This document shows, one piece after another, positions 1-58,274 of a DNA stretch of 58,274 nucleotides. The notes beneath the pieces were generated by a model, which worked only from the letters and a program-made list of their open reading frames with translations, did not search any database and was not told the DNA's origin. Position 1 is the first letter of the stretch. Each line of letters begins with the position of its first letter. Both the position numbers and the translations under genes were made by a program. Source of the DNA: a virus; the IMG/VR virus record IMGVR_UViG_3300030294_000040, positions 1-58,274 of that record; one strand, 5' to 3'.

Positions 1-127
1 AGAATATAGGAATGCTTATGTTACGAATCTGGGGAGAGACTAGAAATAATGATAAAGCATACACTACACTATACTATATTACACATCCACATATACACAA
101 TGCCATTCCTGAATGCTTCCGTAGAAT
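1..127. repeat. Terminal direct repeat, left copy
   Basis: Bases 1-127 match 58148-58274 exactly. This is probably the overlap left when a circular or circularly permuted phage genome is assembled with a 127-mer. A true 127-bp terminal redundancy is the alternative, but the length equals a common assembler setting. Confidence 0.95.
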
Positions 128-193
128 GCCTAATGCTTCTTCGATCTTCGATCGTCTACATATGCAAAGCAATATGTTCTCTCATTAGGCTAA

Positions 194-230
194 TACATTC
201 TTCGAATGCTTATATTCCTTATACATTCTT
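194..230 (+). repeat. Inverted-pair leader block, + copy
   Basis: The block contains the palindrome CATTCTTCGAATG (196-208) followed by CTTATATTCC. The reverse complement of 57715-57757 carries the same two parts, separated there by about 18 extra bases. The two copies point toward the two divergent gene arms, which suggests a shared regulatory or origin element. Confidence 0.6.
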
Positions 231-297
231 CTCTTACTTCCACATGAGTATTTATGCAGTAAATACGAATGACTACTTTCTTCTATAGAAATAAGTA

Positions 298-326
298 TTG
301 ACAAACCCTATTTCTACCTCTATAAC
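298..326 (+). promoter_or_regulatory. Sigma70-type promoter of the rightward early arm
   Basis: TTGACA at 298-303 is followed by a 17-base spacer and TATAAC at 321-326. The -35 box is perfect, the spacing is ideal and the -10 box is near consensus. Transcription would start near 333 and read into the first early genes. Host RNA polymerase would be expected to use it, since the phage encodes no polymerase of its own in this window. Confidence 0.75.
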
Positions 327-388
327 TTTCAGTTATATTAATTCTCAGGTTTCTATATTATTCTAGGTTTCTATAAGAGATATACTAT

Positions 389-404
389 ATACTCCTAGGA
401 GTAT
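389..404. promoter_or_regulatory. 16-bp perfect palindrome with partial repeats (operator candidate)
   Basis: ATACTCCTAGGAGTAT is a perfect palindrome lying downstream of the predicted start of the early promoter. The half-site AGGAGTATC recurs at about 423-431 within alternating TATA-rich sequence. The layout fits an operator or a structured 5' leader. No matching repressor gene was recognised. Confidence 0.4.
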
Positions 405-628
405 CCTATGTATATAATATAGGAGTATCTTATATTATATAAGAATTAGTATATGTATATACATATTAGCGAAGCATATGTTTATCATATGTAACATATA
501 TGCTATATACTAAATTTATCCCCCTTCTTAACACCTCATTATGAAAATAAATTAGCTCTCTGTGATTTAGAGGGTTGTCCTATGGCTGTCCCCATGATAT
601 GTCATAGAGACATTTATGGAGGAAGAGC

Positions 629-712
629 ATGGCTTGTCTTATCGGGATTTCCATTTTTATCACAGTGTTATGTGTAAGGTGGATTGCCCATCAATGCTTC
701 TGGAGGGGATAA
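629..712 (+). CDS. 27-residue membrane peptide
   Basis: This is a short reading frame with a strong Shine-Dalgarno sequence (GGAGGAAGAGC before ATG). It encodes a mostly hydrophobic peptide, starting MACLIGISIFITVLCVRW and ending in a short polar tail, so it is probably one transmembrane helix. It stops two bases before the next start. A longer overlapping frame from 616 lacks a comparable ribosome site. Function unknown. Confidence 0.45.
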   Translation: MACLIGISIFITVLCVRWIAHQCFWRG

Positions 713-714
713 TC

Positions 715-981
715 ATGGCCATAATCACGCTGCATAATCTCTCGGCAGAGCGCCCTGCCGCTGCTAAGCGACTGGCAAGGCTAATTAATGACCATGAACA
801 GCGGCCTTGGGGGCTGTGCGAGACTTTGCTCAATTGCTGTGGCTTTAGGGCAACGTCAAACGACAGCGGTGATACGCTGTTCGCAAATCCCACAGGGGAT
901 GTGTTACGGTTGAAATACATCTACAACAGTTGCTATATGATTTGCCCAGAGAATTGTACGGATATTGTTGTCGCGGAATAA
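715..981 (+). CDS. Early protein of unknown function, 88 aa
   Basis: The start at 715 was chosen because GGAGGGG lies six bases upstream; the frame stays open further upstream to 616. The first 45 residues are charged and probably helical (AERPAAAKRLARLINDHEQR). The second half is rich in cysteine (about six), so metal binding or a compact fold is possible. It is the first sizeable gene after the early promoter, so an early takeover role is plausible. No family recognised. Confidence 0.65.
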   Translation: MAIITLHNLSAERPAAAKRLARLINDHEQRPWGLCETLLNCCGFRATSNDSGDTLFANPTGDVLRLKYIYNSCYMICPENCTDIVVAE

Positions 982-999
982 TGGAGAGGAAAAATAATC

Positions 1000-1233
1000 A
1001 TGGCAAGAATATCCACCGAGGAAATGGCTAAGAGACGGCGGGATGCCTTTAGCCAGATCGACGTAGAGCAGACTACTGTATATGTCTCTCTTGGTAATCT
1101 TATTGAGCTATGCAGGGACATCGGCGAAATGTCTTATGATTATGCTGTGGCTGCTTATGGCAATGACTTGAATAATGACACTCATAGGGCCCTATGTCTC
1201 GCTTGGACGAGAGCCATTAACCAAAAGGTGTAA
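1000..1233 (+). CDS. Early protein of unknown function, 77 aa
   Basis: A purine-rich site (GGAGAGG) lies ahead of the start. The protein begins MARISTEEMAKRRRD and is predicted largely helical, with a basic N-terminus followed by acidic and mixed helices. It lies in the same short operon as its neighbours, 18 bases after the previous stop. No family recognised. Confidence 0.65.
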   Translation: MARISTEEMAKRRRDAFSQIDVEQTTVYVSLGNLIELCRDIGEMSYDYAVAAYGNDLNNDTHRALCLAWTRAINQKV

Positions 1234-1234
1234 T

Positions 1235-1453
1235 ATGAAAATTCCCCCTGGATTTAGAGGCAGTGTGCTATTTCCCGCCACCCACAGTCTGGAGCGATAC
1301 CTAGAGGACATGAGACAGGCTAATATATATCGTGCCTACTTGTACCGTCGGCGAGACGGTAAATACACTAAGGTCAAGATCAATGCCGACCAGAGCCTTA
1401 AAGAGCCTTTTGCGGTAGCAGATTACAGATGTGGGTGCTGGGCACTCGCCTAA
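1235..1453 (+). CDS. Early protein of unknown function, 72 aa
   Basis: The start at 1235 follows the previous stop by one base and has AAAAGGTG as ribosome site. The middle contains LERYLEDMRQANIYRAY, and a damaged copy of this segment is found after the following terminator (1511-1666). The C-terminal end has CGCW. This is the last gene of the first early operon. Function unknown. Confidence 0.6.
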   Translation: MKIPPGFRGSVLFPATHSLERYLEDMRQANIYRAYLYRRRDGKYTKVKINADQSLKEPFAVADYRCGCWALA

Positions 1454-1474
1454 ACCCTCTCCGCCATGCCTCTC

Positions 1475-1508
1475 AAAGAGCCGTCTCATAGTAGGGATGG
1501 CTCTTTTT
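1475..1508 (+). terminator. Intrinsic terminator ending the first early operon
   Basis: AGAGCC (1477-1482) pairs with GGCTCT (1499-1504), and the right arm runs into a T-tract. It separates the first small operon from the structured-RNA region. Confidence 0.7.
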
Positions 1509-1510
1509 GT

Positions 1511-1666
1511 ATGTACTACCTGGAAAAGCACCTAGAGGACATGAGGCAGGCTCATAAATGCCACTTACCAGGGATGATACCTCTATTTCCCTTTTTAAAG
1601 CTCGACAGAGCGTCGTTAGATCCTTTCGGCTATGGTTGCCTACAAAATCCTCCCCTGCCTTCCTAG
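1511..1666 (+). pseudogene. Partial duplicate of the upstream 72-aa gene
   Basis: The frame reads MYYLEKHLEDMRQAHKC, closely matching LERYLEDMRQANIYRAY in the gene at 1235-1453. The DNA CCTAGAGGACATGAG is identical in both. After this segment the reading diverges into unrelated residues and stops. There is no good ribosome site, and the terminator lies just upstream. It looks like a tandem duplication remnant, not an active gene. Confidence 0.5.
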
Positions 1667-1689
1667 GGCTTCCTAGGAGGAAATAGCCA

Positions 1690-1965
1690 CATTCAATTAT
1701 TTTTCATATTTTATAAAAAAGGGGATTGACCAGGACAATCAAAGGTGAGCATATGGGGGCTACGAAATGAGGGGTTTCCCCCTCCTCCTCCCGAGAGTAG
1801 ACCTCGGAAGTTTTAGTGGACTACCTGACTGATTACGATCTACTCTCTGGGTCTTGGCTAACGCTAAATAAGGCCACATGGTAGAGCTAGTCATCCGCAA
1901 GGACCATAAAAGGTGTTAGGTGCGAACGTCTGCTAAGAAGGGAAACCGAAGCTTTTTCCTTCAAA
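1690..1965 (+). ncRNA. Structured, gene-free segment upstream of the large RNA
   Basis: No protein frame fits. Strong helices are visible: GAGAGTAGA (1793-1801) pairs perfectly with TCTACTCTC (1839-1847), extended by CCC/GGG. GAAGGGAAA (1937-1945) pairs with TTTTCCTTC (1954-1962) with one G-U. GATTG/CAATC flank a short loop near 1724-1740, and CC-GCAA-GG forms a GNRA hairpin near 1899. It may be a separate RNA or the 5' domain of the next one. No promoter of its own was found. Confidence 0.45.
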
Positions 1966-1983
1966 ACACGAAATATTATTCTG

Positions 1984-2012
1984 TTGACAGACCATCGTTA
2001 ATAGTCTAATAT
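1984..2012 (+). promoter_or_regulatory. Consensus sigma70-type promoter for the large structured RNA
   Basis: TTGACA (1984-1989) is followed by exactly 17 bases and then TAATAT (2007-2012). The predicted start is near 2019. No gene starts until 2711, so its product is most likely the non-coding RNA, with read-through into the 70-aa gene possible. Confidence 0.75.
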
Positions 2013-2018
2013 ATACCA

Positions 2019-2690
2019 ATAGTCATAGAGGGGCGGCCTCATGGGAAGCTTCTTGAGACTGGGGCGAAGACAGCGAGTAGACTAGGCTGTTATCTGCCGA
2101 GTGGGTAAAGTAGCAAATGGTTGGTCGGGGGAATGGCTATGGCTTTCCCCAGGAAGACCAGGAAGCGAAATCCCAGCAACAGATTTACAACCAAACTTGA
2201 AACCCTGTCATCAACGGAGGGAAATGGGTCTTTCCCCCTGGAAAGTAGCCTAGCGGAAGACGAAGGGTTATGACTACCACCCTTGCAGCTTAAGCCCTGG
2301 ACATGCTGTACAAAAACCGGGAGGAAGAGACCTTATCTCCAAGCTGGGTTGGAAGCCCGGAAGACGCCAAGAAATTGGCACGTCATGGGATGCTTAGGCT
2401 GTGCGGAACGCATATGCTGTCTTCCTGGCGCAAGGTGACGAGAGAGTATGTATTGCGGTATATCCGCCTTCCCTTTCTTGTCATCTGTCCTCCCTTGGAC
2501 ACCAATCCGTGGATAGCAGCCATAGCCTGCTAAGTGAAACGGATAAGGGTTCGAGGGCGGTGAAAAGGAAATAAAAGCGAAGAGAGATAGAAGCCACGCC
2601 GGCGATGATAAAGCTAATAAGTTTGGCTTCGAAAGTGCTCAAAGGAACTATGTGATTATTACTACCCTGAGTATTTCTCTCTTCACTCTT
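2019..2690 (+). ncRNA. Large structured non-coding RNA, about 670 nt
   Basis: The stretch is more GC-rich than most neighbours and has no credible gene on either strand. Helices seen directly include TGGTC-GGGGGAA (2122-2133) with TTTCCCC (2144-2150) and GACCA (2156-2160). GCCAA-GAAA-TTGGC (2366-2379) is a GNRA hairpin extended by GAC/GTC. TGCG-GAA-CGCA lies at 2402-2412 and GCGG/CCGC at 2455-2467. AAGCTAA pairs with TTGGCTT at 2611-2629. GAAGAGAGA (2579-2587) pairs with TCTCTCTTC (2676-2684), closing the 3' domain. Size, phage location and nearby tRNAs recall the large ornate phage RNAs GOLLD and ROOL. That family assignment is inference. Confidence 0.7.
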
Positions 2691-2710
2691 GTTTCTTGGA
2701 GGTACACACT

Positions 2711-2923
2711 ATGACTGACAATATAGCTGTGCTTGAGGGTTATTCTAAGCAGGTTTGGTGTAACCTTCGGAATGCCCCGGAGGAGGACAACTATAAGTCT
2801 TTTCCTCTTCTTGTCAGGAAAAGTGTGAATGTTTCACAGCCGTTTTGGGCATGGTCACAAGACTATCAAGAAATGTGTTATATAAATCCCACTTTTTATG
2901 TGGTGGAAGACAAAGAATTTTGA
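2711..2923 (+). CDS. Protein of unknown function, 70 aa
   Basis: The start at 2711 was preferred to an upstream in-frame ATG because GGAGG lies at good spacing. The protein is acidic and rich in aromatics (WCNL, FWAWSQDYQEMCY). It directly follows the structured RNA, so it may be co-transcribed with it, and is followed by a terminator hairpin at 2936-2960. No family recognised. Confidence 0.6.
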   Translation: MTDNIAVLEGYSKQVWCNLRNAPEEDNYKSFPLLVRKSVNVSQPFWAWSQDYQEMCYINPTFYVVEDKEF

Positions 2924-2935
2924 TGTTTTAACCTA

Positions 2936-2960
2936 GGGCGCATGTTATTTGTGCCCTTTA
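2936..2960 (+). terminator. Terminator-like hairpin before the GC-rich gene
   Basis: GGGCGCA (2936-2942) pairs with TGTGCCC (2950-2956), with one G-U, and is followed by TTTATT. A second perfect 7-bp hairpin follows at 2961-2979 (TTAAGAC/GTCTTAA) and may be part of the next gene's leader. Confidence 0.5.
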
Positions 2961-3003
2961 TTAAGACATTGGGTCTTAACTTGGTAAACATTGGAGAAAT
3001 AAA

Positions 3004-3696
3004 ATGAAAAATATTGGTGGTATGGAAAAGGTTGTTGCTGCTACGGAAACGGGAAATGCAGCTCAGATTGATTTCCTGGCGAAGATTACGGCAAGGATTG
3101 ACTCCATTGCGGCGTCGGATCGGTTGACGAAGGCCGAGCTTTCGCCCCTTTCCCGTGAAATCCTCGAATACATCGTTCTCAACGCTTCGCCGGATGTGGC
3201 GACGGTCAACCGGCTTCTCTCGGTCCTGTCGGCGGCCAACAAGAAAATGTGCCTCTTGTTCTTCAAAGAGCACATTCCGCACAAGGTGGAAGGTTTCGTT
3301 TTCGGCGGCCGCATGAAGGGCGACAAGCGCCTCGAAGAATACGCCAACAAGGCCAAGGATTTCCTGGCCAATCCCGACAATGATGTCTTCACTTGGTTCA
3401 CGGCCAATGTCAAGATGGAAGTCAAGCCCAAAAGCTTCGAAGAGCGTATCAAGAGCCTTATTCAGAAGGCTCTCGAAGGTGACGACAAGCATCCGGCCAT
3501 CACTCCCGAGGATGTGCTCGCCTCGGTTGTGTCCGGCGGAGTCAGCATCGACACCATGTTCAAGGCCATCGAAAGTCTTGGGAAGACGGCCGCTGCCGAT
3601 GCCACTACCGTTGCTGCTGCCGCCCCGCCGGCCGCGAAGCGTCGCCACCCTGCCGCCAACACCGCCAAGGAACAGGCAGAGGTCAAGGCAGCGTAA
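3004..3696 (+). CDS. GC-rich, probably highly expressed protein of unknown function, 230 aa
   Basis: A GGAGAAATAAA site precedes the start. Codon choice is strikingly GC-rich (GGC, CTC, AAG, GCC) compared with the AT-rich neighbours, which suggests strong selection for expression or recent transfer. The body (residues 20-190) is predicted helical. The last 40 residues are an alanine-, proline- and lysine-rich tail with AAKRRHPAAN, resembling flexible nucleic-acid-binding tails. It is a single-gene unit between terminator hairpins at 2936-2960 and 3721-3748. A weak promoter (TTGATG, 17 bases, TGTTAT) may lie at about 2920-2948. I do not recognise the family. Confidence 0.8.
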   Translation: MKNIGGMEKVVAATETGNAAQIDFLAKITARIDSIAASDRLTKAELSPLSREILEYIVLNASPDVATVNRLLSVLSAANKKMCLLFFKEHIPHKVEGFVFGGRMKGDKRLEEYANKAKDFLANPDNDVFTWFTANVKMEVKPKSFEERIKSLIQKALEGDDKHPAITPEDVLASVVSGGVSIDTMFKAIESLGKTAAADATTVAAAAPPAAKRRHPAANTAKEQAEVKAA

Positions 3697-3720
3697 AGGT
3701 CTAGGCAGTCCTGTAGGGGA

Positions 3721-3748
3721 GGCCGTCCAGCAATGGACGGTCTTCTTT
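3721..3748 (+). terminator. Strong intrinsic terminator
   Basis: CCGTCCA and TGGACGG form a GC-rich stem with a GCAA loop, followed by TCTTCTTTT. It ends the GC-rich gene at 3004-3696. Confidence 0.8.
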
Positions 3749-3773
3749 TGCGTGTATATAACACAACTTCTGT

Positions 3774-3868
3774 GTTTATTTCAGCAAACTTACATAAGAA
3801 GTTTGTTTTAATAAACTTGGATTTAAAGGCTGTACAGACCAGGAAGCTTTTTTGGTATGACCATACCA
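3774..3868 (+). promoter_or_regulatory. Structured leader: nested hairpin plus palindrome
   Basis: GTTTATT (3774-3780) pairs with AATAAAC (3810-3816) and encloses CAAACTT (3785-3791) paired with AAGTTTG (3799-3805). Downstream, TGGTATG-AC-CATACCA (3853-3868) is a 7-bp hairpin. The 170-base gap between the terminator and the start at 3922 has no gene. A TATAAC box at 3757-3762 could be a -10 element, but its -35 (TGGACG) is poor. The leader may control the operon from 3922. Confidence 0.45.
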
Positions 3869-3921
3869 GGGATGCTCTAAGCAAGGCTGTAGAGCCTTCT
3901 AAAGAGCTTATAGGAGGTATT

Positions 3922-4284
3922 ATGCCTATTGATTGGAATAAAAAGCTTCAAACCACTGGAGAAGATCCCGTCACTGTCCTTTTCACCTATGAAAATGGGG
4001 ACAGGCTTATAGGGGCAAAAATGGGGGAGTCAACCGAACGTATTTTTCGTGTTAGTGTTTCAGGCCATATACGGGGAGATGGGGATTTCATAGATGGCAT
4101 TATCCCCATATATAGCATTCTCCCCGTAATCAAAAATGTTCTCCCTCAAAAAATTGAGAGATATGTGTGTGTCTTCAAAGAAGAAGATGGGGAGTGGTTT
4201 ACCGGAAACTACTTATATGAGAGCAAAGATGGCCTTACCAAAAATGCCATTATTGCCAAGGTGACTTTTGAGGTGGATCCCTAA
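3922..4284 (+). CDS. Protein of unknown function, 120 aa
   Basis: The start at 3922 is fixed by AGGAGGT at ideal spacing; the frame is open further upstream but through structured leader. The protein alternates short beta-like segments (VTVLFTYENGDRLIGA, RIFRVSVSGHI), suggesting a small beta-rich fold. Its stop overlaps the next ATG (TAATG), so it is translationally coupled. It resembles the following gene 4450-4833 in overall layout. No family recognised. Confidence 0.65.
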   Translation: MPIDWNKKLQTTGEDPVTVLFTYENGDRLIGAKMGESTERIFRVSVSGHIRGDGDFIDGIIPIYSILPVIKNVLPQKIERYVCVFKEEDGEWFTGNYLYESKDGLTKNAIIAKVTFEVDP

Positions 4285-4466
4285 TGGTCCCTTATCAATC
4301 ATCCTCTGGCCTTTGGTATGCCGAAATGGGCATGTTCACTATTGGTCCTTGTCCTACCAAAGAAGACTTGAAGAGGAAGTGTATTGAATTTTGCGTTAAG
4401 GAATTAATAGAGGAGGAATGCCCCTCTCATTATTACAAGGATGAAAGCTATGGCCGAAAGAATTAA
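4284..4466 (+). CDS. Small protein of unknown function, 60 aa
   Basis: Starts in the TAATG overlap with the previous stop. It contains FTIGPCPTKEDLKRKCIEFC, a short helix-rich segment with cysteines. It overlaps the next gene by 17 bases. The coupling supports it being real. Function unknown. Confidence 0.55.
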   Translation: MVPYQSSSGLWYAEMGMFTIGPCPTKEDLKRKCIEFCVKELIEEECPSHYYKDESYGRKN

Positions 4467-4833
4467 TTGGAGCAAGAAGGTTGTCCTTAAGGCTCTTCCT
4501 AATATTTCTGTCAAACTTCTGCATACTTTTACCAATGGAAACTATCTTTGCTTGAATGTGAAAGGGGATGGAATAGAAAACATCTTCAAGACAGACTCTT
4601 ATGGGGCGCCTGTAAACATTATGCAGGACTATACCATTATGAATGTCCCTGAATTTATCCCCCAAAGTGGCTGGGTGAATGTCTATCGTCTTGATGATGG
4701 TGGGTATTGTGTGGGGGCTATATGGGATACAAAAAGGGAAGCTGTAGAGAATAGTTCAGACGAAGACGATGATATCGCTGATGATAAAAAAGCGGAAGAT
4801 ACAATTCAAATAACTTGGAAGAAAAAGGTGTGA
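4450..4833 (+). CDS. Protein of unknown function with acidic C-terminus, 127 aa
   Basis: The start at 4450 was chosen over 4441 because AAGGA sits at better spacing. The N-terminal 90 residues are beta-like (VKLLHTFTNGNYLCLNVKGD). The C-terminal part holds an acidic stretch, SSDEDDDIADDKKAED. The acidic tail suggests an interaction or DNA-mimic role, but that is inference. Overlaps the upstream 60-aa gene. Confidence 0.6.
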   Translation: MAERINWSKKVVLKALPNISVKLLHTFTNGNYLCLNVKGDGIENIFKTDSYGAPVNIMQDYTIMNVPEFIPQSGWVNVYRLDDGGYCVGAIWDTKREAVENSSDEDDDIADDKKAEDTIQITWKKKV

Positions 4834-4835
4834 AT

Positions 4836-5000
4836 ATGAAAAAGAACAAGCAATTCAACTATATCGTGCATTTCGGCTCTTTCGACAGCTCCATTGTTGA
4901 CAAGACTACAGGGGCAGTATTGGATTTGTCGAAAGACAATGACGATAAGCGCACCACCTTGGCGAATGCCCTTTGCGTGCTTAAAGGCATCAAGGGCTAA
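4836..5000 (+). CDS. Small protein of unknown function, 54 aa
   Basis: AAAAAGGTG precedes the start, which follows the previous stop by two bases. The peptide begins MKKNKQFNYIVHFGSFDSS and is hydrophilic with a basic end. Last gene of the 3922 operon before a leader-type gap. Function unknown. Confidence 0.55.
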   Translation: MKKNKQFNYIVHFGSFDSSIVDKTTGAVLDLSKDNDDKRTTLANALCVLKGIKG

Positions 5001-5064
5001 CAATTCGATAGAATTGTTTCCCTATACGTGTGTAGAAGACGCTAGGAAGCCCAAGGAAGCCTGT

Positions 5065-5143
5065 TAGATATTTTGGTATGGTGATACCCGTCACCGCTCT
5101 AATTGGCTTCTTTAGTCTTCCCATCAAGTTTAAGAGGTATATT
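5065..5143 (+). promoter_or_regulatory. Leader with hairpins and a duplicated 29-nt motif
   Basis: GGTAT/ATACC and GGTGA/TCACC form alternative hairpins near 5075-5095. GGCTTCTTTAGTCTTCCCATCAAGTTTAA (about 5105-5133) recurs with three changes at about 7549-7577, in both cases shortly before a ribosome site. A similar TTTTGGTA start is found at 3850 and 5757. It looks like a repeated cis-acting leader element. Confidence 0.45.
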
Positions 5144-5476
5144 ATGGATCTTAGAACATTAATGGCCCTTCAAAAGTCTATCAAGAAATGGGAAAGGTAC
5201 GCCAAGGCTAAAGACTTTGACGAAATTAGTCTTGGTACAGGTACATGTCCTTTGTGCAGATTGTTTCATTCAAATTCACACTTTGTGCATAATAATCAAA
5301 CGGATTTTCAATGTTGTGTTGGTTGTCCCATTTTTGAAAATGATAATTCACATTATCAGTGCCATGGCACGCCATATGAAGCCGCTGAATGGGCGGAGTC
5401 TTATGATATGATCGCCTTTAGAAAATCCGCCAAACAAGAAGCAGAGTTTCTTCAATCTCTTCTCCCAAAAGACTGA
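5144..5476 (+). CDS. Cysteine-rich (zinc-binding-like) protein, 110 aa
   Basis: AGAGGT precedes the start at 5144; an in-frame upstream start at 5078 lies inside the leader motif. The protein carries CPLC near residue 35, then CCVGCPIF and QCHGTPYEAAEWAES. This cysteine pattern with a GTPY segment is familiar from small phage proteins of unknown role. Zinc binding is inferred from the CxxC pairs. It stands alone between a structured leader and a structured non-coding stretch. Confidence 0.65.
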   Translation: MDLRTLMALQKSIKKWERYAKAKDFDEISLGTGTCPLCRLFHSNSHFVHNNQTDFQCCVGCPIFENDNSHYQCHGTPYEAAEWAESYDMIAFRKSAKQEAEFLQSLLPKD

Positions 5477-5489
5477 GAGGGATAACAGA

Positions 5490-5770
5490 TAGTCTCTCAT
5501 TAGGGGCTATCAATTATCCCCCTTATGCGTCCCGACTCGGGGTAGTAAGGTGAGGATTTAAACTGATCAGCTAGGGAGAACATATAGTGCTTCCATTTAC
5601 GTAGTAATATGGTCATGGGATCGAGCCGGTTCCCTTTGAAGGCAATAGGTCGCATTCCCTGATGAGCCTGAGTGCTCGAATGCTTTATAGTGATAGCTTC
5701 TCTAATGAGGAGACTAGCGAATGTATTTTAAACTACATCCTCCGTAGCTTTTTTCATATTTTGGTAAGGT
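5490..5770 (+). ncRNA. Second structured, gene-free segment
   Basis: About 280 bases without a gene, rich in helices. GCATTC (5652-5657) pairs with GAATGC (5678-5683) around GAGC/GCTC (5664-5677). CTTCTC-TAAT-GAGGAG (5697-5712) is a 6-bp hairpin. Near the 3' end, TTTTGGTAAGGTGAAA (about 5757) echoes the leader at 5070. No sigma70 promoter was found. It may be a small structured RNA or a long leader. It does not fit a tRNA. Confidence 0.4.
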
Positions 5771-5811
5771 GAAATTCCTGCCCTTTTATTATAGCGCTTG
5801 TAGGCGAACGT

Positions 5812-5850
5812 AAGGACTAGCTTCTTTCTTATAAGGGGCTAGTCCTTTTC
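5812..5850 (+). terminator. Intrinsic terminator after the structured segment
   Basis: AAGGACTAGC (5812-5821) pairs perfectly with GCTAGTCCTT (5838-5847), followed by TTTC. The 16-base loop is long, but the 10-bp stem and T-tract are convincing. Confidence 0.65.
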
Positions 5851-5866
5851 TTATGGGAGAAGAGCT

Positions 5867-5941
5867 GTGTTTATTGGATCTTTGTTTATACTTGGTGTAA
5901 TTGTTTATGTTCTCGTTGTCTCTCGCAAGAAAGGAGAATGA
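5867..5941 (+). CDS. 24-residue membrane peptide (GTG start)
   Basis: GGGAGAAGA precedes the GTG. The peptide (VFIGSLFILGVIVYVLVV then SRKKGE) is one hydrophobic helix with a basic end. It is one of three tightly packed mini-genes, with the next start two bases after its stop. Function unknown. Confidence 0.4.
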   Translation: MFIGSLFILGVIVYVLVVSRKKGE

Positions 5942-5942
5942 T

Positions 5943-6008
5943 ATGACATTAATATCTCTTATAACTGTTGGCATTTTCCTTATGATCTTGTTTGGAGATT
6001 TGCAATGA
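5943..6008 (+). CDS. 21-residue membrane peptide
   Basis: AAGGAG lies seven bases before ATG. The peptide MTLISLITVGIFLMILFGDL is almost entirely hydrophobic. Its stop overlaps the start of the next mini-gene by four bases. Function unknown. Confidence 0.4.
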   Translation: MTLISLITVGIFLMILFGDLQ

Positions 6009-6106
6009 TAGAACCTAACAGTTTTCTTATAGGGGCTGTAGTAGGGGAATGGCTCATGGTTTTTGGTATAGTTATTCTTTATCATATTGATAATAAATTG
6101 AAATAA
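6005..6106 (+). CDS. 33-residue membrane peptide
   Basis: The start overlaps the previous stop (ATGATAG context). It encodes one predicted transmembrane helix (FLIGAVVGEWLMVFGIVILY) with a charged tail. It lies immediately upstream of the tRNA-Thr leader. The overlapping arrangement supports a real mini-operon. Function unknown. Confidence 0.4.
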   Translation: MIEPNSFLIGAVVGEWLMVFGIVILYHIDNKLK

Positions 6107-6107
6107 T

Positions 6108-6120
6108 CATTCTATGAATG
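6108..6120. repeat. CATTC-TAT-GAATG palindrome in the tRNA-Thr leader
   Basis: A 5-bp inverted repeat seven bases before the tRNA. The same motif with a TTAC loop precedes tRNA-Arg (8287-8300), and CATTC-N3-GAATG also occurs at 196-208 and 57743-57755. Confidence 0.5.
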
Positions 6121-6126
6121 TTTTAT

Positions 6127-6201
6127 GCTCTCAAAGCATTGTTGGTGATGCACTAGTTTTGTAATCTAGTGAGCCGGGTTCGATTCCTGGTGAGAGCACC
6201 A
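6127..6201 (+). tRNA. tRNA-Thr (anticodon TGT)
   Basis: Acceptor arms GCTCTCA and TGAGAGC pair fully; the discriminator A and CCA end are encoded. The D-stem is GCAT/ATGC and the T-arm is CCGGG-TTCGATT-CCTGG. The anticodon loop TTTGTAA gives TGT, reading ACA. The last anticodon-stem pair is a T-T mismatch. Confidence 0.9.
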
Positions 6202-6220
6202 AATCTACTGGGGCTGTTTC

Positions 6221-6379
6221 ATGGAAAACTTCGACAGACGAATTCATTTAGTCCAACGCCAACTAATCAATAAAATACTATCTCAAAAGGAGTATACTTC
6301 ATCTTGTGAGGGAACTTATCTCATACTTATGAATGACGCCAAAAACACAAGGATTTTTCTAAATTTCATTACAACGTGA
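6221..6379 (+). CDS. Small protein of unknown function, 52 aa
   Basis: Begins MENFDRRIHLVQRQLINKIL and is mostly helical and polar. It lies 20 bases after tRNA-Thr and lacks a strong ribosome site, so confidence is modest. Function unknown. Confidence 0.4.
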   Translation: MENFDRRIHLVQRQLINKILSQKEYTSSCEGTYLILMNDAKNTRIFLNFITT

Positions 6380-6430
6380 TTAAAATGCTGGAATTCTTAA
6401 AATCTCTACTCCCGAATGAGTGGTGATGTG

Positions 6431-6628
6431 ATGGACAAGGTTATTAGCGAATGGCGCAGATCTGGAAATGTAGTCTACAAAACCATTGAAACAGGATGGA
6501 GGCGAGGAACACCCATTCAAGAGAATGCCTTTACTATTCGCGTTGATCCTGGGGTTTATACCAATCAGAGAATGGCAGACGCTCTCGCCGAGCGCTTCCA
6601 GAAACTTTTAAGCGGGGAAACATCATGA
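6431..6628 (+). CDS. Small protein of unknown function, 65 aa
   Basis: The start at 6431 (GTGGTGATGTG before ATG) was preferred to an in-frame ATG at 6416 without a ribosome site. It begins MDKVISEWRRSGNVVYKTIE and ends in a helix with LAERFQKLLSGE. Its stop overlaps the next start by four bases. No family recognised. Confidence 0.55.
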   Translation: MDKVISEWRRSGNVVYKTIETGWRRGTPIQENAFTIRVDPGVYTNQRMADALAERFQKLLSGETS

Positions 6629-7026
6629 TTTCTACTGTCGCGGAATTCATCAAACAGGTAACACCGGGAACAGTGTTCTATACCACATGGACGGAGTGCG
6701 GTAAGCCAGGTGGTGTAGAAGGACCGTATACGATGCGGGAGTACTGCTATCCACCCGTTACCTCTTTTCCGCTAAACCATACGGAAAATTATCCGTGGTG
6801 CGTGGTAGACGAATGCATATATTACCCCGTATCTGTTCATGATATGCTAAATAACAGATCGGAGAGAGTATTTCTTTCGGAAATGGAGGCGGTTAACTTC
6901 TTCAAAAAAGAGCGCGCTGAATATGCTACCGACCCTAGATGGATCGCAAGCTATCTTCTCGAAAAAGAAAGAGCGACCGAAGATCGGGATGTCGGGCACC
7001 CGGAGGGATATTATTATACCGATTAA
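6625..7026 (+). CDS. Protein of unknown function, 133 aa
   Basis: ATGA overlap with the upstream gene; GGGGA lies before the start. It is rich in aromatic residues and prolines (GPYTMREYCYPPVTSFPLN) with several cysteines, and ends in a tyrosine-rich tail (EGYYYTD). Its codon use is somewhat more GC-rich than genes around 8 kb. No family recognised. Confidence 0.65.
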   Translation: MISTVAEFIKQVTPGTVFYTTWTECGKPGGVEGPYTMREYCYPPVTSFPLNHTENYPWCVVDECIYYPVSVHDMLNNRSERVFLSEMEAVNFFKKERAEYATDPRWIASYLLEKERATEDRDVGHPEGYYYTD

Positions 7027-7051
7027 ATTCGTTGATGGGAGGTGATGTGCT

Positions 7052-7282
7052 ATGGATAATTACGGATATGCTGCATTAGCCATGCTCTTAGTTTTTATAA
7101 TGCTTGCTGTCGCATTAATCGCCCCGGAATCTGACCCCGGACCCAGCAAACAAGAAACCGCCTGCCATTCCATCGGTATGGAGGTAATCTCTACGTCTGT
7201 ATGGCACGGTAAATATTCCACGACGTATTATGCGTGCCGAAGTGCTAACGGTGCGCTATACGCTATACCAAGAGAGAAATGA
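7052..7282 (+). CDS. Membrane-anchored or secreted small protein, 76 aa
   Basis: GGGAGGTG precedes the start. Residues 5-25 form a hydrophobic helix (YAALAMLLVFIMLAVALI), followed by a polar domain with two cysteines that could form a disulfide in the periplasm. Its last codons overlap the next start (ATGA). An envelope role such as superinfection exclusion is possible but unproven. Confidence 0.6.
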   Translation: MDNYGYAALAMLLVFIMLAVALIAPESDPGPSKQETACHSIGMEVISTSVWHGKYSTTYYACRSANGALYAIPREK

Positions 7283-7479
7283 CAATGAGGCATTTATCAG
7301 ATATCACGGGAGACATAATTAAAAACCCAACCGCATACGGAGGGGCCGCACTTAGAAGGCTTTTGTTCTTTATGGGTCTTCCCGTTAATTACGACGAGCC
7401 TCTTGTCATTACTCGGGTTAGGGTCATCTCCGCTATAAAAGAAAGAGAGAAATACAGTTTGCCAAAAAAGAGGGGGTAA
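7279..7479 (+). CDS. Small basic protein of unknown function, 66 aa
   Basis: Starts in an ATGA overlap; ATG at 7285 is an equally good alternative given the GAGAGAAA upstream. Basic at the C-terminus (REKYSLPKKRG). Part of the 6431-7585 small-gene string. No family recognised. Confidence 0.5.
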   Translation: MTMRHLSDITGDIIKNPTAYGGAALRRLLFFMGLPVNYDEPLVITRVRVISAIKEREKYSLPKKRG

Positions 7480-7480
7480 A

Positions 7481-7585
7481 ATGGACCATTTCATAATTAT
7501 TCTTATGTTGTTTATCTTTTGCATGTATATCGCCGCACTTTACCATTTGGCTTTTTTAGTCTCCCTATCAAGTTTAAATTGGTAG
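7481..7585 (+). CDS. 34-residue membrane peptide
   Basis: AGGGGGT precedes the ATG two bases after the previous stop. The peptide is hydrophobic throughout (MDHFIIILMLFIFCMYIAAL). Its 3' half overlaps the second copy of the 29-nt leader motif, so the same DNA may serve both roles. Function unknown. Confidence 0.4.
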   Translation: MDHFIIILMLFIFCMYIAALYHLAFLVSLSSLNW

Positions 7586-7611
7586 GTGGTGATCTTTATA
7601 GGAGCATAATT

Positions 7612-7758
7612 ATGCACAAAGTGCTGAAAAATATCTTAAGGGAATTGGAGAATAGACCTAACAATATTAGCGAGGCAGAACTAAGAAAGATAGAATTTAT
7701 TTGGGAGGATGATAGGGACACTCTTATAAGGGAGTTGAAAGAGTATTTGTCAAAATAA
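7612..7758 (+). CDS. Small helical protein of unknown function, 48 aa
   Basis: AGGAGC precedes the start, which lies just after the repeated leader motif (7549-7577). The protein is one or two charged amphipathic helices (VLKNILRELENRPNN, RDTLIRELKEYLSK). It ends seven bases before tRNA-Leu. No family recognised. Confidence 0.55.
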   Translation: MHKVLKNILRELENRPNNISEAELRKIEFIWEDDRDTLIRELKEYLSK

Positions 7759-7765
7759 TTCTTAT

Positions 7766-7842
7766 GGGGGCGTGATGGAATTGGTCTACATATCAGACTT
7801 AAAATCTGAGTTTTACGGGTTCGAGTCCCGTCGCCCCCACCA
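7766..7842 (+). tRNA. tRNA-Leu (anticodon TAA) with a short variable loop
   Basis: Acceptor arms GGGGGCG/CGCCCCC pair fully and CCA is encoded. The D-arm (TGATGGAATTGGTCTACATA) is typical of bacterial tRNA-Leu. Anticodon stem TCAGA/TCTGA encloses CTTAAAA, giving TAA (reads UUA). The T-arm is ACGGG-TTCGAGT-CCCGT. The variable region is only five bases (GTTTT), whereas tRNA-Leu normally has a long variable arm. Confidence 0.9.
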
Positions 7843-7918
7843 ATTCTTATGAGAACATTGTTAAACACCTTTTAAGAAATTTAATTATGTCCTCATATGT
7901 GCGAGGAAGGGGAAGAAA

Positions 7919-8107
7919 ATGAATAAAGATGTAGGTTTTAAGCTTTTAAAAGAAGCTATAGATTCTTTAAACTCCGCTGAGACATATCTTTTTGCGAGTA
8001 TGCACTTAACTTATTCAAAAGAAGTTTGTGATATGGCTATGGAAGTGTTGGAATTTAAAGGGTCCCTTGAAGCTTTTATAAAGGAGAATAATTATGGTGA
8101 TGACTAA
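7919..8107 (+). CDS. Small helical protein of unknown function, 62 aa
   Basis: GAGGAAGGGGAAGAAA forms the ribosome site. The sequence is helical with alternating charge (FKLLKEAIDSLNSAETYLF) and an acidic end. The 3' end overlaps the next start by 14 bases. The pair may form a small complex, by inference from the coupling. No family recognised. Confidence 0.55.
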   Translation: MNKDVGFKLLKEAIDSLNSAETYLFASMHLTYSKEVCDMAMEVLEFKGSLEAFIKENNYGDD

Positions 8108-8282
8108 GAAGGATATGCTCGCATTTTCAGCTATTATTAAGAAGGAGCATAATAGGCTTAAGGCAGTATTTGTTGGAAATGCGGAGGATACCTTACAAAA
8201 TGTAAAGCTTGGTTTGGTAGATCTTCTTGAAAAAGAGCTTCCAAATTTCTCTAAGGAAGACTTCCTTAACGCGTGCTCTTAA
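8094..8282 (+). CDS. Small helical protein of unknown function, 62 aa
   Basis: GGAG lies upstream within the previous gene. It is helical and lysine-rich (KKDMLAFSAIIKKEHNRLKA) and has the same length as its overlapping partner. It ends just before the tRNA-Arg leader palindrome. No family recognised. Confidence 0.55.
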   Translation: MVMTKKDMLAFSAIIKKEHNRLKAVFVGNAEDTLQNVKLGLVDLLEKELPNFSKEDFLNACS

Positions 8283-8284
8283 TC

Positions 8285-8302
8285 AACATTCTTACGAATG
8301 TT
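8285..8302. repeat. AACATTC-TTAC-GAATGTT hairpin in the tRNA-Arg leader
   Basis: A 7-bp perfect stem with a 4-base loop placed directly upstream of tRNA-Arg. The following TTCTATG matches TTTTATG before tRNA-Thr. It may guide processing of the tRNA 5' end. Confidence 0.5.
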
Positions 8303-8306
8303 CTAT

Positions 8307-8383
8307 GCCCCCATAGCTCAACTGGACAGAGCACAAGACTTCTAATCTTGGAGTTATAAGTTCGAATCTTATTGGGGGCACCA
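8307..8383 (+). tRNA. tRNA-Arg (anticodon TCT)
   Basis: Acceptor arms GCCCCCA/TGGGGGC pair fully with encoded CCA. Anticodon stem CAAGA/TCTTG encloses CTTCTAA, giving TCT, which reads AGA. The T-arm is ATAAG-TTCGAAT-CTTAT. The variable loop is of normal length. Confidence 0.92.
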
Positions 8384-8404
8384 ATTCTTTATAAGAGGTA
8401 TAAA

Positions 8405-8704
8405 ATGGCTCCTCACGCAGAGCGTATAGAAGTAAAGATCCTTGGCAAAATTATTGGGTCTGCTGAGTGTTGTGATATGATGGACAATAACAATATACTC
8501 TTTTATGACTTTGAGCCAAATAAAGAATTTCTCCAGGAGGTTATTGGAGGAGATGAAAGTAGTAGGATACTTATGGCATACAAGATTGATCTTGAAGTTT
8601 CCTATAATGAAGGCCTTTTTATTTTTTATGATGCTGACCTTTATGGAGAAGAGATTGCTCAATATCGTATTAAATTTACTGCTAAACTTGATGGGAGAAC
8701 ATAA
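8405..8704 (+). CDS. Protein of unknown function, 99 aa
   Basis: AGAGGT precedes the start at 8405, just after tRNA-Arg. Acidic, with beta-like segments (RIEVKILGKIIGSAECCDM, FYDFEPNKEFLQEV). Its stop overlaps the next ATG (TAATG). No family recognised. Confidence 0.6.
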   Translation: MAPHAERIEVKILGKIIGSAECCDMMDNNNILFYDFEPNKEFLQEVIGGDESSRILMAYKIDLEVSYNEGLFIFYDADLYGEEIAQYRIKFTAKLDGRT

Positions 8705-9057
8705 TGATTGATTTTACGAAGCCTGTTAAGACGAGAGATGGCAAAGAAGTTCGCATTCTTTGTACGGATAGAAGGGATAAAAACTATCCTGTAGTTGCTC
8801 TTATTGGCGATACAGATGAGACAGCTTATTACACTAAGGGGGGAAAGTATTTCCATGATAAAGCCCCATCTACCTTTGATTTAGTAAATGTTTCTCAAGA
8901 ATGTTGGGTGAATATCTATTATAGCCCTTCAAGTGGATGCTTTTGGTTGAGTAGGCATCAATTTAATTCTAAAAAAGAAGCAGCAGATAATTACAAAGAT
9001 TGTCTTTCTGATGATATATGTGTGAAAACTATTAAATTGGAAATACCAGATGTTTAG
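8704..9057 (+). CDS. Protein of unknown function, 117 aa
   Basis: Translationally coupled to the upstream gene. The N-terminus (DFTKPVKTRDGKEVRILCTD) resembles a beta-rich module seen at the N-termini of many small phage proteins, where KPVxTRDG is followed by strands. The C-terminal half (CWVNIYYSPSSGCFWLSRHQ) recalls the same module in 4450-4833. No function known. Confidence 0.6.
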   Translation: MIDFTKPVKTRDGKEVRILCTDRRDKNYPVVALIGDTDETAYYTKGGKYFHDKAPSTFDLVNVSQECWVNIYYSPSSGCFWLSRHQFNSKKEAADNYKDCLSDDICVKTIKLEIPDV

Positions 9058-9274
9058 AACACGAAAGTATGCACATCTCCATACCATAATAAGATATTCT
9101 AAGAGAAAATGGTATTCTCATAAGCCTTATTGGAAGAGAACAGGAAAATATTCTTGGTATGCCTCTTTTAGTGGAAGCTTATCTGGAGGAAGATTACTTG
9201 AAATAGAAGAAATCTTTAAGTCTATTAAAGAATATCAATATGAACGTATTATATGGCCTCTTAGAAAAGCTTGA
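9050..9274 (+). CDS. Small basic protein of unknown function, 74 aa
   Basis: Overlaps the previous gene by eight bases. Very basic N-terminus (RTRKYAHLHTIIRYSKRKW) with many aromatic residues, which could bind nucleic acid. It ends seven bases before tRNA-Ile. No family recognised. Confidence 0.5.
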   Translation: MFRTRKYAHLHTIIRYSKRKWYSHKPYWKRTGKYSWYASFSGSLSGGRLLEIEEIFKSIKEYQYERIIWPLRKA

Positions 9275-9280
9275 GTTTTT

Positions 9281-9372
9281 GGCCCCTTAGCTCAACGGTA
9301 GAGCGGTGAACTTATAATTCATAAGCACTAGATTGGTGCGTGATAGGGGTTCAAATCCCCTAGGGGCTACCA
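9281..9372 (+). tRNA. tRNA-Ile (anticodon TAT) with an unusually long variable arm
   Basis: Acceptor GGCCCCT pairs with AGGGGCT (one G-U) and CCA is encoded. The D-arm is GCTC/GAGC. Anticodon stem GTGAA/TTCAT encloses CTTATAA, giving TAT, which reads AUA. The T-arm is AGGGG-TTCAAAT-CCCCT. The variable region is 22 bases and holds its own GCAC/GTGC stem, a class II shape not expected for isoleucine. Anticodon identity is clear from the stem; the charging amino acid is inferred. Confidence 0.8.
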
Positions 9373-9400
9373 TTTGTGTTATTTAATAGGTAGAAGTAAA

Positions 9401-9475
9401 ATGTCTATTATGAAGCAAGCTTTAGAGTTGTTTCTTATTTTTTTGGCATGTTTGATTATTATCTCTATTTTCTAA
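9401..9475 (+). CDS. 24-residue membrane peptide
   Basis: AGGTAGAAG precedes the ATG. The peptide MSIMKQALELFLIFLACLII is one hydrophobic helix with a short polar start. It lies between tRNA-Ile and the next small gene. Function unknown. Confidence 0.4.
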   Translation: MSIMKQALELFLIFLACLIIISIF

Positions 9476-9484
9476 GAGGTTAAA

Positions 9485-9679
9485 ATGTCCAAGACTTTTA
9501 AATATGAAAACCACAAGAGTCATACGAATTACCTAAAAGGCATTTCTAATGCCTCTCGCAGAGCTTCTGAAAGGGCTCTCCTTCGTAAAGCTGCAAAGCT
9601 TCTTGAAGTTGAAGAGACGGGAGAAATGGTTTTCCCTACTAAGCCACATCATACGACAGATGTAAAAAGTTGGGAGTAG
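9485..9679 (+). CDS. Small protein of unknown function, 64 aa
   Basis: AAGAGGT precedes the start. Basic and serine-rich in the middle (ISNASRRASERALLRKAAKL), predicted helical. First of three closely packed small genes leading into the amidoligase island. No family recognised. Confidence 0.5.
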   Translation: MSKTFKYENHKSHTNYLKGISNASRRASERALLRKAAKLLEVEETGEMVFPTKPHHTTDVKSWE

Positions 9680-9682
9680 AAA

Positions 9683-9832
9683 ATGAAAAAGACAGATGCT
9701 GAGCTGACGAAGGAAACTATTCTTCGAGCATTAGAGTTTCATGTAGATCATACCAACACTCTTGAAGGGTTGGTAGCCCTTAGAAGCGCTATTAACACTG
9801 TTCGACATATTGTTGTTCCTGGAGACAAATAA
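9683..9832 (+). CDS. Small helical protein of unknown function, 49 aa
   Basis: GGGAG lies ahead of the start, three bases after the previous stop. The sequence (KKTDAELTKETILRALEFHV) forms two helices. No family recognised. Confidence 0.45.
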   Translation: MKKTDAELTKETILRALEFHVDHTNTLEGLVALRSAINTVRHIVVPGDK

Positions 9833-9837
9833 AAGAA

Positions 9838-10035
9838 ATGTCTTGGATTGTAGCTTTATATGTGTGTACATCTCTTACAATGAAGTGTGATAAGATGGCT
9901 GTTCCTTTTAAAACAGAAGTTGAATGCAACACATATATAAAGGAAATTCCTAATCTCCCTTCTGTAAAAAGTGGGGAGATTTTCTTTTTGCCATTAAGAG
10001 ATAAATTAGAAATTTATTGTCATATTAATAAATAA
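9838..10035 (+). CDS. Small protein with hydrophobic N-terminus, 65 aa
   Basis: The N-terminus MSWIVALYVCTSLTMKCDK is hydrophobic and could be a signal or anchor. Four cysteines are spread through the chain, which suits a periplasmic disulfide-bonded protein. The ribosome site is weak. No family recognised. Confidence 0.45.
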   Translation: MSWIVALYVCTSLTMKCDKMAVPFKTEVECNTYIKEIPNLPSVKSGEIFFLPLRDKLEIYCHINK

Positions 10036-10050
10036 TTTGGAGAGATTATT

Positions 10051-11196
10051 ATGACCTTAAAAAAAGTACATATTAATGATATTAAATTAAATACTCGTGT
10101 TCGTATGTGGGGAAAAGTTTATTTTGTCAAAAATGACAATGAAGCGGAGAATGAAGAGAATTACCACATTCTTAGGGGAGATTGGGTGACTTATAGGGGA
10201 ACATATCTCTCAGGGTATTTTGGAAAAAGTTACTATTTCTGTTCTGCGGATGGAAAACATTCTTTTATCTCCCCAACTACTCTTATTTCTGTCTTAACAA
10301 TAAAAGCAGAAGAGAAATTTATAGTACATTCTAAAGCTCTTATTCTCTTTCCTGAAGAAAGCTTGGAAAAAGTAAAAGAGGTTTTTAAAGATTTAAGACA
10401 GCATGATATTAAAGGCAAAGATTATGCAGGACCTTTTGTTTGTCCTAATTATAGGAGTGATTGTAATTTTCGTATTACAAAACCTACAAATTTAACACAG
10501 ATTGCCATCATTTATAGCGATGGAAAAGCAGTATATCCTCAAAACAGGTATTGTCACGCAGGATTGAATGTGAGGGGATATTCTCCAGATTATATAAACA
10601 TTCCTTATGTAGTTTCTTATATTGTTAATCGGGGGGATAAAATGTCTTATGAGGATGTTAGATATTATGAGTGGCTTTTCAATCGTTCTCCTTGGAAGGC
10701 TTGTTTTATCACAAAGACATTTAATGAGGCTTTTGAATCTGGAATTGTTATGAACCCAAATTCCCCAAACAATTTATTTGGTGGAGCAGCAATTGCCACA
10801 AGACTCCCAACAGAATGGAATAGAGGAAAGTCATTTTGTTTCTTTTTAGACAAAGGATTTAATGAAAATATTTCTTACATTCTTTCACATTTTTATCAGA
10901 GTACAGTATTAGGGGAAGTTATCCTTCGGGCTACATCTTCACATGTAGCTATTTGTCTAAATATGAAAAAGAAGGGAATAATAAATTTTATTACCAGTTC
11001 TCCAACTTTTTTAAATGAAAACTACTCTACCTCTAAAGAATATAGAAATATTAATGAAACTTGGAATGGGAGAGGAATGTCTTATGAAAGTTATGAAAAT
11101 AGCCTTAAGAAGGTATTAGATAAGATTCCTACTTCTGAAGAACTTAATATATATATAGAAAAAGTTAGACAAGCTATATTGGAGTATTTGGCATGA
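10051..11196 (+). CDS. Protein of unknown function opening the amidoligase island, 381 aa
   Basis: GGAGAG precedes the start. The first 90 residues look like a beta-rich module (HINDIKLNTRVRMWGKVYFV; GDWVTYRG). The middle has a cysteine-containing segment (FVCPNYRSDCNF), and the C-terminal 100 residues are mixed helices ending in LNIYIEKVRQAILEYLA. Its last four bases overlap the next gene, and it is oriented with the ligase genes, so a role in the same pathway is likely. Candidates are substrate recognition or a scaffold. I do not recognise the family. Confidence 0.75.
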   Translation: MTLKKVHINDIKLNTRVRMWGKVYFVKNDNEAENEENYHILRGDWVTYRGTYLSGYFGKSYYFCSADGKHSFISPTTLISVLTIKAEEKFIVHSKALILFPEESLEKVKEVFKDLRQHDIKGKDYAGPFVCPNYRSDCNFRITKPTNLTQIAIIYSDGKAVYPQNRYCHAGLNVRGYSPDYINIPYVVSYIVNRGDKMSYEDVRYYEWLFNRSPWKACFITKTFNEAFESGIVMNPNSPNNLFGGAAIATRLPTEWNRGKSFCFFLDKGFNENISYILSHFYQSTVLGEVILRATSSHVAICLNMKKKGIINFITSSPTFLNENYSTSKEYRNINETWNGRGMSYESYENSLKKVLDKIPTSEELNIYIEKVRQAILEYLA

Positions 11197-11837
11197 CAAA
11201 GGTTTGTATTATAAATGGGGGCTATCAATATGAAAAGATGTTTACTGATAGAGGCTTTACTTTAGTACAAAACTTTAAAGAGGCTGAGCTTATCCAATTT
11301 ACAGGGGGAGCTGATGTATCCCCCTGTTTTTATGGGGAACTAAATACAGACTCTCATTGTGACAAGAAACGAGACTTAAGAGAACAAGAGCTTTTCTTTT
11401 ATTGTCTTGAGCATAAAATTCCTATGGCGGGCATTTGCCGAGGAGGGCAATTTTTGAACGTCATGAATTGTGGGAAAATGCAACAAGATGTGCCAAATCA
11501 TTGTAAAAGTCATAAAGCATATGATTTAGTAGAAGAAAATTGCACATATAAATATATGGAAGTCATTGAGGATGAGTGGGGGGTAAATGATATCCCGAAG
11601 TTTGTAAAAGAAGAAACTGCTCCTATTATAGTTACATCTACCCATCATCAAATAATGATTCCTCACACAAATGCGGAAATTCTACTAGTTGCTCTTGAAA
11701 GATTTAACCTAATAGAAGACTATGAGGCAGTTTGGTATGAAAATTCCAAAAGTCTCTGTTTTCAACCACACCCTGAATTTGGTACAGGAGAGTGCCAGGA
11801 TCTATACTTCAAGTATATTGAAAAGTTCATCCTCTAA
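11193..11837 (+). CDS. Class I glutamine amidotransferase / peptidase C26-like hydrolase
   Basis: The 214-aa protein has the class I amidotransferase pattern: FTGGADVSP near 36-44, nucleophile C82 in GICRGGQF, and H193 and E195 in QPHPEF. Members hydrolyse gamma-glutamyl bonds or release ammonia from glutamine. Placement inside a COOH-NH2 ligase island suggests it either supplies an amine or removes or edits a gamma-glutamyl conjugate, as proposed for such phage clusters. It overlaps the previous gene by four bases. No fused synthetase domain is present, so it acts alone or in complex. Confidence 0.85.
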   Translation: MTKVCIINGGYQYEKMFTDRGFTLVQNFKEAELIQFTGGADVSPCFYGELNTDSHCDKKRDLREQELFFYCLEHKIPMAGICRGGQFLNVMNCGKMQQDVPNHCKSHKAYDLVEENCTYKYMEVIEDEWGVNDIPKFVKEETAPIIVTSTHHQIMIPHTNAEILLVALERFNLIEDYEAVWYENSKSLCFQPHPEFGTGECQDLYFKYIEKFIL

Positions 11838-11862
11838 TTTGAATGGTTAATAGGAGGCTAAA

Positions 11863-13188
11863 ATTTGTGGAATTGTAGGGGTCGCTGGGGATATCGGGCA
11901 AAAGGAAAAACAAGCTTTTAAGCGTATGCTTGAGCTTGATACTGTTAGGGGACCACACTCAACAGGAATATTTTGTATCAATATCGACAATAAAATTGAA
12001 TATGATAAGACCGTTGGCACACCCTGGGATTTCTTTAAAGAGTCTGAAGTATTCTCAAAGAACAAGAATTTGACGGGCCTTTATAAAGTAATGGTGGGGC
12101 ACAATCGTTTTGCCACCTTTGGGGCTATCAATAAAGAAAATGCTCATCCTTTTGATTTTGTAAATGTAATTGGTGTTCATAATGGTACAATAGCTACTTC
12201 TTCCTTTAAGTTTCTAGAAGAGAAAGGGGTTAAGTCTGTTGTTGATAGCCAAATGCTATATGGGGCTATTAATAATATTGGCTTAAAAGAAACTATTAAG
12301 AATACTTCAGGAGCTTGGTCTTTGGTATATTGGGACAAGGATGCAAAGGTACTAAATCTACTAAAGAATGATCAACGTCCTATGTGGTATACTTTTTCCA
12401 ATAATAAGAAAACATTATTATTTGCTTCTGAACCTTGGATCTTAAAGGTAGGGGCTGATTATGCTGGTTTAGAAGTTACAAAATGTCAATCTACTAAGAT
12501 TGATAAACAGTATTTCTTAAAATTGGAAGGAGAAACCTTTAAACAGTCTGCTGAAGATTTCAAATACTTTTCAGCTTCTGTTGAAGGGAAAGTCCCAGAT
12601 ACTACTTCAAACACAGTTTATAGTTTCAGTAATGAGGGGTATTTTAAAAGCAGAGAAGATGCTTTTAAGGCTTCTGAAGAAGATGGGAATATTCCTGCTT
12701 TCTTTAATAAGGAAGTAGATAAGTTTAATATCTATCCAAATTTCGCTTATTTTACTCTTAGTTGCCTGCTAAGTGAGTATCAAGTTAAAGTTTATATACC
12801 TAGAGATACAAATATTGAGGATATACGTACAAAATTTGAGAAAACAGAGGGTTGGTTTTATCTTAAACACTGTGGATATGTTAATGGTCCCCATGGGGAA
12901 TCTGGTATGTTTACCGCCTCTCTTAATGATATTTCAGAAAATAAGCCTTGGGATGAATATGAAATGGATATTAAGACACAAGAAGATGGGGCAGTAATTA
13001 ATGGAAAGGTTTATACCGAAGAAGAGTTTGATAAACTTATGAATATTGGGTGCTGTAATTGTGGGGATACAACAACCCCTTTCAAATACCATGATAAAAT
13101 TAAGTGGTTAAAACCTGTTGAAACATTTCTATGCCCTGATTGTGTTGATCAAGAAAATACCTTTGGTACTTATGTAGGAAATTATTAA
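11863..13188 (+). CDS. Class II (N-terminal nucleophile) glutamine amidotransferase, apparent AUU start
   Basis: Residues 2-11 are CGIVGVAGDI, the class II signature with an N-terminal cysteine nucleophile. RGPHSTGIF, GHNRFATFGAI, NAHPF and VHNGTI follow in the expected order. The C-terminal region carries CCNC and CPDC, a likely zinc ribbon. The codon before the cysteine is ATT. Upstream in frame are AAA, GCT and GAG, then TAG and TAA, so no ATG, GTG or TTG can start it. AGGAGG lies six bases before ATT. The enzyme would release ammonia from glutamine for amide formation by the neighbouring ligases. Length is 441 aa with the AUU start; the next ATG (11926) would remove the catalytic cysteine. 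Confidence 0.85.
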   Translation: MCGIVGVAGDIGQKEKQAFKRMLELDTVRGPHSTGIFCINIDNKIEYDKTVGTPWDFFKESEVFSKNKNLTGLYKVMVGHNRFATFGAINKENAHPFDFVNVIGVHNGTIATSSFKFLEEKGVKSVVDSQMLYGAINNIGLKETIKNTSGAWSLVYWDKDAKVLNLLKNDQRPMWYTFSNNKKTLLFASEPWILKVGADYAGLEVTKCQSTKIDKQYFLKLEGETFKQSAEDFKYFSASVEGKVPDTTSNTVYSFSNEGYFKSREDAFKASEEDGNIPAFFNKEVDKFNIYPNFAYFTLSCLLSEYQVKVYIPRDTNIEDIRTKFEKTEGWFYLKHCGYVNGPHGESGMFTASLNDISENKPWDEYEMDIKTQEDGAVINGKVYTEEEFDKLMNIGCCNCGDTTTPFKYHDKIKWLKPVETFLCPDCVDQENTFGTYVGNY

Positions 13189-13199
13189 AGGAGATAATT

Positions 13200-14045
13200 A
13201 TGAAACTATTGATTGGTGCTGATCCTGAATTGTTTGTTCAAGGAGTTAAGGACGGTAAATTCTATTCTGCCCATAATATGATAGAAGGTACAAAATATGC
13301 TCCCCAGAAGGTTGATTTTGGGGCACATCAGGTTGATGGTATGGCTTTGGAATTTAATATAAACCCTGCGGCCACTGTTGAAGAATTTACTCACCATATT
13401 CTTGCTGTGAAGAAGAGTCTTCATGAAACAATTGGTATGGGGAGATTTAATCTTTGTGCTTTTCCCTCTGTTAAGTTCTCTAAATCTGTGTGGAATAAGA
13501 CCCCAGAGGTCGCCAAGATCTTGGGATGTATTCCAGACTATAACGCATGGATTAATGGGGGTCTTGAAAATCCTGCTCCACATAATCAGGGAACTCTTCG
13601 TACTGGTGCGGGGCATATTCATATTGGCTGGGGGGAAGACTTTGAAATTAAGGACAAGGGGCATATTGAAGAATGTGTTGGATTAGTTCAACAGCTTGAT
13701 TTATCCGTTGGCCTAGCCTCTTTGGTTTGGGACAAGGATTATGATAGGCGTAAGCTCTATGGAAAGGCTGGAGCGTTCCGGCCTAAGACATATGGTTGTG
13801 AATATCGTGTTTTATCAAATGCTTGGCTCCAACAGGATAACTTGATTAAATATGTTTATGATGCCACTGTTAAAGCTTCCGAAGACTATTTTAATGGCAT
13901 TCATTATATTGAGCATGTAAATGCACAAACAATTGTCTCTTTTATTAACAATGGAGAGACCAATAAGCGAGATGAGGATGGGATTACAAAGGAACTTTTG
14001 ATGATGAAAGATACCTTTGAGTTTCCTGTTCCTTGGGCAGCTTAA
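13200..14045 (+). CDS. phiEco32-type COOH-NH2 ligase (amidoligase, type 2)
   Basis: GGAGAT precedes the start. The 281-aa sequence opens with IGADPELFV, then VDFGAHQVDGMALEFNINPA and TGAGHIHIGWG, the pattern of the phage COOH-NH2 ligase family of the glutamine-synthetase superfamily. The family is expected to use ATP to join a carboxylate and an amine, probably on peptides or peptidoglycan-like substrates. Acidic and histidine residues in those motifs would bind metal and ATP. Neighbours supply ammonia (both amidotransferases) and a second ligase plus ATP-grasp. Confidence 0.85.
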   Translation: MKLLIGADPELFVQGVKDGKFYSAHNMIEGTKYAPQKVDFGAHQVDGMALEFNINPAATVEEFTHHILAVKKSLHETIGMGRFNLCAFPSVKFSKSVWNKTPEVAKILGCIPDYNAWINGGLENPAPHNQGTLRTGAGHIHIGWGEDFEIKDKGHIEECVGLVQQLDLSVGLASLVWDKDYDRRKLYGKAGAFRPKTYGCEYRVLSNAWLQQDNLIKYVYDATVKASEDYFNGIHYIEHVNAQTIVSFINNGETNKRDEDGITKELLMMKDTFEFPVPWAA

Positions 14046-14046
14046 T

Positions 14047-14622
14047 ATGTATGACAATGCGGAGTATGCCAATAGTCGTTTGATGGGAACAATTGTGAGG
14101 TATGGTAGGGAACCTGTTACAGTTGATCTTTGTTCAGATAATAAGGTGTTGGGGAACATTTCTGTAAGCTTTACTTTTTTAAAAGACAACTGTAAAAAAG
14201 TAGCCGCCTTAGAGGAGCTTAATTTAGTCCCTGTTTCTTTAGGTTGGGCTAATTCACCTTTTGGTATTTCTTATCTCGCAAGGGCTTCTCTTAGAAAAGA
14301 TTGGAGACAGGGTTTAAGGGACAACACCTTAAGGTCTCTTTATGGAGTTGATTGTAGAAATATTCCATTAATAAATTTAAGAGACTGTATCATTGAGAAA
14401 TATCCAACCTTTTCTTATGCCTTAGAGGAAGTAACTTGTTTTCCAAATCCTATTGCTTTTAGTAGGAAGTTCGCATTAGCCCCTAGAGGGGATGATATAT
14501 ACCTCCTTTATAAATATTTTGGGGCTGTTGGGGATGTAGTTAATGGTAGAATACATTTGAAAGACAGATTTGGATTTTTAATTGAGTCTTTAGATGAGGT
14601 TTTTAAAAATGAGCACCATTAA
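14047..14622 (+). CDS. Amidoligase-island protein of unknown function, 191 aa
   Basis: The start at 14047 lies one base after the previous stop. The N-terminus MYDNAEYANSRLMGTIVRYG, followed by EPVTVDLC, resembles a conserved phage protein often found near such ligases. The centre has WRQGLRDNTLRSLYG. No catalytic motif is evident. It overlaps the next gene by 14 bases, so it is made with the two ligases and may present the substrate. Function unknown. Confidence 0.75.
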   Translation: MYDNAEYANSRLMGTIVRYGREPVTVDLCSDNKVLGNISVSFTFLKDNCKKVAALEELNLVPVSLGWANSPFGISYLARASLRKDWRQGLRDNTLRSLYGVDCRNIPLINLRDCIIEKYPTFSYALEEVTCFPNPIAFSRKFALAPRGDDIYLLYKYFGAVGDVVNGRIHLKDRFGFLIESLDEVFKNEHH

Positions 14623-15721
14623 AGATTTTCTTCCTTGGGTAGAGTCTCAAAAAGGTCTTATTGGCTTTGAAATAGAAGTGGAAGGAAGGCATCTTCCTAA
14701 TATAGAAAATTCTTCCCAAAGTTTTCTTTCTGCTTGGAGGATTACAACAGATGGTTCTCTTAGAGGGGAGGCTTGGGAGTATGTTTTTAAGAGACCGTAT
14801 TCTTTTGAAGGAGCAGAAACGGCCCTTTCTCTCCTTAAAAAGGAGTATGAATATAAAAAAAGCATTATTTATAGTAGTATACGAGCTGGCATTCATGTGC
14901 ACCTTAATGTACAAGACCTTTCCTTAAAAGAGTTTACCACACTTTTAGCTATCTATTATTCTCTTGAAGAAGTGTTGGTTAATTTCTGTGGGGAAGATCG
15001 AATTGGGAACCACTTCTGTTTAAGGGCTTCAGATGCGGAATATGTATTAGCTGCTTTAGTTCGTTCCTTTTATAAAGGGAAGGTTCATGAACTTACAACA
15101 GATAATATTAGATATTCTGCACTAAACCTTAGTGCTTTATTTAAATATGGGAGCTTAGAATTTAGAACATTAAGGTCTACCAAGGATATTGATAGAATCT
15201 TAATGTGGATAAAGGCTATCATTTCTTTAAAGAATGCTGCTCAAGGCTTATATAATTCTCCACAACAAGTTCTTGAAAGTCTTTCCTTGGGAGGGGCTAT
15301 ATTCTTTGCTAAGAATGTTTTAGGAGAAGAACTTTTTAAACATTTTGATGTGGCTGGGTTAGAAGAGAAGATTTATAAAGGGGCTAGGAATATTCAAGAC
15401 TTTGCTTATTTAACGGATATTACAGCCATCAGAGAATTTGATATGCAACGTGATTTAGATACAATGGAGGTTCCTGTAGGATTTGGGGCTATTAATAAGA
15501 CAAGAATTAGAAGAGTAGATGTTAACGCAGAGTACGAAATTCCTATCGATGTTGAAGATAAGATAGCCCCACAAGTCCCACAATATAAAGAGTTGGGCGT
15601 AAAGCCTATAAAAAAAGATAATCCATTTTTTATTGACCCCTTACCTCCTGCAATGGTTGTTTTTGATGATTTTGATGGGAGGGAAGAACGCCTCCCAGGA
15701 GAGGAAGAAGAGAATGAATAA
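14609..15721 (+). CDS. Amidoligase enzyme (glutamine-synthetase-like COOH-NH2 ligase)
   Basis: The start at 14609 has GAGG upstream. The 370-aa chain shows the amidoligase order: GFEIEVEG near residues 20-27 (ExE), TTDGSLRGEAWEYVF, AGIHVHLNVQ, and LNLSALFKYGSLEFRTLRST. These correspond to the acidic, HxH and EFR motifs that bind metal and ATP in the family. It probably forms an amide bond between an amino acid or peptide and an acceptor, working with the ATP-grasp protein whose start lies inside its last codons. The C-terminal 100 residues are a hydrophilic extension. Confidence 0.85.
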   Translation: MSTIKDFLPWVESQKGLIGFEIEVEGRHLPNIENSSQSFLSAWRITTDGSLRGEAWEYVFKRPYSFEGAETALSLLKKEYEYKKSIIYSSIRAGIHVHLNVQDLSLKEFTTLLAIYYSLEEVLVNFCGEDRIGNHFCLRASDAEYVLAALVRSFYKGKVHELTTDNIRYSALNLSALFKYGSLEFRTLRSTKDIDRILMWIKAIISLKNAAQGLYNSPQQVLESLSLGGAIFFAKNVLGEELFKHFDVAGLEEKIYKGARNIQDFAYLTDITAIREFDMQRDLDTMEVPVGFGAINKTRIRRVDVNAEYEIPIDVEDKIAPQVPQYKELGVKPIKKDNPFFIDPLPPAMVVFDDFDGREERLPGEEEENE

Positions 15722-16493
15722 TAAGTTATTTTTATTTCCTTATAATCCAATGAGTAATTCTGCACAACTGCTTTCTAAACAATTAGATATTATGCGTATT
15801 AAAAAGGAAAACAGTCGCTTTAGGGGAAATCCTAATAAAACTGTGATTAATTGGGGAAATAGTAATATGCCTGATGAACTTTTAAAGTGTCAGGTTATTA
15901 ACTCTCCAATTTCTGTACAAGTATGTGCAAATAAACTATCCTTTTTTCAGTGTATTAGAAATTCTCCCTTTCCAGGTTGTACGATCCCTTGGACAACGAA
16001 TCCTGAAGATGCAAGAAGGTGGATAGTGGAGGGAAGAACTGTTGTTGTAAGATTGATTTTGAATGGACATTCCGGGGAAGGTATTCAACTTGTTAATGAG
16101 GAAGAGGATTTGCCACAAGCCCCCCTTTACACACAGTATATTCCAAAAAAGAATGAATACCGCATTCATATTATGCGAGGAGTTCCATTTATCTTTCAAA
16201 AGAAGGTTGTAAACCCAGAGTTTCAGATAAATCCTATCAACTTTAAAATTAGAAATTTGGCTAATGGGTTTATTTTTTCTAGAAATTTTGAAGATCCAAT
16301 TCCAGAAGATGTTATTACACAAGCTAAGAATGCCTTTAATGCAATTCCAGGACTTGATTTTGGGTCTGTAGATGTTATCTGGAATGAATATAAGCATAGG
16401 GCATATGCTCTCGAAATTAATACTGCTTCTGGTCTTACAGGATCAACCATTGCAGATTATGCCAATAAGTTTAAAGAAGTATTGGCTGCTTGA
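15714..16493 (+). CDS. ATP-grasp ligase (RimK-like)
   Basis: The start at 15714 overlaps the amidoligase stop. In the 259-aa protein, VVRLILNGHSGEGI is the glycine-rich ATP loop, EYRIHIMRG the central strand, and DFGSVDVIWNE with ALEINTASGLTGST the C-terminal metal-binding part (E and N ligands). These define an ATP-grasp fold making acyl-phosphate intermediates for amide bonds. RimK homologs add glutamates to proteins; here the substrate is probably the product of the adjacent ligases. The N-terminal domain is short compared with RimK. Confidence 0.85.
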   Translation: MNNKLFLFPYNPMSNSAQLLSKQLDIMRIKKENSRFRGNPNKTVINWGNSNMPDELLKCQVINSPISVQVCANKLSFFQCIRNSPFPGCTIPWTTNPEDARRWIVEGRTVVVRLILNGHSGEGIQLVNEEEDLPQAPLYTQYIPKKNEYRIHIMRGVPFIFQKKVVNPEFQINPINFKIRNLANGFIFSRNFEDPIPEDVITQAKNAFNAIPGLDFGSVDVIWNEYKHRAYALEINTASGLTGSTIADYANKFKEVLAA

Positions 16494-16507
16494 AAGGAAG
16501 AAATATA

Positions 16508-16888
16508 ATGCCAAAAATTATTAATGGGATAGAATATACACATATGGTAGCAAATCCTCATTCAAGTCTTGGAGAGGAATGTTTGTTTTATTGCCGCATA
16601 ATCCCCATTGTAAGTATGTATAATATTGATAAACTTCTTATTCTCTACTATATTGAAAAAGAGAATACGGAACGTCCCCTATATATAGAGAAGAGAGAAC
16701 TTTTGCCTCTTCCTAAGAAGGTAGTTAGGAAGTATTTTATTGCTTATATATGTAGTGACAGCAAGAGGTTTTCTGTACCAACGGAGACAATATTTAATAG
16801 TCTAGGAGAAGCTTCCAGATATATTCAGAATGGAAATTTATATAATTATTGTATCTATCCAATTGAAATTGAGGTGGAGGATGTCTAG
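16508..16888 (+). CDS. Amidoligase-island small protein A, 126 aa
   Basis: GGAAG precedes the start at 16508. It begins MPKIINGIEYTHMV, which parallels the next gene's MSRIINGIKYDWEQVV. Both have a middle region with alternating strands and an acidic end (IEVEDV). The pair looks like diverged paralogs. The gene follows the ATP-grasp gene by 14 bases and overlaps the next by eight. Possible carrier or acceptor for the ligases, by inference only. Confidence 0.65.
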   Translation: MPKIINGIEYTHMVANPHSSLGEECLFYCRIIPIVSMYNIDKLLILYYIEKENTERPLYIEKRELLPLPKKVVRKYFIAYICSDSKRFSVPTETIFNSLGEASRYIQNGNLYNYCIYPIEIEVEDV

Positions 16889-17258
16889 AATAATTAATGG
16901 AATTAAGTATGATTGGGAACAAGTTGTAACAGCATGCGCATGTTCTTATAAAATATTTTCTAGGATTATAGCTTCTCCCTCTCCCCCCGTTCCAGGAGGA
17001 GATGTAGTGGTTTCTTGTGTGTTTATTGATACTCAAGGAGTAGCTTCTAAAGAATATATTTCTCCAGCTTTTTTAAAGGATTTGCGGCCAATTGCCCCAA
17101 AGCTTGTAGAAAAATGGGTTAAATATAGTAAAGATGACTTGGGTACGATTTCAAATACTATCTATCCCTCAAAGGAAGAGGCGCTTAAAGTTGTTGAAAG
17201 GATGTGTTGTCCTGAGGATTGGAGGGTTACAAGTATTATGGTGGAAGAAGATGAATAG
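16881..17258 (+). CDS. Amidoligase-island small protein B, paralog of A, 125 aa
   Basis: GGTGGAGG precedes the start inside the end of protein A. The N-terminal RIINGIKYD and the acidic C-terminus (SIMVEEDE) match the layout of protein A. A proline-rich loop (SPSPPVPGGDVVV) is specific to this copy. It overlaps the next gene by eight bases. Function unknown. Confidence 0.65.
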   Translation: MSRIINGIKYDWEQVVTACACSYKIFSRIIASPSPPVPGGDVVVSCVFIDTQGVASKEYISPAFLKDLRPIAPKLVEKWVKYSKDDLGTISNTIYPSKEEALKVVERMCCPEDWRVTSIMVEEDE

Positions 17259-17442
17259 GTCTTACGCCTATATCTTTTCTCTTGAATACACAAGTTTTAA
17301 TGGGGATAAAGTAATAAATACTAGTATCTACACTGATGTGAAATCCCTAACAAAAACGATTTCTAATATTTTAAGGGGGGATCCTAGTTCGTCTTTTAGT
17401 GTCAAAGGGGTAGATCTAATTAAGAAATTAGAAAATAAATAG
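17251..17442 (+). CDS. Small protein of unknown function, 63 aa
   Basis: GGAAGAAG lies upstream of the start, within the previous gene. It begins MNRSYAYIFSLEYTSFNGDK and ends in a basic segment. It is the last member of the overlapping string that starts at 10051, and 14 bases separate it from the primase-helicase. No family recognised. Confidence 0.55.
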   Translation: MNRSYAYIFSLEYTSFNGDKVINTSIYTDVKSLTKTISNILRGDPSSSFSVKGVDLIKKLENK

Positions 17443-17456
17443 AAAAGGGAATTATA

Positions 17457-18418
17457 TTGGGAACGTGTATTGCTAAGATTGCACATGAGGAATGTGGTTC
17501 TCATGATGCTTTACAAACATTTTTAAATGATGATGGATCTATTTCTGGGTATTGCTTTGCATGTTCAACATATGTGCCACATCCATATGGAGAAAATACA
17601 AAAATCATGGACATACCTCTGCCAAAAAAGAAAACAGAGGAAGAAATTCAACAAGAAATTGCTGAAATTGATGGATATCAAACAGTAGACATCCCACATA
17701 AAAGGTTGAAGGCTTCAAGCCTAGATTATTTCGATGTGAAAGTTGGCTTGTCTGAGGTAGATGGAAAGACCCCTGAGCTTATTTACTATCCATATACAAA
17801 AGGGGGCAAGCTTTCTGGGTATAAGGTGAAGCTTCTTAACCCAAAGAAGTTATGGTCCATTGGCGATTTAAAGGGCGTGGATGCCTTTGGTTGGGAGAAG
17901 GCTATAGCCGTAGGGGCTAAACGTCTTATCGTCACAGAGGGCGAGGATGACACGATTGCGTGGCATCGTATTCTTGAGCTTATGTCAAAAGATGAATTCA
18001 AGGATTTTACGGCTGTTGTTTCGGTTCCACATGGAGCAAGCTCTGCTAGAGAATTCTTTTCGGAACATGGAAAAGATTTGAATGAATATTTTAAAGAGGT
18101 TTATCTTTCCTTTGACATGGACGCAGCAGGGAGAAAAGCTGTTGAAGAGGTTAGCCTAGTTTATCCAAAGGCTAAATCTATTTCTCTTCCCTCAAAAGAT
18201 GCTAATCAATGTATTATTGATGGAAAGATGAAAGCTGCTTTTAACGCATTGTTTAATGCAACAAAGCCAAAAAATAGCAGGCTTATCTTTGGAGAAGATG
18301 TTCATGAAGCTGCTAAGGAGCCTGCCAAGTATGGGGAACTTACCTGGCCCTGGGAGCATATACAAAGAGATACTAGAGGCATCCGATATGGAGAGACTAT
18401 CTATATTGGCGGCGGCGT
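17457..18418 (+). CDS. Primase-helicase, exon 1 (zinc-binding, TOPRIM, start of helicase)
   Basis: The start is TTG with AAAAGGGA upstream. Residues 1-40 hold a zinc-binding module (HEECG then CFAC), as in T7 gp4. The TOPRIM primase domain shows LIVTEGEDD with the catalytic Glu and LSFDMDAAG with the Asp pair. The helicase begins near residue 275 (SRLIFGEDVHEA) and reaches YIGGGV of the Walker A loop, where the intron interrupts. Joined to 19177-19921 the product is 568 aa. It would unwind DNA 5'-3' and make primers for the adjacent PolA-type polymerase. Confidence 0.9.
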
Positions 18419-19176
18419 TAATTTTGGCGCATTTTGTCAGTAATGACAATATAAAACTATGTGAATTCAGGGAATATCTTTAAAAGACAATCCTGAGCTA
18501 AGACTATTAAAGGGAGATTAGGTGTGAAACCAATCAATATTCCTGGCTATGAAATGTATCATGTGTCAGAAGATGGTGTTGTTATTAACACCAGAACAAG
18601 CAGAGTATTAAAAACAGATTTAACAAATAGCGGTTATAAAAGAGTTACTCTAAGTGTTGGAGGAAATGTACTTAGAATAACAGTACATAGATTAGTGGCT
18701 TTATCTTATGTTGAAGGTTTTAAAGAAGGTTTATGTGTTAATCATATAGATGGAAATAAACTAAATAATTTCTATAAAAACCTTGAATGGGTCACTTCTT
18801 CACAAAATAGACTTCATGCTTTTAAACATAAACTCTGCAAAAGGCCCAACAGTAAATTATCTGATAATACTGTTAATGTTGTGTGTACACTAATTTCACA
18901 ACAAGTTCCTTATAAAATAATTAGGGATGTATGTAAAATACCAAAACATATTTATAAAGACATCCATTCTAGAAGATATTATAAGGATATTTCAGATAAT
19001 TATATCTGGTAGTAAAGTGCAACGACTATCTCGTGAGAGAGTAGAAAGCAAGTGGATGGCTTTCGAAGCGCATAGCCCCTTATAATAAGGGTGATGATAT
19101 AGTCTGGTCTATATGGTAACATATAGCAGCTTGTATAAAGCGGGAGCATTCTTACGAAATGCTTTGAACACAAACG
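18419..19176 (+). mobile_element. Group I intron with HNH homing endonuclease
   Basis: The intron splits the Walker A codon string. Splicing 18418 to 19177 restores GGGVKMGKSE in frame (962 + 745 bases = 569 codons). The last exon base is T and the last intron base is G, as group I splicing requires. Core elements are visible: AATCCTGAGCTAAGAC near 18490, and TGCAACGACTA near 19018 with GATATAGTCT near 19097 (P7-like). The endonuclease lies between them. Boundaries come from these rules and are not experimentally shown. Confidence 0.85.
18524..19012 (+). CDS. HNH homing endonuclease inside the intron (GTG start)
   Basis: GGGAG sits six bases before GTG. The 162-aa protein starts with a NUMOD4-like segment (IPGYEMYHVSEDGVV), followed by VHRLVALSYVEG and the HNH core CVNHIDGNKLNN then NLEWVTSSQN. 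The C-terminal third looks like a helix-turn-helix (YKIIRDVCKIPKHIYKDI). It would cut intronless helicase genes at this site to spread the intron. Confidence 0.9.
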   Translation: MKPINIPGYEMYHVSEDGVVINTRTSRVLKTDLTNSGYKRVTLSVGGNVLRITVHRLVALSYVEGFKEGLCVNHIDGNKLNNFYKNLEWVTSSQNRLHAFKHKLCKRPNSKLSDNTVNVVCTLISQQVPYKIIRDVCKIPKHIYKDIHSRRYYKDISDNYIW

Positions 19177-19921
19177 AAAAATGGGAAAGAGTGAGATTGT
19201 TAACACTTTGGCGGCTCATTTTATTAGGAAGCACCAAATCAAAGTGTTCCTTGCAAAGCCCGAGGAGGTTAATAAGAAAACTTATAAGCTTCTCGCAGGT
19301 AAGATTGTAGGAAAGATATTTCATGATCCAGAAGTAGAATTTGATGTAGAGGCTTTTGATAGGGCGGGAGAAATTCTCAAAGACAAGGTCAGTATGATTA
19401 ATCTCTACCAACATCTTGGCTGGAACAGTCTTAAAGAAGATATTCTCTCTTCTATTGCTTGGGGAGCTAAAGCAGTCTTTATTGATCCTATTACTAATTT
19501 AACAAGTGGTATGTCTTCAGCAGATGCTAATACAAAGCTTGAAGAGATTTCTGGGGAGCTATCTGTTATTGCCAAGGATCACAATGTTGTTGTCTTTATC
19601 TTCTGTCACTTAAAGGCCCCAGAGGGCAGCATCTCTAAGGATCAACGTCTCAAGTCCTATCATGATAGCAAATATATTGGTCTTGGAAATTGCCCCCATG
19701 AATTAGGTGGGGATATTTATAGTAATCAGTTTGCAGGTTCACGAACTATGATGCGTACTTGTAATATGATGATTGGTATCGAAGGAAATAAAGATCCTGA
19801 TCTTCCTGTGGAAGTTAGGAATATTCGCAATTTGAAAATTCTTGAAGACAGAGAGTTTGGAGTAAATGGTATCTATCCATTATATTGGAATAACAACACC
19901 TCTCTCTTCAAAGAAATATAA
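19177..19921 (+). CDS. Primase-helicase, exon 2 (RecA-like helicase domain)
   Basis: It begins with the end of Walker A (KMGKSEIVNTLAAHFI). Walker B is AVFIDPITNL, and a following region has VFIFCHLKAPEG and FAGSRTMMRTCNMMIGI, the hexameric T7-type helicase H3/H4 pattern. The C-terminal RNLKILEDREFGVNGIYPLYW is typical of this family. This half has an internal ATG at 19181, but without exon 1 it would lack the P-loop glycines, so independent translation is unlikely to give an active protein. Confidence 0.9.
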
Positions 19922-19932
19922 GGAATTATTTT

Positions 19933-20442
19933 ATGGATGTTAGAAATGATATTATTGGAAAGCATTATAGCTGTAATTTTAATAAGCTTGTTAATCGTTT
20001 GTCTTGGTCATTTGGGGGTAATGTTTCTCTCTCAGAAGAATGTATACAAGAATCCTACACAAGGGCATTAAAGTTCTTCTACAGTTATGATATAGATAGA
20101 GCCCCTTTTCAGACATGGTTTAACTCTATCCTTAGAAATACTATTAAGGATTTCAAGAAGTCTGATAAGTCAAAGATTTCAACTTCGGAAGAAGATGTTT
20201 TAAACTCTATCCCAGATATTAATGGGGGAGAGGAGTTTCAGTTTCGCAGAGAAATTTGTAATAAAGTGGAGAAAGACTTTTCTCTTCTTTCTCCTAAAGC
20301 GAGAACAGCAGTTCATCTGTATTTCTTTAAGAATCTTTTGCCACATGAGATAGAGAAGAATACAAAAGGGCTGTCTAAGTTTTCTGTTAGAAAGTATGTT
20401 CATCAGGCTCAACAGACAATGGAGGCAAGTTATGCTCCCTAA
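19933..20442 (+). CDS. Phage ECF-type sigma factor
   Basis: In the 169-aa protein, region 2 is recognisable at about residues 15-80 (SEECIQESYTRALKFFYSYD, then FQTWFNSILRNTIKDF). Region 4 lies at about 110-165 (LLSPKARTAVHLYF, then HEIEKNTKGLSKFSVRKYVHQAQ). This is the short two-domain layout of ECF sigmas, and phiEco32 carries one used for its middle and late promoters. Here it would redirect host RNA polymerase, probably to the leftward virion genes. It is expressed with replication genes, 11 bases after the helicase. Confidence 0.85.
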   Translation: MDVRNDIIGKHYSCNFNKLVNRLSWSFGGNVSLSEECIQESYTRALKFFYSYDIDRAPFQTWFNSILRNTIKDFKKSDKSKISTSEEDVLNSIPDINGGEEFQFRREICNKVEKDFSLLSPKARTAVHLYFFKNLLPHEIEKNTKGLSKFSVRKYVHQAQQTMEASYAP

Positions 20443-20713
20443 TTGGAATGAGATTAAAGAAGAATGTGCAGAGGCTCTTATCTTTTGTGGAAGGGCTTCC
20501 CCCACAGTTAATATCAAGGACAAGACAATAAAAGGTTGGGGATATGATCCTGAAAGTGGTTCATATTCTGTATATTATACAAGTGAAGAGCTTGTATCTT
20601 TAGCTAATCAACTACGCTTACTTTCAAAATACTTAGAGCAGCGAGCTATTATACAGACAGATGCAATTATTGCAAAAAAGGAGGAAGAAAATGGACCAAT
20701 TGAAGCCGCATAA
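20432..20713 (+). CDS. Protein of unknown function, 93 aa
   Basis: GGAGGCAAGTT precedes the ATG inside the sigma gene's last codons, so it is coupled to sigma. It is helical at both ends (WNEIKEECAEALIFCGRASP; ELVSLANQLRLLSKYLEQRA) around a short beta segment. An accessory or anti-sigma role is possible from position alone. No family recognised. Confidence 0.6.
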   Translation: MLPNWNEIKEECAEALIFCGRASPTVNIKDKTIKGWGYDPESGSYSVYYTSEELVSLANQLRLLSKYLEQRAIIQTDAIIAKKEEENGPIEAA

Positions 20714-20921
20714 AGGTAGGATTTCAGACTGGGTTAAGGTTGAAGTTTCTCCATACCTTCAAACACATTATTCAGAAAATCTTGGATATTATATTATGGG
20801 GAGATATTTAGATCACCCTATTTTCGAAGGAGAAAGAGGAACAAATAGTCTTGTTGTATCATATGACGAGACGACAGGGGAGATTGTTACCTTCAATAGT
20901 AGGTACACTCTAGTGGATTAA
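20691..20921 (+). CDS. Protein of unknown function, 76 aa
   Basis: AAAAGGAGGAAGAAA precedes the start at 20691. It overlaps the previous gene by 23 bases and ends three bases before the polymerase. It looks beta-rich (LGYYIMGRYLDHPIFEGERG; SLVVSYDETTGEIV). No family recognised. Confidence 0.6.
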   Translation: MDQLKPHKGRISDWVKVEVSPYLQTHYSENLGYYIMGRYLDHPIFEGERGTNSLVVSYDETTGEIVTFNSRYTLVD

Positions 20922-20924
20922 ATA

Positions 20925-22781
20925 ATGGAAAATATACACGTATTTGATTGTGAGGCAGATGGACTAGATCCCACAAAAATTTACTGTCTTGTTACGACAG
21001 AAGGTAAAACAATAAAGTCTGCTACAGATTATGCTCAAATGCGGTATTTCCTTAGAAGAGCCACAGTATTAGTTGGGCATAATATCATTAGGTTTGATGT
21101 TCCTATCCTTGAGAAGCTACTTAATATTAAAATTAAAGCTAAGTTAATTGATACATTAGCTTTGTCTTGGTACCTTTATCCAGAGAGAAATGTTCATGGA
21201 TTAGAATCTTGGGGGGAAGACTTTGGTGTTCCTAAGCCTCCAATCGAAGATTGGTATAATCTCCCCATAGAAGAGTATGTTAATCGTTGTACAGAAGATG
21301 TGAAAATTAATAAACTTCTGTGGGAAAAGCAATGGCGTTATCTTTTAGATTTATATGGTAGCGAAGAAGAAGCTCTTAAGCTTATTGACTATCTTTCCTT
21401 TAAGATGGACTGTGCTAGAGAGCAGGAAAGAAGTGGATGGCAACTTGATAGGGAACGTGTTGAGACATCTTTGAATAAGATGTTAAAAGAACATGATGAT
21501 AAATTCTCTAAGTTAAAAGAGGCAATGCCAAAGGTTCCAATCTTTACTAAGAAGGCTCGCCCAATGAAGCCTTTTAAGAAAGATGGAACTTATTCTGGTA
21601 TAGGAGCTAAGTGGTTTTCCCTTCTCAGGAAAAAGAACTTACCAGAAAATTACGCAGGAATTATAGAGGAGCAATCTGGGGAAAAAGAGCCTAACCCAGC
21701 TTCTTCACAACAAATAAAAGATTGGCTTTATTCTGTAGGCTGGGTTCCTTTAACATTTAAATATATTATGGATGATGCTACAAGAAAGTTTAGGCAAATT
21801 CCTCAAATACGAAAAGATGTAGACGGAGAAAAAGTTCTTTGTGATAGTGTTGTAAAGCTTAAGGACAAGCTGCCTGCTATTGAATATCTTCAAGGCATAA
21901 CCGTGCTAAGTCATCGTATGTCAATTCTCAAAGGTTTCTTAGAGAATGCCGATGAAAATAATAGAGTGAAGGCTGAAATTGGAGGCTTTACAAATACACT
22001 TCGTGTTAAGCATCGTATAGTGGTTAATCTCCCTGGTGTAGATAAGCCATATGGTGAAGATGTAAGAGGGAGTCTTATAGCAAATTTTGGGGAAGAATTG
22101 TGTGGCAGTGATATGGCTGCTCTCGAAGATAGAACAAAGCAGCACTATATGATGGCGTATGATCCAGAGTATGTTAAAGAAATGAATAAGCCTGGATGGG
22201 ATCCACATCTTGATATCGCTGTTATTGCCCGGATGATGACACAAGAAGAAGTAGAAGCATATAAAAATGGAGACCATGCAAAGAAGCCTGTAAGACATAA
22301 AGCAAAGACAGCAAATTACGCATGTACTTATGGGGTTACACCAAAAGGTCTTGTAAGAAATACAGGGATGCACCTTAAGGAAGCAGAGATATTACACGCA
22401 GCTTATTGGAAAAGAAATTGGTCTCTTATTAAGATAGCTGAAGATACAATTACAAAGGTTGTACACAATCAGAAATGGCTTTTTAATCCTGTGTCTAAGT
22501 TTTGGTATTCACTTAGGGCTGATAAAGATAGATTTAGTACATTAAATCAAGGAACTGGCAGTTATTGCTTTGATATGTGGATAAAAGAGATTAGATCTAA
22601 ACGTTCACAATTGACCTCTACATTTCATGATGAAGGTGTGTGGAGTATTAAACCAGGACATAGAGAAGATATGGAGCATCTTCTTAAGTGGGCAATTCAG
22701 GAGGTTAATAGAAAATTAAATATGAAAAGAGATTTAGATGTTTCAATTTCATTTGGAAATTCCTACGCGGAGATTCATTAA
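20925..22781 (+). CDS. PolA-family DNA polymerase with 3'-5' exonuclease
   Basis: The 618-aa protein resembles T7 gp5. Exonuclease motifs: D8 and E10 in FDCEADGL, D59 in GHNIIRFDVP, and D125 in RCTEDVKIN. Polymerase motifs: A with D396 and E401 (SDMAALEDR), B around 457-470 (KAKTANYACTYG), and C with H568-D569-E570. All catalytic residues are present. It is the replicative polymerase, working with the T7-type primase-helicase upstream. No 5'-3' exonuclease domain is fused; that activity is separate at 24742-25620. Confidence 0.92.
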   Translation: MENIHVFDCEADGLDPTKIYCLVTTEGKTIKSATDYAQMRYFLRRATVLVGHNIIRFDVPILEKLLNIKIKAKLIDTLALSWYLYPERNVHGLESWGEDFGVPKPPIEDWYNLPIEEYVNRCTEDVKINKLLWEKQWRYLLDLYGSEEEALKLIDYLSFKMDCAREQERSGWQLDRERVETSLNKMLKEHDDKFSKLKEAMPKVPIFTKKARPMKPFKKDGTYSGIGAKWFSLLRKKNLPENYAGIIEEQSGEKEPNPASSQQIKDWLYSVGWVPLTFKYIMDDATRKFRQIPQIRKDVDGEKVLCDSVVKLKDKLPAIEYLQGITVLSHRMSILKGFLENADENNRVKAEIGGFTNTLRVKHRIVVNLPGVDKPYGEDVRGSLIANFGEELCGSDMAALEDRTKQHYMMAYDPEYVKEMNKPGWDPHLDIAVIARMMTQEEVEAYKNGDHAKKPVRHKAKTANYACTYGVTPKGLVRNTGMHLKEAEILHAAYWKRNWSLIKIAEDTITKVVHNQKWLFNPVSKFWYSLRADKDRFSTLNQGTGSYCFDMWIKEIRSKRSQLTSTFHDEGVWSIKPGHREDMEHLLKWAIQEVNRKLNMKRDLDVSISFGNSYAEIH

Positions 22782-22957
22782 TGACAGAACATGATAAACT
22801 TATAGAAGACTTTAAGAAGTTAGCTCATTATTATATTAGTTTATATGATGGAGAGGATTTCTATACAGAAATGGCTTGGAAATTAATACAAAAGTATAAT
22901 CTTGTAGATGAATTTGGAGAGCAAATTTATGAAGAGGGTGGTGATGGTAGGGAATGA
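22781..22957 (+). CDS. Small acidic protein of unknown function, 58 aa
   Basis: Starts in the TAATG overlap with the polymerase stop and ends in an ATGA overlap with the next gene. It is helical and acidic (HDKLIEDFKKLAHYYISLYD). Too short for many gene callers, but tightly coupled on both sides. Function unknown. Confidence 0.6.
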   Translation: MTEHDKLIEDFKKLAHYYISLYDGEDFYTEMAWKLIQKYNLVDEFGEQIYEEGGDGRE

Positions 22958-23304
22958 TTATTAAGAAAGAAGAGGAAGCAAAGAAATATGATGATGGAAA
23001 AGTGAGGCTTGAACTTATTCCTCCTGAGCTTCTATTTGCTGTAGGTACAATTCTGAGTTTCGGCGCTAAAAAATATGCTGATAGGAACTGGGAAAAGGGA
23101 ATGAAATGGTCTCGTGTCTATGGAGCCCTTATGCGCCACATGTGGAAATGGTGGGCAGGAAAGGGGCCAACTAATGAAAACTTCTTATTTGGTTCTATTG
23201 ATGATGAAACTAAGCATTCTCATTTATGGCATGCTGGCTGTTGTATAGCTTTTCTTATTACTTATGAGGAGAGAAAGGTAGGGGAGGATGATAGGTATAA
23301 ATAA
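22954..23304 (+). CDS. dATP/dGTP diphosphohydrolase-like protein (DUF5664/MazZ type)
   Basis: The 116-aa chain reads KKYDDGKVRLELIPPELL, FGAKKYADRNWEKGM, LMRHMWKWWAG, DDETKHSHLWHAGCC. This is the all-alpha pattern of the phage family annotated as dATP/dGTP diphosphohydrolase, which includes MazZ of 2-aminoadenine (Z) genome phages. It would convert a purine dNTP to the monophosphate. It sits between the polymerase and an HD phosphohydrolase. No PurZ gene is visible in the window, so its role in Z synthesis is not established. Confidence 0.75.
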   Translation: MIIKKEEEAKKYDDGKVRLELIPPELLFAVGTILSFGAKKYADRNWEKGMKWSRVYGALMRHMWKWWAGKGPTNENFLFGSIDDETKHSHLWHAGCCIAFLITYEERKVGEDDRYK

Positions 23305-23846
23305 TGAATAGTGAAACACAATTATTTGGTGGAAATATTGTTGATGTTTTATCCCCTAAGGTTGAGGATGTTGACATCTACCAAATTGCTCATGCATTAG
23401 CTTACCAATGTCGCTTTAATGGTAATACAAGAAAGTTTTATTCTGTTGCTCAACATAGTTTGTTAGTCTCCTGTTTCCTACCAAATGAGTTAGCTTTACA
23501 TGGATTGCTACATGATGCTCATGAGGCTATTATTGGAGACATATCTACTCCTATGAAAAAGAGTATTGATGAGGTAGTGGGTATTAGAAATAGTGTAAAC
23601 ACTATTGCTGATAAGTGGGACATTGTTATCTTTGATAAGTTTGGTCTTTCAATTCCCACAGAGGAGGAACATAAACTTATAAAAGAAGCAGATTTAAGAG
23701 CACTAGAAACTGAAGTGTCTTACCTGATGGGGTCTTGTAAATTTTGGACCTCCTCTAAAATGAATTATTTTAGATGTCTAAAGCCTAAGAAGGCTTGTAA
23801 AGAATTTTTGAAAATGTTTTTTCTGTTATATAAAGGAGAGTGTTAA
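23304..23846 (+). CDS. HD-domain deoxynucleotide phosphohydrolase (YfbR/DatZ-like)
   Basis: The 180-aa protein has the HD ligand order: H in FYSVAQHSLLV, HD in LHGLLHDAHEAIIGD, and D in EADLRALETEV. The pattern is that of YfbR-like 5'-nucleotidases, and DatZ of Z-genome phages shares this fold and removes dATP. The start overlaps the previous stop (TAATG). It likely tunes purine deoxynucleotide pools during replication. Whether it acts on dATP or on monophosphates cannot be told from sequence. Confidence 0.8.
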   Translation: MNSETQLFGGNIVDVLSPKVEDVDIYQIAHALAYQCRFNGNTRKFYSVAQHSLLVSCFLPNELALHGLLHDAHEAIIGDISTPMKKSIDEVVGIRNSVNTIADKWDIVIFDKFGLSIPTEEEHKLIKEADLRALETEVSYLMGSCKFWTSSKMNYFRCLKPKKACKEFLKMFFLLYKGEC

Positions 23847-24017
23847 ATGTTTATTGAAGTGGATCAAGAAGATTATGAGGAATTGCTTGAGAAGGCTTTT
23901 TGGTTATCTTGTCTTGAAGAAGCGGGTGTAGATAATTGGACAGGATATGACTATGCTAAAGAAATTTATGAGGAAAAGAATAGCCAAGATAATGACGTGC
24001 TGGAAGAGGAAGTTTAA
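23847..24017 (+). CDS. Small acidic protein of unknown function, 56 aa
   Basis: AAAGGAGAG precedes the start. Strongly acidic (VDQEDYEELLEKAFWLSCLE; ending DNDVLEEEV), predicted helical. It sits between nucleotide-pool and SSB genes. No family recognised. Confidence 0.6.
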   Translation: MFIEVDQEDYEELLEKAFWLSCLEEAGVDNWTGYDYAKEIYEEKNSQDNDVLEEEV

Positions 24018-24019
24018 TA

Positions 24020-24748
24020 ATGCTTAATGCTAAGAAGAAGAAAGAGGTTGGTGGTGGTAAGAAGTTTCCGGTTCTTGATGCAGGAACTTACCCCATGCGA
24101 GTTGTGCAGATTATTGATTTTGGTGTTCAGAAGCAAAATCCTTATCAGGGACAGGAGAAGCCTCCAATTGAAGAGGTAAGTTTTACTTATGAAGCTCTTG
24201 ATGAATTTCTTGTGGATGAAGAGGGAAATGAGGACAGGAATAGGCCTCGTTGGGTTTCGGAGAGCTTTGCCTTTCATAATCTTAAGGCGGAAAAGTCTAA
24301 GTCCACAAAGAGATATTACGCCCTTGATCCTCTAGAGGAAAAGGAAGGCGATTTTACTAAGCTTCTTAATACCCCTTGTATGGTTACTATTGTTCATAAG
24401 GAGCGTCTTGGGGATGCTGATCATCCTTATGTCAATATTGCCTCTGTGTCTGCCATGCGTCCGAAAGAGGCTGCTAAGGCTCCTCCGCTTGTGAATAAGG
24501 CTTTGTTCTTTGATTTGGACAACCCTGATTTGGAAGTGTTTAACTCTTTCCCGGATTGGATACAGGACAAGATTAAGTCCAACTTGAATTACGGGGGCTC
24601 TATTCTTGAGAGAAAGCTTGCTGAAGCTCCTGAGGAACCTGCTGAGAAGGCTGAAGATGCTCCTGTGAGAGATAAGCCAAAAGAGGAAAAGAAGGCTGCT
24701 AAGGCTCCTAAGGGGGAGGGAGAGCTTGATGATGAAATTCCATGGTGA
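24020..24748 (+). CDS. Single-stranded DNA-binding protein (SSB-like)
   Basis: Residues 15-175 form a beta-rich core (LDAGTYPMRVVQIIDF; PRWVSESFAFHN; YVNIASVSAM). Residues 190-235 are a lysine, alanine and proline-rich linker. The last residues, GELDDEIPW, form an acidic tail with a terminal aromatic residue, analogous to DDDIPF in bacterial SSB. It would coat single-stranded DNA and contact replication partners through the tail. Codon use is more GC-rich than its neighbours, as expected for an abundant protein. Its end overlaps the exonuclease start by seven bases. Confidence 0.75.
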   Translation: MLNAKKKKEVGGGKKFPVLDAGTYPMRVVQIIDFGVQKQNPYQGQEKPPIEEVSFTYEALDEFLVDEEGNEDRNRPRWVSESFAFHNLKAEKSKSTKRYYALDPLEEKEGDFTKLLNTPCMVTIVHKERLGDADHPYVNIASVSAMRPKEAAKAPPLVNKALFFDLDNPDLEVFNSFPDWIQDKIKSNLNYGGSILERKLAEAPEEPAEKAEDAPVRDKPKEEKKAAKAPKGEGELDDEIPW

Positions 24749-25620
24749 GGCCTCTCATAGATTTTGACGTGATCAAATATGAGGTAGGTTTTGGAAGTCA
24801 GCATGTAGATGAAAGGGGGGAGATGCAGATCTCCTCCTTTGATGCTGTAATAGAACTCTTAGAGAGGAAGATAAAACTTATTTGTGAAGAGGTGGGGGCT
24901 ACAGAAGATCCAATTATGTTCTTGTCTGCTGATAAATTCGTTATTAAGAGTTTAAATAGAAGACATAAATATAATAATGATGCCCCAGAAGAATTGCTAC
25001 CAAATTTTAGAGAAGCTTTTTCTATAACTAGGCCTTATAAAGGAACACGTAAAGGAGAGAAGCCTTTTCACTATTACAATATCATAGCCTATGGTATGGC
25101 TAATTATGAATGTAATATAGCCAATGGTATTGAAGCAGATGATGCCATGTGTATTGCACAATTTGATAATTGGCAGCATGTTGATCCTTCAACAACAATC
25201 ATTTGTACAAGGGATAAGGACTTAAGGCAATGCCCTGGTTGGCATTATTCTTGGGAATGTGGAAAGCAGCCTTCTATAGGTCCAGTTTATACAGATGACT
25301 TAGGTTGGCTTGAGAAGAAACCTGATGGAAAAATAATTGGATATGGGAAGTCCTTCTTCTTCTATCAGATGTTGGTGGGGGATGTGGTAGATAATATTCA
25401 AGGTATTAAAGGAATAGGTCCTGCAAAGGCGTATAAGCTTCTCACAGAGGGGGAAGATAAGTCTGAGCAGTGCCTATACCAGAAAGTAGTAGAAGCTTAC
25501 CAGGAGGCTTACAAAGATGATTGGAAGGCTAATATTAGGGAAATGGCCAATCTTCTGTGGATGGTTAGAGAATTATATGAAGATGGTACACCAGTTTTAT
25601 ATAAACCTTTAAAGGTGTAG
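24742..25620 (+). CDS. 5'-3' exonuclease / flap endonuclease (T7 gp6-like)
   Basis: The 292-aa protein has D7 in LIDFDVIKYEVG, then GIEADDAMCIAQ, IICTRDKDLRQ, and QMLVGDVVDNIQGIKGIGPAKA. The last is the helix-hairpin-helix preceded by metal-binding aspartates, typical of PIN/FEN nucleases. It would remove primers and degrade host DNA. It is fused at the DNA level to the SSB gene by a 7-base overlap, matching its replication role. Confidence 0.88.
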   Translation: MVRPLIDFDVIKYEVGFGSQHVDERGEMQISSFDAVIELLERKIKLICEEVGATEDPIMFLSADKFVIKSLNRRHKYNNDAPEELLPNFREAFSITRPYKGTRKGEKPFHYYNIIAYGMANYECNIANGIEADDAMCIAQFDNWQHVDPSTTIICTRDKDLRQCPGWHYSWECGKQPSIGPVYTDDLGWLEKKPDGKIIGYGKSFFFYQMLVGDVVDNIQGIKGIGPAKAYKLLTEGEDKSEQCLYQKVVEAYQEAYKDDWKANIREMANLLWMVRELYEDGTPVLYKPLKV

Positions 25621-25621
25621 A

Positions 25622-25870
25622 ATGAACAAAGATATTAATAAAGTTAGGTGGTATGGACTAACAATACATAGGTTTACTCCTGTATTTTGTTATAATTGCT
25701 GTCACCATCAGCATGGTGAAAAGGGGGCTCCAGATACTTGCCAGATAAATAAAACCTGGGATGATATTACAGGGGAACCTATAGAATATTTTTATGGCCC
25801 TGTTAAGGAAGTTAGAGAAACTTTTTGCAAGGGCGTATATTATAAAGATAAGTTTATAAGATTAAAATGA
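25622..25870 (+). CDS. Cysteine- and histidine-rich protein of unknown function, 82 aa
   Basis: The start lies two bases after the exonuclease stop. CYNCCHHQHGEKGAPDTCQI near residues 21-40 could bind zinc, with a further cysteine later. The remainder is mixed. It is part of the replication operon. No family recognised. Confidence 0.6.
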   Translation: MNKDINKVRWYGLTIHRFTPVFCYNCCHHQHGEKGAPDTCQINKTWDDITGEPIEYFYGPVKEVRETFCKGVYYKDKFIRLK

Positions 25871-25878
25871 AAACCTAA

Positions 25879-26286
25879 ATGGACAAGGAAAATTTAGTTA
25901 GGTGTGGAGGCAGATGGACAGAGGCTCGGTTCAAGTCTTTTATAAAAAGCTTGTTAAGATCGGGAACCAGACGTTGGGCTCCTATACAAGATGTTAAGAA
26001 AGCTGCATGGGTTAAACGAGGATTTTATAAGTGTGCTTGTTGTGGAGAAATTGTTCCTACAACAATCAAGATTGGAGACAAGCGTGTAAGTAATGCTATG
26101 GTAGATCACATCCTTCCTATTATAGACCCAGAAGTTGGATTTACAAATTGGGGGGATGTTGTAGAACGAATGTTCTGTGAAAAAGATAATCTCCAAGTAT
26201 TATGCTATGGCTGTCACAATAATAAATCTGAAGTTGAACGTGCTGTGGCTAAAACACGTCGAGAAAATAATAAGAAAAATGAATAG
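25879..26286 (+). CDS. HNH endonuclease
   Basis: The 135-aa protein has CACC near residue 51, VDHILPI as the first catalytic His motif, then DNLQVLCYGCHNNKS, the N and H parts of an HNH/zinc fold. The basic C-terminus (AKTRRENNKKNE) should bind DNA. It lies between replication genes, not inside one, so it could be a junction- or nick-resolving nuclease serving recombination or packaging, or a free-standing homing nuclease. The sequence does not decide. Confidence 0.8.
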   Translation: MDKENLVRCGGRWTEARFKSFIKSLLRSGTRRWAPIQDVKKAAWVKRGFYKCACCGEIVPTTIKIGDKRVSNAMVDHILPIIDPEVGFTNWGDVVERMFCEKDNLQVLCYGCHNNKSEVERAVAKTRRENNKKNE

Positions 26287-26295
26287 GAACATTTA

Positions 26296-26544
26296 ATGGA
26301 AAATGGTAATAGTGTAAATTCATATTTGACACATGATGAAGATGAGAATGTTATTCGTAGAGCATTCAATCGTTGTGCAACAGCTCATAACATTTTTGAG
26401 AATCATGGGCCTAAAATGTGTAAAGAATACCTGGAGAATTTTACAGGGCAAGACAGGAAAGAATTTATGTTGATGGCTTTTGCTATTAAGTCAAAGGGTT
26501 TGGAAGAAGTTAAGCGTGAAGTTTTAAAGAAGAGTAATTCTTAA
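26296..26544 (+). CDS. Helical protein of unknown function, 82 aa
   Basis: AGGAAC lies ahead of the start. Predicted helical (NVIRRAFNRCATAHNIFENH; FMLMAFAIKSKGLEEVKREV). Its stop overlaps the next start (TAATG), so it is co-made with the zinc-ribbon exonuclease. No family recognised. Confidence 0.6.
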   Translation: MENGNSVNSYLTHDEDENVIRRAFNRCATAHNIFENHGPKMCKEYLENFTGQDRKEFMLMAFAIKSKGLEEVKREVLKKSNS

Positions 26545-27311
26545 TGGCTAAAATTCTTATTCTAGATATTGAAACAATTCCCTCTATGGTTTATGTCTGG
26601 CGCTTCTTTAAGGAGAATATTGCCCCTAAGCAAGTAATCCAGAATAGCACAATTCTTAGTTTTGCTGCTAAGTGGTATGATAGTACATATATCTTTTATG
26701 ACGATATCAGTGTTCATTCAGAAACAAAGGTTATTACAAATCTTCTTAGGCTCCTTGATGAAGCAGATATTGTTGTTGCTCATTATGGAAGCAAGTTTGA
26801 TTTGCCTAAGATTAATGCAAGAGCCATTGTTCTTGGGCTTAAGCCCCCATCTCCTTATAAGGTGATTGATACAAAGATGGTTGCTTCAAAGAATTTCTTC
26901 TTTGAGAGTAATTCACTAGAACATCTTGCCAATGTTTTGGGTTGTGCTCCAAAGCAAGAGCATAAAGAGTTCCCTGGCTTCAATCTTTGGATTGAATGTA
27001 TGAAGGGGAACCCTAAGGCTTTTGAGGAGTGTAAGAAATATAATGTTCAAGATGTTCTTACTCTTGAAGAAATCTATGAGAAGCTTATACCTTGGATTCC
27101 CAATCCTCCAAACTTTGGTGTGTATTCTGACACAGAAACTGCTATTTGCCCTAAGTGTGGTGGAACACATTTGCAGAAGAGAGGTTTCTATTATACAAAT
27201 GTGAATAAGTATCAGCGTTATCAGTGTCAAGAATGTGGTGGATGGAGTAGAGGAAGATTTACCAACCTGGAAAAGGTTGGGGTTAAGACTCCTATTGTTA
27301 ACGCTGTGTGA
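26544..27311 (+). CDS. DnaQ/RNase H-fold 3'-5' exonuclease with C-terminal zinc ribbon
   Basis: The N-terminal exonuclease domain shows ILDIETIPS (DxE, residues 7-9), VAHYGSKFDLPKIN (second Asp) and YNVQDVLTLEEIYEKL (last Asp), like YprB/PolB-type exonucleases. Residues 205-240 contain CPKCGG and CQECGG spaced as a zinc ribbon. The phage polymerase already has a proofreading domain, so this separate enzyme probably acts in recombination or repair. The total is 255 aa. Confidence 0.82.
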   Translation: MAKILILDIETIPSMVYVWRFFKENIAPKQVIQNSTILSFAAKWYDSTYIFYDDISVHSETKVITNLLRLLDEADIVVAHYGSKFDLPKINARAIVLGLKPPSPYKVIDTKMVASKNFFFESNSLEHLANVLGCAPKQEHKEFPGFNLWIECMKGNPKAFEECKKYNVQDVLTLEEIYEKLIPWIPNPPNFGVYSDTETAICPKCGGTHLQKRGFYYTNVNKYQRYQCQECGGWSRGRFTNLEKVGVKTPIVNAV

Positions 27312-27514
27312 TGTTTCTTATACAAGTAACTTATAGTTACTATTGCGCAGGGATAGTTTGTGATAAGGGGGCAGTAATTAAAGCTGCCCCTATTCTATTT
27401 TGGATAATAGGGAAGAACACAGCTTGGCTTAGAAAATATTTTGACAATAAAAATATAAAATATGAGTTGATAGAGGAATTTAATGCAGACATTAAGCACC
27501 AAGATTTTAAGTGA
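27308..27514 (+). CDS. Small protein of unknown function, 68 aa
   Basis: Starts in a four-base overlap with the exonuclease and overlaps the reductase start by 32 bases. Hydrophobic N-terminal half (VTYSYYCAGIVCDKGAVIKA) and a polar end. No family recognised. Confidence 0.5.
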   Translation: MMFLIQVTYSYYCAGIVCDKGAVIKAAPILFWIIGKNTAWLRKYFDNKNIKYELIEEFNADIKHQDFK

Positions 27515-29339
27515 TATTGTTGTGTACAATAAGTATGCGAGATATCTCAGGGACAAGCATAGACGGGAAACATTTGAAGAGATTGTTGAGCGTGTCCAGA
27601 ACATGCACATTAAGAAATACCCAATGGCAGAATATGAAATTCGTTGGGCTTTCTCTCATGTGATAAATAAAGAAATACTTCCTTCAATGCGCTCTATGCA
27701 ATTTGGGGGGTTGCCAATTGAGAGAAATAATTCTCGTATTTACAATTGTGCATATCTTCCAATTGAGCATATTGACGCATTTAGTGAGACTATGTTTCTC
27801 CTCTTAGGAGGAACTGGAGTTGGATACTCGGTTCAGACTCATCATATTAAGCAGCTTCCAGATGTATTTGGCCCTTTAAAGACTTCTCGTAAATATATTA
27901 TAGGAGATAGTATTGAGGGATGGTCTGACGCTGTTAAGGTGTTAGTAGAGAGTTACTTCAAGAAGAAATGCTCTATAAGATTTGATTTCGGAGATATCAG
28001 AGATAAGGGAGCAGAGCTGATTACAAGTGGTGGTAAGGCTCCTGGACCTATCCCCTTAAAGATATGCCTTACAAAGATAGAAGGCATCCTACAGGCTGCC
28101 ATAGGGCGAAGGCTCACTGCTTTAGAAGCTCATGACATTCTTTGTCATATTGCTGATGCAGTGTTAGCTGGAGGAATTAGACGAGCAGCTATGATAGCTC
28201 TCTTTTCTATTGATGATAGAGAGATGCTTAATTGTAAAAGCGGAGATTGGTGGGAGTTAAATCCACAGAGAGGCCGAGCTAATAATTCTGTTGTATTCGA
28301 AAGGTCCAATACAACTAAAGAACAATTCTTTAATATTTGGGAACGTACTAAACTTAGTGGCTGTGGAGAACCTGGAATTTTTTGGACTAATGATAAGGAT
28401 GTTGGCGGAAACCCATGTATGGAGATAAGCCTTAAGCCCTATTGTTTTTGCAATTTAGTTGATGTTAACGTATCTGACGTAACGACCCAAGAAGACTTGA
28501 ATACAAGATGTGAAGCAGCCTCTATTATTGCTACTTTGCAAGCTGGCTATACAGATTTCCATTATCTACGTCCTATTTGGAAGAAGACTACAGAAGAAGA
28601 CGCTTTAATTGGGGTTGGCCTTACTGGGATTGGAGGAGGAAGTATTGAGAAGCTTTCTCTTAAAGAGGCTGCTACAAAAGTTGTAGAAGAAAATAGAAAG
28701 ATGGCAGATCTGCTAGGCATTAACCCTGCTTCTAGATGCACAACAGTAAAGCCTTCTGGAACATCTTCTTTAGCATTGGGGTGCTCTAGTGGAATTCATG
28801 CTTGGCACAATGATTATTATATTAGACGCATGCGTATTGGAAAAGATGAGGGCTTATATCAGTACTTAGCAAAACAGCTCCCAGCTCTTGTAGAAGATGA
28901 TAAATTTAGACCTGATACCCAAGCTGTTATTAGCTTTCCTCAAGAAGCCCCTAAGAAAGCTTTTTATAGAACAGAGTCTGCTTCTACTTTATTGAAGAGA
29001 GTATTGAAATATAATACTCAGTGGGTACATAGTGGATATATTAAGGGGGCTAATCAAAATAATGTTTCTTGTACACTGTCCCTTAAAGACAAGGATTGGC
29101 CTATTATTGGTCAAATGCTCTGGGAAAATAGGGAAGATTATAATGGGGTAGCTGCTCTTCCATATGATGGAGGTAACTATCCTCAAGCTCCTTTTGAAGA
29201 TTGCTCTAAAGATAAATTTGATGAAATGAATATTCTGTTGAATGATATTGATTTGACAGAAGTTAATGAAGAAAAAGATAATACAAATTTAGTAGCAGAG
29301 CCAGCCTGCGCCGGTGGGGTTTGCGAAATAAATATTTAA
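27483..29339 (+). CDS. nrdJ: Adenosylcobalamin-dependent (class II) ribonucleotide reductase
   Basis: The 618-aa protein carries the full catalytic set: C89 in NCAYLP, N310-P311-C312-x-E314, and C323 nine residues after E314. This matches the C119, C408, E410, C419 spacing of the monomeric Lactobacillus-type enzyme. The C-terminal tail ends CAGGVCEINI, the redox-active pair reduced by thioredoxin. PSGTSSLALGCSSG is also typical. It makes deoxynucleotides for phage replication and depends on host B12. GAGGA precedes the start. No phage thioredoxin is seen. Confidence 0.93.
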   Translation: MQTLSTKILSDIVVYNKYARYLRDKHRRETFEEIVERVQNMHIKKYPMAEYEIRWAFSHVINKEILPSMRSMQFGGLPIERNNSRIYNCAYLPIEHIDAFSETMFLLLGGTGVGYSVQTHHIKQLPDVFGPLKTSRKYIIGDSIEGWSDAVKVLVESYFKKKCSIRFDFGDIRDKGAELITSGGKAPGPIPLKICLTKIEGILQAAIGRRLTALEAHDILCHIADAVLAGGIRRAAMIALFSIDDREMLNCKSGDWWELNPQRGRANNSVVFERSNTTKEQFFNIWERTKLSGCGEPGIFWTNDKDVGGNPCMEISLKPYCFCNLVDVNVSDVTTQEDLNTRCEAASIIATLQAGYTDFHYLRPIWKKTTEEDALIGVGLTGIGGGSIEKLSLKEAATKVVEENRKMADLLGINPASRCTTVKPSGTSSLALGCSSGIHAWHNDYYIRRMRIGKDEGLYQYLAKQLPALVEDDKFRPDTQAVISFPQEAPKKAFYRTESASTLLKRVLKYNTQWVHSGYIKGANQNNVSCTLSLKDKDWPIIGQMLWENREDYNGVAALPYDGGNYPQAPFEDCSKDKFDEMNILLNDIDLTEVNEEKDNTNLVAEPACAGGVCEINI

Positions 29340-29354
29340 GAAAGAACAATAATA

Positions 29355-29597
29355 ATGGACGATAATATTATCGAATTTGGTAAGAATATTCCTAAAGAAG
29401 TTTCTGTTAAAGGGGTAGAAGACGTTCTCTCTTCTATTCGTAATGAGGGGGAGTTTGATAAACTGTTTGTTGTTGGGATTAGTAAGGAGGGCTACTTAAA
29501 ACTCTTTACTAATTTTGAAACAATGTCTGAAGTAAATTTGCTTTTAGATGTTGTTAAATTTAAACTTGTCTCTATGGGAGGGGCTATTGATGTTTAG
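29355..29597 (+). CDS. Protein of unknown function, 80 aa
   Basis: Follows the reductase by 15 bases. Contains KGVEDVLSSIRNEGEFDKLF and a beta segment LFVVGISKEGYLKLFTNFET. Its end overlaps the MazG-like start by eight bases. No family recognised. Confidence 0.55.
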   Translation: MDDNIIEFGKNIPKEVSVKGVEDVLSSIRNEGEFDKLFVVGISKEGYLKLFTNFETMSEVNLLLDVVKFKLVSMGGAIDV

Positions 29598-29994
29598 TGA
29601 TAGTACATTTGAAAATAAGCTTAGAGAATTTCAAAGCTTAGTTGTTAAAAAGCAATTAGAAATTACCCCTGAGCTTGCAGCTTTAAATAAGATTGGGCAG
29701 GGATTTGAAAATAAAGAAGCTGTAGAGCTTTCTAAGACTTTGATTAAAGAAGAGACAAATGAACTCCTCGAAGCTCTTGATGAAGGAGATAAGGCACATA
29801 TTTTAAAGGAAGCATGTGATGTTATTTATGTTGTCGTTAGGATGTGCATTGTGCATGGACTTAAATTTGGTGTCGCATTTAATCGTGTGCATGCAAACAA
29901 TATGCTTAAGTTTGAAACAGGCACAATTAGGCCAGATGGTAAATTAGTAAAAGATCAGTTTCATCCAAAAGTTAGGCTTGGGGATTTAATTTAA
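29590..29994 (+). CDS. MazG-like nucleotide pyrophosphohydrolase
   Basis: The start at 29590 was chosen inside the end of the previous gene. The 134-aa chain has LIKEETNELLEALDEGDK (the ExxE pair), then EACDVIYVVVRMCIVHGL (ExxD), the all-alpha metal-binding motif of MazG and HisE-like enzymes. The tail ends HPKVRLGDLI. It would hydrolyse nucleoside triphosphates to monophosphates. It is the second all-alpha pyrophosphohydrolase candidate here, besides 22954-23304. Confidence 0.8.
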   Translation: MFSDSTFENKLREFQSLVVKKQLEITPELAALNKIGQGFENKEAVELSKTLIKEETNELLEALDEGDKAHILKEACDVIYVVVRMCIVHGLKFGVAFNRVHANNMLKFETGTIRPDGKLVKDQFHPKVRLGDLI

Positions 29995-30212
29995 TGCCGG
30001 ATTTTAATACTTCAGATTTTAGCGAGTACGATTTTGATTTCGCCAGGGCGGCTGCAAAAGATTATATACATAAGAAGCCCATGGGAGATAGTGTTATTAT
30101 AGCAAATACCGTTGATGTTTATATCCGCAGTCTATTTAATGCTAAACAGAGGGAATATAATGATGAAATTGATATCTTAAATGAGGAGTTGGACTTCATT
30201 AGAAATGAATAA
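29994..30212 (+). CDS. Small acidic protein of unknown function, 72 aa
   Basis: Starts in a TAATG overlap with the MazG-like gene. Aspartate- and phenylalanine-rich N-terminus (DFNTSDFSEYDFDFARAAAK) and a coiled-coil-like C-terminus (EYNDEIDILNEELDFIRN). No family recognised. Confidence 0.55.
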   Translation: MPDFNTSDFSEYDFDFARAAAKDYIHKKPMGDSVIIANTVDVYIRSLFNAKQREYNDEIDILNEELDFIRNE

Positions 30213-30351
30213 AAAGAAGCTGTCTCTTAAGGAACAATATGAGGAGGCTCTAGCAAAGCCTCTTCGGTATGATTTAGCTGAAAGACTCGAAGACTTAGAA
30301 AATCTTATTCGTCTTTCAAAAGAAATAAAACTAATTTCTACTGGGGGTTAA
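30205..30351 (+). CDS. Small helical protein of unknown function, 48 aa
   Basis: The start overlaps the previous gene by eight bases, with GAGGAG upstream. It is helical and charged (KKKLSLKEQYEEALAKPLRY; LAERLEDLENLIRLSKEI). No family recognised. Confidence 0.5.
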   Translation: MNKKKLSLKEQYEEALAKPLRYDLAERLEDLENLIRLSKEIKLISTGG

Positions 30352-30352
30352 A

Positions 30353-30523
30353 ATGGATATTCCCACCCTTGTTATTATGTTCTTAACAGTGGAGATACTA
30401 ATAGGTCTTTTCTCTTCTGCTATATTTATGTTGGTTCTCCCAATATTTCTTATCCTAGTTGTACTAGCTGTAATTGTTATTTTAGGTTTTAGTGCTATTT
30501 TTAGTGCTATCTTTAGAATGTGA
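30353..30523 (+). CDS. Two-helix membrane protein, 56 aa
   Basis: TGGGGGT precedes the start, two bases after the previous stop. The chain is almost entirely hydrophobic, with two probable membrane helices (IEVE-poor, VIMFLTVEILIGLFSS-like, then VLPIFLILVVLAVIVILGF). It could be an early membrane effector or a holin-type protein, although the lysis cassette lies on the other strand. Function unknown. Confidence 0.5.
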   Translation: MDIPTLVIMFLTVEILIGLFSSAIFMLVLPIFLILVVLAVIVILGFSAIFSAIFRM

Positions 30524-30530
30524 GGAAATT

Positions 30531-30713
30531 ATGTTTGAAGCATTAATTTGGGCAAGTAGTTTAGTCTCTCTTGGAATTCAATGGGCTTTTATTATCCTCC
30601 TTGTCTTACTGGGAGCAGCAGTTACTCTGCTTGTAAGTTATGGAACTTTATATTTCTTTGGGCTTATTCTTGTTAAATTTTTGGTTTTTATTAACTCTCT
30701 TTTCTCTAAGTAA
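30531..30713 (+). CDS. Two-helix membrane protein, 60 aa
   Basis: GAGGAAATT precedes the start at 30531, eight bases after the previous stop. Two hydrophobic stretches (WAFIILLVLLGAAVTLLVSY; FFGLILVKFLVFINSLF). It pairs with the preceding membrane gene. Function unknown. Confidence 0.55.
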   Translation: MFEALIWASSLVSLGIQWAFIILLVLLGAAVTLLVSYGTLYFFGLILVKFLVFINSLFSK

Positions 30714-30724
30714 GTAGGTGCAAT

Positions 30725-30919
30725 ATGAATACAAATACTAAGCAAAATTTCTTCAACGTTCGTAAGTATTCCCAGCAATTCGAGGAAGGTGTTATGTCCT
30801 TCAATAGGGGGATTATTCCTTGTCCCTATCCTGAAATCAGTATAGAAGCTCGGGAATGGAATAGGGGATGGAATTGGGCATTCTTTGAGAATGCTACTAA
30901 GATTGCTAAGGCAGGATGA
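30725..30919 (+). CDS. Last gene of the rightward arm, unknown function, 64 aa
   Basis: TAGGTG lies before the start. It contains KYSQQFEEGVMSFNRG and WNRGWNWAFFENATKIAK, tryptophan-rich toward the end. It precedes the bidirectional terminator by 23 bases. No family recognised. Confidence 0.6.
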   Translation: MNTNTKQNFFNVRKYSQQFEEGVMSFNRGIIPCPYPEISIEAREWNRGWNWAFFENATKIAKAG

Positions 30920-30942
30920 TAAAACAATTTAAATAAAAGAAT

Positions 30943-30975
30943 AGCCCCTTAGGAGATTTCCTAGGGGGCTTTTTC
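30943..30975. terminator. Bidirectional terminator between converging arms
   Basis: AGCCCCTTAGGA (30943-30954) pairs with TCCTAGGGGGCT (30959-30970) with one G-U. A T-tract follows on the + side, and an A-tract precedes it that serves the - strand. It stops both rightward and leftward transcription. Confidence 0.85.
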
Positions 30976-30984
30976 ATATCTAAA

Positions 30985-31257
30985 CTATTTAGACTGGACA
31001 AGGCCTTTAACTTTTTCAAGTTTCGATCTACAATCTCTACCAGCAGTAGCTAGATCTACAATGTAATCTGCTACTTGTCTTTGTGTGACAATATCATTTC
31101 CCGGAATTGGCTCTTCCTGACAACTTAGTAGTTGTTCTGGGATTTCCTGTTTTACTAACACTGGTATGCTGTTTCCCTCTTGAGCGCAGCCTGTCAAGCT
31201 CCCACTGCAAACTAGGCTGAACCCCACAATCATTAGCATCTTTTTTAGCTGCATCAT
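30985..31257 (-). CDS. Outer-membrane spanin lipoprotein (Rz1-like)
   Basis: The 90-aa protein has a signal sequence (KKMLMIVGFSLVCSGS) ending in the lipobox LTGC. The mature part is short, with two more cysteines. The start lies inside the last third of the Rz-like gene in another frame, the overlapping layout typical of Rz/Rz1 pairs. It would be lipidated, sit in the outer membrane and join the inner spanin to fuse membranes at lysis. Confidence 0.8.
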   Translation of the reverse strand: MMQLKKMLMIVGFSLVCSGSLTGCAQEGNSIPVLVKQEIPEQLLSCQEEPIPGNDIVTQRQVADYIVDLATAGRDCRSKLEKVKGLVQSK

Positions 31258-31549
31258 TAATACCCTCTTTATCTTCTTGGTCTTGCTTAAGTCTTGCTAC
31301 TGTATCATTATAGTCTTTATTAACAGCTTCAATAGACAGTTTATATTCTTTGGTCTTCTCTGTAAGAGTAAGTTCTGCTATTTGCTCTGCTTGAACAGCT
31401 TTGTCTCGTTCCGCTTCAAGCTTATCAATCTCTAAATATTGATAACCTACAAAACCAAGAATACCAGCCGCCAATACCCCTATAATTACCCAAGTATAAC
31501 TACTTAAAAAGCTCGTTGCCCCCGTCAGGAGGTTGACTATCCATGTCAT
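31094..31549 (-). CDS. Inner-membrane spanin (Rz-like)
   Basis: The start at 31549 (MTWIVNLLTG) has GGAG upstream; an earlier in-frame ATG at 31594 lies deeper in the neighbouring gene. A membrane helix (YTWVIIGVLAAGILGFVGYQ) is followed by a long coiled-coil-like region (LEAERDKAVQAEQIAELTLT) in the periplasm. Its end overlaps the Rz1-like gene by 164 bases. It is the inner partner of the spanin complex. Confidence 0.8.
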   Translation of the reverse strand: MTWIVNLLTGATSFLSSYTWVIIGVLAAGILGFVGYQYLEIDKLEAERDKAVQAEQIAELTLTEKTKEYKLSIEAVNKDYNDTVARLKQDQEDKEGINDAAKKDANDCGVQPSLQWELDRLRSRGKQHTSVSKTGNPRTTTKLSGRANSGK

Positions 31550-31793
31550 TTCTATCTTCTCCCCCACGTGATTGAACGTGTCTCCTAAAAGCATAATTAG
31601 CTGCTGCTACAAATTGACTTCCTGTAGCTGCTATAACTGCTGCTAAATTCTGGGGATGATATATTACAACAAATATAAGCACCCCCATCATAAGCCACAT
31701 AAATATCTTAGATATACTTAATACATGCTTTCCAGGTTCTAATAGATTAAAAAACCTTAGTAGACTAAAAAACACATGCTCTTTATGGTTCAT
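31500..31793 (-). CDS. Membrane protein of the lysis cassette (holin candidate)
   Basis: The 97-aa protein has two hydrophobic segments (ISKIFMWLMMGVLIFVVIY and LAAVIAATGSQFVAAANYAF) and a charged C-terminus. It overlaps the upstream gene by four bases and the Rz-like gene by 50. Size and position fit a holin that opens the inner membrane to the lysozyme. No specific holin family was recognised. Confidence 0.6.
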   Translation of the reverse strand: MNHKEHVFFSLLRFFNLLEPGKHVLSISKIFMWLMMGVLIFVVIYHPQNLAAVIAATGSQFVAAANYAFRRHVQSRGGEDRNDMDSQPPDGGNELFK

Positions 31794-32059
31794 TTTGTTA
31801 TCTGTTGAAGCTTGTTTTTAACCTCTTGTATTAAATCTATCTCTAAGTTTGTCTTAGTTTCTACAACGGCTATGCGTTCAGGAAGGTAGGACATCTGAAC
31901 TTGTATTTTAGAAACATTTTCCTCAACAGCTTTAACTCTTGTGTTAACATCTGAGAGAAACCACGCGGCCATAAAGAATTGAATGCCTAAAACTACAACG
32001 AGATCAAGTCTTATTCCCTTGTCAATGCGCCAACCTCCCTCTCTAGGATTTTTCTCCAT
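31790..32059 (-). CDS. Small membrane protein with coiled coil (lysis accessory candidate)
   Basis: The start at 32059 lies in the end of the endolysin gene. One membrane helix (LDLVVVLGIQFFMAAWFLSD) is followed by a coiled-coil-like region (RVKAVEENVSKIQVQMSYL). Such proteins next to endolysins are often annotated as holins or antiholins, or as small tail-associated proteins. A lysis role is inferred from position. Confidence 0.55.
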   Translation of the reverse strand: MEKNPREGGWRIDKGIRLDLVVVLGIQFFMAAWFLSDVNTRVKAVEENVSKIQVQMSYLPERIAVVETKTNLEIDLIQEVKNKLQQITK

Positions 32060-32600
32060 TATTATTGTCCTCAAAATATTTAGCTTCTATCTTACGCCTA
32101 GTTGGAAAATCATCTTCGAAGTCCTTCAATATATCAACCATCTTAACCCAATCTTGTGAAGTAGCAGCTTCCCAAAATTGAGGGCACTTAGTTGTAATAT
32201 TCCCATACTGCCAAGCTACAGATGCAATTACTGTCTGAGCTGCATCAGGTATGTCATCAAAACTTACATCAGAGTTTTCCCCGTATATTCTGGCAAGATT
32301 ATCATGAAACTTTGTTGTCCAAACACCCATCAAAGTCTCTATCTCATCAGAAGATAGATAAAGAGGATGAGCTGATAGATAATTTCTAGCTACATTCCCT
32401 CGTAGACCCACATAAGATAATATCTTATCTCTAAGGTCATCATCAATATCTAAAGCATTTATATAATCTTTAGTATATTGTCCCAAATCAAACCCCGCCC
32501 CAATAGTGATGCCACTTTTATCACTGCCCACTTCAGCAGGTACATAAGCTCTCGTGACAAGGCCACCCTCCAATTTATATATAAAGGGGAAATTAATCAT
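32043..32600 (-). CDS. Endolysin, pesticin/T4-lysozyme-like
   Basis: The 185-aa protein opens with FIYKLEGG. E11, T32 and D38 (SGITIGAGFDLGQ) have the spacing of the pesticin catalytic residues Glu, Thr and Asp. The rest is helical, with SLAWQYG-like and LKDFEDDFPTRRK segments. There is no signal peptide, so it would depend on the holin. It cuts the glycan strands of peptidoglycan. It overlaps the next virion gene by four bases and the small membrane gene by 17. Confidence 0.8.
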   Translation of the reverse strand: MINFPFIYKLEGGLVTRAYVPAEVGSDKSGITIGAGFDLGQYTKDYINALDIDDDLRDKILSYVGLRGNVARNYLSAHPLYLSSDEIETLMGVWTTKFHDNLARIYGENSDVSFDDIPDAAQTVIASVAWQYGNITTKCPQFWEAATSQDWVKMVDILKDFEDDFPTRRKIEAKYFEDNNNGEKS

Positions 32601-34222
32601 TCTTCATTCTCATCATCATTTGTTAATGTCCCTGTAGGAGACACCAAACTATATTTATTTACAAGGGGGGTGGCTTTGTCTGTTAGATTGCTAAGAGAAA
32701 TACCAGAGTTCATATTTCTCCTAACTAAACTATTCACAGCATTAACCACAGGCTTAGAATATAATGTAGCTCCCCCAGTATCAGCTACAAGTGGCCAAGG
32801 ATTTCCTGATAGGAGGCCAGCCCCTTCCCCAGTTCCTAAAGCGTACTTTACAGCACCAGAAGTATTAAGCCTATTAGCAGTACCAGAATTAGCTATATTC
32901 TTAAAGACACTGTGCCCAGCAGCAGCTAAATCTTGAATTAAGCCTTCTCCTGTAGCCATTTCTGTGTCAGAAGAATTCTTTCCAATCTTCCTTAAGAGGG
33001 TATTAGGAGTTACCACACCCTCTGAAAGAGGCATAGCAGCAGCATCTCTATATCTAGAATAAATAGCATATCCATTCATAGCATCAGAAAGATCCTTTGC
33101 CTTGTCTGGATTTTGATCAACAAGTTCCCCTCTTAATGAAGAACGAATATTATCTAGCTTCTTAGCATAATTATAATTAGCTGTGTCTTGAGAGAGATTT
33201 AATGAATTAATCTGCTCTCTCAAAATACTATCAATATTCTTCCAGTCCTTACCAGGAAGCACAGTTCCTTGTACTAGATGAACAGGAGCTGCGTCAGGAT
33301 CTGGGTTTACATCATTAAGAATATTACTTACAGCATCTAATTTATTCTGCGAAACTCTGGACAAATCTAGTTTCGTAGGAGCGACAGCTTGTTCAAGCTT
33401 GTCCCCCAAAGTCCTACCAGTATATTCCACCATATTATAGCCAGCAGGAATATCCTTAGGCACATCTTTCCCAACAAAAGCTAAAGCTCTATTAGCCACA
33501 GCTCTATTGAAGCCATCAAGCATATCATTAGCTTGTGCTCCCATAGATAGCCCTGTAAGAGGAATGCTAGAGGCAGCAGACTCTAAATTCTGTGCCTTTC
33601 CCCCAAGCATCTTACCATAGGGGAGATTAACTCCTTCATTCATAAGAAGTTTAGCAGCATCTGTTACACTAGGAACAAGAGTTCCAATATTTCCAGCAGC
33701 CTCAAGGGCTTTCCCAGGCATAACCATACCTGCCCCAAGCTCTGCTGTATTAGCCAGAGTTTTCTTAGCCATTGTGGGAAGAGTATCTTCTGATGTGATG
33801 TCCCTATCATCTGAAGGAATTCCCATAGCGTTAGCTGTGGGATCTCCTACAAGAGCCTTGGAAGCTCCTGTAACAGGACTAAAAGCTACCTTAGCAGCAT
33901 TGCCAAGATAGTTTAATGTGTCGCCTGTGCTAGGAGATTCCCCCTTTAAGAGACTATTCTTACTATTCTGATAAGCATCAGACATTCCTTGTAGACCAGA
34001 TTGAGCTTCATCAGAAACATCTTTACCAATATTTGTTAAAGGTGAATACCAATGAGCAGGGGGTATAACAACAAATTTACTTTTAGGATCAAAAGGAGGA
34101 GGATTATCCCCAGGCTCTAAAGGTTGAAAGCCATTAGGCAAGCCAGGGGCTCCTGCCCCTTGTGTAGAAGAGGATTGATAAGGGGGTGGATTATCCGAAG
34201 GACTTAAAGGAGTATAGTCCAT
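32597..34222 (-). CDS. Large virion or ejection protein, 541 aa, unknown family
   Basis: The N-terminal 60 residues hold two copies of a proline-rich motif, PLSPSDNPPPY and PLEPGDNPPPF, resembling late-domain-like PPxY sequences. The remainder is helical and alanine-rich, including GAGMVMPGKALEAAGNIGTL. Position between internal virion proteins and the endolysin suggests an internal core or ejection protein. It overlaps genes on both sides by one to four bases. Function unproven. Confidence 0.6.
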   Translation of the reverse strand: MDYTPLSPSDNPPPYQSSSTQGAGAPGLPNGFQPLEPGDNPPPFDPKSKFVVIPPAHWYSPLTNIGKDVSDEAQSGLQGMSDAYQNSKNSLLKGESPSTGDTLNYLGNAAKVAFSPVTGASKALVGDPTANAMGIPSDDRDITSEDTLPTMAKKTLANTAELGAGMVMPGKALEAAGNIGTLVPSVTDAAKLLMNEGVNLPYGKMLGGKAQNLESAASSIPLTGLSMGAQANDMLDGFNRAVANRALAFVGKDVPKDIPAGYNMVEYTGRTLGDKLEQAVAPTKLDLSRVSQNKLDAVSNILNDVNPDPDAAPVHLVQGTVLPGKDWKNIDSILREQINSLNLSQDTANYNYAKKLDNIRSSLRGELVDQNPDKAKDLSDAMNGYAIYSRYRDAAAMPLSEGVVTPNTLLRKIGKNSSDTEMATGEGLIQDLAAAGHSVFKNIANSGTANRLNTSGAVKYALGTGEGAGLLSGNPWPLVADTGGATLYSKPVVNAVNSLVRRNMNSGISLSNLTDKATPLVNKYSLVSPTGTLTNDDENEE

Positions 34223-36132
34223 TATTTGGCCTTTCCTAAAGGTTGATGTGTGACAGCATCATACACCCAACCATTACTAATCACTGTGCCATTAGGAACT
34301 GGGTTTTGTGTAGGGGCAACTTGATTAGCATTAGTAGCTTCTCCTTCAATCTTACCAGAAGCAGAAACACCTTCGAGAGTTTTCTTAGCAATAGGAGAGA
34401 GGTATTTATCGAAATCATTAAGTCCTGTAGCATTCTCATAAGCACGTCTATTGGCATCAAGACGCCCAGCCAGCAACCCTTGCTGAGCTTTGATAACCCC
34501 CTCCATCTGCCCAGGAGTAAGCGAGGAAGCCATATTTTGTTCTTCCTGCTTACGCTCTTCTCCAGTGGACTGACTTCCAGCAGGCATAGTAGCACGAACA
34601 ATTTCTCTAGACACAATAGGAATAGCAGCTCTCAAACTTGTAACATTAGTTCCACCTGTTTGAATATCAGCAGCATTAGCTAATTTATTGAAAGCAGGAA
34701 TATCTCCATTATCCAAAGTAGCCGCCAACTGCTTAACCAATTCAAGGTGGTTAACACCTGTAACAATATTCTGGATAGCTTGTGAAGACTTCCCATCTCC
34801 ATCCCAAGAATTAACCGCTTTCTGAACAGCTTGATAACGTTGAGCTTGGAAGTTAGGGTTGTAATGCAGAGCAGCTTCCGCCGTCGGATTTAAATTCCCA
34901 TTGTCATCATAAAGAACTCTTTGACTAGGGAGGGGGAGTTTATAATCTCCAAGCATCTGCACAGCAATCTTTTGGTGAGGATCTTTAATACTATCAAGAT
35001 ATGATTGACCAGTAAGACCTGCATCCCCAAGCCATTGTGTGTTGGAACTATTCAAATTGGCTTGCTTTAAATCATTATTATATTTGGCTAAAGCCATACT
35101 GTTAGCTAATTGCTGTTTAGAAGCCACAGAAGAAGCAGCCTCCTGTTGAGCTAAGGTCATATTACTCTTATCCTGAGCATTAAGACCTCTGCTAGGGGCT
35201 GTACCATTTTGTAAATCTTTAAGATCAGACTGATAGTCTGCTTGAGACTTATAATTAGCAGGGTTAACTGTAGAAGCATTATCCCTTAAATCATTTTGCG
35301 TGGGGGCATTAGACACAGTTCCAGGAGCAGCCGTAGGCAATTTCTGCCCAGTATTCGCCTGCTTAATAATCTGTAGAACTTGCCCCTCATCAATTCCATA
35401 CTTAGCTTTAGCTTGGTCTAAGAATTGTTGTCTAACTTGGTCTGTACCAACCCTGCCCAGTAATAAATCACCAATCTTATTAAGGGTTGGAAGATCTAAT
35501 CCTGTCCCTTCCCCCTGGGGAGCTTGTTGAGAGCCTTGTTGTTGTCCTTGGGGAGATTGCCCAGACCCTGTACCAAATAGGTTTGTAGCGGCCCCCTGAG
35601 AACTTTGTGGGGTATTTCCTGTAATGGGAGGAGTTATAGATTGAGGTTGTTGGCTCTGTTGGGCAGGCTGTGCTGCTGCACCTTGTGTGGAGGACTGCAC
35701 AGGAGCTGTTCCAGTTTGAGCAGGTTGTGGATTAGCCGCAGCTTGATTTTGAGCCACCGCAGCCGGATTTGCCATAGAAGTTTGTTGAGAGGAATTACCT
35801 CCACCATTAGCAGAATTACTTGCAGCTTTAGCTCTAGTAGTTTTGCTCTGATTTAATAAGTCTGTAATATTAGCCTTGCTCATATCAAAACTTGGGGAAC
35901 TAACAGCATTTAAGGCAACATTAGGGTCCATGCCATCAATCGCCATTAGGCGAGATACATTAGTAGCTGCATTATCTGCTTCTTGAGACTGCTTTCGATA
36001 AAGAGGCATAGTCTGCTTATCAAAAACATCTATCATGTTATTTATTTGGTCTTGGGCAGCTTGAGCATTAGCATTACGCTCATTCATAAGTTCATTAGCT
36101 GCACCACCAATAAAACCTGTAGCAAAAGACAT
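34222..36132 (-). CDS. Large glutamine-rich virion protein, 636 aa (internal core candidate)
   Basis: It begins MSFATGFIGGAANELMNERN, a glycine-containing start typical of phage internal proteins. It continues with a long low-complexity region (residues 100-220) rich in Q, A, N and S, then helices. TAATG overlaps join it to both neighbours. In podoviruses such long helical proteins are ejected with DNA to build a trans-envelope channel. That role is inferred here. Confidence 0.6.
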   Translation of the reverse strand: MSFATGFIGGAANELMNERNANAQAAQDQINNMIDVFDKQTMPLYRKQSQEADNAATNVSRLMAIDGMDPNVALNAVSSPSFDMSKANITDLLNQSKTTRAKAASNSANGGGNSSQQTSMANPAAVAQNQAAANPQPAQTGTAPVQSSTQGAAAQPAQQSQQPQSITPPITGNTPQSSQGAATNLFGTGSGQSPQGQQQGSQQAPQGEGTGLDLPTLNKIGDLLLGRVGTDQVRQQFLDQAKAKYGIDEGQVLQIIKQANTGQKLPTAAPGTVSNAPTQNDLRDNASTVNPANYKSQADYQSDLKDLQNGTAPSRGLNAQDKSNMTLAQQEAASSVASKQQLANSMALAKYNNDLKQANLNSSNTQWLGDAGLTGQSYLDSIKDPHQKIAVQMLGDYKLPLPSQRVLYDDNGNLNPTAEAALHYNPNFQAQRYQAVQKAVNSWDGDGKSSQAIQNIVTGVNHLELVKQLAATLDNGDIPAFNKLANAADIQTGGTNVTSLRAAIPIVSREIVRATMPAGSQSTGEERKQEEQNMASSLTPGQMEGVIKAQQGLLAGRLDANRRAYENATGLNDFDKYLSPIAKKTLEGVSASGKIEGEATNANQVAPTQNPVPNGTVISNGWVYDAVTHQPLGKAK

Positions 36133-36701
36133 TACTGACTACTCCCTGTAGGTCTCTGTATTAAACTTGTTTGAGGAGACGTAGCCTGTTGTGTCCCATC
36201 AGAGGCTTGTGAAGGAGCTGTTTGAGCACTCCCCTGGCCATTATCCGCACTCTCATCAATAGCAGAAGAGCCTAGTTGAGAAAGTTTATTATCAACTGAA
36301 GTTGTTTCCTTTTGTAATTGAGCAAGCCTAACTAAGCTAGGATCAATTCCCTTTGGAAAATTTAAAACAGGTTTAATACCCCCTCTTTTAGCAATAGCAA
36401 TAATCACTGCAATGACAGGCTTAGCTAAAATAACAATAACAGGGGGTAGCCATAATCCTTGACCAAACCCAGTAAATAGGAATGTGTGTGCAATCCAATC
36501 AACGGGAACTTTAGCCTTTAGAAGCATTAAAATTTTAACTGTATTAGCAGGAATAAGCATTTGATTAGCTAAATATTGCATAGCCTCTTGGGGGTCAGAA
36601 TACTTAGGGGGGTGTTCCCAAGGAGCATTCCCCGGCTTATCTGTTAAAGATTGTCCAGGAATTGGAGCAAAAAATGTTGGAGTAGGAAGTTTATTAGGCA
36701 T
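36132..36701 (-). CDS. Virion-region protein with membrane segment, 189 aa
   Basis: Contains a hydrophobic stretch (GLWLPPVIVILAKPVIAVII) near the middle and a Q-, S- and T-rich C-terminal tail. It is placed among internal virion proteins, with one-base overlaps on each side. It may insert into the host membrane during ejection. No family recognised. Confidence 0.55.
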   Translation of the reverse strand: MPNKLPTPTFFAPIPGQSLTDKPGNAPWEHPPKYSDPQEAMQYLANQMLIPANTVKILMLLKAKVPVDWIAHTFLFTGFGQGLWLPPVIVILAKPVIAVIIAIAKRGGIKPVLNFPKGIDPSLVRLAQLQKETTSVDNKLSQLGSSAIDESADNGQGSAQTAPSQASDGTQQATSPQTSLIQRPTGSSQ

Positions 36702-37111
36702 TATTCAGGCTTTCCAGAATTTGCAAATTGTCTCATCATACTTACCCATTGCTGTTGAATTGCTGTAGCATCAGCAGCTCTAGCGGGGGTTCCTTGGTTC
36801 TCTGCTATCTTATTAGTGGTAGCCGCTGCATTCCATATCTGCGGAGAATTATAATTTGTTCTAGGAGACATTAGACTAGAGTTACTTTTAGTTGCCCCAC
36901 TGACAGCTTTTAAGGCAGATCCTATACCACTAAGTACACTTCCTCCACTTGTACTAGAGGTACTTGAAGCAGAAGAGTCTGTAGTATCTGTTGATGCAGT
37001 GTCTGTTCCATCTGAACTATCCCCAAATAAGTCACTTACACCACTGCTCACAGAATCAAATAGACCACCAACTTCATCAGCAGCATCAGAGAAAAAATCA
37101 AAAAGTCCCAT
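36701..37111 (-). CDS. Serine/aspartate/threonine-rich virion protein, 136 aa
   Basis: It begins MGLFDFFSDAADEVGGLFDS, an amphipathic start common in phage internal virion proteins. A low-complexity S/D/T region follows, then a helical end with NKIAENQGTPARAADATAIQ. Probably structural. No family recognised. Confidence 0.55.
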   Translation of the reverse strand: MGLFDFFSDAADEVGGLFDSVSSGVSDLFGDSSDGTDTASTDTTDSSASSTSSTSGGSVLSGIGSALKAVSGATKSNSSLMSPRTNYNSPQIWNAAATTNKIAENQGTPARAADATAIQQQWVSMMRQFANSGKPE

Positions 37112-37121
37112 TACTTATTCC

Positions 37122-38387
37122 TTATGATAAAAGACCAGAAACAATGCTCATAGCTGCTGTTCCCAAACTAGTTGCCATAGCTGTTGTAGAAGAATTACTA
37201 GCAAGAGTTGCATTAGCAGCATTGTTCATTGTAGCCAAAGCGATGCTGGTAGCTTGAGACTGTGTATTTTGAGAAGCAGTAAATGCATAAGAAGCATTAT
37301 CTCTATATTCTTGCCACAAATTATTCATAGCTGTATTGGAGACATTCAATAAATTAGTGGCATTAGTTTGAGCGTCTGCATTTGCTGTAGCTGTATCTGC
37401 TGTAGCAACCTGTCTCTGCCAAGTAGCATTAGATTGATCCACTGTAATCTGATTAGAAGCATTAAATCTCTCTCTTGTGTCTTGAAGAGTAGAATTAAAT
37501 TCAGAAACAGCATTATCCTGCCCAGCGTTAAACTCAGACATAGCATTAGCTTGTGTTGCATTAAATTGTTGAATATTACTCTTAAGATTTGCCATATACT
37601 CAATAACTTGAGTCTGACTTGTAGCATTAAATTGAGCAGCCGCATTAGAAGCAGCTTGATCTGACAGAAGAGTTTGTAGCTTTGCATTCTGGTTGGTGAC
37701 AGCAGCTTGCTGCTCATTTGTCAGATTTGTTAGTTCCATAGTAGCATATGTTTGAGCATCTTGCTGTGCAATAGGCAAGGCAGCATTCATAATGGCTGTG
37801 GCAGAAGCACCAGCAGCCATTGTGCTTTGCCCAAGGCCACTAGCAGCGGACTGTGCATTAGCTGTGGCAACAGCTCCCTTAGCCCAATCAGGGGTCTCCC
37901 CAGCTTTAAAATCCATCAGCTTATCATACTGACCTTGAACAGTAGCATCAGAGCTAACTGTACCAGTGGCAGCAGTCATTTGTGGGGTTTCACTACTAAC
38001 TAAGGTAGGATCATAAGTAGCTGCGGCTAATGCCTGTTTCTGAGCAGCATCAACATCTGCTGTAGAAACAGTAGACAAGGAAGCATTGGCTGTTGAAGCA
38101 TTAGCACTAGTTGGGGCTACTGTGGTATTAGCGACATTCTGTGAACTATCTGTTGCTATATTAACAGGAGTTACAGTAGTGCCAGCAGCAGCCGTTGGAT
38201 TATTAACATCACTGCCAACAGTATTTGCTATATTAGCCTGTGTAACTGTCCCAGTGGATGTAGCAGCAGTGGTTGAGGGAGTAGTTGTCTTTGTACCATC
38301 AGCAGCCGTAGTCGTTACCGAACCATCAGCATTAGTTACACTTGTTGGAGTAGTTGATGTTGTAGTCATATCATCTGTGGTAGCCAT
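37122..38387 (-). CDS. Alanine/threonine/asparagine-rich virion protein, 421 aa
   Basis: The first 130 residues are a T/A/V-rich linker. Residues 190-380 form long alanine- and asparagine-rich helices with repeats such as FNAGQDNAVSEFNSTLQDT, likely coiled coil. Such composition suits an internal core or ejection protein. GAAGGAATTTTT lies before the start. No family recognised. Confidence 0.6.
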   Translation of the reverse strand: MATTDDMTTTSTTPTSVTNADGSVTTTAADGTKTTTPSTTAATSTGTVTQANIANTVGSDVNNPTAAAGTTVTPVNIATDSSQNVANTTVAPTSANASTANASLSTVSTADVDAAQKQALAAATYDPTLVSSETPQMTAATGTVSSDATVQGQYDKLMDFKAGETPDWAKGAVATANAQSAASGLGQSTMAAGASATAIMNAALPIAQQDAQTYATMELTNLTNEQQAAVTNQNAKLQTLLSDQAASNAAAQFNATSQTQVIEYMANLKSNIQQFNATQANAMSEFNAGQDNAVSEFNSTLQDTRERFNASNQITVDQSNATWQRQVATADTATANADAQTNATNLLNVSNTAMNNLWQEYRDNASYAFTASQNTQSQATSIALATMNNAANATLASNSSTTAMATSLGTAAMSIVSGLLS

Positions 38388-38452
38388 AAAAATTCCTTCT
38401 AAGCATCTCGTCAGTTATATAATAAACATGACTGACATCAACATAAATAAGG

Positions 38453-38662
38453 TTACACTAACTTCGTAAAAGAAGTCCCATCATAACTAAACGCACCAAC
38501 TGAAAAACCTTCAGGAAGTTCTACATTATGATATAAAATCATGTTTGACAGGTTGCCTTTGGGATATGTCCAGCCATTCCCATAAGCTCCGTTATCATCC
38601 AATCGTAAAACTTCCTCAGCGAATAGAACTTTACCATCGAGATTATTTGTAATAATATCCAT
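38453..38662 (-). CDS. Small protein after the tail fibre, 69 aa
   Basis: Starts one base overlapping the fibre stop. It begins MDIITNNLDGKVLFAEEVL and ends GAFSYDGTSFTKLV. Small proteins in this position may be fibre assembly factors, but no motif shows that. A 65-base gap with GTCAGT/ACTGAC inverted repeats follows. Confidence 0.55.
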   Translation of the reverse strand: MDIITNNLDGKVLFAEEVLRLDDNGAYGNGWTYPKGNLSNMILYHNVELPEGFSVGAFSYDGTSFTKLV

Positions 38663-40530
38663 TACACCCCCACCTCTATAATTTCAATAGTAGGATAGGA
38701 ATTAATATCCCCGGCAGAAGTTAAATACAAACCATTCCCAAGTGGTATTAAAGGAGAGGTGGAAAATCCATCATTTCCTTGCCCCCTAGAATTTAATTGC
38801 AAAACATTTTCATTAGAAAACGTTAAAGTTTTATCAGATAAGTTGTAAGAAAGTACCATTGAAGTTCTACCACAAAATACTAATAATTTATTTCCCCCCA
38901 TTTTTACAACAGAAGATACTCTTGATGAACTACTATAAATATTCGTAGAAGATATACTCATAGTTGTTCCAGAAATAGACATTAAGTACGCAAAAATATT
39001 TGTAGCATAAAGAGTATTAGGTCCTATAGAAAAAACAACAATAGCTGTTGTAGAAGTTATGGCTGTTACTGAGCAACCTAAAACTGTTCCTTGTATAATT
39101 CCCCCCACAGGAGAAAAAGCAGAGGTTGGGGTTCCAATAACTCCAGAAGAAACAGGTATAATAAAAATATATGTTCCAGAGTCTGACCCATAACAAAAAA
39201 TATAAGAAGAACCAACGACTAGAGCATCTATAGAAAGAGTTGTAGGATTAGTTCCAGATCCCCCAAAAGTTACAATAGCAGAAGCTGTAACAGTTGCAGT
39301 AGATCCTGTTCCTGCTCCGGTCAACACAGTAGTCTGCATTTGGTTAGAGACATTAGAATATACCACAATAACTTTTGTGGAAGAAACAGAAGCAGAGGTA
39401 ATTCTAAAATTACCAGGATTAGCTGAACCAAGAATTAAAACTGTACCCATTGTAACTGTAGCAGAAGCTCCTGTTCCTGATATTGTAATAACAAGAGCAT
39501 CTGCCTGAGAGGTGCTTGAATTTATATAAGCAACAATAGCTTGTGTGCTGTTTAACGCTGTAATAGTTGTTGCACTGCTAATAAGGGAACTAGAAGACAC
39601 AACAGTTCCTACCTGTAGTACACCAGAAGTTATTGTAAGTGGTGCAAAATATAAAAGAGTAGAAGTATCTGTCCAAGTCATAACTGCTGTTGTAGCAGAA
39701 AGAGGAGTAATAGAAATATTACTCCCTGCCGCAGTCCTAATAACCGTAAAACTCTTAATTAAAGTATTTGGAACAATTTCTCCCCCATAAGACATATTAG
39801 CAATATTCCAAATCCCAGCAACGGTCCCTGCTGTAAGAAGAGAAATAGCCAAAGTCTGCCCAGATAAAGGAGCAACTTTAAGCATCCCAGAAGCATCTCT
39901 TAAATAAAACTGGTAAGATCCTGTGTTAAAAATTATATACCTGATACCACTAGCTATTAAAGAAGTTGTGTCAGGGAGGTTAATAACCTGCCCAGCAGCA
40001 CTAGTAGAAACAAAATAAATGCCAGGAGACCCTAAAGTTCCCCCAGAACCTAAAGTACTCTGAAACAACAACTGAGGATTTCCCCAGGAAACAGAAGTAC
40101 CATCAGTAGTTAGAACTTTTCCAGCATTACTTGTTTGGGAAGGAAGAGGGGCAGACCAAGTAACATTGGTCCCATCTGTGCCTAAAAACTTATTAGCATT
40201 CCCTGTTTGAGAGGGGAAAAATCCAGACTGAGTGATATTAACGAGTCTACTTGCATCTAAAGCAGGAAGCTTACCAGAAGCATCAATCTGAACAATATTT
40301 AGAGGGTCTGTCCCAATATTTAAAGCCGCGGCGGACCCTAAAGTAGGTTTGCTATTAAGTTTAGTATAATCAATAGGAGCGCCACCTCCAGTAGTTCCAT
40401 CATGTGTGTGTCCTGTAGTAGCATCAAATGCTCCTGCAACCCCATCAAACTCCCCATTTAAATCAGACGAAGAAATAACATGATCAGGAATAATACTTGA
40501 TGCATGTTGTCTGGTATATCCGTTAGCCAT
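38662..40530 (-). CDS. Tail fibre or spike protein, 622 aa
   Basis: The N-terminus NGYTRQHASSIIPDHVISSS, followed by GHTHDGTTGGGAPIDY, is the conserved virion-binding region of many podovirus tail fibres. Residues 120-160 hold repeated FPSQTGNANKFLGTDGTNV-like units. The long C-terminal part is beta-rich and S/T/G-rich and would bind the receptor. Late-transcribed with the tail genes. Confidence 0.8.
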   Translation of the reverse strand: MANGYTRQHASSIIPDHVISSSDLNGEFDGVAGAFDATTGHTHDGTTGGGAPIDYTKLNSKPTLGSAAALNIGTDPLNIVQIDASGKLPALDASRLVNITQSGFFPSQTGNANKFLGTDGTNVTWSAPLPSQTSNAGKVLTTDGTSVSWGNPQLLFQSTLGSGGTLGSPGIYFVSTSAAGQVINLPDTTSLIASGIRYIIFNTGSYQFYLRDASGMLKVAPLSGQTLAISLLTAGTVAGIWNIANMSYGGEIVPNTLIKSFTVIRTAAGSNISITPLSATTAVMTWTDTSTLLYFAPLTITSGVLQVGTVVSSSSLISSATTITALNSTQAIVAYINSSTSQADALVITISGTGASATVTMGTVLILGSANPGNFRITSASVSSTKVIVVYSNVSNQMQTTVLTGAGTGSTATVTASAIVTFGGSGTNPTTLSIDALVVGSSYIFCYGSDSGTYIFIIPVSSGVIGTPTSAFSPVGGIIQGTVLGCSVTAITSTTAIVVFSIGPNTLYATNIFAYLMSISGTTMSISSTNIYSSSSRVSSVVKMGGNKLLVFCGRTSMVLSYNLSDKTLTFSNENVLQLNSRGQGNDGFSTSPLIPLGNGLYLTSAGDINSYPTIEIIEVGV

Positions 40531-40533
40531 TAT

Positions 40534-42147
40534 TTATTGTCTCCCTGCAAGTCCATATTCTATAGCAAATGATTTAAATGTGTGAGAAGGATTGATATCA
40601 TTTGTACTAAGAGTAATCCCAATAGTAAATCCACTGCCAGAAACATCTTGTTGTATTTCATTTTGAGCAAATGCATCATAAGCAGTTAGACCATATTTTG
40701 CATTGTCATATGTGTTATAAGAGGAACCTGTAATTTCCAAAGTTAAATCTTTAGGTTGTGGAACATTCTTATAGGATTGATCTAAGGAGAGCCCTAAGCT
40801 AATCTTAGTGGCTCCCTCATATTCTCCAAATAAGCTCACCCTAAATGCAGTTTTTCTAATAGAAGGCTCTCCAAAGGTTAGTGGAGGAGTTGTATATACA
40901 CTAAGAATATTGCTACCATCAAAGGAATAACCAACTTCTTGTTGATACACATATCCATCATAATCCCCATGAAGAACATACTCATCACCAGAGATAAAAT
41001 TACTATCTGCACAGTAAGCTCTTATCCCAAACAATTTTGTAAACTTAAATCCATCCGCACTTTGTGTTCCAGCTAATCCCCAAGCTCCAGCTCTGGAGGT
41101 TATTCCATCACTAAAAAATAACCTATACTGGCTCTTTGTATGAATTTGTACAGAACAAATTCTTGGATCTCCCACATGGGTATTAATGAAATTTTGTACA
41201 TATGATCCAATAGTAGCTAACTGAACATCTCCAATTTTATTAGTGCCAGAAATAGGTCTAAGACCATCGGGAGCTAAAAAGGCTAAATCTCCCCCGACTT
41301 CTTGAATAGTGTCCTGTCCAATAGTACCAATTTCACTTGTAACAGCCGCTAAAATCCAAGGATCTGATGTTGTATTAGTTCCTGAGAGCTTAAATATAGC
41401 TGTGTCACAAAAGATATATAAAACGTCTCTAAAGAGTTTTAGCCCCACAACTGTCTTTCCAACATTAAACTGTCCTGCACCATCTGCTGTTGTATAGTCT
41501 GTCTCATTCAAAGGGGCACTAAAAGTAACAATTCCAGCATTATTTCCTGCTAGAAACATGTAATTACAAAAGGAACAAGCATATAGAAAATTAGCTGGGG
41601 CCGCTGTAAGCTGTGTTAATGTAGTTCCATCATATTTATAGGGCTTAGTCACACCAGTTGTGATAAGTACTGTAGGTTGTGCCCAATTATACCTATGAAA
41701 TCTAACAGTAGTAGCCCCTGTAAAAGGGCTTGCTGCATTAATCATAGTCCAAGTGCCAAGAGGGCTGGCATTATAAATATAATCTCCTCTAGCAGCTATA
41801 GCACCTGTGCCAAATACACAGATGCCATTGACAGGAACACTAGTTGAATTTGCTGTTATAGTACCAGAGACATTAATATTATTTGGAACAACTATAGGAG
41901 CATACTTTATATACCCATTAATTTTTCTATAGCCCCCAAGGAGAGCAGCTTCCATATTAATAAGATTAAAAGCTGCTCCTGGATGCTCATCAGCAAGTCT
42001 TAAAGAGCCTTTATTTTCAATAAGGCCCTCTAAGCAATGCACTTTTAGCGTTTGTAATCCATCTGCTATAGGCTTAACTGAAGCATAATATGCAGCAGAA
42101 GAAGAGGACGAAATAGCAGCAGACGAGCTATCAGTTGTTGTGGCCAT
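40534..42147 (-). CDS. DNA-stabilisation or tail-tube-like protein (P22 gp10-type candidate), 537 aa
   Basis: The N-terminal third has LKVHCLEGLIENKGSLRLAD and LGGYRKINGYIKYAPI, patterns I associate with packaged-DNA stabilisation proteins at the podovirus tail machine. The central part looks like a beta-propeller or beta-rich domain (VVGLKLFRDVLYIFCDTA). It lies between fibre and spike proteins, as expected for a head-tail plug or needle-base protein. Family assignment is moderate. Confidence 0.6.
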   Translation of the reverse strand: MATTTDSSSAAISSSSSAAYYASVKPIADGLQTLKVHCLEGLIENKGSLRLADEHPGAAFNLINMEAALLGGYRKINGYIKYAPIVVPNNINVSGTITANSTSVPVNGICVFGTGAIAARGDYIYNASPLGTWTMINAASPFTGATTVRFHRYNWAQPTVLITTGVTKPYKYDGTTLTQLTAAPANFLYACSFCNYMFLAGNNAGIVTFSAPLNETDYTTADGAGQFNVGKTVVGLKLFRDVLYIFCDTAIFKLSGTNTTSDPWILAAVTSEIGTIGQDTIQEVGGDLAFLAPDGLRPISGTNKIGDVQLATIGSYVQNFINTHVGDPRICSVQIHTKSQYRLFFSDGITSRAGAWGLAGTQSADGFKFTKLFGIRAYCADSNFISGDEYVLHGDYDGYVYQQEVGYSFDGSNILSVYTTPPLTFGEPSIRKTAFRVSLFGEYEGATKISLGLSLDQSYKNVPQPKDLTLEITGSSYNTYDNAKYGLTAYDAFAQNEIQQDVSGSGFTIGITLSTNDINPSHTFKSFAIEYGLAGRQ

Positions 42148-42168
42148 ATTAGTTTTTACCCTTATATT

Positions 42169-43986
42169 TTATTTTAGAAATGGTAGTAAGGCTGTTTTAT
42201 AAACTGTTTGTAGTATTTGGTACCCTAAATCCGTCGGGTGAGTATGGTCAGAAGAACTATAGTATAGCGCATTTGTGACATTAGCATACTGGCCCATGAT
42301 TGGATCAGCCCCAACGTCGATAACCCCATCATAGACAGAGCCGACAAGGCCCCTTACTGTAGTATTAAAAGAAAGTCTACTTGCATCTGTCATAGACCCA
42401 GACCCTGCTGGCAATAACGTTGCTCTTAATACATATTTATATCCTTGCCCCCTTAAGAGCCCAGCTAAAATAGAATCGTTAGTCCATAATAAATATGGGG
42501 TTTGAATTGCGGTTATGCCAGAAGAAGCAGATTGTGGGGTAGATATAGTATACGTTCCAGTAAGGCCAGAGGCTGGAGAGGTTATAACTGCTCCACTATC
42601 TACACCATTAATAAAGATTTTGTCCCCAGCATATAATGTAGAACTTGTGGCCGTTACAGTCCAAGTTGTTCCAGTAATAGATCCTGTGGTAGTTACAGGA
42701 TTAGTCCCTAAGTCATTTGTGCCACCTTGAATAATCGCTATATTATTCTTGCCTGTAGTTGTAATATTTCCAGACCAACCTATAATATTTGCTAAAATAG
42801 TAGAAAGATACATAGAAGGAACACCTTGATTATGAACCCTCATAGAAGCTGTTGATAAAAGGTTAGTCTGTAATTGTCTAGCAGTTGTTCTCGGAGAAAT
42901 TCCATTAGTTCCTGCACAAATACTGTCCCCCAAAATAGTTAAAACATTCTGTTCTTGGGGGGTAATATTAAATTGTTTATACGCAGCAACTTTAATTGTA
43001 TTAAACTGTGCAGCAGTCATAGCTGTATTCATAACAACAGCAGCTAATAATTCATACTGTCCAAAATACGAACTATACGAAGAGGTGGTTCCAAAAGTAA
43101 TCCCTGTAAGAGCTGGAGTTCCAATAGATACAGCTAATGGAGTTAATGTTCTATCATTAGTGTAAACAGCAAGGCTGGCAGCATTAGCAGAAATCCCCAA
43201 CACAACAGGGGAAGTTTGCAATTGTCCATGTGTAAACTGTCCGCCTGCTCCTGTTGTAGACCTAAAGCCATAATTTTGTTGGTTATAAAAGGTAACAGCA
43301 TCAGAGCTAACATTAAATATAGCATTATTCTTATTGCATTGAGGGATAAGAACTAAAATGATAGACCAGTTATTCTTAACTGATATCGGAAGAGTTGCAT
43401 TAGCTAGCGTTTGGGCAATAACAGCAGGAATCTGACCACTAAAAAACACACTTCTCTTTCCACCAGGGGATTTTTCAGATTGCCATAAGGGCATATTAGC
43501 ATAGGTGGTTTGTGTAAGATCCTGTCCATTCCCTGATTGGTCATTGAGAGTAGAAACACCAACAGTCCCAGCAGACATAAGAGTATCAACAGCAGTGAAA
43601 TTAGTAGCACCATTAGTTATGGGAGCAACTGCTGTGGTAGCAGAAGCAGAAGTTACTGTAAAAGCATTACCAGAATATCCACTTACAAGAGGGTATGGAG
43701 ACCAAGCCCCTAATACCATGCTAGACCCTAAGACACTTCTTATCTTATCCCCCAAGAGAACATCATCTTGTGGAAATTGACCCCACTGAGCAGCACTAGC
43801 TGTATTAGAAATGTTCTGATAGATAGTGCCATTAAAATTCCAATAGTCTCCTACAGAGTATCCAGAAGATACATCATCAGCAGGGCCAGGAACTCTTAAG
43901 TTATTTGCTAAAGAACTACTGCCAGTTCCTCCCTTAGAGATTGCAACTGGAACAGTTATCATAGGATTTATAATAGAAAGTGCCAT
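42169..43986 (-). CDS. Tail protein with SGNH/GDSL esterase domain, 605 aa
   Basis: The start at 43986 has AGAGGA upstream; an upstream TTG is poorer. Residues 95-345 resemble a lectin-like beta-sandwich. The SGNH hydrolase follows: G353-D354-S355, then GGTNDLG with N424-D425, and D580-x-x-H583 near the C-terminus. An inserted beta-rich segment (about 430-490) separates the blocks. It probably removes acetyl or similar ester groups from surface polysaccharide at adsorption. Confidence 0.8.
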   Translation of the reverse strand: MALSIINPMITVPVAISKGGTGSSSLANNLRVPGPADDVSSGYSVGDYWNFNGTIYQNISNTASAAQWGQFPQDDVLLGDKIRSVLGSSMVLGAWSPYPLVSGYSGNAFTVTSASATTAVAPITNGATNFTAVDTLMSAGTVGVSTLNDQSGNGQDLTQTTYANMPLWQSEKSPGGKRSVFFSGQIPAVIAQTLANATLPISVKNNWSIILVLIPQCNKNNAIFNVSSDAVTFYNQQNYGFRSTTGAGGQFTHGQLQTSPVVLGISANAASLAVYTNDRTLTPLAVSIGTPALTGITFGTTSSYSSYFGQYELLAAVVMNTAMTAAQFNTIKVAAYKQFNITPQEQNVLTILGDSICAGTNGISPRTTARQLQTNLLSTASMRVHNQGVPSMYLSTILANIIGWSGNITTTGKNNIAIIQGGTNDLGTNPVTTTGSITGTTWTVTATSSTLYAGDKIFINGVDSGAVITSPASGLTGTYTISTPQSASSGITAIQTPYLLWTNDSILAGLLRGQGYKYVLRATLLPAGSGSMTDASRLSFNTTVRGLVGSVYDGVIDVGADPIMGQYANVTNALYYSSSDHTHPTDLGYQILQTVYKTALLPFLK

Positions 43987-43990
43987 AAAA

Positions 43991-44308
43991 TTATCCTCTA
44001 AACTCAAGAGAAACTATAGTCGCTATTGGGGCAATCAGTTGTATAGCAGCGAGAGCAGCAGGCCCTGTAATTGGCCAAGACTGCCCTTGAGCAATTGGTT
44101 GTCCCACAGAAGTAGTTGGAGGTGTTCCATCTGCACGATAACGAATAGATCCTCCTTCAGGAGTAATATAAACAGCAGTAGCCCCTTTAGGAATAGTACC
44201 AGAGATTAAGGTAGCTAGGTTTTGTGCAGAAGTTGTTACACTTACCTGATAATACTGTGGGACTATGTCTGTAAAAGATAAGTCTCCTGCGATCCAAACG
44301 GCTGACAT
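43991..44308 (-). CDS. Small tail or head-completion protein, 105 aa
   Basis: Beta-rich (PQYYQVSVTTSAQNLATLIS; AVYITPEGGSIRYRADGTPP), with a one-base overlap to the adaptor gene. The RADGTPPTTSVGQPI segment is found in small phage proteins near the head-tail joint. Function inferred from position. Confidence 0.55.
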   Translation of the reverse strand: MSAVWIAGDLSFTDIVPQYYQVSVTTSAQNLATLISGTIPKGATAVYITPEGGSIRYRADGTPPTTSVGQPIAQGQSWPITGPAALAAIQLIAPIATIVSLEFRG

Positions 44309-45012
44309 TACATTGTTCTCCTCGAACTAGATTGACTACCCACCCTATGATCAGTCATATATTCATATCTATTCATTAGTTGGGTCCGCATTAATTTAAT
44401 ACCTTTAGTGAATTTATCATCATAGACTTGAAAGGAAGTAGCATTTTGCTTAAACATATAACACTGAGCAATAGCCCCTCTGACGATAACAAAACTATAA
44501 TTATCAGGAACTGTTGGTGTATCAGTTATAGCAGATAAAGCTCCAGGATGCTTCCAGTATTCATATGTAATACTATAAGCTTTGTCTGGGGACTTACTAA
44601 CTCCCCAAGTTCCATCTTGTTTTCTATAAACCATTCTTGGAACTGTGCCAATATCATCAGCCACATCTTCTTTATACCAATGCTGTATATAATCATAATA
44701 AGCAATATAAGTTAAAGGAGAAGCAGCTACTGGAAGAGTATCATCTCTATTAAGCCTAAAAGTGTTCCAATCAATCTTAGAGGAATCCACGGGATTTTGA
44801 TAATTTTGTACATGAGGAGTTAATACTTGAGTGAAATCAAAATGATTAAAAGGCCACTCAATTTCCCCTTCATAAATTTCGCTAAGGGCATTATTAACTG
44901 CATCTTTTACAAATGCATGAAAACCTATAGACCCTGAGAAATTGGTCGTATCAAATTCAACATCATTAAAATGTCTAATAACTAAATTACAAAGATCTAT
45001 ATATGTTGTCAT
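44308..45012 (-). CDS. Head-to-tail adaptor / tubular tail protein A-like
   Basis: The 234-aa sequence begins MTTYIDLCNLVIRHFNDVEF and has a helical bundle plus a beta part (EIEWPFNHFDFTQVLTPHVQ; YRKQDGTWGVSKSPDKAYSI). The pattern matches podovirus adaptor and tail-tubular proteins (P22 gp4 or T7 gp11 type), which dock beneath the portal. Located after the capsid operon terminator. Confidence 0.65.
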   Translation of the reverse strand: MTTYIDLCNLVIRHFNDVEFDTTNFSGSIGFHAFVKDAVNNALSEIYEGEIEWPFNHFDFTQVLTPHVQNYQNPVDSSKIDWNTFRLNRDDTLPVAASPLTYIAYYDYIQHWYKEDVADDIGTVPRMVYRKQDGTWGVSKSPDKAYSITYEYWKHPGALSAITDTPTVPDNYSFVIVRGAIAQCYMFKQNATSFQVYDDKFTKGIKLMRTQLMNRYEYMTDHRVGSQSSSRRTM

Positions 45013-45028
45013 TTGCCCTGCTCATATA

Positions 45029-45060
45029 AAAAAGGGGAAGGAGATAGACTCCCTCCCCTA
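45029..45060 (-). terminator. Terminator after the capsid genes
   Basis: On the - strand GGGGAGGGA pairs with TCCTTCCCC, followed by six T. It separates the scaffold, capsid and decoration genes from the tail genes, so only read-through or another promoter would express the tail genes. Confidence 0.8.
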
Positions 45061-45084
45061 TAGGACGATATTAGTTTAGTTTCT

Positions 45085-45528
45085 TTAAGCCAGGACAGCA
45101 GTATTCGCAAGTTCAGCCCAAACCAAAATCTTACCAGTAGTAAGGGTTCCAGTAAGAGCCGCAAAAGTGAGGCTAATGTTATCAGCAGCAGCAACTTGAA
45201 TAGAAGCCCCTGTAGTAGTAGAGGCAAGAACGCCCGCTGTAGTAGCAGAAACTGCACTAACCCAAGTAGTGGCAGAGCCAGAATATCCAAGGCTAACAGT
45301 CAATGTTGTCGAATTGGCCGCAGTAAGAACCTGGGCTCCGGCCGACATAACAACCGCTCCAGCAGGAACGGACAGAACATTAACAATATCTGAAGCAGCC
45401 AAAGCCGAGCCCTTAGCAGCTAGAACAGCCGCAAGGTCTACAACCTGAGAGATAACATAAGGTGTATGCACTCTAGAGGGAGATGCAAAACCTGTAGTAG
45501 ACCCAACAATTTGTGAAATAGTAGCCAT
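45085..45528 (-). CDS. Head decoration or minor capsid protein, 147 aa
   Basis: Beta-rich and A/T/V/S-rich (VDLAAVLAAKGSALAASDIV; TLTVSLGYSGSATTWVSAVS). It lies 16 bases after the major capsid gene and just before a terminator, where podoviruses often place decoration proteins. Its codons are relatively GC-rich, like the capsid gene, suggesting high expression. Confidence 0.65.
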   Translation of the reverse strand: MATISQIVGSTTGFASPSRVHTPYVISQVVDLAAVLAAKGSALAASDIVNVLSVPAGAVVMSAGAQVLTAANSTTLTVSLGYSGSATTWVSAVSATTAGVLASTTTGASIQVAAADNISLTFAALTGTLTTGKILVWAELANTAVLA

Positions 45529-45544
45529 TTATTTATTTCCTCTC

Positions 45545-46447
45545 TTACTGATAGAAGCCAGAGAAAAGAGCATTCGAACGAAGCACCTTTCTGCCATACA
45601 TATGCAAACCACGAACAACATCAGAGAAGGAAGTTGTGCTACGGAACTGCTCAATCTTCGCAATCTGGTTAACAGTGCAAGTGGATGACATATGACCAAC
45701 CAGGAAACTCTGCTTACCAGAAGTAACCGGAAGGTTATTAGAACGATAGCAGGTAAATCCACGAATCTGCATATCAGAAACATGGCCGTTGATCAAGGGC
45801 ATATCCCGACCGCGATCACCAATATACAAAGCATTCATGAGTCTGCTGTTTTCATCTCCCATACGCTCCCAGAAGATAGGATCAGCAACAAAAAATCTTT
45901 CCTCTGCGGGAATATTCTGCAAATCCATAAGACGTTGCGCTCTATTCATAACCACCAGGGGGGAAGGATTGGTGCCTGCAAGGTCAACCGTAATAGGCGA
46001 GCCCGAAGTGCCAAGGTCAGTCGAAGCAGTAGTAGCCTGAGCCACCATGTACGCCAAGACTTCAGTATCGAAAGCATCCTTCAACTTATAACCAGCACGG
46101 CCAGTAGCCAAAGTTTCCCAGTTCACATGGGACTGCTTCTTTTCAATATCATCAACTTCAAACTGAAACTTATTAGCTTTATCAACGATAAGAGTAACCT
46201 GATTATCCACCAGGGGAGTACTCTCAACAACCTGACCACGAACATAAGGACTAACAGTGATATCAGGTTCAAGAATGATCTGAACAGTATCACCATAGTT
46301 TTCAATCTCGCCAGCATAATCGGTATTAGTAATATCTTCAACAACGGATGCCTTACGGAAAGCCTTAAGAACTTTCTTAGAATAAATTACTGGACTAAAG
46401 AAACCATTCGGTAAGTTAGTGTCGCCAGCAACAGCGGAAAAAGCCAT
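45545..46447 (-). CDS. Major capsid protein
   Basis: The 300-aa protein has the HK97-like order of short N-arm (NLPNGFFSPVIYSKKVLKAF), spine region and beta-rich periphery (VTLIVDKANKFQFEVDDIEK). The C-terminal IRGFTCYRSNNLPVTSGKQS part is typical of podovirus capsids. It lies right after the scaffold gene. GC-leaning codon use fits an abundant product. GGAGATAAAAT precedes the start. Confidence 0.88.
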   Translation of the reverse strand: MAFSAVAGDTNLPNGFFSPVIYSKKVLKAFRKASVVEDITNTDYAGEIENYGDTVQIILEPDITVSPYVRGQVVESTPLVDNQVTLIVDKANKFQFEVDDIEKKQSHVNWETLATGRAGYKLKDAFDTEVLAYMVAQATTASTDLGTSGSPITVDLAGTNPSPLVVMNRAQRLMDLQNIPAEERFFVADPIFWERMGDENSRLMNALYIGDRGRDMPLINGHVSDMQIRGFTCYRSNNLPVTSGKQSFLVGHMSSTCTVNQIAKIEQFRSTTSFSDVVRGLHMYGRKVLRSNALFSGFYQ

Positions 46448-46462
46448 TATTTTATCTCCTAA

Positions 46463-47365
46463 TTATCTCGGCCGTGACAAGTCATAAATAAATTTGCCAT
46501 CACGCACCGCTTTTTCTATCTTAGCTTCAAAACGTTCATACTGTGCAGGACTAAGCTTCGCAACCCAACTCTCTTTAATAGCGCCTTCTAAACCATTGGC
46601 CGAGGGTTCAACCGACGAACTAGTCTTAACAATTCGAGAGGCTTCCAAATCTTTATTTACTTTAGTAGCCTGAGTAGTGGGAGTCTTAGCAATTCCCCGG
46701 TCAAGTTTATAAAGATCTAAAGCACGAGAACAAAGAATAGGATCATCTGGGTTATCATAAAGCCAACTCTTAATCTGATCAGTCTGTAGGTCTGCCCATT
46801 TATGCAAATCAGGGTTTTCTCTAAGCTGTTCAAAATCAGGGTGGAGTCTCCGCATTACTTCTTCTGCACGTTCAATTTTAGTCTGTAAAACTTCTTTCTC
46901 TAACTGCTCAATTCTATCAGAGCCCTTAGTAGAAGCCTCATTAGCTTTTGTAATGGCGATAGTTTCAACAATAGCGGCTACGTCAGGAAACTGCTTCATC
47001 CAAGCTTCGACCTCTTCTTGGCTCTTTGGCAATTTGAAATTTGCTTTTGTAGACTCATTTAATTGAGCCTTTAAAGCCTGAATTTCCTTGTCCTTGTCTT
47101 GACGCAAACGTTCATTATATCTACGGAGATCACCATATCTCTTTTTAAAAGTTTCCTCTTCTGCTGTAAGGTTCTGACCTGAGCTGTTGCTGGTATCCCC
47201 AGGGAGTTCATCAGAAGTAGTTACCGAGGCATCTTCTAAATTCTTCTTATCAATTCTATCTTGAACTAATTCTTTTAGTTGGTCTCTATAAGCTTGACCT
47301 TTGCGGGGAAGAACTAATTTATCAACATCTTCCACAGTCTCGATAGAATTTGGATCAATAAACAT
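46463..47365 (-). CDS. Capsid scaffolding protein
   Basis: The 300-aa protein is highly charged and helical, with a coiled-coil middle (FKKRYGDLRRYNERLRQDKD; IEQLEKEVLQTKIERAEEVM). The C-terminal end is short and basic-aromatic (KFIYDLSRP). Position directly before the major capsid gene defines it as the scaffold. GGAAAT precedes the start. Confidence 0.8.
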   Translation of the reverse strand: MFIDPNSIETVEDVDKLVLPRKGQAYRDQLKELVQDRIDKKNLEDASVTTSDELPGDTSNSSGQNLTAEEETFKKRYGDLRRYNERLRQDKDKEIQALKAQLNESTKANFKLPKSQEEVEAWMKQFPDVAAIVETIAITKANEASTKGSDRIEQLEKEVLQTKIERAEEVMRRLHPDFEQLRENPDLHKWADLQTDQIKSWLYDNPDDPILCSRALDLYKLDRGIAKTPTTQATKVNKDLEASRIVKTSSSVEPSANGLEGAIKESWVAKLSPAQYERFEAKIEKAVRDGKFIYDLSRPR

Positions 47366-47490
47366 ATATAATATTTCCTAAGATGGGCCTTTCGGGTAGC
47401 ATCAACACTAAATTTTTACATTTAACATCAATGGTCACTAGGTCTTTAGTGAGTAGATTGAAATTTAATTAATAGTTATGTTCTATTTAT
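47366..47490 (-). promoter_or_regulatory. Intergenic gap before the scaffold/capsid genes
   Basis: The largest gap in the leftward arm (125 bases). TCACTA/TAGTGA form a 6-bp hairpin around 47439-47460. The gap is AT-rich and lies ahead of the most abundant structural genes, so a phage-sigma promoter is expected here. I could not identify a clear box, and no sigma70 consensus is seen. Confidence 0.35.
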
Positions 47491-49404
47491 TTATGCTGTC
47501 AATGGTCTTTTAATTAATCCTCCACACTTGTAGTCATACCCTTGAGAAGTATTTCCTAATTCTTGTGTTATATTACTGGTATGAGGTCTCCTAATAAGTC
47601 CTCCAGAAGCATAAGAATTAGAAGGGACATTCTTAGGGGGTTCATAATTTTTAGCGTCTGGCCCTCTAACTTCTGCGATCATTTTAGTTAAAACCTTGGC
47701 ACCTTTCTCAGGGTCTCCATTTCCTAATTTCTTTGTAACATCCCCAGGGATAACAAATTCTGTATTAGAGAGCCAAGCTGGAATCTTATCATCTGTAGGA
47801 CTCCCCTCTCCTTCAACAAAGCCTCCCCTATCCTTTACCATTCCTCCTTCAGCATATGTATTAGTTTGCCCCCTAGAAAAATAGTCTGTAGCCCCCTTTA
47901 AACTTGTTAAAGAAGTTCCAAGATCAAAATAATCAGGCTTAGAGGTTGTAGCTGCTGTAGTGCTAGAGGTTGTAGTAGCAGCGGCGGTTCCTGTAGGGTT
48001 GGTCCAATCAAAATTTGGATTGGTTAAATTAGCAGAGATAGCCGATAATTCTGCTGTTTGTTCGGGGGTTGCATTTTTCCAAATATCTGGATTGGTTAAT
48101 TGGTACTGAAGGGCAGAAACAACAGCATCCTTAGCTCCAGTAGTTCCTTTATACTGCCCCTGGCTATTATAGTATGTCCCATACTTAGCAGTGTAGCCAA
48201 AGTTTTCTACTTGTTTAGTACTGTCATAGTCTAGTGTGGCCCCAGTAATACTCGCAATCTTCTGAAGAGATGTATTAAAAACATCCGCCATAGAGTCTGT
48301 TACAGTAGCTTTTCCCCCATTAGATTGAACACTTTTAGTAGTTATAGCATTACCATCTTGAATGCCTGTCCAAGTATTGGAATTATCGGCAGGAGGAGCA
48401 GCCCCTAATAATCCTTCAACAGCCCCAGCAATTCCTCCAATAACAGCCCCAATAGCCGTTCCAACAACAGGAACAACGGAGCCAACAACAGCTCCTGTCG
48501 CTGCTCCTGTCGCTGCACCAGTGGCCATACCAGAAGCTACTGTAGTATTCCCTAAAGCCCCATTAACAAGACCAGCAGTCATAAACCCTGCTCCAGCGGG
48601 AGCTACATAGGATAATCCAGCTCCAACAGCATCCACCATACCTGATACTGTAGAATCTGTTAAAGTTCCCCCAACAGCTTCTGTTGTAGAGCCAATTGCC
48701 CCCGTAGAAGTGGAAGTGCTCCCAGCAGCTATGCCACTAGCATCTCCCACATCAGCAGCAGCACTACTAAGGCCCCCTGCCGTTGTAGAAGAAGCTGTGC
48801 CATCAGCAGCGGCGACACTCATTCCTCCAGTAGCTACAGTCCCTGTAGATCCTGTAACATTAGCCCCAGTCTCTGCTGTTCCAAATAACCCCGTGGCAGA
48901 CCCTATACTATCCGCAGTGCTACTAATAGAACTTGTTATGTCATTCCAAACACCTGTAAGCTGGGCAACTGTTTTCCCTAAACCTAGAGCATCTGAAAGA
49001 GAAACCGAACTATCGGAACTTGAACTTGAAGTGCCTGTAGAAGAGCTGGATGAAGTTGAAGATGAAGTAGTAGCAGCACTAGAAGATGCAGTAGTACTAT
49101 TGCTAGTAGTGTCAGCCGAAGTTGTAGCATTCGTTGAGGTATCCGCACTTGTTTCAGAGGTATCCCCTGCTGTAACAGGGGTAGATACTGAAGTTGTAGT
49201 AGTAGGAGTAGATGTAGAAGTAACATCTATAGGGGTAGTAGTGGAGTTAACTACAGCAGAGGAAGTTTCTTGAGGAAGTACAATCCCATTACCAACCCCA
49301 TTAACATTTTCAGTGGATGATGTTAAAATATTTGGTGTAGAATTTAGTGCGATAGTAGGACTTACTGAACTAGTAATGTCTAAGGGGTTGGTAGAAATTG
49401 CCAT
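47491..49404 (-). CDS. Large virion protein with glycine zipper and GG-tag C-terminus, 637 aa
   Basis: Residues 1-230 are S/T-rich low-complexity linker. Residues 290-345 hold a glycine zipper (GAATGAATGAVVGSVVPVVG then GGIAGAVEGLLGA) able to insert in membranes. The last 100 residues contain YAEGGMVKDRGGFVEGEGSP, DKIPAWLSNTEFVIPGD and repeated GGLIRRP/GGLIKRP, a C-terminal module seen in many phage internal or tape-measure proteins. A DNA-ejection role is likely but inferred. Starts in a TAATG overlap with the overprinted 80-aa gene. Confidence 0.65.
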   Translation of the reverse strand: MAISTNPLDITSSVSPTIALNSTPNILTSSTENVNGVGNGIVLPQETSSAVVNSTTTPIDVTSTSTPTTTTSVSTPVTAGDTSETSADTSTNATTSADTTSNSTTASSSAATTSSSTSSSSSTGTSSSSSDSSVSLSDALGLGKTVAQLTGVWNDITSSISSTADSIGSATGLFGTAETGANVTGSTGTVATGGMSVAAADGTASSTTAGGLSSAAADVGDASGIAAGSTSTSTGAIGSTTEAVGGTLTDSTVSGMVDAVGAGLSYVAPAGAGFMTAGLVNGALGNTTVASGMATGAATGAATGAVVGSVVPVVGTAIGAVIGGIAGAVEGLLGAAPPADNSNTWTGIQDGNAITTKSVQSNGGKATVTDSMADVFNTSLQKIASITGATLDYDSTKQVENFGYTAKYGTYYNSQGQYKGTTGAKDAVVSALQYQLTNPDIWKNATPEQTAELSAISANLTNPNFDWTNPTGTAAATTTSSTTAATTSKPDYFDLGTSLTSLKGATDYFSRGQTNTYAEGGMVKDRGGFVEGEGSPTDDKIPAWLSNTEFVIPGDVTKKLGNGDPEKGAKVLTKMIAEVRGPDAKNYEPPKNVPSNSYASGGLIRRPHTSNITQELGNTSQGYDYKCGGLIKRPLTA

Positions 49405-49646
49405 TATTTGTCTTTCAATTCAGCTTTTAAAAGGTCGTTAAGCTTGTCCATTGTTTGCAGAAAAGCCAGTTTGCCCTGGCACTGGAACAGAACCTGTTCC
49501 GATTGTGCCGCCACCAGAGCCCTGACTATCGCTTGCCGCTCCTTGTCCACCCATAGGAGAAGGGCCTGCTTGACTTCCGGGTGATTGAGAGCCAGATAGA
49601 GTATTCCCGCCTGAAGTTTGTCCCATTCCTGTGTTTCCACTTGCAT
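49404..49646 (-). CDS. Overprinted small helical protein across the portal 3' end, up to 80 aa
   Basis: The frame overlaps the last 209 bases of the portal gene. It encodes a well-formed helical sequence (LNHPEVKQALLLWVDKERQA; GKLAFLQTMDKLNDLLKAEL), while the portal frame here is Q/G/S-rich and disordered. Its stop overlaps the next start (TAATG). GAGGA is too close to the ATG at 49646 but six bases from a GTG at 49640, which may be the true start. Similar small HPxxK-helix proteins follow portal genes in other phages. Confidence 0.65.
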   Translation of the reverse strand: MQVETQEWDKLQAGILYLALNHPEVKQALLLWVDKERQAIVRALVAAQSEQVLFQCQGKLAFLQTMDKLNDLLKAELKDK

Positions 49647-51630
49647 TCCTCATAAGTAAAGCCTGAATATTAGCTTCATCAGGATTATTAATAAACTTCT
49701 CTGGATCAATATCCATAGACTGTGCCATTTCTCGCAACAGTGTGGACCACTTAACCAAAGGAGCAATAGCTGGATTGCTTCCAACTGTTTGCATAAACTG
49801 AGTAAGACGTTGAGACCTAACTTCTTTTTGCATCAAAGAAGCTGTACCATTAGCTTTTATCTCAAGGTCCCCTTTAATTTCCTCATCAGGATTAAACTGC
49901 ATATTCCAATTAAATAATGCCTCTCCCATAGGTCTAAGAAGATAGTCATCAATATTCTTAATAACAGTTTTAATGTTTAACGCAGAAGCTCCCATTAACA
50001 TAGACATACCAGAAGCTGTTCTATTAGTCCCACCAACACCAGTCTGTCCATATGAATAAGATTGGATACCTGTAGACTCATCAGCTAGCTGTCTAGCCTT
50101 ATCAAACATAGCTAAATTATTTTGTGAAGTATCATTAAACTTCGTAGCAAAAATAGCTTGCCCTGGAGCACCGCCTTGTCTTCTAAAGATCTTACCTGGA
50201 TAGATGCTCATGTCCTGACCAGGAACAAGATTAGATTCATCTACCTCAAATACAACATTTCCAGACAATGCTAAATTATCAATAGCCATTCGCATATGAC
50301 CATTCATAACCATTTGGCTGTCTTCCATATTCTCCGCAACACCAATACCAAATACTTGATAGGGGTTTATCTCATATGGAAAAATAAAAAAAGGTAGTCT
50401 AATCGGCTTTAAGGGATTTAGGGTGCAACGCAGAATTTCATTACCACTAATCCAAATATTCATTTGAACTTCATCAACATCCTTAAAGGTGTCTTCAGGA
50501 AGATCAAATTCACTATTCTCAATAAGCGATTTATCAATAACTCCCCAATATTCCAACACTTCCCAACGTTGAATAATATTAGGAGCTGCCTTATCTTCTA
50601 ATTCAGTTTCCCAATACTGTCTAACATAATTAGGTCCAAGATCAATAAGCCTATCAATAGCACTTCCTCTAAAGAAAGGTCTATCCTTTAAGGCTCGCAA
50701 CTGGGTTCTACTTAACTTATATCTTTCAATAACATACTCACATTCTTTAGGAGTGCGAGCATCTGGATCGGGGTAGACGTTCCAAACACTCAAAGGTTCA
50801 AGCATTGGAATATCTTTAATAATAGGATCGTATTTCCTATCTCCACTATCCTCATCAACTGTCCATCTATTATAAGTTTTAGTCGCTGTGAAAGGACCTT
50901 TAATAACACCAGTACCAAGAAGAGCACACTCAAAGACAGCATGCCTAAGAACGGTAGAGGCATCACTATCTCCAAGTTGAGATTGAATAGTTCTATCCAT
51001 CTTATTGGCTGCGTATTCAGCAGGTTCTACAGTGATCTGTTGAGGAGTTTTAGCATATCCAAGTTTAACACTAAGGCCCTTCAACTTAGTTTTTAAAGGT
51101 CCTAAAAGGGAAGCTAAAGTAGCTCCCGGAGGAAGATCTTTTCCATCTCCAGGATAACCATAAATGTCTTGTATAGTTCCCTTATCACTATCATCTATCT
51201 TGGTATCATCTCCCCCATTAGATGCTGAAGGGTCTACAGCCATAGCCTCTGCAATACCAAGAGGGCGTTCAGAGGGTTCAACAGAAATTGGAATTTTATT
51301 AGGAACAGAAAATAATACTTCAAGAAGCTGCCCATATGCAGCTAATACTTTTGTCTTAGTAACTTTTATAAACACACGAGACTTTTCATTGTCTCTAAAC
51401 TGTGTACTAGATCCATAAAGGCCCCTAAAATTTCTATAACAAGTTAGCCAACGTGTCTCATGCCGAAGTCTAGCATCCTTTGCCCTAGTAAATTGATCAT
51501 GAATAAAACCTGCAAGAGGGGCCATCTCTGCATTGGTATCCATAACCGCCTCAGGGGTCTTATCTTCTTTTAGATAAGTTACCCCATCTTCTTCAGAAGC
51601 ATTAACCCCACCTTGCAAATCAAAATTCAT
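49438..51630 (-). CDS. Portal protein
   Basis: The 730-aa protein has the podovirus portal pattern: YRNFRGLYGSSTQFRDNEKS, VLRHAVFECALLGTGVIKGP, LEPLSVWNVYPDPDARTPKE, and RTASGMSMLMGASALNIKTV. The clip and stem regions lie between residues 300 and 560. The last 75 residues are low-complexity G/S/Q. Twelve copies would form the DNA gate that binds terminase. Codons past about residue 660 share DNA with the overprinted gene. Confidence 0.9.
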   Translation of the reverse strand: MNFDLQGGVNASEEDGVTYLKEDKTPEAVMDTNAEMAPLAGFIHDQFTRAKDARLRHETRWLTCYRNFRGLYGSSTQFRDNEKSRVFIKVTKTKVLAAYGQLLEVLFSVPNKIPISVEPSERPLGIAEAMAVDPSASNGGDDTKIDDSDKGTIQDIYGYPGDGKDLPPGATLASLLGPLKTKLKGLSVKLGYAKTPQQITVEPAEYAANKMDRTIQSQLGDSDASTVLRHAVFECALLGTGVIKGPFTATKTYNRWTVDEDSGDRKYDPIIKDIPMLEPLSVWNVYPDPDARTPKECEYVIERYKLSRTQLRALKDRPFFRGSAIDRLIDLGPNYVRQYWETELEDKAAPNIIQRWEVLEYWGVIDKSLIENSEFDLPEDTFKDVDEVQMNIWISGNEILRCTLNPLKPIRLPFFIFPYEINPYQVFGIGVAENMEDSQMVMNGHMRMAIDNLALSGNVVFEVDESNLVPGQDMSIYPGKIFRRQGGAPGQAIFATKFNDTSQNNLAMFDKARQLADESTGIQSYSYGQTGVGGTNRTASGMSMLMGASALNIKTVIKNIDDYLLRPMGEALFNWNMQFNPDEEIKGDLEIKANGTASLMQKEVRSQRLTQFMQTVGSNPAIAPLVKWSTLLREMAQSMDIDPEKFINNPDEANIQALLMRNASGNTGMGQTSGGNTLSGSQSPGSQAGPSPMGGQGAASDSQGSGGGTIGTGSVPVPGQTGFSANNGQA

Positions 51631-51632
51631 TA

Positions 51633-51932
51633 TTAACCGGCACTTCCATTATCACTAGGCAAACCACCCTTATTACCAGCGGGCTTACCATTCTTAACAA
51701 AAAGACTATCCGGCTTAGAGCTTCCAGTGCCAGACTTGCCAGCATCAACAGTAAGGCTCTGGTTGCCATTGGCATCAGGAATAAGATTCTTATTCAAACT
51801 GCCTGCACCATTCCCAGACTTAGCACTATCACCAGGATTAAAGCTTCCCCAAGAAGTCTTAGAGCGAGAAAGGTCTCCAAGGTTCTTGCAGGTGTTATTA
51901 AATCCATCAGATTGGTTAATATTAAAATCCAT
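51633..51932 (-). CDS. Small low-complexity protein of unknown function, 99 aa
   Basis: Located between terminase and portal. Rich in G, S, N and K (LGDLSRSKTSWGSFNPGDSA; GKPAGNKGGLPSDNGSAG) with no predicted fold. GGAGAT precedes the start. It may be a disordered head or packaging accessory. No family recognised. Confidence 0.55.
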   Translation of the reverse strand: MDFNINQSDGFNNTCKNLGDLSRSKTSWGSFNPGDSAKSGNGAGSLNKNLIPDANGNQSLTVDAGKSGTGSSKPDSLFVKNGKPAGNKGGLPSDNGSAG

Positions 51933-51941
51933 AATATCTCC

Positions 51942-54647
51942 TTAATATCCAAATTCACTATCAGAAATAAACCCTGCACTGGACTGTGAGGGATTTCTAT
52001 TATTATATAAGAGCAACATAGAAGGATTATATGGCCTGCTCATACAACCATATCTCAAAGCATCATAAGCATGATCCTCTGCTGTAGTATCCACATCCTC
52101 CATATTATTCTTATCTAATGGAAGAGAGGGAAGTGTCCTAATTAAATTCTTACAAGTAGAAAATATCCTAAGTCTTGGAAAACCTTCCTCATTTAAAGCT
52201 AATCGCCTATGAACTTCAAGTTTACCATGAACACGACTACCAGAAGTCCTGTCAGAAGGTTTCCAACGGCAGCCCATCTTAGTCATAATCTCCGCTATAC
52301 TAGGTCCGGGGTCTCCTCTATTCTGCCACGCTGAAGCATCTAAGACACCATACCTAATGTCTTCTCCTTCTTCTCTATCCAAGACCGTATTAGCAAACTC
52401 ATCAGCAGTTTTCTTAGTTGTATACAGCTCACGATAGACGTAAAGATTATTATCATAATCTCCAGCAAACCATAAACAACAAGCTGGAGCACTATACCCC
52501 CAGTCAGCCGCTCTAAATCTAGTCCAATTATGAGGAATATCAAAAGGTTCTATGACATGTATTCGTCTATCAAACTCAGAGAAAGCTGCACTCTCAACAA
52601 CATCCCAATCTCCATCAAGCCATTGCTTACGTTGGTGCTCAGGAAGGGTTGCCAACATTGTTAGGTAATTATCATCTTTTAAGAGATAAGGATTATCATA
52701 AACTGTGGAAGGAACAAACCTTCTAGTTACTTCAGACTCAATAATACCTGTTGGTGTATGAATTGAAACCTTCTGGGAGAATCTTGTATTAGGCTCTGCT
52801 GGAGAAATAAATAAATCTTTCACCCAACCACTATTACCACTAATCCAAACACACCCATCTTGTCTAATAAAAAATGTTTCTGTGTCTTCAATAGTTAGGC
52901 AATACACTTGGCCAATAAAATTTTGTTTACTAACATTTGTTTTTCTTTTTGTATTGGTGCCAACATCGTATCTATGGTTTCCAGTTAGAAGTTCTGTACC
53001 ACCACTTTTATTTTTTGTAAAAGTAACTTCATAAGAAGGATGACAAAAGCCTAGTTTTCTCCCTTTTATAACTGCGCCTTGTCTTTGTCTTTCCCTATAA
53101 CACACCTTATACCCAAGTTTTATACAAACTTCTATTACGTCATCTCGAAGTTTCTTAGAAGATGTATAATAAGTTCCTGAAATTTCTTCCTTATTCTTAA
53201 GCCAAGTCCCATCCCCCAACATAAGGGCATTAAGTAAAAGTTGTAATTGTTTTTGAGAAGAGTTCTTTAGGTTTTCTGGTATATATTTATTTAAAGATTT
53301 TCCAAACTGCTCAAAGTAGTTTCCCCAACTTTTAGAATAAATTGAAAACCCCCCTTCTGTTGTATAATAAGTAAATCCAACTTTAATTAAAAAGTTTTGT
53401 ATTGCCTCTCTTGACTCTTCCTTTACCTGAGAGATACCAAACCCACCGTCTCTGGTCATATGATGACCTTCTGATAAAAAGAATCCCATTAATACAGCAT
53501 AATCATCCCCCGAAATTGTATAGGGCTGTGATTTTCTACTTTTTCTATAAAGGGTAGTATCAACAGAAAATAAATCTATATCTTTTGCCAACCAATTGGC
53601 AGACCTTAATATTGTAGCTTGCCCACTTAATTCCTTATAAGGCCTTAATTCAAAATTAAGAAACCCTTCTTTCTTACTTCTAATAAGTTCTGGAAACCTA
53701 TGATCTTCTGTGGAAGTAAACCTAAACCTGCTAGTATTACTTTTTACAATATTCCCCGTATATTCTCCTGAATGGGTTTTTAATACCCTCTTCTGGACAA
53801 TATTTTTATTTTTATCAACAGACCAAACAAGTTCCCCTTCTTTAACATCCTTTATATCTTTCCACCCTTCCTCAACAGTCCAAACTTCCCCATAAGGAAC
53901 ACATCCAATATTCCCCGGGTTCCCTGTCGATCTCATATAGATTGGAATTGTTGGATCTGTAGACCTAAGAGAGCCCCTAAGATCATTCCAAATATCCGGA
54001 GTGGGAAACTGTGGTAGTTCATCTACACCAATCCAAGAATAAGCCTGCCCCTGATATCTTAAAGCGTCTGCTCTAGTCTCCGCATAACCAAATTCAATGC
54101 GAGCCCCACTAGGAAAGTTCCAAACCTTATCTTGTTCTTTCCACTTAGCCCCAGGATAAGCTCTAGGATAGAGCATTTGAGATTTAAAAATCAAATCTCT
54201 CAACTCTGGCATGGTCTTACGAATGATAACAGCCCTAGCTTCCCTCTTATCACAATAACGAAGGGGATCAATCAACAGAGCATAAGATTTACCACCGCCT
54301 CTAGCCCCCCCATAGAAAACTTCTCTTTCAGAGGCTGCTAAGAAATCACTTTGTGGACCAGCATTTGCTTGGAAAACAATATTATCTTTAACTTCTTCAA
54401 GTCTAGATATGATAGTAGGAGGCAAATCTTCTTTTACCCCTAAATCAACCATTCCGCTGCCATCTTTAGCTATAATATTGGCAGCATCAGTGGCTTTCTT
54501 CTTTAATTTAGCCTTCTCAAGTCGATTTTCTAGAGATTTTATACTATCTTCAGCAGACTTAGCAGCCCTTGTAGCAGAAATCTTAGCTTTTGCTGCTCCA
54601 ATCTTACCCTTTTTAATCTTCGGTAGGGGGATTTGTACGTCTGCCAT
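51942..54647 (-). CDS. terL: Terminase large subunit with intein
   Basis: The 901-aa precursor holds a 357-aa intein, leaving a 544-aa terminase. Walker A is GGARGGGKS (residues 113-121) and Walker B ends V208-D209-E210. After the intein, the extein continues GWVKDLFISPAEPNTRF, with nuclease-type acidic segments RFRAADWGY and RYGVLDASAW further on. The junction lies in the STGNPGNIG coupling motif. Residues 1-60 are a lysine- and alanine-rich extension. It is the packaging motor, acting with TerS (54893-55258) and the portal. Confidence 0.92.
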   Translation of the reverse strand: MADVQIPLPKIKKGKIGAAKAKISATRAAKSAEDSIKSLENRLEKAKLKKKATDAANIIAKDGSGMVDLGVKEDLPPTIISRLEEVKDNIVFQANAGPQSDFLAASEREVFYGGARGGGKSYALLIDPLRYCDKREARAVIIRKTMPELRDLIFKSQMLYPRAYPGAKWKEQDKVWNFPSGARIEFGYAETRADALRYQGQAYSWIGVDELPQFPTPDIWNDLRGSLRSTDPTIPIYMRSTGNPGNIGCVPYGEVWTVEEGWKDIKDVKEGELVWSVDKNKNIVQKRVLKTHSGEYTGNIVKSNTSRFRFTSTEDHRFPELIRSKKEGFLNFELRPYKELSGQATILRSANWLAKDIDLFSVDTTLYRKSRKSQPYTISGDDYAVLMGFFLSEGHHMTRDGGFGISQVKEESREAIQNFLIKVGFTYYTTEGGFSIYSKSWGNYFEQFGKSLNKYIPENLKNSSQKQLQLLLNALMLGDGTWLKNKEEISGTYYTSSKKLRDDVIEVCIKLGYKVCYRERQRQGAVIKGRKLGFCHPSYEVTFTKNKSGGTELLTGNHRYDVGTNTKRKTNVSKQNFIGQVYCLTIEDTETFFIRQDGCVWISGNSGWVKDLFISPAEPNTRFSQKVSIHTPTGIIESEVTRRFVPSTVYDNPYLLKDDNYLTMLATLPEHQRKQWLDGDWDVVESAAFSEFDRRIHVIEPFDIPHNWTRFRAADWGYSAPACCLWFAGDYDNNLYVYRELYTTKKTADEFANTVLDREEGEDIRYGVLDASAWQNRGDPGPSIAEIMTKMGCRWKPSDRTSGSRVHGKLEVHRRLALNEEGFPRLRIFSTCKNLIRTLPSLPLDKNNMEDVDTTAEDHAYDALRYGCMSRPYNPSMLLLYNNRNPSQSSAGFISDSEFGY
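52833..53903 (-). mobile_element. Intein with LAGLIDADG homing endonuclease (in terL)
   Basis: The intein begins with Cys (TGT at 53903-53901) after GNPGNIG and ends ISGN before a serine. Splicing motifs: CVPYGEVWTVEEGW, the TxxH block TSTEDHRF, and the C-terminal VYCLTIEDTETFFIRQDG. Two LAGLIDADG-type helices, LMGFFLSEG and LNALMLGDG, mark an active-looking endonuclease. The penultimate residue is Gly instead of the usual His, which is tolerated in some inteins. Length is 357 codons. Confidence 0.92.
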
Positions 54648-54891
54648 ACTTTTCTTTCTTCCATTGTCTAAACTTAAGGTGTAAATTCTTTACTGCCAAG
54701 TATCTGCCAGTAGTAGCCACAAGCCAACGCTGAACTTCTCTAACAGAACTAGTTCTTAAATATTTCATAGCCTGTTCAAGGGCATCTAATTCACTGGGGA
54801 TTGGGATGAGAAGCTTATTATCCTCCTCACTCACCTTATACCCATAAGGAATTACACGAGAATGTTTTATCTTTGTCTCATATTCTGACAT
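54613..54891 (-). CDS. Small helical protein next to terminase, 92 aa
   Basis: The start at 54891 follows the TerS stop closely. LDALEQAMKYLRTSSVREVQ, then RWLVATTGRYL, suggests a helix-turn-helix. Proteins like this lie between terS and terL in related phages and may assist DNA recognition. It overlaps terL by 35 bases. Function inferred from position. Confidence 0.6.
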   Translation of the reverse strand: MSEYETKIKHSRVIPYGYKVSEEDNKLLIPIPSELDALEQAMKYLRTSSVREVQRWLVATTGRYLAVKNLHLKFRQWKKEKYGRRTNPPTED

Positions 54892-54892
54892 T

Positions 54893-55258
54893 TTATTTGT
54901 CCTTAGGGGGCAGAATAAAGATGCCACCTTCTGCTTTAACACTCACTTCAGACTTATCAATCTTCTGGACACCCGCCCTATCCAAAACCTCTTTAAGAGC
55001 CTCCAGTTTTATCTTTCCACCCATCTGATTAGGCTTACTGACAACATCTAGCAAACCCTCAATACCTAATGCTGCGTTAGCCACAAGAAGGTCTCTAGCC
55101 CTATCTAAAATCTCTTCTCTAAGAGACCTAACAATATCATTAACTTTAGCTGTAGGAGAATACCCAGCAAGATTGGCAGCTTTACGATAGTCCCCCTTAG
55201 CATCACCAAATAACTTATCTAAAAAGCTTTCTTGTAAAGCTGTCAATTCTTTAGTCAT
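54893..55258 (-). CDS. terS: Terminase small subunit
   Basis: The 121-aa protein starts with the TerS pattern LTALQESFLDKLFGDAKGDY, then KAANLAGYSPTAK and REEILDRARDLLVANAALGI. The helix-turn-helix is N-terminal, with a helical oligomerisation core and basic/acidic tail. It recognises phage DNA and loads the large subunit. Its start overlaps the upstream stop by one base. Confidence 0.78.
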   Translation of the reverse strand: MTKELTALQESFLDKLFGDAKGDYRKAANLAGYSPTAKVNDIVRSLREEILDRARDLLVANAALGIEGLLDVVSKPNQMGGKIKLEALKEVLDRAGVQKIDKSEVSVKAEGGIFILPPKDK

Positions 55259-55437
55259 TACTTCTTAAATCCTCTAAGGGTTTTAGCAAGGGCAGCTTCT
55301 TTACGTTCCACAGGATCTTTAGACTTAGCTGCCTTATTCAATTTACTAACAGGAATTTTCTTCCCCTCTGGAATACCCAACTTTTCATGAAGGGCTCCCT
55401 TATTCTTGGTAGCCCCTGCAATCCAATTCTTTGCCAT
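55258..55437 (-). CDS. Small basic phage protein, 59 aa
   Basis: It begins MAKNWIAGATKNKGALHEKL, then GIPEGKKIPVSKLNKA, a sequence common in small phage proteins near terminase genes. Very lysine-rich. Its stop overlaps the TerS start. Probably a virion or packaging accessory, possibly nucleic-acid-binding. Function unknown. Confidence 0.7.
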   Translation of the reverse strand: MAKNWIAGATKNKGALHEKLGIPEGKKIPVSKLNKAAKSKDPVERKEAALAKTLRGFKK

Positions 55438-55439
55438 AA

Positions 55440-55610
55440 TTAAACTGCCGGAGTTTCAGCCACAGGAGTAGTCTCCACAACAGAGGTAGCCTCTACAACG
55501 GGAGTAGGAGCAGTCTCAGAGACAACTACTTCCACAGGAGTTTCCACAACTGCATCAGGAATGGTGTATATCAAATTCCCACATACAGAACATAAAATAG
55601 GTGTAGCCAT
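55440..55610 (-). CDS. Small protein with CxxC start and V/T/E/P-rich tail, 56 aa
   Basis: It begins MATPILCSVCGNLIY (one CxxC knuckle), followed by a low-complexity valine, threonine, glutamate and proline tail. Linked by a TAATG overlap to the gene before it. The single CxxC suggests half of a zinc site, so it might dimerise. Function unknown. Confidence 0.55.
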   Translation of the reverse strand: MATPILCSVCGNLIYTIPDAVVETPVEVVVSETAPTPVVEATSVVETTPVAETPAV

Positions 55611-55777
55611 TACTTCTTACCTTTCTTCACAACCTTGCCGCCCCGTTTATATCCAGCAGCCTTGCTAACTACAGCGTCAATAGCTTTGTCTTTCTTAGAG
55701 TCTTCCTTAAAGCCAGAAATCTTATCAAGCTTCTTGTCCAACTTACTGTCTTCATAATCCTTCTTCTTAGCAGCCAT
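55610..55777 (-). CDS. Small lysine-rich protein with GG-tag tail, 55 aa
   Basis: A charged N-terminal half (KKKDYEDSKLDKKLDKISGF) and a tail GYKRGGKVVKKGKK. The tail echoes FKKGGMVKK in the next upstream gene. TAATG overlaps on both sides. Function unknown. Confidence 0.6.
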   Translation of the reverse strand: MAAKKKDYEDSKLDKKLDKISGFKEDSKKDKAIDAVVSKAAGYKRGGKVVKKGKK

Positions 55778-55968
55778 TATTTCTTTCCCTTCTTAGCAGC
55801 CTTCTTAACCATACCACCCTTCTTAAATCCTGCTGTGGGGGAAGCCCCTACAGTGCCAGGAGACATCATTGTAGCCTTAGCAGCACGAGGAATACGCGGG
55901 GCATGAGTGCCCTTATTACCCCTCATAGAAACCTTTCCCATATTCTGTACCGGAAATGCGTTAACCAT
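55777..55968 (-). CDS. Small basic protein with GG-tag tail, 63 aa
   Basis: The start at 55968 overlaps the previous stop by eight bases. Proline- and methionine-rich middle (ATMMSPGTVGASPTAGF), then KKGGMVKKAAKKGKK. It shares its C-terminal motif with its neighbour and with the 637-aa virion protein. Function unknown. Confidence 0.6.
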   Translation of the reverse strand: MVNAFPVQNMGKVSMRGNKGTHAPRIPRAAKATMMSPGTVGASPTAGFKKGGMVKKAAKKGKK

Positions 55969-56707
55969 TATCACTTTCTCCACTATTATCTGAGGGAGTG
56001 TAAACAAATACTCCCTTATTTTCATTGTATAAACTACTATCGTAATTAGGATTGTTCTTTAAGTTCCATTCATGAATTTGCTTATCTGTAAGAATGGGAG
56101 TAGGAGCCTCTACAGTAGAAGCCTTAGAAATAGGCCTAGCGGCTACAACAGCTTTAGAAGGCTCTACAACCTCAGAAGCAATTTTGGTATCACTGGCGGT
56201 AGGAACAACTATATCGGCCTCAGTAGCCTTCTGAGGGGCTACAATCGCCACTACAGGAGAATCTTCTGTATTATCCGTAGCTGAAGCATTTAAAATGGCC
56301 TTAGTCTGCTCCATAAGCTTTGCCTGATTGGCTAAGCTTTCTTCTTTAGAACTTCCTAACGTATCATCCTTAGATGTAGGAGTACTATCTGCTGTAAGAC
56401 CAAAAGCAAGTCCTACAGGACCAGCTAATGTCTTCAAGAACTTAAGGGCCAATGCCCTGCCCCCAGTCTTAGACAAATGATCAAGTATTTCTCCTGCTGT
56501 AGATTCATCTTCACTTGACATATCTGGGTGCAAAGAATCCCCAGAAAAATCTCCCCCTCCAACATATTTAGCTTTAGAGGCTGCGTCCTCTAGTAGAGGA
56601 ACCTTAACACTCTCATCATGAAGACTATCCCCATTAATAGTCTCCCCATAACCCTTTGAAGGAACATTCCTAGAAGGGCCTGCCCTCTCAATTAAACTCT
56701 TTGCCAC
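55961..56707 (-). CDS. Protein of unknown function, 248 aa (GTG start)
   Basis: The start is GTG with AAGGAG at good spacing. It begins VAKSLIERAGPSRNVPSKGY-like, with an acidic serine-rich N-terminus, a helical alanine region near residues 75-110, and a long T/A/E/V-rich linker before IHEWNLKNNPNYDSS. Position with packaging genes suggests a head or packaging accessory. No family recognised. Confidence 0.6.
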   Translation of the reverse strand: MAKSLIERAGPSRNVPSKGYGETINGDSLHDESVKVPLLEDAASKAKYVGGGDFSGDSLHPDMSSEDESTAGEILDHLSKTGGRALALKFLKTLAGPVGLAFGLTADSTPTSKDDTLGSSKEESLANQAKLMEQTKAILNASATDNTEDSPVVAIVAPQKATEADIVVPTASDTKIASEVVEPSKAVVAARPISKASTVEAPTPILTDKQIHEWNLKNNPNYDSSLYNENKGVFVYTPSDNSGESDNG

Positions 56708-56874
56708 TCTCTTCTCCTTAATGTGGGATTGGAACTTATAAACAAATCTTCATTAAACTCAATTTGCTTCTCTTGTTCCCTAAGTCGTTTTGTAAGCTGT
56801 CTCTTTTTGAGGGCAAGCTTTTTGCTCCCTAATGTGTTTTCTTTACGGAGCATATCCTTATAAGTTTTAGACAT
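56692..56874 (-). CDS. Small charged coiled-coil protein, 60 aa
   Basis: Highly basic and helical (KKLALKKRQLTKRLREQEKQ). It overlaps the next gene by 16 bases. AGGAATT precedes its start. Function unknown. Confidence 0.5.
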   Translation of the reverse strand: MSKTYKDMLRKENTLGSKKLALKKRQLTKRLREQEKQIEFNEDLFISSNPTLRRREWQRV

Positions 56875-56885
56875 AATTCCTCTTA

Positions 56886-57152
56886 TTACAACTTTTTAAT
56901 ACAGTGATTTAGCTTAGGGCAATTTATCTTATACTTCCTAGCATACCAAGAAGGAATGCCGTAAAAGGAAGCAGGAAGAAGCCCTTCTTCATACAATAAA
57001 TTTTCTACTTTCATTACTGGCATATCTATACCAAATTTATCTTTTATGTGAGCCTTAATATAAAAGGAAAAAGAAATGGGAATATAAATATTGGGGGAGA
57101 TGCTGTCTGTATTACGAAGAGATTCATAAAGGTCTGCTAAGAGGTCCTTCAT
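56886..57152 (-). CDS. Protein of unknown function, 88 aa
   Basis: The body contains NIYIPISFSFYIKAHIKDKF, VENLLYEEGLLPASFYGIPS and a C-terminal cysteine pair region. Near the start of the leftward arm, so it may be expressed early. No family recognised. Confidence 0.55.
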   Translation of the reverse strand: MKDLLADLYESLRNTDSISPNIYIPISFSFYIKAHIKDKFGIDMPVMKVENLLYEEGLLPASFYGIPSWYARKYKINCPKLNHCIKKL

Positions 57153-57171
57153 TTAAAATTAGAATTCATAA

Positions 57172-57417
57172 TTATTCCTTGTCATAAGTTAAATAGAAAA
57201 TAGTAGCTGCACAAGGATAGCATTCCCCTTTAATGCCCATAATAATAAAATCACCAATATGACATTCCATTGTTCCTTCTAATGTATCTATATAACAACT
57301 CCCCATAAACTCTTGTTTGCTAATTTGCCTTTGAAACTTACTAGGGAGGTCTAATACATTTCCTGTATATTGATATGCTTCAATTACTACAGGTTTCTTT
57401 CTATATAAATTATTCAT
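57172..57417 (-). CDS. PGDYG-like small phage protein, 81 aa
   Basis: YRKKPVVIEAYQYTG at the N-terminus and HIGDFIIMGIKGECYPC at the C-terminus follow the pattern of a widespread small phage family in which KPVxVEAxQ precedes GDxIxxGxxGExYPC. Biochemical role unknown. It overlaps the upstream gene by eight bases. Confidence 0.7.
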   Translation of the reverse strand: MNNLYRKKPVVIEAYQYTGNVLDLPSKFQRQISKQEFMGSCYIDTLEGTMECHIGDFIIMGIKGECYPCAATIFYLTYDKE

Positions 57418-57658
57418 TTCTACACCATAATCTTTCTTTAATGCTATCTACTGCTATAGAGAACATACCTAATGTCTCAAATAGATTTATGTCTCCAGAG
57501 GAATTCTCATACCACCTATTCTTGAAATTACCTTTAGCAATTATGACATACCCTTCTATATCTCCTTGCTTCGTAAGTTCTAAGGTATGCTCAAGAGAAT
57601 GTATAATATCTGCGTTAATATTATTTTCTGCTATATAAAGAGGAATTGTATTATTCAT
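57410..57658 (-). CDS. First gene of the leftward arm, unknown function, 82 aa
   Basis: It contains ADIIHSLEHTLELTKQGDIE, GYVIIAKGNFKNRWYENSSG and LFETLGMFSIAVDSIKERLW, a pattern common to small phage proteins that follow regulatory regions. The first leftward gene next to the control region, so it is probably expressed early. Function unknown. Confidence 0.6.
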   Translation of the reverse strand: MNNTIPLYIAENNINADIIHSLEHTLELTKQGDIEGYVIIAKGNFKNRWYENSSGDINLFETLGMFSIAVDSIKERLWCRNE

Positions 57659-57714
57659 ATTATTTTCTCAATATGTATGTGTGTTACGAAAGTATATATA
57701 AGAATTTTTATAAG

Positions 57715-57757
57715 GGAATATAAGCATTCCTCATATATTTGCCATTCGAAGAATGTA
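57715..57757 (-). repeat. Inverted-pair leader block, - copy
   Basis: The reverse complement reads TACATTCTTCGAATG, then about 18 extra bases, then CTTATATTCC, matching 194-230. It lies 57 bases upstream of the first leftward gene. Confidence 0.6.
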
Positions 57758-58062
57758 TGTTACATTAGATGTATTAGAATTTTTAGGTAGGAGAAGCTAT
57801 CTAGTTAGCAGCTCCTATATAACTAGGTACTAAAAAAAGTGCCCTAGTTAACACCCTCCAATGAAAATAAATATTTATTCTAGGTGACAAGAGTCTAAAT
57901 GAAATTTTATATTGGGGGTATATACGGCCACCCACTATACCCCTTTGGCCCATGCCCGGCTGCCACAGAAATATAAAAGCCATCTCCTATATACTATGGC
58001 ATATACACTAGGCAGCCAAGATAATTTCCTAAAACTACAAGCATTCCCTGTGTTTAATGAAG

Positions 58063-58082
58063 GCATACTATATGTAGTATGC
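58063..58082. promoter_or_regulatory. 20-bp perfect palindrome (operator or hairpin)
   Basis: GCATACTA and TAGTATGC form an 8-bp perfect stem around TATG. It lies in the non-coding control region, so it may be a protein-binding site or transcript hairpin. Confidence 0.4.
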
Positions 58083-58147
58083 TGTAGTAACGCATATGTA
58101 TTGTCCTAGGAGAAGCCAAAAGAGAACCCTAACGTATGCTCAAGGGG

Positions 58148-58274
58148 AGAATATAGGAATGCTTATGTTACGAATCTGGGGAGAGACTAGAAATAATGAT
58201 AAAGCATACACTACACTATACTATATTACACATCCACATATACACAATGCCATTCCTGAATGCTTCCGTAGAAT
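58148..58274. repeat. Terminal direct repeat, right copy
   Basis: Identical to 1-127; see the left copy. Joining the two gives an unbroken control region across the circle junction. Confidence 0.95.

Follow-up and report, generated by a model that had tools for sequence, protein, structure and literature searches.

Introduction

To our knowledge, few large RNAs are encoded by phages, and those of the GOLLD and ROOL type, which often lie close to tRNA islands, are without an assigned function. The packaging RNA of phage phi29 is encoded near the genome end, has its own promoter, and is far smaller than the RNA analyzed here. ROOL is 659 nt long, and ROOL and GOLLD have been studied by cryo-EM (PMC12286853). 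The put RNA of phage HK022, an untranslated structured leader lying straight after an early promoter, is on its own able to make RNA polymerase resist pausing and termination (PMC9378689). The boxA element binds NusB/NusE and counters Rho (PMC4807359), and leaders of rRNA operons combine boxA with leader-trailer helices (PMC10250234).

Here we compare these systems with a locus near the left end of a single virus record of 58,274 bases, referred to as the window. An earlier note had proposed that positions 2019 to 2690 encode a non-coding RNA, large and structured, which has a promoter to itself and either belongs to the GOLLD/ROOL class or is new. As far as sequence can show, the existence of such an RNA, called the window RNA below, is supported.

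Results

A Zobellviridae-like phage genome

The rightward half of the window carries early and replication genes, an amidoligase/glutamine-amidotransferase cluster, and a sigma factor gene (19933-20442). Its proteins are ~45 to 54% identical to those of Zobellviridae such as Pseudomonas phages PA11, K4, and GP100 and Salinivibrio phage CW02. For the leftward structural half, judged by its portal protein, the nearest relatives are HMO-2011-type phages of Roseobacter, Puniceispirillum, and Pelagibacter (~53%). The phage is a distant relative of the Zobellviridae. Searches for closer relatives with the portal, the amidoligase, the DNA polymerase, and a 230-aa early protein gave best identities of 47 to 54%, and no relative in the searched collections is near enough to be aligned with the window RNA.

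Several other features of the genome were recorded. The primase/helicase gene (17457-19921) is split by a group I intron, which is accompanied by a NUMOD4/HNH homing endonuclease; the intron match itself (18902-19126) scores 48.9 bits at a permissive setting, just under the Rfam cut-off. The gene for the 901-aa terminase large subunit (51942-54647, minus strand) apparently has an intein inside. A second gene-poor stretch (5457-5864) is bounded by a 16-nt inverted repeat (94%) and contains a strong terminator (5812-5847). The intergenic element TTTTGGTATGGTGATACC, found at 3845-3867, 5066-5088, and 5746-5773, may serve the phage sigma factor as a regulatory site. A 30-nt repeat (90%; 1299-1328 and 1530-1559) suggests that part of gene 1235-1453 was copied into a short open reading frame (1511-1666).

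A promoter followed by a long gene-free stretch

No reading frame within 2019-2690 is coding by codon score, in agreement with the earlier note, and the gene-free stretch is longer than was described, extending from ~1667 to 2710. The open reading frames in 2019-2690 (the longest of 76 aa) score -0.16 to -0.44 bits/codon and all lack a ribosome-binding site, while the gene starting at 2711 scores +0.10 bits/codon. The codon score is a weak discriminator, as the conserved gene at 3004-3696 itself gets -0.07; with that reservation, coding alternatives for this stretch were rejected on their negative scores. On the 5' side, an intrinsic terminator detected by a terminator scan (1475-1506, plus strand; 13-pair stem and T-rich tail) closes the upstream gene cluster. 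The gene-free sequence between this cluster and the promoter (1667-1983, plus strand) contains, on reading, a possible long hairpin (gagagtaga...tctactctc), and its membership in the same RNA as 2019-2695 is not implied.

The sigma70-type promoter that had been reported, TTGACA-N17-TAATAT, is present at 1984-2012 on the plus strand with ideal spacing. In a pattern scan it was the sole exact match to TTGACA-N16-18-TANNNT in the 58-kb window, where 2.6 matches are expected by chance, so that it persuades by its position and not by its rarity. The same arrangement precedes the Pseudomonas phage RNA described below.

No terminator was found by the terminator scan on the plus strand between 2019 and 2711. 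Directly downstream of the RNA, a gene (2711-2923, plus strand) encodes 70 aa of unknown function from an ATG, with the ribosome-binding site GGAGG at ~2698, and is followed on the same strand by the gene for the 230-aa protein (3004-3696), a conserved Zobellviridae early gene that serves as a synteny anchor. The terminator-like element at 3719-3748 (plus strand), GGCCGTCC-AGCAAT-GGACGGTC-TTCTTTT (also GGCCGTCC...GGACGGTCTTCTTTT), was recognized by eye and was not listed by the terminator scan. The simplest unit that we propose from this order would run from the promoter through the RNA and two genes to this terminator.

Two further statements of the note held in part. The stretch is GC-richer (0.51) than its upstream surroundings (0.45 to 0.49), but the downstream gene reaches 0.58. 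Four tRNAs do exist downstream; however, they are spread over 3.2 kb at a distance of 3.4 to 6.7 kb and are not adjacent.

Strand-specific folding and anatomy of the window RNA

On the plus strand, 2013-2710 has a predicted folding energy of -249.6 kcal/mol (z = -3.81), and 0 of 100 dinucleotide shuffles folded as well; for 2019-2690, z was -2.86. Folding of the opposite strand was unremarkable (z = -0.84 for 2019-2690 and -1.41 for 2013-2710). Bases paired at p > 0.9 make up 31% of 2013-2710 compared to 16% in shuffles, 6 of 100 of which reach 31%. Across the early half, 698-nt segments have a mean z of -1.7 (standard deviation, 1.5). Because the window RNA ranks third of 55 such segments and equally strong folding is seen in some coding segments of the genome, folding alone is suggestive; it is supportive and not decisive.

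The predicted structured RNA spans 2019-2695 on the plus strand (z = -2.9 to -3.8, a signal not seen on the minus strand). Its start would lie at ~2018 to 2020, judging from the -10 box, and its 3' end is placed by the closing helix. The note had counted at least six strong helices; the fold contains more than six that are strong and well determined, including the two it had singled out. A 5' hairpin (2020-2061) is formed by 2020-2024/2057-2061 and 2028-2034/2048-2054, mostly at p > 0.9. The hairpin GCCAA-GAAA-TTGGC (2366-2379) is evident in both sequence and fold, and nearly all pairs of a 13-bp helix (2434-2485; 2434-2446/2473-2485) have p > 0.9. The 3' domain (2566-2695), closed by helix 2566-2587/2676-2695, has a z of -3.3 (0 of 200 shuffles as good) and ends a few bases 5' of the ribosome-binding site of gene 2711; all of these elements are on the plus strand. 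Since no terminator precedes this gene and the hairpin touches its ribosome-binding site, the most likely reading is that the RNA forms the 5' leader of an early mRNA with two genes.

The stretch could instead be conventional, a collection of promoters, decayed genes, and processing hairpins whose folding is unremarkable and which as a whole is not a functional RNA. That coding segments reach the same z, that the upstream frame 1511-1666 resembles a duplicated gene fragment, and that homologs of the window RNA were not found are all consistent with this explanation. It is at odds with a z of -3.8 confined to one strand, which none of 100 shuffles equaled, and with the finding that relatives, too, have kept this position free of genes; moreover, it is rare for lytic phages to maintain ~1 kb of DNA that serves no purpose. 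We therefore consider it unlikely.

No match to a catalogued RNA family

Positions 1650-2760 were searched with cmscan against all 4227 families of Rfam 15. There was no match to GOLLD, ROOL, or OLE at E <= 10, and the class membership suggested in the earlier note is not supported. The best match, to an unrelated family, had an E value of 0.49, which is at chance level, and no model of a self-splicing intron or other catalogued ribozyme matched this region. The search works in this setting, because the same library finds the tRNAs and the group I intron elsewhere in the genome. The option of a new RNA stands: the window RNA finds no support as a GOLLD/ROOL relative and, by its sequence, is placed in no catalogued RNA family, and the ~430-nt Pseudomonas RNA likewise falls outside Rfam.

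A divergent member of the GOLLD, ROOL, or OLE families would fit a large structured phage RNA of unknown function that is close to ROOL in length and has tRNAs within 7 kb. In addition to the lack of a covariance model match, however, the nearest tRNA is 3.4 kb downstream, there is no tRNA island, and the window RNA has no terminator of its own and heads a protein-coding unit; membership is extremely improbable. The window RNA shares with the phi29 packaging RNA a phage origin and a promoter of its own near the genome end, but differs from it in size and gave no match to its model.

Collections of phages, plasmids, viral contigs, and bacterial genomes yielded no homolog of the window RNA. The search comprised blastn against phages and plasmids, the whole records of relatives, low-stringency blastn and nhmmer against the corresponding loci of relatives, and two 16-mer scans of IMG/VR, and returned short chance matches only. 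As a consequence, the predicted structure is without covariation support. In the accessible parts of the literature naming Zobellviridae or Paundecimvirus, we found a description neither of such an early RNA nor of boxA in Zobellviridae early leaders.

Gene-free stretches at the same place in Zobellviridae

The product of 3004-3696 is 28 to 40% identical to an early protein of Zobellviridae. At the equivalent place, ~20 Zobellviridae have a long gene-free stretch with sigma70 promoters, and the gene of the 230-aa type, or a small gene just before it, comes directly after this stretch of 0.4 to 1.7 kb. This synteny was seen in Salinivibrio phage CW02 (1.1 kb), in Vibrio, Klebsiella, Erwinia, and oyster-metagenome phages, and in three IMG/VR records. 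Lengths include ~1.7 kb in PQ867840 and PQ867842, 1.5 kb in VPMCC5 and PQ867854, and 0.8 kb in KpnP_VR7901. In Pseudomonas phages K4 (0.64 kb) and GP100 (1.0 kb), the gene-free stretch lies at the left end of the early region, near a gene for a ~180-aa protein that aligns weakly with the 230-aa family; the alignment of the distant family members was too divergent to be used for searching.

The stretches of relatives are rich in promoters of the TTGACA-N17 type. In 12 of 22 loci, their last 140 nt before the first gene fold strongly (z < -3), compared to 12 of 178 segments (6.7%) elsewhere in the same stretches. The Fisher P value of 1.5e-7 for this enrichment of terminal hairpins is optimistic, as the loci are related and not independent, and several of the local folding tests used modest numbers of shuffles. 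In K4 (locus L044), long inverted repeats at 631-657/897-923 (27 nt, 96%) and 935-965/1146-1176 (31 nt, 84%) flank two small genes in a manner resembling rRNA processing stalks.

An rRNA-type boxA, GYTCTTTAACA, is present in the gene-free stretches of 13 of 20 relatives, with 21 sites on the sense strand and none on the other strand (0.03 expected from mononucleotide shuffles), and about half of the sites lie 52 to 81 nt after the -35 box. Carriers include loci L046, L047, L057, L060, L078, L087 to L091, and L093, among others. These sites suggest that in this part of the genome protection from termination matters. The early region of the window has no boxA even when variants are allowed, although a divergent, host-specific boxA would escape the pattern. 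The window RNA and the stretches of relatives have place, promoter, and terminal stem in common, and boxA is missing from the former.

The boxA sites of relatives, the inverted repeats flanking small genes in K4, and the terminal stem of the window RNA, which resembles a processing stalk, all recall rRNA operon leaders, but the window lacks boxA and its RNA is unrelated to rRNA.

The boxA sites bear on the main rival to a released RNA, a leader that acts only in cis on its own transcript, through termination resistance or through mRNA stability or translation of the first gene, and never becomes a free RNA. Such a leader would directly precede a gene and its ribosome-binding site with no terminator between, as is the case here; boxA occurs in 13 of the 20 related stretches on the sense strand only, and HK022 put is a phage early leader that works in this way alone (PMC9378689). 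The window RNA, at 670 nt, is far longer than put, whose activity has been shown; its architecture is different, any such activity of its own is hypothetical, and a terminator 1.7 kb downstream would already close its proposed unit, leaving little to antiterminate. The lack of boxA in the early region of the window and the occurrence of the Pseudomonas version, the ~430-nt RNA, outside a phage operon also speak against this explanation. Taken by itself it is somewhat doubtful, and it is nearly as likely as a released RNA.

A covarying ~430-nt RNA in Pseudomonas phages

The gene-free stretches of Paundecimvirus phages, GP100, and five IMG/VR contigs contain a ~430-nt RNA (L044:1303-1776, L099:1648-2083, and L084:1133-1569, and on the contigs L155:5156-4759, L118:3018-2580, L129:3201-2768, L225:3145-3570, and L123:5424-5837); L113, from position 7004, probably has it too. 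K4, PA11, and GP100 are among the carriers. In most of the nine Pseudomonas-type members the promoter ends ~10 nt before the 5' end of the RNA, which bears GGCAAACGGGCC, a motif whose invariance follows from the way the search was built. In several members, a long 3' hairpin adjoins the ribosome-binding site of a gene for a small lysine/arginine-rich protein. RNAalifold found two-sided compensatory changes in 9 of 15 pairs with 9 sequences and in 13 of 22 pairs with 11 sequences, and the covariation of this RNA is clear. It has no match in Rfam. At the 3' end of the RNAs of L118, L225, and L155, a GTAAACC-GAAA-GGTTTAC hairpin overlaps the long terminal hairpin, so that the two would be mutually exclusive; ahead of the ribosome-binding site, they may thus form a structural switch.

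The plain pattern AGGCAAACGGGCCT gave mostly chance matches, and only those with further similarity were kept. Matches of ~16 to 22 bits to the covariance model of this RNA (R1) in loci fetched with AGGCAAACGGGCCT were inflated by selection and were not counted. One of these, in Marinobacter (L260), was inspected by eye and has neither the promoter nor the other motifs.

The window RNA was rejected as an R1 member. In the window the model gives noise, its highest score, 8.6 bits, falling at 5.8 kb on the other strand; with filters off, the score inside the window RNA region is 2.4 bits, and the GGCAAACGGGCC core is absent. The setting is nevertheless like that of R1, with a TTGACA-N17 promoter just upstream of an RNA of several hundred nucleotides at the left end of the early region and a terminal hairpin abutting the next ribosome-binding site. 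This agreement in place, promoter spacing, and hairpin would be expected if the window RNA were a diverged R1 relative that lost similarity and kept function, an explanation that is compatible with the one we prefer. In contrast, R1 covaries across 11 sequences, precedes the lysine/arginine-rich protein, as the window RNA does not, and has no detectable sequence or model similarity to it; given the 2.4 bits and the missing core, such kinship appears improbable.

The ~430-nt RNA in integrative elements

A scan of bacterial genomes detected the ~430-nt RNA in Pseudomonas cichorii (L277:1057-1181, 64 bits) and P. fluorescens (L281:5403-5279, 49 bits), where the copies extend over L277:1057-1300 and L281:5403-5040. 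TTGAC-N17/18 promoters lie ahead of both, and the gene context is unlike that in phages. The neighbors are tyrosine integrases, phrog_2467 (a phage-type protein of unknown function), and a 115- to 116-aa protein related to the product of a Zobellviridae gene beside the large terminase, which may be the small terminase; L277 also has a replication-initiator-like gene. By this resemblance, the elements may be phage satellites. The presence of the same RNA with its own promoter in integrative elements shows that an RNA of this kind can exist as an independent gene. A packaging role for the window RNA is speculation drawn from these two elements.

Discussion

Our preferred explanation, held tentatively and at a little under an even chance, is an early unit in which a promoter drives a ~670-nt RNA together with two genes and the RNA is freed by cleavage to act as a non-coding RNA. 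It builds on computed features, namely, the promoter sequence, the absence of a coding signal or an intervening terminator, strand-specific folding, the position of the terminal stem, and synteny. Early in infection, host sigma70 RNA polymerase would start at the 1984-2012 promoter and produce a transcript of the untranslated structured RNA followed by genes 2711-2923 and 3004-3696, ending near 3748. The RNA would fold during synthesis, and its terminal stem (2566-2587/2676-2695) would probably be cut by RNase III, a step proposed for 2566-2695 by analogy. Cleavage would set free a stable, compact RNA, and the mRNA would be left with a clean 5' end directly ahead of the first gene's ribosome-binding site; the freed RNA would go on to work as an early-region non-coding RNA. 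Transcription, cleavage, stability, and action in trans are what we infer for this locus. We propose that the window RNA is one of several syntenic, sequence-divergent early RNAs in Zobellviridae-like phages.

A broader and less probable extension is that Zobellviridae-like phages make stable early RNAs in an rRNA-operon-like manner, from several unrelated families acting in trans, with the window RNA as the first of another family. If true, the rRNA-operon-like features would be the sigma70 promoter, boxA, and processing stems. The Pseudomonas RNA is shared with elements that carry a homolog of the terminase neighbor, as satellites do, and so hints at a role in packaging or in a contest between helper and satellite. 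Its presence in such elements suggests that what it does is worth stealing. A phage family that retains a structured RNA where its early genes begin, with the cultured Pseudomonas phages PA11, K4, and O4 among its members, would offer a genetically tractable system for studying the role of such RNAs.
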